32,299 nt of DNA. It comes from Gemmatimonadota bacterium (GTDB taxonomy: Bacteria; Gemmatimonadota; Gemmatimonadetes; Gemmatimonadales; JACORV01). Both the position numbers and the translations under genes were made by a program. The DNA lies in the NCBI GenBank assembly GCA_003157095.1, contig PMIK01000197.1, forward strand, positions 10,048 through 42,346, read 5' to 3'. Position 1 is the first letter of the stretch. The number at the start of each line of letters is the position of its first letter. Positions 1 through 32,299 of this stretch are shown here, in pieces. A model generated the notes under the pieces. It did not search any database. It was given only the letters and a program-made list of their open reading frames with translations, and was not told where the DNA came from.

Positions 1-40
1 AGGCTTTTGCGGCACCCGCTTTCGGGCTAAGTTGCGCCCG

Positions 41-1111
41 ATGCCGGGCCGGTCGTTCGATGCGTTGCAGCGCTCCCTCGCCAAAGGCGAGGTCCAGCCG
101 GTCTACTACTTCTTTGGCGACGAAGAGCTGCTGAAGGACGAGGCGGTGCACCGGATCATGGAGCTCGCCGTCGAGGATTCGACGCGCGACTTCAATCTGG
201 ATCGCCGCCGCGCTCCCGAACTTTCGGCCGACCAATTCCGGTCGCTGGTCGAGACACCCCCGATGCTCGCGGCGCGGCGCTGCGTGGTGCTCACCGAGGT
301 GGAGTGTCTGCAGCTGAAGCGGCCCAAGCAGCAGGCGTTGCGCGCCGCCGTGTTGGGCTATCTCGGGCGCCCATCCCCGGAGACAGTGCTGGTGCTGGTG
401 CAGTCGGCGGGAGCGAAACCGGACCCCGGGCTGGAGCGCGGCGCCACCTTGGTGGACTGCGAAGTCCTGGAGCCGGCGAGGGTCCTCAAGTGGATCCATC
501 ATCGCGCCAAGGAGAAGGAGCGCGGCCTCACGCTCGAGGACGACGCGGCGCGCCTTCTTCAAAAGGCGGTGGGCGACGATCTTCCGCAGCTGGCGGCCGA
601 GTTGACGAAGCTGGCCTCGGCCATCCAGGGCCGGGCCGTCACGGCCGCCGACGTCGGCGACCTGGTGGGAGTGCGAGAAGGTGAGACCGCCGGCGACTTC
701 ATGTCCGCGGTGACGGGACGGCGGTTCGCGGATGCTGCGGCAATGGTTCCGGGGTTGCTGGCGACCCCGGGCACGTCCGGGGTCCGGCTCCTGTCCACGC
801 TCGGCACGGTGATGATCGGGCTGGCCCTCGCCAGAGCGCACCTCGATGCCGGGGACTCGCGGGCGACTGCGAGGAGCCGCGTGCTCCAGACGCTCAAGAC
901 GGTCAGGCCGCCCGGCCTGGGGAACTGGGACGACGAGGTTGCGCGATGGGTCGAGGATGCGGCGCGCTGGACAAGCGAGGAGTTGGACCGGGGACTCGCA
1001 ACGCTGCTCAGGGCTGACGCCAGGCTCAAGAGCACGACCGTGTCCGGAGAAGAGGAGATCGTCGCGGAGGCCGTGCTGTCGCTTGGCGTGAAGGAGACCA
1101 CGGTGGCATGA
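41..1111 (+). CDS. holA: DNA polymerase III delta subunit
   Basis: This gene encodes the delta subunit of the DNA polymerase III clamp loader, the subunit that opens the beta clamp (dnaN, also in this window). The N-terminus holds the family's YYFFGDEELL stretch, which corresponds to the conserved 'GxExxLxxE' opening of the delta AAA+-like domain and lacks a Walker A, as expected. A helical C-terminal collar region follows. The length of about 356 residues is usual for HolA. I chose ATG 41; a TTG at 32 and open frame to the left edge are alternatives, and no strong Shine-Dalgarno decides. The stop overlaps the next start (ATGA at 1108-1111), so the next gene is probably translationally coupled. 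Another frame in the first 30 bases ends at TAA 28-30 and may be the tail of an upstream gene, but too little is present to say. Confidence 0.92.
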   Translation: MPGRSFDALQRSLAKGEVQPVYYFFGDEELLKDEAVHRIMELAVEDSTRDFNLDRRRAPELSADQFRSLVETPPMLAARRCVVLTEVECLQLKRPKQQALRAAVLGYLGRPSPETVLVLVQSAGAKPDPGLERGATLVDCEVLEPARVLKWIHHRAKEKERGLTLEDDAARLLQKAVGDDLPQLAAELTKLASAIQGRAVTAADVGDLVGVREGETAGDFMSAVTGRRFADAAAMVPGLLATPGTSGVRLLSTLGTVMIGLALARAHLDAGDSRATARSRVLQTLKTVRPPGLGNWDDEVARWVEDAARWTSEELDRGLATLLRADARLKSTTVSGEEEIVAEAVLSLGVKETTVA

Positions 1112-2106
1112 GGATCGGCGCACGGAGGCACGAGGGGACGGGAGCACGGGCACTCGCCGCGGCCGCGGCGCTGCTGGCCGTGGCCCTGTGCATCGGTGCA
1201 CCCGTAGCCGCCGTCGCCCAGGACAATCCCGCGCTTCGGAGCGCCGTCCAATTGGCCGCGGAGGGACACGGGGACTCGGCGCGGCGCATCGTCGCTCTCG
1301 CGCTGGGGAAGGCCAAGCCCGGAGACCCCGCCTACGTGGAGGCCCTGTACTGGCGCGGACGACTCGCCGCCTCCGGCGACAGCGCGGAGCGTGACCTCAG
1401 GCGCGTGGCGATCGAGTACTCCACTTCCCGCTGGGCCGACCAGGCGTTGCTCCAGCTGGCGCAGCTTGCCATGGCCGCGGGCAACAGCACGGGTGCGCTG
1501 CAGCTCGCGGGGCGACTGCGCAGCGACTACCCCACAAGCCCGCTGCGGGGCCGCGCGGCCCTGTGGGCGGGGCGCGCCGCGTTCGATATCGGCGACCCCG
1601 CAACCGCGTGCGCCCTGCTCGACTCCGCGCGCGCGGAATCCTCCAGCGACGTCGAGCTTCTCAATCAGATCGCGTTTTTCCGGGGCCGTTGCGGCGCCGT
1701 GGCCGGGGAGCCGCAGCCCGACACCACACACGCGGCGCCGCCACCCGCCTCCAAGGGACCCGGTGACACTGTGCGCCTGTCCGCACCCGGGCAACCGGCC
1801 ACGCCGCCGGTGGCTGCCGCCTCCGCCGTCACCAGGCCGGCGATAGCGAAGTCCACGGCCGTGGCGGCCCAGCACCGGGCTGCGCAGTTCGAGGTGCAGG
1901 TTACCGCGACCCGCATGAATCGGACGGCGCGGGCGGCGCTCGATCGGGTGACGCGCAGCGGGGAGCACGCCCGCATCGTCAAGAGCGCGGACGGATACCT
2001 GCGCGTCCGGGCCGGGCCGTATGCGACCGGGCAGCAGGCCACCGCCGCCGCGGCGCGGATCAAGATGGTGCTCGGCGGACACCCCTTCGTCGTGCCCGCT
2101 CCGTGA
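1108..2106 (+). CDS. Exported SPOR-domain protein with helical repeats
   Basis: The product has a classical signal peptide (Arg-rich start, then an Ala/Leu core, ending near AVAQD at about residue 38). A helical, TPR-like region follows at about residues 40-200. A low-complexity Pro/Ala linker leads to a C-terminal SPOR domain at about residues 256-332, recognisable from FEVQVTAT at its start and RVRAGPYATGQQA near its end. SPOR domains bind denuded glycan strands of peptidoglycan, and TPR-like repeats usually mediate protein contacts, so a periplasmic cell-wall-associated role is likely. The start overlaps the holA stop by ATGA, and mutS begins at the base where this gene ends. No specific function can be assigned. 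Confidence 0.8.
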   Translation: MRIGARRHEGTGARALAAAAALLAVALCIGAPVAAVAQDNPALRSAVQLAAEGHGDSARRIVALALGKAKPGDPAYVEALYWRGRLAASGDSAERDLRRVAIEYSTSRWADQALLQLAQLAMAAGNSTGALQLAGRLRSDYPTSPLRGRAALWAGRAAFDIGDPATACALLDSARAESSSDVELLNQIAFFRGRCGAVAGEPQPDTTHAAPPPASKGPGDTVRLSAPGQPATPPVAAASAVTRPAIAKSTAVAAQHRAAQFEVQVTATRMNRTARAALDRVTRSGEHARIVKSADGYLRVRAGPYATGQQATAAAARIKMVLGGHPFVVPAP

Positions 2107-4658
2107 TGCTCCCCGGCCTCGACGTTGCGACGCCGCTCATGCAGCAGTACCGCGAGATCAAGGCGCGGCACCGCGACGCCATTCTCATGTTCCGGATGGG
2201 CGAATTCTACGAGATGTTCGAGGACGATGCGGAGGTGGCGGCGCGCACGCTGGGCCTCACCCTCACCTCGCGCAATAACGGCGCCGCGGCCGAGATTCCG
2301 CTCGCCGGCGTGCCCGTCAAGGCGGCTTCGGTGTACATCAAGCGCCTCGTAGAGCGCGGCTTTCGCGTCGCCATCTGCGAACAGGTGGAGGATCCGAAGC
2401 TCGCCAAGGGTGTCGTGCGCCGAGAGGTAATCGAGGTCGTGACGCCGGGCGCGGTCATGTCCGACGACCTCCTCGAAGAGCGGCGCAACACCTTCCTGGT
2501 CGCGCTGGTGACGGATGGCGCGCATGCGGGCTTCGCGGCGGCGGATCTCTCGACCGGCGAGTTCGTGCTGGAGAGCGTGGTGCCCTCGGCGCTCGATGCG
2601 GCGCTGCAGCGCTACAACCCGTCGGAGGTGATCGTCCCCGAGGGCGCGGCCGCGCTCGCGCCCCCCGGAGTGCTGGTCACCCGCCGCGAGCGGTGGGAGT
2701 TCGACCCGGTGCTCGCCGCTGAAGACCTCGCCCGCCGCTACGATCTGGCGTCGCTGGACGGCCTGGGGCTCGGGGCCGAGGATGCCCTGGCGGTGGGAGC
2801 CGCTGGCGCGCTACTGCGTTACCTCGGCGACCTGCAGCCGGGCGGACTGCCCCAGCTGCGCCGCCCCGTGGCGCGTCGAGCCGAAGGGCGGCTCTACCTC
2901 GACGCCATGACGCGACGCAATCTCGAGTTGGTGGAGCCCCTGCGGCCGGGGGGAGAGGACGCCACCCTGCTGGCGGTGGTGGACCGGACGATGACGCCGA
3001 TGGGCGCGCGGCTGCTCCGGGACTGGCTGCTGGCTCCGCTCACCGATCCCGCGGCAATCGCGGCGCGCCACGAGGCCGTGGGGGCCTTGGTCTCCGACGA
3101 GCCGCGCCGCACCGCGCTGCGCGAGGCCCTGGACGGAGTGCGAGATCTCGAGCGCCTGGGCGCCAAGGCCGCGGCGCGCCGCGCTACGCCGCGCGATCTC
3201 GGCGGGATGCGCGATTCGGTGCTGCGGCTCCCGCGGCTGGCTGCCGCGATCGGCTCCCTGTACGGTCTCGACGCCGGCCTCGATCTGCTGGTGGACCTCG
3301 CGTCCGCCCTGGCCGCCGCACTGGTGGATCGGCCGCCGGCCGCCCTGGGCGACGGTGATGTCTTCCGGCCGGGTCACTCGCCCGCGCTGGACGAACTCCG
3401 CGCCCTGCGAGACGGGGGGCGCTCGTACATCGCCTCGCTCCAGTCCAGGGAGCGCGCCCGCACCGGCATCGGGTCGCTGAAGGTCGGCTACAACAAGGTC
3501 TTCGGCTACTACATCGAGATCACCCGGGCCAACAAGGACGCGGTGCCCTCCGACTACGAGCGCCGCCAGACACTGACTGGCGCCGAGCGATACGTGACGC
3601 CCGAACTCAAGGTCTACGAGGCCAAGGTGCTCGGCGCGGAGGAGGAGATCGCGCGGCTCGAAGAACGCCAGTTCGCGGAGCTGCGCGATACCGTCGGCGC
3701 GGCGATTCGCCGCGTCCAGGACACGGCCGCGCGGGTGGCGGCGGCGGACACGCTGGCGTCGCTGGCCGAGGTCGCGGCGCGCAACGGCTACACGCGCCCC
3801 GAAATCCTCGACGGCTTCGCGCTCGAGATCGAAGCGGGCCGCCATCCGGTCGTCGAGCGCGTCATGCCGCGCGAGGCCTTCATCCCCAATGACATCCGGC
3901 TCGACGCCGACCACCAGATCATGATCGTCACCGGGCCCAACATGGCGGGCAAGAGCACGGTGCTGCGGCAGGTCGCGCTGCTGGTGCTGCTGGCGCAGGC
4001 CGGCTCCTTCGTGCCCGCGCGCGCGGCCCGCATCGGCGTGGTCGATCGCCTCTTCACCCGGGTCGGCGCGAGCGACGATCTGGCGCGAGGCCAGAGCACC
4101 TTCCTCGTGGAGATGAGCGAGACGGCGTCTATTCTCCACAACGCCACCCGCCGCAGTCTCGTTCTCCTCGACGAGATCGGCCGCGGGACCTCGACCTACG
4201 ACGGTGTGGCCATCGCGTGGGCGGTCGCCGAGTATCTGCACGAGCGCGTCGGCTGCAAGGCCATCTTCGCGACGCACTACCACGAACTCACCCAGCTCGC
4301 GGACCGGTTCGCCCGCATCGTGAACTTCAACGTCGCCGTCCACGAGTCCGGGGATGACGTGATCTTCCTGCACCGGCTCCGCCCGGGTGGCGCCGACCGC
4401 TCCTACGGGATCCACGTGGGCCGCTTGGCGGGGCTTCCGGACGAGGTGCTTCTCCGGGCTGGCGCCGTCTTGCGGTCGCTGGAGGCCGGCCACCGGGTGT
4501 CCGCGGCGCCGCTCCCCGCCGATCAACTGGCGCTGTTCACGCCGGCCGAGGACCCCGTGCTCGCCGATCTCCGCGCGGTGGACGTCGATGGCCTGACACC
4601 CCGCGACGCGCTGACCCGATTGGCGGAATTGCAGCGACGGGCCCGGAAGGAGCGGTGA
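2106..4658 (+). CDS. mutS: DNA mismatch repair protein MutS
   Basis: MutS recognises mispaired bases and recruits MutL. All parts of the family are present over 850 residues, a standard MutS1 length. The mismatch-reading Phe-x-Glu motif is F34-Y35-E36 (in GEFYEMF). The connector, lever and clamp domains follow. The ATPase has Walker A GPNMAGKST at 610-618 and Walker B with D689-E690, followed by the GRGTSTYDG signature. A C-terminal helix-turn-helix dimerisation region comes next, and a short tail with the QLALF motif is present. I chose ATG 2106, which overlaps the previous stop as TGATG; a GTG at 2103 is the alternative. The gene ends in another TGATG overlap with the next one. Nothing suggests degeneration. 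Confidence 0.97.
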   Translation: MLPGLDVATPLMQQYREIKARHRDAILMFRMGEFYEMFEDDAEVAARTLGLTLTSRNNGAAAEIPLAGVPVKAASVYIKRLVERGFRVAICEQVEDPKLAKGVVRREVIEVVTPGAVMSDDLLEERRNTFLVALVTDGAHAGFAAADLSTGEFVLESVVPSALDAALQRYNPSEVIVPEGAAALAPPGVLVTRRERWEFDPVLAAEDLARRYDLASLDGLGLGAEDALAVGAAGALLRYLGDLQPGGLPQLRRPVARRAEGRLYLDAMTRRNLELVEPLRPGGEDATLLAVVDRTMTPMGARLLRDWLLAPLTDPAAIAARHEAVGALVSDEPRRTALREALDGVRDLERLGAKAAARRATPRDLGGMRDSVLRLPRLAAAIGSLYGLDAGLDLLVDLASALAAALVDRPPAALGDGDVFRPGHSPALDELRALRDGGRSYIASLQSRERARTGIGSLKVGYNKVFGYYIEITRANKDAVPSDYERRQTLTGAERYVTPELKVYEAKVLGAEEEIARLEERQFAELRDTVGAAIRRVQDTAARVAAADTLASLAEVAARNGYTRPEILDGFALEIEAGRHPVVERVMPREAFIPNDIRLDADHQIMIVTGPNMAGKSTVLRQVALLVLLAQAGSFVPARAARIGVVDRLFTRVGASDDLARGQSTFLVEMSETASILHNATRRSLVLLDEIGRGTSTYDGVAIAWAVAEYLHERVGCKAIFATHYHELTQLADRFARIVNFNVAVHESGDDVIFLHRLRPGGADRSYGIHVGRLAGLPDEVLLRAGAVLRSLEAGHRVSAAPLPADQLALFTPAEDPVLADLRAVDVDGLTPRDALTRLAELQRRARKER

Positions 4659-5110
4659 TGGATATGCCAAGGCACGGACTCGCGAACCTTCGCTCCCGCC
4701 CAAGCATCCGTGTGCTGGCCCGCCGGTGCGCCGGTGCCTTCGCGTTGACGGTTCTCGCCACCTGCCGCGGCCGGGAGCCTGCGCAGGCCGCGGCCACGAT
4801 GGAGAACGACGTTCCGGTCGCCATCAACAGCGGTTCCCCGTTCCAGTACCCGCCGGACCTCTACGACCAGAGCGTCGAGGGCCAGGTGCGGTTGCGCTTG
4901 TACGTGGACTCTGCCGGCCGCGTCCGACCCGACTCCACCCGCGTGGCGTTGTCGTCGGGGACGCCCGCCCTGGACTCCGCCGCCGTGCGCGGCGCCGCGC
5001 AGTTGCAGTTCGCCCCCGCCCACAAGAACGGACAGCCGGTTGGGACGGCCTTCTATCAGCCGGTGATCTTCCGTCGCAGCGCTGAGCCCCCGGTCCAGAC
5101 GCCCCGATGA
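4658..5110 (+). CDS. Small exported TonB C-terminal-domain protein
   Basis: This 150-residue protein has an N-terminal export signal. Its hydrophobic core ends in LATC, a possible but imperfect lipobox because Thr sits at -1. A single TonB C-terminal-like domain fills about residues 60-145 (YPPDLYDQSVEGQVRLRLYV, then a VRGAAQLQFAPA segment and QPVIFRR). Classical TonB uses this fold to contact outer-membrane receptors. This protein lacks the long Pro-rich periplasm-spanning linker, so it is probably not an ordinary energy transducer. It overlaps mutS upstream (TGATG at 4656-4660) and the next gene downstream (ATGA at 5107-5110). A lipoprotein or soluble periplasmic protein are both possible. 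Confidence 0.7.
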   Translation: MDMPRHGLANLRSRPSIRVLARRCAGAFALTVLATCRGREPAQAAATMENDVPVAINSGSPFQYPPDLYDQSVEGQVRLRLYVDSAGRVRPDSTRVALSSGTPALDSAAVRGAAQLQFAPAHKNGQPVGTAFYQPVIFRRSAEPPVQTPR

Positions 5111-6492
5111 CCTCGCGCGACGCCCCCCTCGACAGCGTGCTGGACGCCATCGGCTGGACCCCGATCATCCGCCTGGGCCGCGTCGCGCGCGGCCTGCGCA
5201 CGCCCGTGCTCGCCAAGGCCGAGCAGCTGAATCCGGGCGGTTCCGTCAAGGACCGTATCGGCCTCGCCATTATCGAGGCGGCCGAACGAAGCGGGGCCCT
5301 CAAGCCCGGCGGCGTGATCGTGGAGGGCACCAGCGGCAATACCGGCGTGGCCCTCGCGATCGCGGCGGCGATCAAGGGGTATCGCTGCATCTTCACGATC
5401 CCCGACAAGATGTCCATCGAGAAGATCCGATTGCTCCGCGCGTTCGGGGCGGAGGTGGTCGTGGTACCCACGGCCGTGCCACCCGACCACCCGGAGTACT
5501 ACATCCAGAAGGCCAAGGCGATCGTGGCCGCCACACCCGGCGCCGTCCTGGCGGACCAGCACTTCAACCCCGTCAACCCGGAAGCGCATTATCGCACGAC
5601 CGGCCCGGAGATCTGGGAGCAGACCGCCGGACGCGTGACCCATTTCGTGTGCTCGCCGGGGACGGGCGGCACCGTATCGGGGGTGGGGCGCTACCTGAAG
5701 GAGCACAACCCGCTTATCCGGGTGATCGCCCCCGACCCGGTCGGCTCGATCTACGCCGAGTATGCCGCATCTCACCACAAGGGCGAGGGGTTCCCCTACA
5801 AGGTGGAAGGCGTGGGAGGTGACAAGATCCCGACGTCCCTCCACTTCGACGTGGTGGACGAGTTCGTCACCGTCAGCGACCGCGACGCGTTCCGGATGGC
5901 GCGCCGCCTGACACGCGAGGAAGGGCTGTTCGTCGGCGGGTCCACCGGCCTGAATGTCCACGTCGCGCTCGAGTTGGCCCGGCGGCTCGACGACCCGGAA
6001 GCACTGGTCGTGACCGTGCTGTGCGACACCGGAGAGCGCTACATGTCGAAGCTGTACGACGACGCGTGGATGCGCGAGAACCAGATGCTGGACACGGAGT
6101 TGATCACCGTCGAGTCCTTGATGGCCCAGCGGCCAGCCCAAATCCCGCCGCTGGTGTCGGTCGCACCCGCGGCCAGCGTGCGGCAGGCGCTGAACCTGAT
6201 GAGCACCTACGGCATCTCCCAGGTCCCCGTCATCGCGGGAGACGACTGCGTCGGCTCGGTCACGGAGGGGCCGGTGATCGCGCGCGCGCTCGGCGACGCC
6301 AAGCTCCTCGAGCGGTCGGTCGGGGAGGTCATGCAAGCGCCATTCCCGGTCGTGGACGCGGCGCTGCCGTTCGAGCGCCTGAACACGCTGCTGTCGCATG
6401 AGACCCAAGCCGCGCTGGTCCGCAAGGAAGGCCGGCTGATCGGCCTCGTTACACGCTACGACGTGCTGCGACAGGTCGCGGGGATCCGATGA
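5107..6492 (+). CDS. cbs: Cystathionine beta-synthase-type PLP enzyme with CBS domains
   Basis: The product is a fold-type II pyridoxal-phosphate enzyme fused to a C-terminal pair of CBS domains (about residues 340-461), the architecture of cystathionine beta-synthase. This enzyme condenses homocysteine with serine to give cystathionine in transsulfuration. The PLP-binding lysine is K48 in NPGGSVKDR. The phosphate and substrate loop is GTSGNTG at about residues 77-83, a glycine-rich GTGGTVSG loop follows, and CDTGERY occupies the position of the conserved C-terminal catalytic-domain motif. In CBS-family enzymes the CBS pair is often regulatory and binds adenosyl ligands. Cysteine synthase activity cannot be excluded from sequence alone. 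The gene is coupled on both sides by ATGA overlaps. Confidence 0.88.
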   Translation: MTSRDAPLDSVLDAIGWTPIIRLGRVARGLRTPVLAKAEQLNPGGSVKDRIGLAIIEAAERSGALKPGGVIVEGTSGNTGVALAIAAAIKGYRCIFTIPDKMSIEKIRLLRAFGAEVVVVPTAVPPDHPEYYIQKAKAIVAATPGAVLADQHFNPVNPEAHYRTTGPEIWEQTAGRVTHFVCSPGTGGTVSGVGRYLKEHNPLIRVIAPDPVGSIYAEYAASHHKGEGFPYKVEGVGGDKIPTSLHFDVVDEFVTVSDRDAFRMARRLTREEGLFVGGSTGLNVHVALELARRLDDPEALVVTVLCDTGERYMSKLYDDAWMRENQMLDTELITVESLMAQRPAQIPPLVSVAPAASVRQALNLMSTYGISQVPVIAGDDCVGSVTEGPVIARALGDAKLLERSVGEVMQAPFPVVDAALPFERLNTLLSHETQAALVRKEGRLIGLVTRYDVLRQVAGIR

Positions 6493-7505
6493 AGGTCGCG
6501 GTCCTCACCGGCGGAACTTCGATGGAGCGCGACGTCGCGCTGGCCTCCGGGCTCCAGATCGCGGCGGCGCTGCGCTCGCTCGAGCACACCGTCCACATGG
6601 TGGATCTCGCGACCGGCTACGTGCCCCCCGAACACGAGGCGGCGCTCCTGCCGGGCGGCGTGGGCCGTGAGCCGCCGCCGATGGAGCGGCTCAAGGCGCT
6701 GGAGCGCGGCATGCTCTCGGCCGGACTTGGAGAGGTGCCCGCCATCCGCGAGGCCGACGTGGTCTTCATCGCCCTCCACGGCGGACAGGGCGAGGACGGA
6801 ACGGTCCAGGCGGTGCTCGACGTCATCGGGGTGCCCTATACCGGCAGCGGGTGCCTGGCTTCGGCCCTCGCGATGGACAAGGACCTTTCGAAGCGGATCG
6901 TCCGGGACAACGGCCTCGCGGTGCCGGCGTGGGTGATGGGGCCCGCCGCCGCGGACGATGTCCACCGAACCGTCGGATACCCGTGCGTCGTCAAGCCGTC
7001 GAAGCAGGGCTCGTCGGTCGGTCTCACGCTCGTCAAGCGCGGGCCGGACCTGGCGGCGGCGGTCAAGCTTGCCGAGCAGTTCGACGACGAGGTGATGATC
7101 GAGCAGTTCATCCCGGGCCCGGAGCTCACGGTGGGCATCCTCGGCGATGAGGCGCTGCCGGTCATCGAGATCCGGTCGAAGCACGAAATGTTCGACTACG
7201 AGTGCAAGTACCAGCCGGGGATGGCCGAGGAAATCTGCCCGGCGCCGATCGCCCCGGCGCTGGCGGCCAGGACGCAGGATGCGGCCAGGCGTGCGCATCG
7301 CGCGCTCAAGTTGGCGGGCTACAGCCGGATCGACTTCCGCGTGGACGAGGGCGGCGGCCTCTTCTTTCTCGAGGCCAACACGCTGCCAGGCATGACCGCC
7401 AATAGCCTGATCCCCAAGGCGGCGCGTGTGGCGGGTCTCGGTTTTCCCGCCTTCACCGAAACGGTTTGCCGGTTGGCCCTCGCACGCCGCGGAACAAAGT
7501 GGTAG
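6489..7505 (+). CDS. ddl: D-alanine--D-alanine ligase
   Basis: This ATP-grasp enzyme makes the D-Ala-D-Ala dipeptide for peptidoglycan precursors in the cytoplasm. Its N-terminal domain opens with VAVLTGGTSMERDVALASG, the Ddl substrate motif with the catalytic Glu. HGGQGEDGTVQ follows, then the ATP-binding KPSKQGSSVGL strand. FDYECKYQPG carries the Tyr typical of D-Ala-D-Ala rather than D-Ala-D-lactate ligases. The magnesium-binding FLEANTLPGMT closes the active site. The length of 338 residues is normal. The start overlaps the preceding stop as ATGA. The neighbouring mtgA in the window also acts in cell-wall synthesis but is a separate operon. Confidence 0.95.
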   Translation: MKVAVLTGGTSMERDVALASGLQIAAALRSLEHTVHMVDLATGYVPPEHEAALLPGGVGREPPPMERLKALERGMLSAGLGEVPAIREADVVFIALHGGQGEDGTVQAVLDVIGVPYTGSGCLASALAMDKDLSKRIVRDNGLAVPAWVMGPAAADDVHRTVGYPCVVKPSKQGSSVGLTLVKRGPDLAAAVKLAEQFDDEVMIEQFIPGPELTVGILGDEALPVIEIRSKHEMFDYECKYQPGMAEEICPAPIAPALAARTQDAARRAHRALKLAGYSRIDFRVDEGGGLFFLEANTLPGMTANSLIPKAARVAGLGFPAFTETVCRLALARRGTKW

Positions 7506-7532
7506 GCCGAGGGATACCTGTCGGTTGAGCGT

Positions 7533-8366
7533 ATGCGCTACGACGGTTCCCCGTTGTTCCTGACCCGCTGGGTACGGCGACTGCTGGTCGCCAACGGCAT
7601 CGTGTACCTGCTCCAGTTGACGATCTTCACGAGTCCCTGGCTCGCGGAGGTCTTCGGGTTCAGGCCCTCCGCGGTCCTGGCGCACCCCTGGAGCCTGTTG
7701 AGCTACGCGTTCCTGCACCATGACTTCCTGCACATCTTCTTCAATATGCTGGCGCTCTTCATGTTCGGGCCGATGGTCGAGGATCGGCTGGGGAGCGCGC
7801 GTTTCGCGCGGCTGTATGGGGCCTCGGCCCTGGGCGGCGCGGCCTCGAGCCTGGCGCTCGTGCCCCTGGCGGGTGACGGGGTGATCATCGGCGCCTCGGC
7901 GGCGGTCTTCGGCGTCATGCTCGGTTTCGTTCTCGAGTGGCCGGACGCGCCGATCTTCGTCTTTCCGCTGCCCTTCCCCGTGAAGGCCAAGTGGCTGATT
8001 CTGTTCTTCGCCGCGGTGAACGTCTTGCCGCTCGCGCTCCAGGTGCAGGATGGGGTCGCGCATCTGGCGCACCTGGGCGGCTTCGGGGCGGCGTTCCTGT
8101 ACCTGCGCGGGGGCGCCCTGCTGCGCGGCGTGCGGCGCAGGACCCCGCCCGCCCCCGACGCGGCCGTGCTCGTGCATCCATCGGCCGTCCAGACCAGTGG
8201 CCAGGCTGGGCCGTTCGGGGCGAGCCGTCCGGACGCCGACGCCAAGGCACTCGAGGAGGTGGATCGGGTCCTCGACAAGATCTCCGCCGACGGCCTCTCC
8301 AGCCTCACGACCGAAGAGCGGCGCTTCCTCGACGAGATGAGCAAGCGGTTCAAGCAAGAGCCGTGA
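7533..8366 (+). CDS. Rhomboid-family intramembrane serine protease
   Basis: The protein is a six-helix rhomboid with the catalytic dyad visible: Ser122 within GASAAVFG and His180 within HLAHLGG. The supporting HHDFLHIFFN segment carries His67 and Asn71. The residue after the catalytic Ser is Ala, where most rhomboids have Gly, a mild departure from the GxSG motif. The C-terminal cytoplasmic tail (about residues 205-277) ends in a conserved-looking helical hairpin, VDRVLDKISADGLSSLTTEE, which I recognise as a tail found on many bacterial rhomboids. The gene lies 27 bp after ddl, and the next gene begins one base after its stop. Its natural substrate cannot be inferred. Confidence 0.88.
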   Translation: MRYDGSPLFLTRWVRRLLVANGIVYLLQLTIFTSPWLAEVFGFRPSAVLAHPWSLLSYAFLHHDFLHIFFNMLALFMFGPMVEDRLGSARFARLYGASALGGAASSLALVPLAGDGVIIGASAAVFGVMLGFVLEWPDAPIFVFPLPFPVKAKWLILFFAAVNVLPLALQVQDGVAHLAHLGGFGAAFLYLRGGALLRGVRRRTPPAPDAAVLVHPSAVQTSGQAGPFGASRPDADAKALEEVDRVLDKISADGLSSLTTEERRFLDEMSKRFKQEP

Positions 8367-8367
8367 A

Positions 8368-8862
8368 GTGATCCGCGCGGCTCGAGGCGATATCACCACG
8401 TATGCCGGCGGCGCCATCGTCAACGCGGCCAATAACCATCTCGTCCTCGGCGCCGGCGTCGCCGGTGCCATCGCTCGGCGCGGCGGCGCGGCGATCCAGG
8501 CCGAGTGTGACCGTCACGGCCCGATCCGGGTCGGTGAAGCGGCGCTGACCGGCGCCGGCGATCTTCCCTGCCGCTACGTCATCCACGCCGCCGCGATGGG
8601 CGACGAGCCCGTCAGCGAGCACAGCATCCGCGACGCGACACGCGCCAGCCTGCGCCTGGCCGCGGCTCACGGGATCACGGACGTGGCGTTTCCGATCCTC
8701 GGCAGCGGGGTCGGCGGCTTTTCCTTCCGCCGTGCCGTGGAAATCATGGTCGCGGCCGCGCGCGAGACGGAACCGGGCCGGGACGCCATGGAGGTGGTGC
8801 TCTATGGCTACACCACCGAAGACGCGGCCGTCATCAACGAGGTGCTGGCACGCTCGCCCTAG
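8368..8862 (+). CDS. Macro-domain ADP-ribose-binding protein
   Basis: This 164-residue protein is a stand-alone macro domain. It shows the family's ordered motifs: RGDIT, then VNAANNHLVLGAGVAGAI for the first ADP-ribose loop, an IQAEC segment, LPCRYVIHAA, and FPILGSGVGGF for the second phosphate loop. Macro domains bind or hydrolyse ADP-ribose, O-acetyl-ADP-ribose or ADP-ribosylated substrates. The Asn of VNAANN and the GAGVAGAI loop are intact, so binding and possibly de-ADP-ribosylation activity are expected. I chose GTG 8368, one base after the rhomboid stop, which makes the RGDIT strand N-terminal as usual. No ADP-ribosyltransferase gene is visible nearby, so the partner reaction is unknown. 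Confidence 0.85.
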   Translation: MIRAARGDITTYAGGAIVNAANNHLVLGAGVAGAIARRGGAAIQAECDRHGPIRVGEAALTGAGDLPCRYVIHAAAMGDEPVSEHSIRDATRASLRLAAAHGITDVAFPILGSGVGGFSFRRAVEIMVAAARETEPGRDAMEVVLYGYTTEDAAVINEVLARSP

Positions 8863-10820
8863 CCGCCGCCCTCCTGGCGCTGCAACAGGCGCCCGGCCCG
8901 CCGGGGCTGATGCGGGCCGAATCGCTGCTGGCGGCTGGACAGCTGCGCTCCGCGCGCACCCTCACCGAGGCACTGGCACAGCAACGCCCCGACGATCCCG
9001 CGATACTGACCCTGCTGGGCAGGATTTGGCTCGAGTGGCCCGTGTTCGGTCGCTGGAGGGCCGACTCGCTTCTCACACGCGCCGGTGCTCTCGACCCTGA
9101 GAACCCGGAGCCCTTCTACTACCTCGGGCAGGTCGGCCTCAAGCTGCGCGGCGACGACGGCGAGATGGTCGCACGTCGCGGACTCGAGCGCGTGCTCGCG
9201 CTGGACCCGAAGTACCGGGACGCGTGGTCTCTGTGGACGACGCTGTATCGCGGCGGTGCCGAGCGTACGGCGGCCGTGGACGCCCTCGCACGCCATGCCG
9301 GCAATCCGACCGCGGACCTGTGGCGCGCCGGACTCCTGGTGGAGCTGGGCCGGCACGCCGAAGCCGAATCGCTCTTCGCCGCGCTGGCGCGCGCATTCCC
9401 CAACGACCCGGCGCCCCGGGCCTGGCTCGCCCGCTCCCTGTTCGAACGGGGCCGCAGCGGAGAGGCCGCCGCGATGTATGAGGAGGCCCTGACGCACGCG
9501 GAGGCCGACACCGGCGAGGTATTGTGGCATCAGGTGCGTAGCATCGCGTCGCCCGAGGAGCGGGCAGCGTACCTGCGGGCGGGGCCGGCAGAGAGGGAAG
9601 CATTCCTGCGGCTCTTCTGGGCGAAGCGCAACCCCGACCTCCGGCAGCACGTCAACCCGCGCATCAGCGAACACTTCACGAGGCTGGCGGAGGCGCGGCG
9701 CGTCTTCGCCCTGCTGCATCCCCAGTCCCGCTACTTCCACTCGCGCGCATGGCGCACGGTTCGCAGCGGCCCTGCGGCGCTGCTGGAGGTGGACCTGGAT
9801 GGGGTCAGGGCCGGCGTCGCGGAAACGCGCCAGGCTCGGGTCGCTGACGAGCAGGTCGCGGCGGGGCTGGTGTCGCGTCTCGACGACGTGGGCGACGAGT
9901 CGCTCAACCTCGAAGACGGCCTCGACGACCGTGGCCGGATCCTGGTGCGCTACGGAAGCCCAAGCGAGCGGTTCGTCTGGGGCACCGACGCGGAGACCTG
10001 GCGCTACGATCTCCCCGAGGGACAACTCGAGGTCACGTTCGCCCGGCGCACGGGCGCCGATGGCGGTGGTGACCAGGTCGTCACGCCGGTGGTGGCCGGT
10101 GAAGCCGAGGCGGCCCGGCACCTGCTGCAAACCGATCGTCCCGGCCTCGACGCGAACCTTCAGTTCGCCTTCTGGCCCGCCGAGTTCCGGCGCGACGCGG
10201 GACCCGCCACCGAAGTCGTGTTGTTTGCGGATCGCGTCAGCGCGACGGCGGCGCTGTACGACGCGGCCGGGCGTGAAGCCGCGCGCGACTCCGCCACCGG
10301 TCGCGCGCTCCACCTGGCGGCGCCTCCGGGCCGGTACGTGCTCGCGCTCGACGCCGAGCGCGACCGGAAACTCGGTCGCTTCCGGGGCTCCATCCCGGTG
10401 ACGCGCTTTGCCGCCGACTCGCTCGCCGTCTCAAGTCTCCTGATCTCGCCCGGCGAGGTGCCGCCGTCGCGCCCGCTGCTCGAAGCCGCCGCCCCACCCG
10501 CGCTGCAGCTCCCGGCCGAGCGGGCACTTCGGCTCTACGCGGAGGTGTATGGGCTCGGCATGGATTCCGGGACAACGCGCTACGACGCGGTGTACCGGTT
10601 TGCGCGAGCCCGGGGCGGGTTGCTCGGCTTTCTCTCGCGTGCCCGCGTGACCAGCGTCGCGTTCCGCCGCGTGCAGGCCGCGACCGATCCCGCGGTCGAA
10701 ACCCTGGTCATAGATCCCGGTCGCCTGCCGCGCGGTCACTATGTCCTCACCCTCGAGGTGCGCGACGCGGTGCGCGGCACCAGTGCCGCAAGCGCGACGC
10801 TCGAGTTCGACCTTCGTTAG
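8850..10820 (+). CDS. Exported TPR and GWxTD-domain protein
   Basis: The N-terminal half has several TPR-like helical repeats (about residues 1-220 counted from ATG 8910). A GWxTD-type domain follows, with FLRLFWAKRNPDL near residue 230 and LDDRGRILVRYGSPSE near residue 338. The name-giving GWxTD is degenerate here (LDDRG). The C-terminal part is probably beta-rich and unassigned. GWxTD proteins are common in Gemmatimonadota, Bacteroidota and relatives, and their function is unknown. The first ATG is 8910, but the in-frame codons just upstream (8850-8909) read as a perfect signal peptide (LALAAALLALQQAPG), with no ATG, GTG or TTG. ACG 8850 sits 7 nt after a GAGG (8839-8842). I therefore give 8850 as the likely start; 8910 is the conservative one. 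Confidence 0.72.
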   Translation, partial: TLALAAALLALQQAPGPPGLMRAESLLAAGQLRSARTLTEALAQQRPDDPAILTLLGRIWLEWPVFGRWRADSLLTRAGALDPENPEPFYYLGQVGLKLRGDDGEMVARRGLERVLALDPKYRDAWSLWTTLYRGGAERTAAVDALARHAGNPTADLWRAGLLVELGRHAEAESLFAALARAFPNDPAPRAWLARSLFERGRSGEAAAMYEEALTHAEADTGEVLWHQVRSIASPEERAAYLRAGPAEREAFLRLFWAKRNPDLRQHVNPRISEHFTRLAEARRVFALLHPQSRYFHSRAWRTVRSGPAALLEVDLDGVRAGVAETRQARVADEQVAAGLVSRLDDVGDESLNLEDGLDDRGRILVRYGSPSERFVWGTDAETWRYDLPEGQLEVTFARRTGADGGGDQVVTPVVAGEAEAARHLLQTDRPGLDANLQFAFWPAEFRRDAGPATEVVLFADRVSATAALYDAAGREAARDSATGRALHLAAPPGRYVLALDAERDRKLGRFRGSIPVTRFAADSLAVSSLLISPGEVPPSRPLLEAAAPPALQLPAERALRLYAEVYGLGMDSGTTRYDAVYRFARARGGLLGFLSRARVTSVAFRRVQAATDPAVETLVIDPGRLPRGHYVLTLEVRDAVRGTSAASATLEFDLR

Positions 10821-10869
10821 CGCTCTTGTCCGGCGCGCCCGCTCGCTTCAAATTGGGGCGGTCGCCACA

Positions 10870-11820
10870 ATGATCATCAACCTCATCCCCGAGTTCCTCG
10901 CCGTTCACGCGTCCTCCGCGCGCGAGGCCGCCTATCGCGCCTACCTCGCGCGCCACTGGCCGGTGCTCGAGGCGTATTGGCACAACTACGTGCTCGACCT
11001 GGACTCACCGCATACCGGGGAGGTCGTCGCCCGCGCGCTCGCTGCCGACCGCGACGACCTGCGGCGCTTGATGGCGTCGGTGGATCTCGAGCGGATGGCC
11101 GCCGACGGTCTCGATCGCGCCGCGACGGTGCTCGAACTGGATCAGGAGGTGGACGTCTACCTCACGGTGGGAGTAGGCGCGGCGAACGCCGCGGAACTGG
11201 TCGTCGGGGGACGCGGGGTGGTCATCGTGTGCGTCGAGCACTTCACCGGCCAGCCCAACCCTGACACCTACGGCCTCGGCCTGTCGCCACAGTTGATCCC
11301 GCTGTGGATCGCACACGAAGTCGCGCACACCGTGCGCTACACGTCCGCGACCAGCCGCTCCGAGCTGAAACGGCTCGTGGTGGAGGCGGGGGGCGCGTAT
11401 GACTACTGGAACACGGGAAGCCGCGCGACGCTGCGCGAGCTGCTGCTCAACGAAGGGGTTGCCGTCCACGTGGCGCGGGCCGCGGCCCCCGGCTTCGCGG
11501 ACGAAGAGTACTTCGGTTTCACCCGCCGCCAGTATCGCCGGATGCGGGAGCTCGAGTCGTTCTTGTTCAGAGCGGTGGAGCCCGACCTCGATCACACCGG
11601 CCTCGGCCTGCGGCTGCGCTTCCTGAGCGGGGGCATGAGCCCGGCGGCGCGCCTGGTCCGGGGCCGGGTGCTGCCGGAGCGCTCCGGCTACTACATCGGC
11701 GCACGCATGGCCGAGCCGCTGGTGGCAGAGCGCGGGCTCGCGTCGGCCGCGCGCGCGCCGGCCGCGGACTTCGAGGCCGCGGCCACCCGCCAGTCCGCCG
11801 GCCGGGCGGTGGGCGCGTGA
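10870..11820 (+). CDS. Putative zinc metallopeptidase (HExxH)
   Basis: This protein of 316 residues carries an HExxH zinc-binding helix, HEVAH at 149-153. It also has a downstream glutamate in LLNEGVAVHVAR (E195), placed 42 residues later as in gluzincin-type metalloproteases. The surrounding pattern (IAHEVAHTVRYT, then NEGVAVH) resembles the predicted Zn-dependent protease family DUF2268, but I am not certain of the family. No signal peptide or membrane segment is visible, so it is probably cytoplasmic. I chose ATG 10870 because a GGGGCGG lies about 9 nt upstream and the protein from there starts with a clean helix; the open frame before it runs into the preceding gene. The stop overlaps the next start as GTGA. 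Confidence 0.7.
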   Translation: MIINLIPEFLAVHASSAREAAYRAYLARHWPVLEAYWHNYVLDLDSPHTGEVVARALAADRDDLRRLMASVDLERMAADGLDRAATVLELDQEVDVYLTVGVGAANAAELVVGGRGVVIVCVEHFTGQPNPDTYGLGLSPQLIPLWIAHEVAHTVRYTSATSRSELKRLVVEAGGAYDYWNTGSRATLRELLLNEGVAVHVARAAAPGFADEEYFGFTRRQYRRMRELESFLFRAVEPDLDHTGLGLRLRFLSGGMSPAARLVRGRVLPERSGYYIGARMAEPLVAERGLASAARAPAADFEAAATRQSAGRAVGA

Positions 11821-12017
11821 GCCTCCCGCCGAGTGAGCGGCGCGTCAACCGAGAGCTGCGGGAAGTGCTTGACGAGTTGGTCGAGCACGTGCGCTACGTC
11901 GCGCGTAACGTGCAGACCCTGAGCAAGCAGGACATGGAGTACGCCGAGGAGCGGCTCGAGTGGCTGGCCGATGAAGTGTGGCGCGCCGCGACCGATGCGT
12001 CGGAGTCGCGCGGCTAG
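11817..12017 (+). CDS. Small charged helical protein, unknown function
   Basis: The product is 66 residues, highly charged and predicted to be almost entirely alpha-helical, with a heptad-like spacing of hydrophobic residues (LREVLDELVEHVRYVARNVQ). I do not recognise a family. Its GTG start overlaps the metallopeptidase stop as GTGA, and the reading frame fills the space exactly up to the yidC stop. This argues for a real, coupled gene rather than noise. Its TAG stop (12015-12017) and the yidC TAG on the other strand (12016-12014) share the palindrome CTAG. A partner or regulator of the metallopeptidase is only a guess from position. Confidence 0.55.
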   Translation: MSLPPSERRVNRELREVLDELVEHVRYVARNVQTLSKQDMEYAEERLEWLADEVWRAATDASESRG

Positions 12018-13672
12018 GAGACCGGACCCTTCCGGCGCGCCGTTTCCCGCAAGCGGGCCTTGTTGATCATGTACTGCTGCGGGAGGCTCACCAGGTTCGA
12101 CACCGCGTAGTAGAGATTCAGCCCCGAAGCGAAGTTCAGGAACAGCACCGTCATCATGATCGGCATCACGGTCGTCATCATCTTGGCCTGCGGGTTGGGT
12201 GGCATCCCCATCTGCCCGAGCTTCGACAGCGCCCACATGGACCCGCCCATTACCAGCGGGATCACGTAAGTCGGATCCCGCAGCGACAGGTCGGGCAGCC
12301 ACAGGAACGACACGCCGCGGAACGCGATCGTGTTGGCGAAGACGAAGAACAGCGCCAGTAGGATCGGGAACGGCACCAACATCGGCAGACAGCTGCCGAA
12401 CGGGTTCACCTTGTGCTCGCGGTACAGCTTCATCATCTCCTGTTGCAACCGCTGCGGGTCATCCTTGTGCCGCGTCTGAATGTCCTTCATGTGCGGCTGG
12501 ATAGCCTGCATCGCCACCGAACTCATCATCGCCTTCTGGTTCAGCGGCCACAGCGCCAGCCGTATCGCGATGCCGAACAGGATCAACACCCACCCATAGG
12601 CGAGCGACAGCCGCTGGTGCATCCACAGCAGCAACTGCGTGATCCACACCGCGACCGGCATCACGATGGGTTTGAAGATCCAGCCGTACGGGGAGGCCTT
12701 GTCGAGCCCGCGGCCCAGACGCCTGAGCTGGCGGTATTCCTGCGGTCCGAGATAGAGGCTGTAGCGGAACCGCCCATCCGGCCCGACCGGCAGCGTCACC
12801 CACATTTCCGCCGTGACCTCGTAGCGGCCGGTGCGCGGACCGCCCGTGGCTACGGCGCCACCGAAGGCGGGCTGCGTGCTGTCGGGCGACAGCAGCGCAC
12901 CGATGAAGTACTTGGATTTTACGGCGACCCAGTCGAACGGCCCGTCGAGCGTCTGCGTCTCTCCAGGCTTGAGCTTGGAGAAGGCGAGGCTCACCGGCAC
13001 GGTGCGGCGGCCGACCACCGCGTAGGCGCGGTAGTTGCCGGCGCTGTCCGCCTCGACGTTGGCGAGCCCCGACCCCAGCCCCACCAGGAGCAGCGCCCCC
13101 CGGCCGCCGAGGCCGCCCACCTCGCCTGAAACGTCGAGCAGGTACTCCGCTCCGGCCCGCGGCATGACCGACAGCTGCACGTCCAACTCGCCCGCGTGGC
13201 CGCGGAAGGTGGCCCCCTGGGACGAGCGCTCCAACGCGAACGGCACGCTGTCGAGCGCGATCGTGTCACGCCCCACCACCAGCCGCTCGGCAAGCATCCG
13301 GTCCCCGGGGCGTAGCAGCTCCGCCAGCTTGCCCTTGGAAGAGCTGGCGTACGACCGGTACCCCGTGAACTCTGCGCCCTGGAGCGCGGCCCCCAGCGTG
13401 GTCAGCGTGTACCGGGCTCCTGGGGTGGTGACTGTCAGGGTCTCGGCGGGAATCGTGGTCCCAGCGGCGGCGCTCGCGCGGCGGACGCCGTCCGGTGCGC
13501 GCCCCGGCGCCGGGGTCGCGGTCGCTCGCGCCGCCGTGTCGGCCGGGACACGGGCCGCGCGCGTGGTGTCGGCCAGAGACGCCACAGGACGGCGCGCCGG
13601 CTTGAAGAAGAGCGACGGCACCATCGCCACCGCGATCATCAGGAGAATGGCCACTACGAGTCGCCGTTCCAT
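12014..13672 (-). CDS. yidC: Membrane protein insertase YidC
   Basis: YidC inserts proteins into the inner membrane alone or with SecYEG. The 552-residue product has the Gram-negative layout: an N-terminal membrane anchor (residues 4-22), a Pro/Ala-rich linker, a large periplasmic domain (to about residue 320), then the conserved five-helix insertase core. The core shows the WMHQRLSLAYGWVLILFGIA helix with the functional Arg shortly after, the charged coiled-coil loop HMKDIQTRHKDDPQRLQQE, and NPFGSCLPMLVPFPILLALF. The C-terminus ends in a short basic tail. The start ATG at 13672 lies 3 nt after the yidD stop. It is the last gene of the rpmH-rnpA-yidD-yidC cluster; jag and mnmE, frequent next genes elsewhere, are missing. 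Confidence 0.97.
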   Translation of the reverse strand: MERRLVVAILLMIAVAMVPSLFFKPARRPVASLADTTRAARVPADTAARATATPAPGRAPDGVRRASAAAGTTIPAETLTVTTPGARYTLTTLGAALQGAEFTGYRSYASSSKGKLAELLRPGDRMLAERLVVGRDTIALDSVPFALERSSQGATFRGHAGELDVQLSVMPRAGAEYLLDVSGEVGGLGGRGALLLVGLGSGLANVEADSAGNYRAYAVVGRRTVPVSLAFSKLKPGETQTLDGPFDWVAVKSKYFIGALLSPDSTQPAFGGAVATGGPRTGRYEVTAEMWVTLPVGPDGRFRYSLYLGPQEYRQLRRLGRGLDKASPYGWIFKPIVMPVAVWITQLLLWMHQRLSLAYGWVLILFGIAIRLALWPLNQKAMMSSVAMQAIQPHMKDIQTRHKDDPQRLQQEMMKLYREHKVNPFGSCLPMLVPFPILLALFFVFANTIAFRGVSFLWLPDLSLRDPTYVIPLVMGGSMWALSKLGQMGMPPNPQAKMMTTVMPIMMTVLFLNFASGLNLYYAVSNLVSLPQQYMINKARLRETARRKGPVS

Positions 13673-13675
13673 GGG

Positions 13676-13894
13676 TCAGGGCACCGGGTCGTAGCCGCCG
13701 CGGGCGAAGGGGTGGCAGCGCAGAATGCGCTTCATGCCCATCCATCCGCCGTGCATCGCGCCGTAGCGCTCGACAGCCTCGAGGGTATACGCCGAGCAGG
13801 TCGGCTGGTAGCGACACGCCGACGGCAGCAGCGGCGAGAGCGTCACTTGGTAGCCGCGGATCATCAGGACGGCGACGCGGGCGAAGATGGACAC
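13676..13894 (-). CDS. yidD: Membrane protein insertion efficiency factor YidD
   Basis: YidD is a small membrane-associated protein that improves YidC-dependent insertion. The 72 residues match the family closely: an N-terminal amphipathic helix with [13 protein letters not shown], the conserved Cys residues of [14 protein letters not shown], then [20 protein letters not shown] chose GTG 13894 because it keeps the conserved N-terminal helix ([11 protein letters not shown]). It overlaps rnpA by 31 bp. The alternative ATG at 13864 gives a 62-residue protein and overlaps the rnpA stop as TGATG, a common coupling arrangement, so it remains possible. Confidence 0.94.
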
Positions 13895-14223
13895 AAGGCC
13901 CCTACGATTTCTCCGCGCAAACGGTCGAACTTCGCGTCGTACGCGACCGCCCGAGATCGAACCGCCACGTCGGCAGGCTCAGGCAATACCGGCAGTACCG
14001 ACCGGCGGCAAATCTCCCGGAGCCGCCGGCGCAGCCGGTTGCGCTCAGGTGCGGTATGCCCGTGTCGCGCCACGATCACCGCCAGGCGTGAATGCTCAAG
14101 AGGGGAAGGCCGAATGAACAGATCGAGATGATCCGTTCGGCGGCGCTTCCCCTCGGTCATCAGCGCGCGGAGTTCCGCCGCGCGCCCAATCCGGAACGAC
14201 TTCGGCAGTCGCTCTGCCGTCAA
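13864..14223 (-). CDS. rnpA: Ribonuclease P protein component
   Basis: RnpA is the protein subunit that joins the RNase P RNA to process tRNA 5' ends. The 119 residues show the family's pattern: [17 protein letters not shown] at the start, a central beta-strand ([21 protein letters not shown]) with the RNA-binding RNR motif in [12 protein letters not shown], and a final [11 protein letters not shown] strand. The start is TTG 14223, which gives the usual short basic N-terminus and overlaps the rpmH stop as TTGA. A GGGGCGG lies just before it. Its RNA partner rnpB is only about 6 kb away on the same strand. Confidence 0.94.
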
Positions 14224-14381
14224 CCGCCCCGGTGCTTGGACGGTATCCTGACAGTCAGGAGCTTACGCCCCTTCTTGCGCCGGCTCGACAGCACGGCCCG
14301 GCCCCAGCGCGTCTTCATGCGGTGGCGGAAGCCGTGCTTGTTCAGGCGTTTACGGTTGTGCGGATGATACGTTGGTCCCAC
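14220..14381 (-). CDS. rpmH: 50S ribosomal protein L34
   Basis: The 53-residue basic protein is unmistakably ribosomal protein L34: [20 protein letters not shown] followed by [17 protein letters not shown]. It has a short C-terminal extension (RIPSKHRGG) beyond the usual 44-46 residues. The start is GTG 14381, preceded by a strong GGAGG Shine-Dalgarno with an 8-nt spacer. It is the first gene of the leftward rpmH-rnpA-yidD-yidC unit and is transcribed divergently from dnaA. Its stop overlaps the rnpA start by 4 nt. Confidence 0.96.
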
Positions 14382-14406
14382 TGGTCTAGCCTCCGGAAAG
14401 CCGCGA

Positions 14407-14436
14407 AACGTACACGCGCCCGGCGCCGCCGGTCAA
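14407..14436 (-). promoter_or_regulatory. rpmH promoter candidate
   Basis: Reading leftward, TTGACC (14436-14431) is a near-consensus -35 box, and TACGTT (14412-14407) is a plausible -10 box after an 18-bp spacer. Transcription would begin near 14400, about 20 nt before the rpmH GTG and just upstream of its GGAGG. The same -10 hexamer is used by the candidate dnaA promoter on the other strand. Confidence 0.5.
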
Positions 14437-14438
14437 GG

Positions 14439-14467
14439 TTGACTTTTCAACATTCGAGGCATACGTT
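14439..14467 (+). promoter_or_regulatory. dnaA promoter candidate
   Basis: TTGACT (14439-14444) matches the -35 consensus at five of six positions. TACGTT (14462-14467) follows after a 17-bp spacer. Transcription would start near 14474, leaving about 40 nt before the dnaA ATG. The -35 box overlaps two short inverted repeats, GTCAA-GG-TTGAC (14432-14443) and GTTGA-CTTT-TCAAC (14438-14451). Confidence 0.5.
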
Positions 14468-14513
14468 CGGTCGCCCTTGAAGCACCTACCCGCCTGACCC
14501 CGACCTTGCGTTG

Positions 14514-15911
14514 ATGGAGCTGTCCGTAAAGGAAACCTGGAACCGCCTCCTCGACCAGGCTCGTGGCCGCTTGCCGGAACCCACGATTCGATCCTGGCTG
14601 GAGCCGGTTGAGCCGATCGGCCTCGAGAACGGCACCTTGGTTCTCGCGGCGCCCGACGAGTTTGCCGCGGACTGGAACAAGTCCAACTACGCCGCGTTGC
14701 TGTCCGACCTCTCGACGCAGGTCGTCGGCCGGCGCCTGGAGATGTCGTTCCGGGTGATGGAAGAGCGCTCGCGGCGCCCACAGATGGACTTCTTCGTCGC
14801 GTCGCCGGCCTCCGCGGCCGGTGCCACGCCCGTAAAGGCGCCCGCCTGGTCGATGCCGCTGAACGAGCGGTACGCCTTCGGGACGTTCGTGATCGGCAAG
14901 TCCAACGAGCTCGCGGCCGCCGCGGCGCACGCCGTCGCGGAGGCTCCCGGCAAGGCGTACAACCCCCTCTTCATCTACGGCGCCACGGGCCTGGGCAAGA
15001 CGCATCTGATGCAGGCCATCGCCCACGCCGTGCTCGAGCGCTCGCCGCAGACCAGGGCCGTGTATATGAGTGGCGAGCAGTTCACCAACGAGGTGATCGA
15101 GCACATCCACGGGCAGAAGATGCCGGAGTTCCGGCGCCGCTACCGGAACGACCTGGATCTGCTCCTGCTGGACGACGTGCACTTCCTGGAACGGAAGGAA
15201 TCCACCCAGGAGGAGTTCTTCCACACCTTCAACGCGCTGTACGAGGCCGGCAAGCAGATCGTCCTGACGAGCGACCGCTCGCCCAAGGAGTTGCCGGGCC
15301 TCGAGGTCCGGCTCGTGTCCCGGTTCGACTGGGGCATGGTCGCGGACATCGGCCAGCCCGACCTCGAGCACCGCACGGCCATCCTGCGCAAGAAGGCAGA
15401 GCAGGACCACCTCGAGCTGACGATCCCGGATGACGTGCTCCAATTCATCGCCGAGCACGTCCGCAGCTCGGTGCGCGAGCTCGAGGGCTGCATTATCAAG
15501 CTGCTGCTCTTCGCCTCCCTGAAGCATAGGGAGATCACCATCGAGCTGGCCCGTGACGCTCTGTCGGACAAGATCAGGCCGGCGGAGGAAGCCGGCGCCG
15601 ACGCGGTGGGCCGGCGCGGCGGCCCTTCCATCGATCGCGTACAGGAAGTCGTCGCCCGGCGGTGGGGTGTTACGCCCGAGGGCCTGCGCTCGAAGGCGCG
15701 CACCAAGCGCCTGACCGTGCCGCGCCAGGTCGCCATGTACCTGGCCCGCGACATGCTCGGCATGCAATTGGTGGAGATCGGACAGGCCTTCGGCGGACGG
15801 GACCACTCGACAGTGATTCACAGTCTCGACAAGGTGTCCAGACAACTGGCCCGCGATCACAGCTTCCGCGATCGAGTGACTCAGGCGCGGACCGAGTTGT
15901 CCGCAGTTTAG
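14514..15911 (+). CDS. dnaA: Chromosomal replication initiator protein DnaA
   Basis: DnaA binds origin boxes, oligomerises with ATP and melts the origin. All four domains are present in 465 residues: domain I at about 1-85 (ETWNRLLDQARGRLPEPTIR), a short domain II linker, then the AAA+ domain with Walker A GATGLGKT at 156-163 and Walker B around D220-D221. The arginine-finger region follows (GLEVRLVSRFDWG). The DNA-binding domain IV has the DnaA signature GGRDHSTVIHS near residues 425-436. I chose ATG 14514; TTG 14511 is directly before it. No clear Shine-Dalgarno precedes the start. It is divergent from rpmH, the classic arrangement. Confidence 0.98.
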   Translation: MELSVKETWNRLLDQARGRLPEPTIRSWLEPVEPIGLENGTLVLAAPDEFAADWNKSNYAALLSDLSTQVVGRRLEMSFRVMEERSRRPQMDFFVASPASAAGATPVKAPAWSMPLNERYAFGTFVIGKSNELAAAAAHAVAEAPGKAYNPLFIYGATGLGKTHLMQAIAHAVLERSPQTRAVYMSGEQFTNEVIEHIHGQKMPEFRRRYRNDLDLLLLDDVHFLERKESTQEEFFHTFNALYEAGKQIVLTSDRSPKELPGLEVRLVSRFDWGMVADIGQPDLEHRTAILRKKAEQDHLELTIPDDVLQFIAEHVRSSVRELEGCIIKLLLFASLKHREITIELARDALSDKIRPAEEAGADAVGRRGGPSIDRVQEVVARRWGVTPEGLRSKARTKRLTVPRQVAMYLARDMLGMQLVEIGQAFGGRDHSTVIHSLDKVSRQLARDHSFRDRVTQARTELSAV

Positions 15912-16130
15912 ACGTTGGTAAGTCGCCGGAAATGTTGGGTCGGTGTTGGCTGATGTGGATGGCGTGGACGCATTTCAACGGACCAGTAAGGCTTCCACAT
16001 AACGGGGCGCGACGGCACCGCGCCAAGCCACTGGTACCACGTGCTCTAGCGCCGGAGCAAACAGTTCCACATGCTCTACGGTTACTACTAGTCTTTTCTT
16101 ATATGGTTTGGTAGTAGGCTGTACGACTCG
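15912..16130. other. oriC: Candidate replication origin (dnaA-dnaN gap)
   Basis: This non-coding gap holds several DnaA-box-like sequences. On the left they read in reverse orientation: CGTTGGTAA (15913), TGTTGGGTC (15933), TGTTGGCTG (15944), TGTGGATGG (15954, the best, with an intact TGTGGAT) and CGTGGACGC (15963), spaced about 20, 11, 10 and 9 bp. On the right they read forward: GCTTCCACA (15991), GGTACCACG (16033) and AGTTCCACA (16063), spaced 42 and 30 bp. After the last comes CTACTA (16085-16090), like the complement of DnaA-trio triplets, and an AT-rich stretch to 16107. TAGTAG (16112-16117) closes an inverted repeat. This order resembles the B. subtilis-type unwinding module, but most boxes are degenerate and origin function is an inference. 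Confidence 0.55.
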
Positions 16131-16150
16131 CATCCAATGAGGATTGGATG
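16131..16150 (+). promoter_or_regulatory. Hairpin over dnaN ribosome binding site and start
   Basis: CATCCAAT (16131-16138) and ATTGGATG (16143-16150) form a perfect 8-bp inverted repeat. The 4-nt loop GAGG is the only Shine-Dalgarno of dnaN, and the dnaN ATG (16148-16150) is the end of the right arm. In RNA the start codon would be paired and the ribosome site exposed in a tetraloop. The same symmetry in DNA could be a protein-binding site. Confidence 0.6.
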
Positions 16151-17260
16151 AAGTTCACGATCACGCGGGAGAAGCTTCAGGAAGGCCTCCTAGCGGTCGT
16201 CTCGAGCATTCCGACGAAGACGACGCTACCGGTCCTCTCCAACATCCTGATCGAGGCCACCAAGGAGGGCATCCGCCTTTCCGGTACCGACCTCGATATT
16301 GCGGTTTCCACGACGGTGCCGGCCGAGGTCGACGAAGAAGGTGCGTTGACACTGCCGGCCAAGAAGCTCTCCGAGATCGCGCGCGAACTGCCCGGCTCAC
16401 CAGTGCGGGTCACCTCGGCGGGTGAACAGCGGGCGCAGCTGGAGTGCGGAAAGAGCAAGTTCCGCCTGCTGGGGCTTCCGCGTGACGAGTTTCCCTCTTT
16501 TCCCGTGGTGCGGTTCGACGGTTCGTGGAAGGCTCCGGCGAAGGACCTGCACAAGTTGATCGGGCACGTCTCGTTCGCGGTATCGACTGAAGAGAGCCGG
16601 CCGATCCTCAACGGCGTCCTGTGGGAGCTGCGCAAGGACCGGATGCGGATGGTGGCGACCAACGGGCACCGTCTTGCCCGCATGGAGGTGCCACTTTCGG
16701 GCACCGGGACATCGCAGGCCGACCTCATTGTCCCGCCCAAAGCGCTCGAACAGATCCGCCGGCTGTTCGCGGAGGACGTCGAAGTGGAGATCGGCAAGAG
16801 CGAAAACCACCTGGGTTTCCACAGCGGCGGCACGCAGGTCTTCACGCGGCTGATCGAGGGCCCGTACCCGAACTACGAGCAGGTGATCCCTCGCGAGAAT
16901 GATAAGTTCGCGACGGTGGACAAGGTGGCGATGGCGGCCGCGTTGCGGCGGATGAGCATCGTCGCCAGCGACCAGACACACCGCATCCGGCTCTCGTTTG
17001 GCGGCGGCATGCTGAAGTTCAGCGTGCAGACGCCGGACCTCGGCGAAGCCCAGGACGAGATGGCGGTGACCTACGAGGGCGACGCGCTGGAAATCGGTTT
17101 CAACGCGGCGTATCTGCTTGAACTGCTCAAGTACATGCCGACCGACGAGGTGCGTTTCACGCTGAAGGCGCCGGAGCGCGCCGCGACGGCCGAGCCGGTG
17201 GGCTGGGACGACCCCGCGTCCTACACGTGCCTGGTCATGCCCCTGAGGTTGATCGACTAG
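16148..17260 (+). CDS. dnaN: DNA polymerase III beta subunit (sliding clamp)
   Basis: The beta clamp encircles DNA and tethers polymerase III and many repair proteins. The 370-residue protein shows the three repeated clamp folds. It starts MKFTITREKLQEGLLAVVSS and contains PVLSNILIEA, GTDLDIAV, and RPILNGVLWEL with TNGHRLARME in the middle domain. FNAAYLLELLKYM and the terminal YTCLVMPLRLID come last; MPLRL is the conserved C-terminal motif next to the partner-binding pocket. The start is fixed by a GAGG five bases upstream, which lies in a hairpin loop. recF and gyrB, which often follow, are absent: the next gene runs the other way. Confidence 0.98.
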   Translation: MKFTITREKLQEGLLAVVSSIPTKTTLPVLSNILIEATKEGIRLSGTDLDIAVSTTVPAEVDEEGALTLPAKKLSEIARELPGSPVRVTSAGEQRAQLECGKSKFRLLGLPRDEFPSFPVVRFDGSWKAPAKDLHKLIGHVSFAVSTEESRPILNGVLWELRKDRMRMVATNGHRLARMEVPLSGTGTSQADLIVPPKALEQIRRLFAEDVEVEIGKSENHLGFHSGGTQVFTRLIEGPYPNYEQVIPRENDKFATVDKVAMAAALRRMSIVASDQTHRIRLSFGGGMLKFSVQTPDLGEAQDEMAVTYEGDALEIGFNAAYLLELLKYMPTDEVRFTLKAPERAATAEPVGWDDPASYTCLVMPLRLID

Positions 17261-17349
17261 GACGAGCCCGCGGGGACCTTGATCGGCGGTGCGGCCGCCG
17301 TGCCCGATGCGATCGCGGGCGCGGCGGCCGCGTGCCTTTCTGGCGGGAC

Positions 17350-18201
17350 TCAGTCCCGTGGCGCGGTGACGGCGCCGCTGCCCGTGTCGGGCGGCGGGCC
17401 AGGCAACACAGGTGCCGGCTCCTCGGACTCCTCGGGCGGCACCACGACCGGCGCGCCACCGAGCTTGAGGAGGATGAGTTGCTGGCGCCAGCGAGTCCGA
17501 CCGGGCCGGAACGACGGGTTTGAGGTGAGCGGATGAGGCAAGGTCGCGATGAGCAGCGCGGCCTGATCGAGGGAGAGGCGGTTCGCCGGCTTGCCGAAGT
17601 ACCGCTCGCTCGCGGCCTCCACGCCCCAGAGGTTGGGGCCGAACTCCGCGACGTTGAGATACAGCGCGAGGATCCGGCTCTTGTCGAGCGCCCACTCGAG
17701 CCGGTAGGCGATCACCGCTTCCTTGAGCTTGCGCAGCGGGTTGCGCGAGGGTGACAGGTAGAGGTTTCTCGCGAGTTGCTGCGTGATGGTGCTGGCGCCG
17801 CGCAGCCTGTCGCGGCGCGGCCATGCACGGCCGAGCGCCCGCCAGAGCTCGGCGCGGTCCCTGGGGTTGCTCCACGAAAAGGCAGCACGCCGGTACCCGA
17901 TCGCCTCGCGCAGCGCCCGGTAGTCAATCCCGTGATGCAGGTAGAACGCGTCGTCTTCTCCTGCGGTGGCAGCCTTGGATAGCCACGGGCTCATGGAGTC
18001 GGCGGGCACGGGCGCGTACCGGCGTGGCGTCGTCTCGCGGCCGGCGCCCTGATGCTGCGAGCGCATCGCCATGAACGCCGTCTGGGCCGGCCAGTGCGTT
18101 TGCCACCAGGAGGGCGGCGGCCAGACGAAGCCGAGCCAGAGAACGAAGCCGCCCGCCGCCACCATCACGACGGCGGCGATACGGCGGAGCGGGTGCGTCA
18201 T
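17350..18201 (-). CDS. mtgA: Monofunctional peptidoglycan transglycosylase
   Basis: The product is a GT51 glycosyltransferase that polymerises lipid II into glycan strands at the outer face of the inner membrane. It has one N-terminal membrane anchor (about residues 8-28). The catalytic motif EDDAFYLHHGID carries E82, GASTITQQLARNLYLSPSRN follows with the second motif, then KLKEAVIAYRLEWALDK and LYLNVAEFGPNLWGVEAAS. No transpeptidase domain is present. A Pro-rich tail ends the protein. I chose ATG 18201, placing the membrane segment at the N-terminus; it lies 4 bp after the upstream gene, so this is the last gene of a three-gene leftward unit. Confidence 0.92.
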   Translation of the reverse strand: MTHPLRRIAAVVMVAAGGFVLWLGFVWPPPSWWQTHWPAQTAFMAMRSQHQGAGRETTPRRYAPVPADSMSPWLSKAATAGEDDAFYLHHGIDYRALREAIGYRRAAFSWSNPRDRAELWRALGRAWPRRDRLRGASTITQQLARNLYLSPSRNPLRKLKEAVIAYRLEWALDKSRILALYLNVAEFGPNLWGVEAASERYFGKPANRLSLDQAALLIATLPHPLTSNPSFRPGRTRWRQQLILLKLGGAPVVVPPEESEEPAPVLPGPPPDTGSGAVTAPRD

Positions 18202-18205
18202 CGAG

Positions 18206-19063
18206 TCAGCGGCGCGCCGGCGCTGCGCGGGTGACCAGCGCACCGGACAGGCCGAGCGCGTCCACTTCGTTGGCGCCCCCCGGGAGGAGCGCAAAGGCGC
18301 CGGCGCGACCCTTGGGCCCGTCCAGGGTCACGGCGACGGCGAACCCGCGCCGCTGGAAGTCGGGCGAGAGATCCGCACGCAACGACAGCGCCACCCCGTC
18401 CGTGACGGTGACGGTCCCGCCGAACCGGATCTCTTGCGAACGCCAGCGGCGGGTGGCCACTTCCCACTCTCCCCCCGCCTGTAGATGCCCGGCCAGCATG
18501 CTGATGAGGGCGCCGGGGACGAGGCTGGCTCCCAGCAACGTCGAGTCGTTGAGCCTCGGCGATCCGATATTCCTGGCGACGAGCGAGAGCTGTGTGCCAC
18601 TGCGGGACGCGACGCGCACCGCCACGTCCCAGCTAGAGCCCTTGAGCGCCCCGGCAAACCAACGGCGCGCGAGGCCGGCCGAAAACCGTTCGTCGCCGAG
18701 GCCGACCCCCACGATGTATGTGTTGAGCGACGGGCCTTTCGGATAGCGGTCGTGGGCCCAACCCGCCGCAATACCCCGGTTGGCGATCGTTGCGCCATAC
18801 TGGCTGAGTTGGGTCGCGCCGCCGGGAACGAAGCGATCGGCTGTCACATCGGCGCCGAGGCTGGCCTCCACTTGCCGGACGAGCCCTGCGGGATTGACCC
18901 ACAGGGCTCGCGCGTCGGCGACGTCGGTCGTGAGCAGGTAGCGCGCAGGCTGGGCCGGTTCGATGGGAACCAGCACAGCCTGGGCCGCGCCCAGACGGGG
19001 CAAGGCCCACGCCCAGGCCGCGAGATAGACGGTGGCGAGCGCCAGCGCCCGCCGCGCCTTCAC
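18206..19063 (-). CDS. Exported probable outer-membrane beta-barrel protein
   Basis: The 285-residue product has a signal peptide (to about residue 28). The body is rich in alternating polar/hydrophobic strands of about ten residues separated by Gly/Asp/Asn turns, as in small outer-membrane barrels. Early WVNPAGLVRQ resembles the 'NPAG' motif near the start of FadL- and PorV-like outer-membrane proteins. No closer family can be named. GTG 19063 overlaps the upstream lipoprotein stop as GTGA, and mtgA follows 4 bp after. The three genes look like one envelope operon. Confidence 0.65.
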   Translation of the reverse strand: MKARRALALATVYLAAWAWALPRLGAAQAVLVPIEPAQPARYLLTTDVADARALWVNPAGLVRQVEASLGADVTADRFVPGGATQLSQYGATIANRGIAAGWAHDRYPKGPSLNTYIVGVGLGDERFSAGLARRWFAGALKGSSWDVAVRVASRSGTQLSLVARNIGSPRLNDSTLLGASLVPGALISMLAGHLQAGGEWEVATRRWRSQEIRFGGTVTVTDGVALSLRADLSPDFQRRGFAVAVTLDGPKGRAGAFALLPGGANEVDALGLSGALVTRAAPARR

Positions 19064-19929
19064 GGCAGCCGCGTGAACGTGCTGTGGGTCGTACTGCGCA
19101 CCGGCACGACGATGCCGGCACTGATGACGTTCGCGTTGACCATCGAGCTGTCACTCATCGTGCCCCCGAGGTAGACGCCGGCCGCGGAGACGAAGGCGTC
19201 CGCGGATCTCTGGCCGCTCCCGGCGAGCTCGATCGTCTGGCCCTGGGCCTCGCCCGAACCCGACACGGTGTAGGTGACGGCCATCGCCAGGTGCAGCGCC
19301 CGGGTCCCGGCATGATCCTCCCAGCCCACAACGCGATGCTGCCGCGCCATGTGCACGGTGACCGCGAGGCCCTGGCTCGGCGTGGTTATCGAGGTCGTGT
19401 CCGACCAGGTCGTCCCCGCTGCGGTCGAACCCGCCGGCAGCTGCGGCAGGAACTCGCGGAACCCCTGGGAGACTTGCCGTACTGCGGCGCTGGCGCTGTC
19501 CGGAGGCGTCAGCGAAATGATCTGTCCCTGCGGCGAGGCGACGATATGCACGGTCTGCCCCTTGGCGGCAGCCAACTCGGCGGGGCCGGGGCCCCCCATC
19601 GGTGCCGAAATGGAGAGCGAGTCGATGGTGACAGCAACGCCGATGTTCCCTGAGGCGTCGGCGACGGCCACCGTGACGAGCACCGCGGTGGAGAGGTCGA
19701 GTTTGGAGGTCTGTCCCATGGCCTCCTGCTCCACGTGCGACAGCGATTCGAACCGGTAGTGGCCGGTTCCGGCGGCGTAGCGGAGCGTGGTCGGTTCGGC
19801 CGGCGCAGCGGGCGCCGCGGCGGGAGCGGTGGGAGCGCGCGTTGGAGCCGGCCCCGCAGTCGGCGTGGCGCGGCCAGCGCAGGCCGCGACCGCGAAGGCC
19901 ACGGCGACAAGACATGGACGACGGTTCAT
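19060..19929 (-). CDS. Lipoprotein of unknown function
   Basis: The N-terminus is a lipoprotein signal: MNRRPCLVAVAFAVAAC, with the lipobox VAAC and the acylated Cys at 17. An Ala/Pro/Thr-rich linker (about residues 20-47) leads to a beta-rich domain of about 240 residues that I do not recognise. ATG 19929 has an AAGGAG Shine-Dalgarno 6 nt upstream. The frame stays open into rnpB, but the ribosome site and lipobox make 19929 the start. It is the first coding gene after rnpB on this strand and overlaps the next gene by GTGA. Confidence 0.75.
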   Translation of the reverse strand: MNRRPCLVAVAFAVAACAGRATPTAGPAPTRAPTAPAAAPAAPAEPTTLRYAAGTGHYRFESLSHVEQEAMGQTSKLDLSTAVLVTVAVADASGNIGVAVTIDSLSISAPMGGPGPAELAAAKGQTVHIVASPQGQIISLTPPDSASAAVRQVSQGFREFLPQLPAGSTAAGTTWSDTTSITTPSQGLAVTVHMARQHRVVGWEDHAGTRALHLAMAVTYTVSGSGEAQGQTIELAGSGQRSADAFVSAAGVYLGGTMSDSSMVNANVISAGIVVPVRSTTHSTFTRLP

Positions 19930-19995
19930 GAACCTCTCCTTGTCGAGTTCGGCGCCTCGCATTCGGGGCGCGCAGGTTGGGCTGGGGAGAACATA

Positions 19996-20040
19996 CGGCG
20001 GCGCCGCAAGCCTCCCCGAAGGGCGCTCGCGGCGCCGCCG
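19996..20040 (-). terminator. Strong hairpin at rnpB 3' end
   Basis: Two perfect 12-base arms (20040-20029 and 20007-19996) enclose a 21-nt loop that itself holds a CCC-TTCG-GGG mini-hairpin, a stable UUCG tetraloop. The structure begins at the base after the RNase P RNA. Only TATGTTCT, not a true T-run, follows, so it may act as a terminator, a 3' stabiliser or a processing signal. Confidence 0.55.
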
Positions 20041-20403
20041 GCGGAGCCGTAAGCCGAGTTCTGTTCGACCCGAAGGTCGGACGGTCATCTCTCTGGGATG
20101 GCGGTCGCCCGCCACCTCGCGCGGCCTACCCGCGGCTCGCCGTTGCCGGCGTTGTCGGTCCGGGCCGGACCTCGCCGCCTATTTGGCCTTGCTCCGGCTG
20201 GGGGTTGCCGTGCCACGCCTGTTACCAGGCGCGCGGTGGGCTCTTACCCCACCATTTCACCCTTACCACGCCCGAAGGCATGGCGGTGTCTTTTCTGTGG
20301 CCCTGTCCGTCGCCTCGCGGCGCCCAGGCGTTACCTGGCAGCCTGCCCTAGGAGCTCGGACTTTCCTCAGGCCCGTAATGGACCTGCGACCGCCTCGCTC
20401 CGC
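20041..20403 (-). ncRNA. rnpB: RNase P RNA, bacterial class A
   Basis: This is the catalytic RNA of RNase P, which matures tRNA 5' ends with the RnpA protein. Read on the minus strand it shows the universally conserved blocks: GAGGAAAGTCCGAGCTCC near the 5' end, an ACAGAAA segment, GGTAAGGGTGAAATGGTG with GGTAAGAGCCCACCG, and near the 3' end an AGAGAGATGACC block followed by ACAGAACTCGGCTTACGG. The outer helix P1 is formed by GCGGAGC (20403-20397) and GCTCCGC (20047-20041), which fixes both ends; the 5' end also lies 6 nt after a promoter -10 box. The length of about 363 nt is normal. Exact termini are approximate by a few bases. Confidence 0.95.
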
Positions 20404-20408
20404 ACTGC

Positions 20409-20437
20409 AAGATACCCCGTCCCACGAAGGGAGACAA
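20409..20437 (-). promoter_or_regulatory. rnpB promoter
   Basis: Reading leftward, TTGTCT (20437-20432) is separated by 17 bp from TATCTT (20414-20409). The predicted transcription start, about six bases further, falls on the first base of the P1 helix of the RNase P RNA. That agreement supports both calls. Confidence 0.7.
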
Positions 20438-20523
20438 ACGCGCGCCGACCCGCGTGTGCGGTTGGGTGACGCGACGGTGACGTTTGCCCGTAACATGGCA
20501 CGCGAACTCGAGCGAGGAGAGCC

Positions 20524-21381
20524 ATGCCCGCCGTCGCCGCCACCGTCGCCACCGTGCTGTTGCCCGACGAACGCGCCCGCGTCGAGGCGGCGGGACAGGA
20601 CTGCTTCGTCACCCTGCACGGCGAGTCACTCGACGACGCGATCCGGCAGGTGCGGCGCCAGCGCGTGGATGCCGTTTTTCTGTCCGTCCACCGGTGCGAT
20701 GACGCGGCGTTCCCGCGGGTCGCGCAATTCGTCCGTGAGTTCCCTCAGGTTCCAGCTGTCGCGCTCATTTCGCGGCCCGATCACGAGGCGCCCCACCGGG
20801 TCCTGAGTCTCGGGGCTTCCGGGGTTCGCGCCGTGGTGGACGTCTCCGTGCCGGCCGGCTGGAGCCGGCTCCGCGAGTTGCTGCGCGAGCCGACCTCGCC
20901 AGTGGCCGCTCGGGTGATGGGTGCGCTGGACCGCGACATCGCGGGCGTCCCGCCCGACTGCTGGCTCTTCTTCGAGGTGGTGGTGCGTCGCGCGCCGGAG
21001 TTGCGCACGGTCAAGCGGCTGGCCAGCGCGCTGCGCGTGGTGCCGAGCTCCCTGATGTCACGCTTCTATCGTACCAACCTGCCGTCGCCCAAGACCTATC
21101 TGGCCCACGCACGCCTGCTGCACGCCGCGTACCTGTTCCGCAACGGCGGGCTCTCGATCGCCGACATCGCGAACCGGCTCGACTACTCGTCGCCGCAGAG
21201 CTTCGGGCGACACCTGCGGGCGCTGCTCGGCGTGACGGCGGGCGAGTTCCGGCGGCGCCTCCCCTTCGAGGTGGCGCTCGACCGGTTTCGAGGACGTTTC
21301 GTCACCCCGTACCGGGACCGGTTGCTCGCGTTCCATCCACTGGGAACGCGGCCCGGGGATCACGGACAGACCACGGTGTGA
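20524..21381 (+). CDS. AraC-type regulator with receiver-like domain
   Basis: The C-terminal region (about residues 170-245) is an AraC-type double helix-turn-helix, clearest in LSIADIANRLDYSSPQSFGRHLRALLGVTAGEFRR. The N-terminal 120 residues have the alternating strand/helix order of a response-regulator receiver (VATVLLPDE, DAVFLSVH, VPAVALISR, GASGVRAVVDV). The expected phospho-acceptor Asp after strand 3 appears to be replaced (FLSVH), and the Lys after strand 5 is also missing, so phosphorylation control is unlikely. ATG 20524 follows a good GAGGAGAG ribosome site. The gene is divergent from rnpB and convergent with pyrE. The regulated genes are unknown. Confidence 0.8.
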   Translation: MPAVAATVATVLLPDERARVEAAGQDCFVTLHGESLDDAIRQVRRQRVDAVFLSVHRCDDAAFPRVAQFVREFPQVPAVALISRPDHEAPHRVLSLGASGVRAVVDVSVPAGWSRLRELLREPTSPVAARVMGALDRDIAGVPPDCWLFFEVVVRRAPELRTVKRLASALRVVPSSLMSRFYRTNLPSPKTYLAHARLLHAAYLFRNGGLSIADIANRLDYSSPQSFGRHLRALLGVTAGEFRRRLPFEVALDRFRGRFVTPYRDRLLAFHPLGTRPGDHGQTTV

Positions 21382-21442
21382 GCTGCCGGTCCCGCCGGGT
21401 GACGCCACCGCACGTGCGCCGGGCTGACCGGCGAGCGCGGGA

Positions 21443-22015
21443 TCAGACCGGTGCGTCCAGGAGTTCCCGCAGCAGGCAGAGTGAGCGAACCGCGAACCCC
21501 GCGCGCTCGATGGCCTCGCGCCCCCCCTCCTCACGGTCCACCACCGCGAGCACGCCGCACACCGTCCCCCCGGACTCACGAACGACCGCAGCTGCCTCGA
21601 GGGCAGAGGCTCCGGTGGTGACCACGTCCTCGACCACGACCGCCGTGGCTCCCGGTTCGAAACAGCCCTCGATGCGATGGCGCGCCCCGTGGGTCTTGGC
21701 CGCCTTCCGCACAGTGAAGGCATGGATGGGCGTCGGCGCAGTCGCGGTGGCGCGGGCGATCGCGTAGGCGACCGGGTCGGCGCCGAGGGTGAGGCCTCCG
21801 ACCACGAGCGCGTTCCAACCGGCAGCGCGGATCGCGGCCAGGCCGAGATCTCCGATCAGTGCGAGTCCCTCGGCGTGCATGGTCGTGCGGCGGCAGTCCA
21901 CGTAGTACGGCGAGCGGCGCCCGGACGCGAGCAGGAAATCGCCGTGGAGGATGGAGCGGGCTCTGAGCAGCGCGACCAGGCGCGCGCGCGCGTCCGCCCC
22001 GTCCGGCGTCACCAA
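21443..22015 (-). CDS. pyrE: Orotate phosphoribosyltransferase
   Basis: PyrE joins orotate and PRPP to make orotidine monophosphate in pyrimidine synthesis. The protein of about 190 residues shows RSILHGDFLLASGRRSPYYVD, the N-terminal orotate-side motif, then GGLTLGADPVAYAIA. The PRPP-binding loop VVVEDVVTTGAS is the type I phosphoribosyltransferase signature. The start is TTG 22015 or the adjacent GTG 22012; neither has a strong Shine-Dalgarno. The start lies one base after the kinase stop, so translation is probably coupled. Confidence 0.93.
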   Translation of the reverse strand: MVTPDGADARARLVALLRARSILHGDFLLASGRRSPYYVDCRRTTMHAEGLALIGDLGLAAIRAAGWNALVVGGLTLGADPVAYAIARATATAPTPIHAFTVRKAAKTHGARHRIEGCFEPGATAVVVEDVVTTGASALEAAAVVRESGGTVCGVLAVVDREEGGREAIERAGFAVRSLCLLRELLDAPV

Positions 22016-22016
22016 C

Positions 22017-22928
22017 TCATCCGCGCGACCCGAACAACCCCTTGAGCGAGCCGAAGAGCCCGGCGCGGGGCATATCCAAAGGCTGCGTAGCCGCCGCGGC
22101 GAACTCGTCGGCGAAGGCCGCCACCGTCGGCTGCCTGCGACGCGGCTCGCGGCTGAGGCCTCGCATCACCGCCTCCTCGACCGCGCGGGGGAAGACGAGG
22201 TCGCGTCGCGCCTGCCCGAGCGGGACCGGGGGCTGAGTGAGCAGTTGCTGGAACAACTCGCGCGGAGACTTCGCGATGTACGGCAACTGCGCGGTGACCA
22301 GGAAATACGTGATGGTGGCGAGGGAGTAGATGTCGGCGGATTCCCCGACCAACTCACCCGAGAGCGCTTCGGGCGCCACGTACTGCAGCGTGCCGACGAA
22401 GAAGCCGGTCCGGGTCAGCCGTTCGGCTGGCGCGAGCTCCGCATCCCGGGCGATCCCGAAGTCGAGCAGCCGCGCCCGCTGCGTGCGCGGGTCGTAGATG
22501 ATGTTCTCGGGCTTGAGGTCCCGGTGAATGATGCCGGCCGCGTGCGCGGCGGCCAGCCCGTCGGCTACGTGGCGCACGATCGTGGCGGACAGAGCAAGCG
22601 CGACCGGCCCGGACCGGCGCACGAACTTCGCGAGAATCTCGCCGTCGGCCCACTCGAGCGCGAGATAATGAAGGCCGCCGGGCGCCTCTCCGAACTCGTA
22701 CGTCTGCACCACGGCGGGATGGGCCACGCGGGAGCCGTATTCGGCTTCCCGCAGGAAACGCTGGACGGCGGTCCGGTCGCCCCGCAGCTTGGCGCGCAGG
22801 ATCTTCATCGCGCACACGCCGCGTGCGGAGTGCTGGGCACGGTATACCGTCGCCGTGCCCCCTTCACCCACCCGTTCGAGTAGATGGTAGCCGGCGACGA
22901 CCGTGCCGGTCAGATCCTCGGAGTGCAT
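22017..22928 (-). CDS. Serine/threonine protein kinase
   Basis: The 303-residue protein is a complete Hanks-type kinase domain. It has the Gly-rich loop GEGGTATV (21-28), the ATP-anchoring K42 in CAMKILR, the catalytic loop HRDLKPEN with D137, the DFG motif with D156, and YVAPEAL in the activation segment. There is no transmembrane or PASTA region, unlike many bacterial kinases. The tail repeats GLFGS twice (AGLFGSLKGLFGSRG), which could form an amphipathic helix. I chose ATG 22928, which starts just before the kinase fold. The predicted promoter leaves only about 5 nt of leader. pyrE follows one base after the stop; a functional link is not evident. Confidence 0.9.
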   Translation of the reverse strand: MHSEDLTGTVVAGYHLLERVGEGGTATVYRAQHSARGVCAMKILRAKLRGDRTAVQRFLREAEYGSRVAHPAVVQTYEFGEAPGGLHYLALEWADGEILAKFVRRSGPVALALSATIVRHVADGLAAAHAAGIIHRDLKPENIIYDPRTQRARLLDFGIARDAELAPAERLTRTGFFVGTLQYVAPEALSGELVGESADIYSLATITYFLVTAQLPYIAKSPRELFQQLLTQPPVPLGQARRDLVFPRAVEEAVMRGLSREPRRRQPTVAAFADEFAAAATQPLDMPRAGLFGSLKGLFGSRG

Positions 22929-22939
22929 TGGATTGCGCG

Positions 22940-22968
22940 AATGTACCGCGCTCCCGCGGAGGCGGCAA
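22940..22968 (-). promoter_or_regulatory. Kinase-pyrE promoter candidate
   Basis: Reading leftward, TTGCCG (22968-22963) and TACATT (22945-22940) are separated by 17 bp. Transcription would begin near 22933, only about five bases before the kinase ATG, and no Shine-Dalgarno is visible, so the message may be nearly leaderless. Confidence 0.45.
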
Positions 22969-22993
22969 GTCAAGGCGTGGCGCCGCCTTGACT
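22968..22993. promoter_or_regulatory. 26-bp palindrome between divergent genes
   Basis: AGTCAAGGCG (22968-22977) and CGCCTTGACT (22984-22993) are perfect 10-base inverted arms around TGGCGC. It sits between the divergent kinase-pyrE and GWxTD units. Its right arm supplies TTGACT, a likely -35 box for the rightward unit. A regulator-binding operator is the simplest reading. Confidence 0.5.
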
Positions 22994-23017
22994 GTACCAG
23001 CCCGGCATCCGTAGCTT
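22988..23017 (+). promoter_or_regulatory. Promoter candidate for GWxTD lipoprotein unit
   Basis: TTGACT (22988-22993) is followed after 18 bp by TAGCTT (23012-23017). Transcription would start near 23024, downstream of the TTG at 23016, which argues that translation of the following gene starts later. Confidence 0.4.
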
Positions 23018-24416
23018 GGCCACAAGGCCGCCTTCTCGTCGCCTCGAGGAACCCACGTCCGTCGTCGTCCGCCGTTTCCTCGCCGCGTCCAGTTTCCTCG
23101 CGCTCTTTTCGTGCGGACCGTGGCAGCGCGTGGGTGCTCCACCGCCCAGGGAATCGTCATCCCAGAGGGTGACCGAGCTCTTCGACCCCACGGCGGTGTA
23201 TCGCGCGCTGGGGTACGTCACCGGAGCCGGCCAGATTCGCTTCGTCGGTAACGTGCGGATGCTGGCCGGCCGCACTGCCGACACGGCTCTCGCCGTCGTG
23301 GCCCTTTCGATGCAGGACCGCCATCTGGCGTTCCGCCGCGACGCGAACGGCTTTGCGGCGACGTACCGGGTGGAGCTCGCCTTTCGCCAGGGCCTGTCGC
23401 TGGTTCAACAGGTGGTGCGCGACGAGCGGGTCGTGGTGGGCACGTTTGCCGAAACGCAGCGGGCGGAAGAGAGCATCATCTACCAGGAGTTCGTCCCGGT
23501 GCCGGCGGGAACCTACCGGCTCTCGATCGTCATTCGCGACCAGAACGGCCCGGGCGTCGGCCGGTTCGAAGGTCCGTTCGAGGTCCCCCGGCTGGAAGTG
23601 CCGGCCATCGCCACGCCCATCCCGGTGTACCGGGCTACGCCGCGCACCGACTTGGCCGCCGTGCCCGACATCGTGACGAATCCGCGCGGAACCGTGGACT
23701 ACGGGACGGACTCGTTGCGATTCTACGTCGAGACATACGGGCTCCCGGCCGGCAGCGAACTGGTAACGGCCGCGCTCGACAGCAGCGAACACGTGAGCTG
23801 GGCCGACACCACGCGGCTCGATTCCTCGCGTGCCCTCCGGCCCTTCCTGTTCGCCGTGGCGCCGTCGCGACTCTCGCTCGGCCGTCACGAATTGCAGGTG
23901 GGGATCGCTGGCGGGGGCGTGGTGGCGCGGGCGCCGTTCCTCGTGGCGTTCTCGGGCCAGTGGATCGTCGCCAATTTCGACGAGATGATCTCACTGCTCC
24001 GGTACTTTACCGCGGCTGACACGCTCAAGAAGCTGGCGCAGACGCCGCCGGAAGAGCGCGCGGCCGCGTGGCGCAAGTTCTGGCACGACACCGACCCCGA
24101 TCCGGCGACGCCGGAGAACGAGGCGCTGGATCGCTATTTCCTCCGTCTGGGGGCCGCCAACGAGCAGTTTCGTGAGGAAGGAATTCCCGGCTGGCTCACC
24201 GATCGCGGCGAAGTGCTCATCGTCCTCGGCCCACCGGACGAAATGATCGATCCACATCCGGACTTCCGGGGCCGCGGCCGCACCGTCCAGTGGGTCTACG
24301 ACCAGCTGAATCTCATCCTCTATTTCGTGGACGATGCCGGGTTTGGGCGTTTGCGCCTCGACCCTGGTTCCCGGTCTGAATTCGACCGGATCGTCAACCG
24401 CCTGCGCTCGCGGTGA
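23016..24416 (+). CDS. GWxTD-domain lipoprotein
   Basis: The gene encodes a lipoprotein with an intact C-terminal GWxTD domain. The hydrophobic signal VVVRRFLAASSFLALFSC ends in a lipobox-like LFSC. Beta-rich regions fill about residues 45-320. The GWxTD domain follows, with WRKFWHDTDPDPATPENEAL and the perfect GWLTDRG at 392-398 (G392, W393, T395, D396). GWxTD proteins have no known function. The only standard in-frame start is TTG 23016, without a Shine-Dalgarno and upstream of the predicted transcript start. ACG 23055 has GAGGA (23046-23050) just before it and would start directly at the signal peptide, so 23055 is a serious alternative. The stop overlaps the next start as GTGA. Confidence 0.82.
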   Translation: MATRPPSRRLEEPTSVVVRRFLAASSFLALFSCGPWQRVGAPPPRESSSQRVTELFDPTAVYRALGYVTGAGQIRFVGNVRMLAGRTADTALAVVALSMQDRHLAFRRDANGFAATYRVELAFRQGLSLVQQVVRDERVVVGTFAETQRAEESIIYQEFVPVPAGTYRLSIVIRDQNGPGVGRFEGPFEVPRLEVPAIATPIPVYRATPRTDLAAVPDIVTNPRGTVDYGTDSLRFYVETYGLPAGSELVTAALDSSEHVSWADTTRLDSSRALRPFLFAVAPSRLSLGRHELQVGIAGGGVVARAPFLVAFSGQWIVANFDEMISLLRYFTAADTLKKLAQTPPEERAAAWRKFWHDTDPDPATPENEALDRYFLRLGAANEQFREEGIPGWLTDRGEVLIVLGPPDEMIDPHPDFRGRGRTVQWVYDQLNLILYFVDDAGFGRLRLDPGSRSEFDRIVNRLRSR

Positions 24417-25027
24417 AGCCACCCTCGGGGACTGCGGCCCCCGCGGTTGCGCACCACGGCCCCAAGAACCGAAGCGCACGGGACGAGGGATGGCGCCGCG
24501 CGCTCCACGTGGCCTCCGGCGCAATCGGACCGCTCGCCACCGCCGTCGGCTCGCGCGTCGCGACGCCCGCCTTTGCGGCACTGGTGGTGCTGGCGTGCAC
24601 CGCCGAAGCGGCCCGGTTCCGGTGGCCGTGGGCACGGGCGAAGCTTGACCGGCTCGCCGGCGGGTTGTTCCGGCCGAACGAGGGCTCGACGGTGAGCGGT
24701 GCGGCGACCCTCGCGCTCGGCTACGCCCTGGCCTGGTGGCTCTTCCCCGTGACGGTCGCCGAGCGCGCCATTCTCGTCGCGGCACTGGCGGACCCGATGG
24801 CCGCGATGGTCGGCTCCCGGTTCGGCGGCGGCCGCCGGAAGTCGTGGGCCGGGGCGGCCGCGTGCGCCGGAACGGCCGCGCTCCTGCTGCTGTTCACCGG
24901 CCTTCCCGGCGCGACCTGCGCGGGCGCCGCGGTCGTGGCGGCGGCCGTCGAGTTGGTGCCGTGGCGCGGCGCCGACAACATCAGCATCCCGGTGGGCGTC
25001 GGGGCCGTGCTGTGGTGGATGGCGTGA
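24413..25027 (+). CDS. Polyprenol/dolichol-kinase-like membrane protein
   Basis: The 204-residue protein has about six hydrophobic segments and the motif order of the SEC59/dolichol kinase and CTP-dependent diacylglycerol kinase group. An RRALHVASG helix comes first, then FRPNEGSTVSGAATLALG. ADPMAAMVGSRFGGGRRKSWAG carries the conserved Asp and Lys. ELVPWRGADNISIP, with the E...DN..IP signature, comes last. Such enzymes phosphorylate a lipid alcohol with CTP in the membrane; the substrate here is unknown. The GTG start overlaps the GWxTD stop and the stop overlaps the polA start, both as GTGA, so three unrelated functions are translationally chained. Confidence 0.78.
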   Translation: MKPPSGTAAPAVAHHGPKNRSARDEGWRRALHVASGAIGPLATAVGSRVATPAFAALVVLACTAEAARFRWPWARAKLDRLAGGLFRPNEGSTVSGAATLALGYALAWWLFPVTVAERAILVAALADPMAAMVGSRFGGGRRKSWAGAAACAGTAALLLLFTGLPGATCAGAAVVAAAVELVPWRGADNISIPVGVGAVLWWMA

Positions 25028-27771
25028 GCCGCGCGGCGCGCGTCTACCTGATTGACGGCTACGCACTCATCTATCGCGCCTTCTTCGCGATGCTCGCCCG
25101 GCCTTTGACCACGAGTCGGGGCGAGAACACGTCGGTGGCGTGGGGGATCGCGAATTTCCTGCTGAGGCTCACCGAGAAACACCGGCCGGAGTTCGTCGCG
25201 TGGGTCCACGACGCCGGATCGAGCTTCCGGAACGAGCGTTATCCGGAGTACAAGGCGACCCGCGAGAAGCTCGACGAAGAGCTGCAGCAGGACTTCGATC
25301 AGTCGGTCCAGCGCGTCGAGGCGCTGCTCCGCGCGTTCCGGGTTCCCCTCATCGCGGTGGAGGGGTACGAAGCCGACGACGTCATCGCTACTCTGGCTGA
25401 GCGCGCGGCCGCCGCCGGTCTCGACGTGGTGATCGTGTCGGGGGACAAGGACTTCTACCAGCTCATCGGTCCAAAGGTCAGCCTCCTCAACCCCGGCCGC
25501 GGCGGGCCGGCGGCGGTGGAGGAGCACTTTGTGACGACGGCCAATGCCACCGAGCGACTGGGCGTCCCGCCGGAGCGGACAGTGGACTTCCTTGCTCTGG
25601 TGGGCGACACCGCGGACAACGTGCCCGGGGTCCGTGGGGTGGGCGAGAAAACGGCGGTGAAGCTGCTTCAGGAATACGGCACACTGGAAGCCATTCTCGC
25701 CCACGCCGGCGAGGTGACCATGAAGCGGGTGCGCGAGGCGCTGGAGCAGGACGCCGATCGCGCGCGCCTGTCGCGTGAGCTGGTGACGCTCCACCGGGAT
25801 GTGCCGGTGCCGCTGGATCTGGCGGCGCTCGCCGTCCGCCCCCCCGACCGCGCGGCGCTGCTCTCCCTCATGTCGGAGTTGGAGTTCCATTCGCTGGCAC
25901 GCTCCCTGGACGAGGGTGGCGGGCGGGAGGAGGCGGCCAGCGGCGAGTATCGCATCGCCGATACCGTGGAGGCCGTCGAGGCGGTCATCGGGCGGGCGCG
26001 CGCCGCGGGTGAGTTTGCGCTCGACGTCGAGACGACTTCCCTCGATCCGATGCGCGCCGACCTGGTGGGCCTGTCGATCGCCGTGGCGCCGGCCGAAGCG
26101 TGGTATCTGCCGTTCGCGCACCAGCCGTCCACGGACATGCTGGAGCACCGCGAGGTGGTCAACCTGCCCCGGCTCACAGATCCGGAGCTGGCGCCCCTCG
26201 TCGCGCTCCTGGGCGATGGGGCAGTGGCCAAGGTCGGCCACAACATCAAGTACGACTGGCTGGTGCTGCGCCGGGCCGGCGTGACGCTGCGGGGTGTCAC
26301 CTTCGACACCATGATCGCGAGCTTCATGATCGATCCGGGCAAGCGTTCGCACGGACTGGACGCCCTCGCGCTGGAGCAGTTCAACGCCCGGCTCCGCCGC
26401 TTCGAGGAGCTCGTCGGAAAGGGGCGCGCCGAGAAGAGCTTCGCCGAGGTGGCCGTGCGGGAGGCGGCCGACTACTGCTGCGCCGACAGCGACTACACGC
26501 TGCGGTTGCGGCACCGGTTCGCGCCGACCCTCGCCGACCACAGCCTCGAGCGGCTGTTCCACGACGTGGAAATCCCGCTGATCGGCGTGCTGGTGGACAT
26601 GGAGTGGGAGGGGATCGCGATCGACCGGGAGCATTTCTCGCGACTCTCGGCCCAGATGCGCAGCGAGCTGGCGCAACTCGAGCACACGATCCACGAGCAG
26701 GCGGGAGTGGTGTTCAACCTCAATTCCACGCCGCAGCTTCGCCACGTGCTGTTCGAGAAGCTCCAGCTGCCGGTGCTCAAGAAGGGAAAGACCGGAGCCT
26801 CGACCGACGCCGAGGTGCTCGAGGAGCTGACCGGGATGGGGCACACCGTTCCGCGGTTGCTGCTGGAGTACCGCGAGATCTCGAAGCTCCTGACGACCTA
26901 CCTGGAGGTGCTGCCGAACGAGGTGAACCCGGCCACTGGCCGGATACACACCTCGTTCAACCAGATCGGGGCGGCCACCGGCCGGCTGAGCTCGACCAAC
27001 CCCAATCTGCAGAACATCCCGGTGCGCTCACCCCGCGGCGAAGCGATCCGGCGCGGCTTCGTGCCACGTCCGGGGAACCGCTTCATCGTCGCCGACTACT
27101 CGCAGATCGAGTTGCGGCTCCTGGCTCACCTGTCGCGCGACCAGGCCTTCGTGGACGCCTTCCTCGCTGGCGGGGACATCCACCGGCAGACGGCGGCCGT
27201 GATTTTCGGGGTGGCGCCGGACGCCGTGACGCCGGAGATGCGCGCGCGGGCCAAGACGATCAACTTCGCCACCATCTATGGCCAGGGCCCGCACGCTCTG
27301 GCGCGCCAACTCGGAATCGGGTACGACGACGCACGGCGCTTCATCGAGGACTACTTCGTCCGATTCGCCGGGGTGCGGAGCTTCCTCGACCGCACGGTAG
27401 CGGAGGCCAAGGAGCGCGGATACGTCGAGACCATCTTCGGGCGCAGGCGGTACATCCCGGAACTGCGGGACAAGAACCACAGCATCCGTGCCTTCGGGGA
27501 GCGCACCGCGACCAATTCCCCGCTGCAGGGCTCGGCCGCCGATCTCATCAAGGTGGCCATGATCAGGGTCAGTGAAGCCCTGCGCGCAGCCTATCGTGCC
27601 AAGCTGTTGCTGCAGGTGCACGACGAGTTGGTCGTGGAAGCCCCGGAGGCCGAAACGGAGCCGGTGGCCACCCTGGTCAAGGAGAGCATGGAAGGCGCGG
27701 CGGCGTTGCGAGTGCCGCTGGTTGCCACCGTCGGAATCGGCGACAACTGGCTGGACGCCAAGGCCGGCTAA
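25024..27771 (+). CDS. polA: DNA polymerase I
   Basis: Pol I fills gaps and removes Okazaki primers. All three activities look intact in 915 residues. The 5'-3' exonuclease shows VYLIDGYALIYRAFFA, EGYEADDVIATLA, VSGDKDFYQL and the helix-hairpin-helix PGVRGVGEKTAVKLL. The 3'-5' exonuclease has D334-x-E336 in LDVETTSLDP, VGHNIKYDW, and the YxxxD pattern YCCAD. The polymerase has motif A around D691 (VADYSQIELRLL), motif B KTINFATIYG with K744, F748 and Y752, and motif C QVHDELVV with H866-D867. Phe at 748 predicts normal discrimination against dideoxynucleotides. I chose GTG 25024, overlapping the upstream stop (GTGA) and placing the first exonuclease strand at the N-terminus. Confidence 0.97.
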   Translation: MSRAARVYLIDGYALIYRAFFAMLARPLTTSRGENTSVAWGIANFLLRLTEKHRPEFVAWVHDAGSSFRNERYPEYKATREKLDEELQQDFDQSVQRVEALLRAFRVPLIAVEGYEADDVIATLAERAAAAGLDVVIVSGDKDFYQLIGPKVSLLNPGRGGPAAVEEHFVTTANATERLGVPPERTVDFLALVGDTADNVPGVRGVGEKTAVKLLQEYGTLEAILAHAGEVTMKRVREALEQDADRARLSRELVTLHRDVPVPLDLAALAVRPPDRAALLSLMSELEFHSLARSLDEGGGREEAASGEYRIADTVEAVEAVIGRARAAGEFALDVETTSLDPMRADLVGLSIAVAPAEAWYLPFAHQPSTDMLEHREVVNLPRLTDPELAPLVALLGDGAVAKVGHNIKYDWLVLRRAGVTLRGVTFDTMIASFMIDPGKRSHGLDALALEQFNARLRRFEELVGKGRAEKSFAEVAVREAADYCCADSDYTLRLRHRFAPTLADHSLERLFHDVEIPLIGVLVDMEWEGIAIDREHFSRLSAQMRSELAQLEHTIHEQAGVVFNLNSTPQLRHVLFEKLQLPVLKKGKTGASTDAEVLEELTGMGHTVPRLLLEYREISKLLTTYLEVLPNEVNPATGRIHTSFNQIGAATGRLSSTNPNLQNIPVRSPRGEAIRRGFVPRPGNRFIVADYSQIELRLLAHLSRDQAFVDAFLAGGDIHRQTAAVIFGVAPDAVTPEMRARAKTINFATIYGQGPHALARQLGIGYDDARRFIEDYFVRFAGVRSFLDRTVAEAKERGYVETIFGRRRYIPELRDKNHSIRAFGERTATNSPLQGSAADLIKVAMIRVSEALRAAYRAKLLLQVHDELVVEAPEAETEPVATLVKESMEGAAALRVPLVATVGIGDNWLDAKAG

Positions 27772-27775
27772 GTTC

Positions 27776-27804
27776 TTGCCGCGCGCGGGCCTGCGCAGTA
27801 CTAT
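27776..27804 (+). promoter_or_regulatory. Promoter candidate for the pilin gene
   Basis: TTGCCG (27776-27781) and TACTAT (27799-27804) are separated by 17 bp, right after the polA stop. Transcription would start near 27811, about 40 nt before the pilin start, so the pilin can be expressed separately from polA. Confidence 0.5.
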
Positions 27805-27851
27805 AGCGAGGCTGCCGCCGGCTAGATTTCGGCGACCGGGAGGTTGCAGGT

Positions 27852-28232
27852 GTGAAGAGGTTTCGCGGATTCACGCTGATCGAACTGTTGATGGTGATAG
27901 TGATCATCGGGATTCTGGTCTCGGTCCTGATCCCACGATTCGCCAATTCGAGAGAGAAGGCGTTCGTTGCGGCGATGAAATCCGACCTGCGCAACCTCGC
28001 CACGGCGCAGGAGTCCTACTACTACGACTATGCGGCGTACTCCCCAGCGGTGAGCCAGCTGCCCGCCTTCAACGCGACCACTGGAGTGAGCGTGACCATC
28101 AATGAGGCGAGCATTGGCGGATGGTCGGGTTCCGCGACGAGCTCCAGTACCACCCGGCAGTGTTTCCTCTTCGTCGGCAACGCGGCCCCCGTCGGGGTGT
28201 CGACGCAAGAGGGGCAGGTGGCCTGCAACTAG
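27852..28232 (+). CDS. Type IV pilin-like protein (class III signal)
   Basis: The N-terminus is a classic prepilin: MKRFRG, with cleavage after Gly6, followed by FTLIELLMVIVIIGILVSVL, with the conserved Glu at +5 (residue 11). The mature head is short (about 95 residues), and two Cys near the C-terminus (in RQCFLF and the final VACN) could close the disulfide loop typical of pilins. The protein would be cleaved and methylated by a prepilin peptidase and assembled by a type IV pilus or type II-like machine, none of which is in this window. The start is GTG 27852, with GGGAGG about 8 nt upstream. Confidence 0.9.
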   Translation: MKRFRGFTLIELLMVIVIIGILVSVLIPRFANSREKAFVAAMKSDLRNLATAQESYYYDYAAYSPAVSQLPAFNATTGVSVTINEASIGGWSGSATSSSTTRQCFLFVGNAAPVGVSTQEGQVACN

Positions 28233-28496
28233 GTGAGTTGGCAGGAGTTCCCCCGCCGACGTGACGGCCTGCTGTACGCGCTGGACGGCGGCCTCTGGCT
28301 GCACCGCTTCACCCTCGACGATCGACCGATGGCGCACCTGGTCAGCAGCGACCGGGAGCAACTGATTTCCTGGGGACATTCCGTTGGCCTCGACGCCCGG
28401 TGGCTGCAATACAAGCCGCTGCGCGACCCGCGGACCGGTGTTCGGGTGGCGGCGTGGCACTGGGATCTCTGGGGGGAACTCCTCCCACCGCGCTGA
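28233..28496 (+). CDS. Small protein, possibly DUF4031-like
   Basis: The open frame of 87 residues begins with GTG immediately after the pilin stop and fits the gap before the next gene. The sequence includes AHLVSSDREQLISWGHSVGLDARWLQ, which resembles the His-Leu...Glu-Leu...Gly-Leu...Trp-Phe/Leu-Gln pattern I associate with DUF4031 proteins. The match is from memory and weak. There is no signal peptide or membrane segment, and no Shine-Dalgarno. It could be translated by coupling to the pilin gene. No function can be given. Confidence 0.5.
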   Translation: MSWQEFPRRRDGLLYALDGGLWLHRFTLDDRPMAHLVSSDREQLISWGHSVGLDARWLQYKPLRDPRTGVRVAAWHWDLWGELLPPR

Positions 28497-28563
28497 AGCG
28501 GCGGCGCCTTCTCCCTCGCCGAGCCTTGGCGATTCGTCACGGGGCCCGATCAGGAGTGTGCAG

Positions 28564-30480
28564 ATGAGATTCCCTCGCTATGCGTTGGCGGTCGTCACGC
28601 TGGTGGCCTGCACGGGCCGGCAACGGTCGGATGTGGAAGGCACCGCTGTGGACGAGGCGGTGGTCAGTGCCGCGCGGCCGGGTGTCGCGGCGTACCCCGT
28701 CGACCAGTTCGTCCACATCCGGGCGCACTCCGCGATCGGCTTCTCGCCCAGCCGGAGTTGGGTGGCGTATCGGTCGGACGTCACCGGCCGCAGCCAGATC
28801 TGGGAGGTTCCGACGAGTGGCGGCTGGCCGGTGCAGTTGACCTTCGCAGACGCGCCCGTCAGCGGCGCCGCATGGGCCAGGGATGGGGCCACGATGGCGT
28901 TCGAGCGAGACTCCGGCGGCGATGAGCGGTACCATCTCTTCTCCATGCCGAGTGCCGGCGGCGCGCCGGCGAGACTCACCGCAGCGCCCGAGGTTCGTGA
29001 ACAACTCGTCGGGTTCTCGGACGACCAGCGCTTCCTGGCCTACACCTCCGACTCAGGACAGGCAGGCCACTTCGAGTTGTGGATTCGCGACCTCGCTGCT
29101 GGCCGGGCCAGCCGCGTCACATCCGACTCGGTCAGCACGGTGGGGGGCGTCTGGTCCCACGACAGCCGGTTTCTCGCGCTCGCACGGACGAACGATCTGG
29201 CCAACGTCGACGCAGTCCTGTTCGACGTGTCCACCGGCCGTACGCGGCTTCTCACGCCGCACACCGGGTCGAAGTCCTACACTCCGGTCGCCTTCTCCCC
29301 TGACGACCGAGAACTGCTGCTGATCTCCGACGCGCGAGACGGCATCGGCCGGCTTGCGATCGTCACTCTGGGGGCCGACTCCCTGCGCTGGCTCGGCACG
29401 GGAAGCTGGCCCGTCGAAGCCGCCGGCTGGTCGGTGCGCGGAAGCATCGCGTATTCCGAGAACGCCGATGGCCGGATCACCACGTACCTGATGCGGCGGG
29501 ATGGTTCCAGTCGCCGGCGCATTGGCCCACGGCAGGGAGCTACGGCGTTCGAGGAATTCTCCAGTGACGGGCAGCTGGTGCTGTTCTCGCACTCCGACGC
29601 GACCCGGCCAAGCGACTTGTGGGTCCAGGACGTGGGGCGCGACTCGTCGTGGCAGTTGACGTACGCACTGGCCGGAGGCGTGGACCCCTCGAACCTGGCG
29701 CCGGCCGCATTGGTGCACTACCCCACGTTCGATGGCCGGAAGATATCCGCATTCGTGAACGTGCCATTCAACCTGCAGAAGGATGGATCGAACCCCGCGA
29801 TCGTTCTGGTGCACGGAGGGCCGTCGGGACAGTGGACCGACGCCTTCTCGCGCGATGTCGCCTACTATGCCAACCACGGGTACGTGGTGATTCGCCCCAA
29901 CGTCCGTGGGTCCACGGGCTACGGGAAGGCGTTCGAGGATCTCAACAACCTCGACTGGGGCGGTGGGGACTTGAAGGACCTCGTGGCGGCCGCCGACTAC
30001 CTGGTGGCGACGGGCTACGTGGCGCGGAGCAAGATCGCGGTGCTGGGCGGAAGCTACGGGGGTTACCTGACGCTGGCGGCCTTGGCGTTCACGCCCGAGC
30101 GCTGGGCGGCCGGGGTGGACCTGTATGGCATCAGCTCCATCGTGACGTTGGCGCAGACCACGGAGCCGCGGCTGTTGCCGTATCTCATCCGGGAAATGGG
30201 CAGCCTCGCGACCAACCAGGCGCTCATGCGGGAGCGGTCACCGCTGTTCCGAGCTCAGGCGATCCGCGCGCCGCTTCTCATCCTGCAGGGTGACAACGAT
30301 CCTCGCGTTCCGCTGGCGGAGAGCCGGCAAATCGCCGACGCCGTACGACGTCGTGGCGGCATCGCTGATCTGATCGTCTATCCGGGCGAGGGCCACGGGT
30401 TTCACAAACTGGAGGACCGACTCGACGGCATGCGCCGGGCGGTCGAGTTTCTCGACCGCTACGTCAAGGGCCGGGGTTAG
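28564..30480 (+). CDS. S9-family serine peptidase lipoprotein
   Basis: This 638-residue protein is a prolyl-oligopeptidase-family peptidase: an N-terminal beta-propeller with repeated WD/TolB-like blades (for example SPSRSWVAYRSD and SPDDRELLLISD), then an alpha/beta-hydrolase domain. The catalytic triad is visible: S497 in GGSYGGY, D579 in QGDNDPRVP and H611 in GEGHGF. The N-terminus is a lipoprotein signal ending LVAC, so it is anchored to the envelope, and acts on peptides in the periplasm or at the surface. ATG 28564 follows AGGAG at a spacing of about 8 nt. Its last 17 bp overlap the end of the convergent transporter gene. Confidence 0.92.
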   Translation: MRFPRYALAVVTLVACTGRQRSDVEGTAVDEAVVSAARPGVAAYPVDQFVHIRAHSAIGFSPSRSWVAYRSDVTGRSQIWEVPTSGGWPVQLTFADAPVSGAAWARDGATMAFERDSGGDERYHLFSMPSAGGAPARLTAAPEVREQLVGFSDDQRFLAYTSDSGQAGHFELWIRDLAAGRASRVTSDSVSTVGGVWSHDSRFLALARTNDLANVDAVLFDVSTGRTRLLTPHTGSKSYTPVAFSPDDRELLLISDARDGIGRLAIVTLGADSLRWLGTGSWPVEAAGWSVRGSIAYSENADGRITTYLMRRDGSSRRRIGPRQGATAFEEFSSDGQLVLFSHSDATRPSDLWVQDVGRDSSWQLTYALAGGVDPSNLAPAALVHYPTFDGRKISAFVNVPFNLQKDGSNPAIVLVHGGPSGQWTDAFSRDVAYYANHGYVVIRPNVRGSTGYGKAFEDLNNLDWGGGDLKDLVAAADYLVATGYVARSKIAVLGGSYGGYLTLAALAFTPERWAAGVDLYGISSIVTLAQTTEPRLLPYLIREMGSLATNQALMRERSPLFRAQAIRAPLLILQGDNDPRVPLAESRQIADAVRRRGGIADLIVYPGEGHGFHKLEDRLDGMRRAVEFLDRYVKGRG

Positions 30481-32299
30481 CCGCCCGGTCGGGAGCCGGG
30501 GCCCGCAGCAGGCGTGATTCGCCGCTGCCGCGGCGACGGTCGCTGCCACGGGGGCGGCGGTAGCCCGGCCACCAATTGAGATGCCCGGCGAGGTGCATGA
30601 CCCCGGGCACCATCGCCACCCGGATCAGGGACGCGTCGAGCAGGACCGCGACGGCCAGCCCGAAGCTGATCATCTGCACCGCCATCACCCGGGCGAATGC
30701 GAAGGCGCCGAACACCAGGATCATGATCATCGCGGCGTTGGTGATGGTCGCCCCCGTCGCGGTGAGGCCGTTGACGGTGGCTTCGTCGTTGTCGTGCTGC
30801 TCGTCGAACTCCTCCTTGATGCGCGACAACAGAAACACCTCGTAATCCATCGACAGGCCGAACACGATGGCGAACACCAGCACCGGGCTGATGACGAAGA
30901 TCGCCTGGGTCGGCCCGGCCAGCCCGAACAGCGACCCGCCGATGCCCCACTGGAAGACCACCACGGTCATGCCGAACGCCGCCGAGACGGAAAGCGTGTT
31001 CATCACCACCGCCTTGATCGGCACCAGCACCGAGTGGAAGACCAGCGCCAGCACGGCACCGGTCGCCCCGAGCACCAGCACGACCAGGAGCGGGAAGAGC
31101 CCCAGCACCTTGTTCTTGAAGTCGAGGTTGGAGGCGGAGAAGCCGCCGATCAGCATCCGTGCGTGTCCCAGCATCGGCAGCCGGCGCACGGCGATGTGCC
31201 GTACCTCGCGCACCGCCTCCAGCGACCCATCGAGCGAGACCGAATCGCGGAGCACGACGTCGAGCATCGTCGCCGTCCCGTCGTGGCTCAGGAAGGTCCG
31301 GAACACGTCGGGCATCCGCTGCCGCGCCTTGGCCGTGTCGCCGTACAACTCGACGTACTGCCACAGTGGAATCCCGGGCCGCAGATCGACCATCCCGCGC
31401 ACCTGGGCGACCCTGGGGTTGGCGCGGATCGAGTCGGAGAGGGCGCGCAGGCCGCGGAGCCGGTCCACGTCGAGCACCTGGCTGCCGTCGGTCATGCCCA
31501 CCACGATCTTGAGCGGCCGCAAGGCGCCGCCGTGGCCCATGTCCTGGAGCACCGCCAGGCCGCGTCCCGAGTCGGTGTCGGTGGGAAACCAGTTCACGAC
31601 CGGGAGGCCGATCCGCAACCACAGCGCCGGGAGGGCCAGCGCGAGGATGAGGGCGCCGGAGATGGCGACGGCGCGCCAGGGATGCCGGGCGACGGCGCGC
31701 GCGTACCGGTTCCATCCGCGGCCGAACCGCAGCCGCCGCAGCCGCCGGGTGAGCCACAGCGGTTGGTCCACGTGATGGCCGAGGATTGCGAGAACGGCCG
31801 GAAGGAAGGTGACCGAGAGCGCGATGGACGTCGCCACCACGAACAGGCCGGCCAGGCCGATGGAGCGCGTCTCCTGGAGCGGCACGATCATCAGCGCAAC
31901 GAAGCCGATCATCACGGTGCCGCCCGAGGTGATCACGGTGCGCGACGCCGTGCGGATCGTCGCCCTCGCGGCTTCGAGCCGGCTTTCGGCGTACTCGAGT
32001 TCCTCCCGGAAGCGGGTGACGACCAGCAGGGAGTAGTCAATGCCGACGCCGAGCCCGATCATCGTCGTCAGATTGAGCACGAAGATGGACATCGGGACGA
32101 TGGTGGCGGCCAGCGCCACCAGCCCGAGACTGACGGTGATCGCGATGAACCCGACGGCGATGGGGGCGAGCGCGGCCACGAGGGCGCTGAACGCCACGAG
32201 AAGCAGCAGGATGGTGAGCGGGAACAGCCGTTGTTCCATGCGGCGGGAGTCGTCGGCCGCGATGGTCCGGATATCGTAGTCGAACGCGGGATCGCCGGT
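30464..32299 (-). CDS. MMPL/RND-family transporter, 5' end outside window
   Basis: The frame stays open to the right edge, so the N-terminal part is missing; about 611 residues are visible. It shows an MMPL/RND layout: a membrane block, a periplasmic domain (about 210-380 of the visible part), then a second membrane block. The paired motifs GLGVGIDYSLLVVTRFREE and VFGLSMDYEVFLLSRIKEE are the proton-relay helices seen in both halves of the family. Such pumps export lipids, hopanoids or hydrophobic compounds. The Met at 32239 is internal because preceding codons continue the family sequence. The stop lies inside the 3' end of the convergent S9 peptidase gene. Confidence 0.9.
   Translation of the reverse strand, partial: TGDPAFDYDIRTIAADDSRRMEQRLFPLTILLLLVAFSALVAALAPIAVGFIAITVSLGLVALAATIVPMSIFVLNLTTMIGLGVGIDYSLLVVTRFREELEYAESRLEAARATIRTASRTVITSGGTVMIGFVALMIVPLQETRSIGLAGLFVVATSIALSVTFLPAVLAILGHHVDQPLWLTRRLRRLRFGRGWNRYARAVARHPWRAVAISGALILALALPALWLRIGLPVVNWFPTDTDSGRGLAVLQDMGHGGALRPLKIVVGMTDGSQVLDVDRLRGLRALSDSIRANPRVAQVRGMVDLRPGIPLWQYVELYGDTAKARQRMPDVFRTFLSHDGTATMLDVVLRDSVSLDGSLEAVREVRHIAVRRLPMLGHARMLIGGFSASNLDFKNKVLGLFPLLVVLVLGATGAVLALVFHSVLVPIKAVVMNTLSVSAAFGMTVVVFQWGIGGSLFGLAGPTQAIFVISPVLVFAIVFGLSMDYEVFLLSRIKEEFDEQHDNDEATVNGLTATGATITNAAMIMILVFGAFAFARVMAVQMISFGLAVAVLLDASLIRVAMVPGVMHLAGHLNWWPGYRRPRGSDRRRGSGESRLLRAPAPDRAANPGP

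Follow-up and report, generated by a model that had tools for sequence, protein, structure and literature searches.

A helically phased DnaA-box array and a putative Bacillus-type unwinding module in the probable oriC of a Gemmatimonadota bacterium

Described origins and the dnaA-dnaN locus

In Bacillus subtilis, the upstream DnaA boxes of the origin work whichever way they point and in phase with the helix, probably via a loop; reversal of the downstream pair kills the origin (PMC6669920). The rules established for the basal unwinding system (BUS) are a DnaA box with at most two mismatches to TTATCCACA or to a species-specific motif, a spacer of 0 to 16 bp, and at least three consecutive NAN trios on the bound strand, which read NTN as written (PMC8287927). 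Opposed box clusters are found in the origins of Escherichia coli and Vibrio cholerae (PMC10316083), and in E. coli these arrays consist of weak boxes on which two DnaA oligomers sit (PMC10316083, PMC4285127). For Thermotoga maritima, the best gap between boxes in direct repeat is 2 bp (PMC10316083). The literature searched yielded no oriC description for the phylum Gemmatimonadota.

The DNA analysed here, called the window, is a stretch of 32,299 nucleotides within a 51-kb contig of a 2.6-Mb draft genome (316 contigs, around 81% complete). It carries the initiator gene dnaA at 14511-15911 (forward; TIGR00362, E=4.6e-150, above cut-off; DHST signature in domain IV) and the sliding clamp gene dnaN at 16148-17260 (forward; TIGR00663, E=2.2e-95, above cut-off), separated by a gap of 236 bp (15912-16147). 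The genes rpmH (14220-14381), rnpA and yidC lie upstream of dnaA on the opposite strand, and this gene setting, rpmH-rnpA-yidC/dnaA-dnaN, speaks for an origin. From the features of its sequence, the dnaA-dnaN gap is very probably the chromosomal oriC of this bacterium. The original prediction had come to the same reading, which is now supported by a box cluster beyond that of shuffled sequences, by conserved box positions and by the trio-AT module.

Gemmatimonadetes metagenome genomes were among the nearest named relatives of the DnaA protein, with 66-67% identity, which points to a source within Gemmatimonadota. Two other entries are likely mislabelled or contaminated bins: the DnaA of L073, a genome labelled Nitrospiraceae, shares 61% identity with that of the window, and L126, labelled Nanoarchaeota, carries a bacterial dnaA. 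We also observed a box, TTTTCAACA, at 14444-14452, 60-70 bp upstream of the dnaA start, which scored 11.3 bits with the matrix of the clade (see below); autoregulation of dnaA or an upstream part of the origin are possible roles for it.

A clade-specific box motif and a phased reverse array

The dnaA-dnaN gaps were taken from 68 relatives of the same order, which gave 69 gaps with the window. They belong to three families: f1, the family of the window (6 genomes including the window), f3 (42 genomes) and the Gemmatimonadaceae-like f2 (21 genomes). The gap measured mostly 190-255 bp among the 68 relatives. Among the 6-mers enriched in the f1 and f3 gaps were CTACTA (120 observed versus 5.3 expected), CCCACA (75 versus 8.5), TCCACA (60 versus 5.9) and CCAACA (59 versus 5.8). 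The predicted core of the clade's DnaA box is YCMACA, or TGTKGR on the reverse strand, and this specific motif explains why consensus searches overlook the origin. Within the gap, only the site at 15954 lies within two mismatches of the E. coli consensus TTATCCACA, as anticipated by the earlier claim of mostly degenerate boxes, and therefore the array would not stand out by that consensus alone. The same search gave 29 matches in the 32 kb for 20 expected, with a single one in the array, and was dropped as a test. There was no support for tracing the loose motif to an altered recognition helix of DnaA: all three families have GGRDHSTVIHS or a near-identical form.

A DnaA-box matrix was trained by fixed-density EM on the 42 f3 gaps only, leaving out the family of the window. 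Its seven best matches in the window gap were, in rank order, 15954 (reverse), 15991 and 16063 (both forward), 15933, 15944, 15913 and 15963 (all reverse). These are seven of the eight sites originally proposed. The letters of all eight are present, but the site at 16033 did not hold.

The five reverse boxes of the window start at +1, +21, +32, +42 and +51 after the dnaA stop. Box 1 (CGTTGGTAA, 15913-15921, 7.2 bits) was found at +1 or +3 in the six f1 genomes; box 2 (TGTTGGGTC, 15933-15941, 7.9 bits) at +21 to +25 and box 3 (TGTTGGCTG, 15944-15952, 7.4 bits) at +32 to +34 were also present in all six, the latter with a score of at least 5. Box 4 (TGTGGATGG, 15954-15962, 10.8 bits), the strongest of the gap, recurred at +42 or +43 in 3/6 genomes, and box 5 (CGTGGACGC, 15963-15971, 6.1 bits), the weakest of the array, at +51 to +55 in 4/6. 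The positions in the five relatives were about +1, +22, +32, +43 and +53; taken individually, they were +1, +22, (+33), +43 in one member, +1, +22, +32, +53 in another, and +3, +24, +34, then +3, +25, +34, +42, +55, and +1, +22, +32, +52 in the others. Furthermore, the cores of the boxes at +1, +22 and +32 showed 70% identity among f1 members, against 40% elsewhere in the first 60 bp. The recurrence of the reverse sites in the five f1 relatives bears out the expectation that the box positions are kept.

The forward box GCTTCCACA at 15991-15999 (10.7 bits) has counterparts at +66 to +91 in most f1 and f3 relatives, and the trio-proximal box AGTTCCACA at 16063-16071 (9.4 bits) is followed by a 4-nt spacer to the trios in 6/6 f1 genomes. 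A weak candidate, ATTTCAACG, lies at 15972-15980 on the forward strand (5.4 bits, E=1.6 per gap); forward boxes of the relatives are located at about +67 to +71. In the f1 family, a second box precedes the last one by 8 bp. Its equivalent in the window, GAGCAAACA at 16055-16063 (forward, 2.7 bits), is the degenerate first member of this tandem pair, and the aligned relatives carry CCAACA or CCCACA at the same position, 8 bp before the last box. The claimed forward site GGTACCACG at 16033-16041 scored 1.1 bits (p=0.018 per position), was not conserved (absent in the congener L003), and was rejected as a box; it partly duplicates the 16063 box together with its flank. A direct repeat of 15 nt, 13 of them identical (16034-16048 and 16064-16078), copies the trio-proximal box and the first CTA; around 2% of shuffles give a repeat as good. 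The list of sites is corrected by dropping 16033 and adding the degenerate partner box at 16055.

The strength of the array was evaluated against chance. Seven sites scored at least 6 in the 236 bp, against 1.33 ± 1.07 (maximum 5) in 2,000 dinucleotide shuffles, and five same-strand sites within 55 bp were seen in 0/2,000 of them. The gap thus holds a box cluster beyond chance, as expected for a DnaA-dependent oriC. Such a reverse array might arise by chance when a G-rich stretch is searched with a very loose motif, and two features could be taken in this sense: four of the five reverse sites score just 6-8 bits, and TTATCCACA at two mismatches finds a single one. Against the shuffle counts, a matrix trained on a family other than that of the window, and the repetition of both box positions and phase across genera, this explanation is hardly credible. 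A scan of the 32-kb window showed that the dnaA-dnaN gap is the densest region, tied or exceeded only by windows overlapping it. The second-densest group of matches to the clade matrix (5 matches in 240 bp, 28561-28820) lies within a peptidase-like gene and is probably due to chance.

The reverse boxes of the window gave by themselves a mean cosine of 0.72 at 10.5 bp (P = 0.0095). The analysis took one genome from each of 26 genera in f1 and f3; the genera are related and hence not fully independent trials. The mean cosine at 10.5 bp was 0.55 with the f3 matrix, against 0.00 ± 0.09 for random placement, and 0.38 against 0.00 ± 0.08 when repeated with an f2-derived matrix. No enrichment was found among the reverse boxes of these genera at periods of 8, 9, 12 and 13 bp, and the distances between reverse boxes peaked at 9-11, 20-21 and 31 bp. 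The helical spacing first proposed for the whole gap thus holds for its reverse half; in the forward half, phasing rests on three sites including the doubtful 16033.

Strand use was markedly divided, with 64 reverse versus 4 forward boxes at positions 0-55, and 75 forward versus 6 reverse boxes at positions 56-170. Two families show this switch strongly and the third does not have it, the f2 gaps (L045, L046, L049, L052, L053, L056-L071) having boxes mostly forward throughout. Therefore, the reverse array is dispensable for an origin in this order and was gained or lost within it; its role can be tested by comparing the families. The window has two opposed same-direction arrays at regular spacing, the forward half consisting of two well-supported boxes only. 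A correction also applies to the view of an unusual layout: opposed directions as such are not exceptional, being present also in E. coli and V. cholerae (PMC10316083) and in the Bacillus and Clostridium gaps examined, where reverse and then forward boxes precede the trios. What is specific to the lineage is the dense, phased row of degenerate YGTKGR boxes, an elaboration and not a new kind of system.

The unwinding module and an inverted trio

Downstream of the last forward box (16063-16071), 4 nt separate it from the trio run CTA-CGG-TTA-CTA-CTA (16076-16090, forward), whose second unit, CGG, is broken. It is followed by an AT-rich patch (16091-16110), presumably the first DNA to be unwound, with 70% AT amid 62-65% GC; the relatives show the same. 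The CTACTA at 16085-16090 and the adjoining patch had already been noticed, and both belong to a conserved module: nearly all relatives have the box, the spacer, a CTACTACTACTACTA-like run at this position and the AT patch, and so do the Bacillus and Clostridium loci examined. With regard to the BUS rules, the conserved run TTA-CTA-CTA-GTC-TTT from 16082 provides the consecutive trios, and the spacer measures 4 nt if counted to the CTA at 16076 and 10 nt if counted to the unbroken run, which starts at 16082. The AGTTCCACA box has three mismatches to the E. coli consensus, yet it is the third-best match of the clade's own matrix. The downstream box-spacer-trio-AT module, which is conserved across the order, is predicted to be a B. 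subtilis-type BUS.

Beyond the AT patch, the window carries an inverted trio-like TAGTAG at 16112-16117 (reverse). The motif AGYAG was found at +5 to +40 after the trios in 29/42 f3 gaps (9.8 expected from shuffles), 10/21 f2 gaps (3.8) and 2/6 f1 gaps (0.7), and in f3 it lies mostly 17-22 nt past the trio run, an offset that is nearly fixed. The inverted trio does not depend on how the first trios read: AGCAGTAG is present even where the CTA run is perfect. Because the inverted copy fails to track changes in the trios, a hairpin between the two was considered unlikely. The TAGTAG may be a DnaA contact on the second strand, a dnaN promoter element or a relic. To its right, the window lacks a reverse box, and therefore a mirror-image unwinding module would be incomplete. 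A bolder reading is that the origin captures both strands, with phased reverse and forward DnaA filaments bracketing the locus and the trios CTACTA (16085-16090) and TAGTAG (16112-16117) facing each other across the AT patch. We regard it as unlikely; if true, DnaA would have a landing site on each strand, each directing one helicase.

Origin function and comparison with known systems

The GC skew was sampled in stretches of three relatives rather than in the 316-contig genome of the window. In the complete genome G059, the skew, mostly negative up to 3.68-3.69 Mb, turns positive there, dnaN being at 3.687 Mb. In G014, an f3 member that shares the layout of the window's family, 400 kb were sampled; the cumulative skew was lowest at about 990 kb in this stretch, and dnaN is located at 1,017 kb, around 27 kb away across an almost flat stretch. 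G012 gave no clean turn. The signal from the relatives is weak and agrees with an oriC at dnaA-dnaN.

Several steps can be proposed for this origin. DnaA bound to the forward pair 16055/16063 would seed an ATP-DnaA oligomer extending onto the single-stranded trios at 16076-16090. The oligomer would then stretch that strand and open the AT patch, a step shown in B. subtilis, which we infer here. The five reverse boxes may hold a second DnaA filament on one helix face; its counterpart would be the right oriC half in E. coli or the upstream boxes of incC in B. subtilis. This filament could loop or stack onto the forward complex and set the amount of DnaA needed for firing. By analogy, the many weak boxes would favour a cooperative, ATP-dependent filling.

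Two other readings of the boxes were weighed against this scheme. The gap doubles as the 5′ region of dnaN, and DnaA boxes regulate the dnaA-dnaN operon in other bacteria (PMC13220808), so that the boxes could form a DnaA-controlled regulatory region of dnaN, with replication beginning elsewhere. Promoter control, however, does not call for trios and an AT patch arranged exactly as in the BUS. The skew turns near the locus in two relatives, no equally dense box cluster exists elsewhere in the window, and we hold this reading to be very improbable. A much stronger contender, with a chance somewhat short of even, accepts the oriC and takes the reverse boxes as a loose upstream reservoir of DnaA or a looping anchor, similar to incC of B. 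subtilis and with no continuous filament; being a variant of the preferred explanation, its probability overlaps with that of the latter. The distal boxes of B. subtilis work in either direction and at many distances, in helical phase (PMC6669920), many relatives retain only two or three reverse boxes, and gaps of 20-21 bp are nearly as frequent as those of 10 bp. On the other hand, four adjacent boxes of the window are spaced by 9-11 bp, near the optimum of T. maritima ATP-DnaA on direct repeats 2 bp apart (PMC10316083), which speaks for the second filament.

Taken as an origin, the locus resembles the B. subtilis BUS (incC/oriC) in its tandem forward boxes about 8 bp apart, the 4-nt spacer, the trio run (CTA as written) and the AT-rich patch (PMC6669920, PMC8287927), with dnaN downstream in both; the upstream boxes of B. 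subtilis likewise act in helical phase (PMC6669920). It differs by its degenerate boxes (three mismatches in the trio-proximal one, a very weak first member of the pair) and its broken second trio unit. Its upstream part is a row of five reverse boxes at 9-20-bp spacing, whereas B. subtilis has few, scattered and strong boxes. With E. coli oriC it shares two opposed clusters, the right one of E. coli having five boxes, and regular rows in which most boxes are weak (PMC10316083, PMC4285127); in contrast, the window has a trio-type unwinding element instead of 13-mers, and a dnaA-dnaN neighbourhood. The origin of T. maritima also has TAG/CTA triplets in its unwinding element and boxes in both directions (PMC10316083), but only one of its five boxes is inverted, while five are reversed in a row in the window. 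One gap of 236 bp would thus join an E. coli-like phased reverse array to a B. subtilis-like unwinding module.
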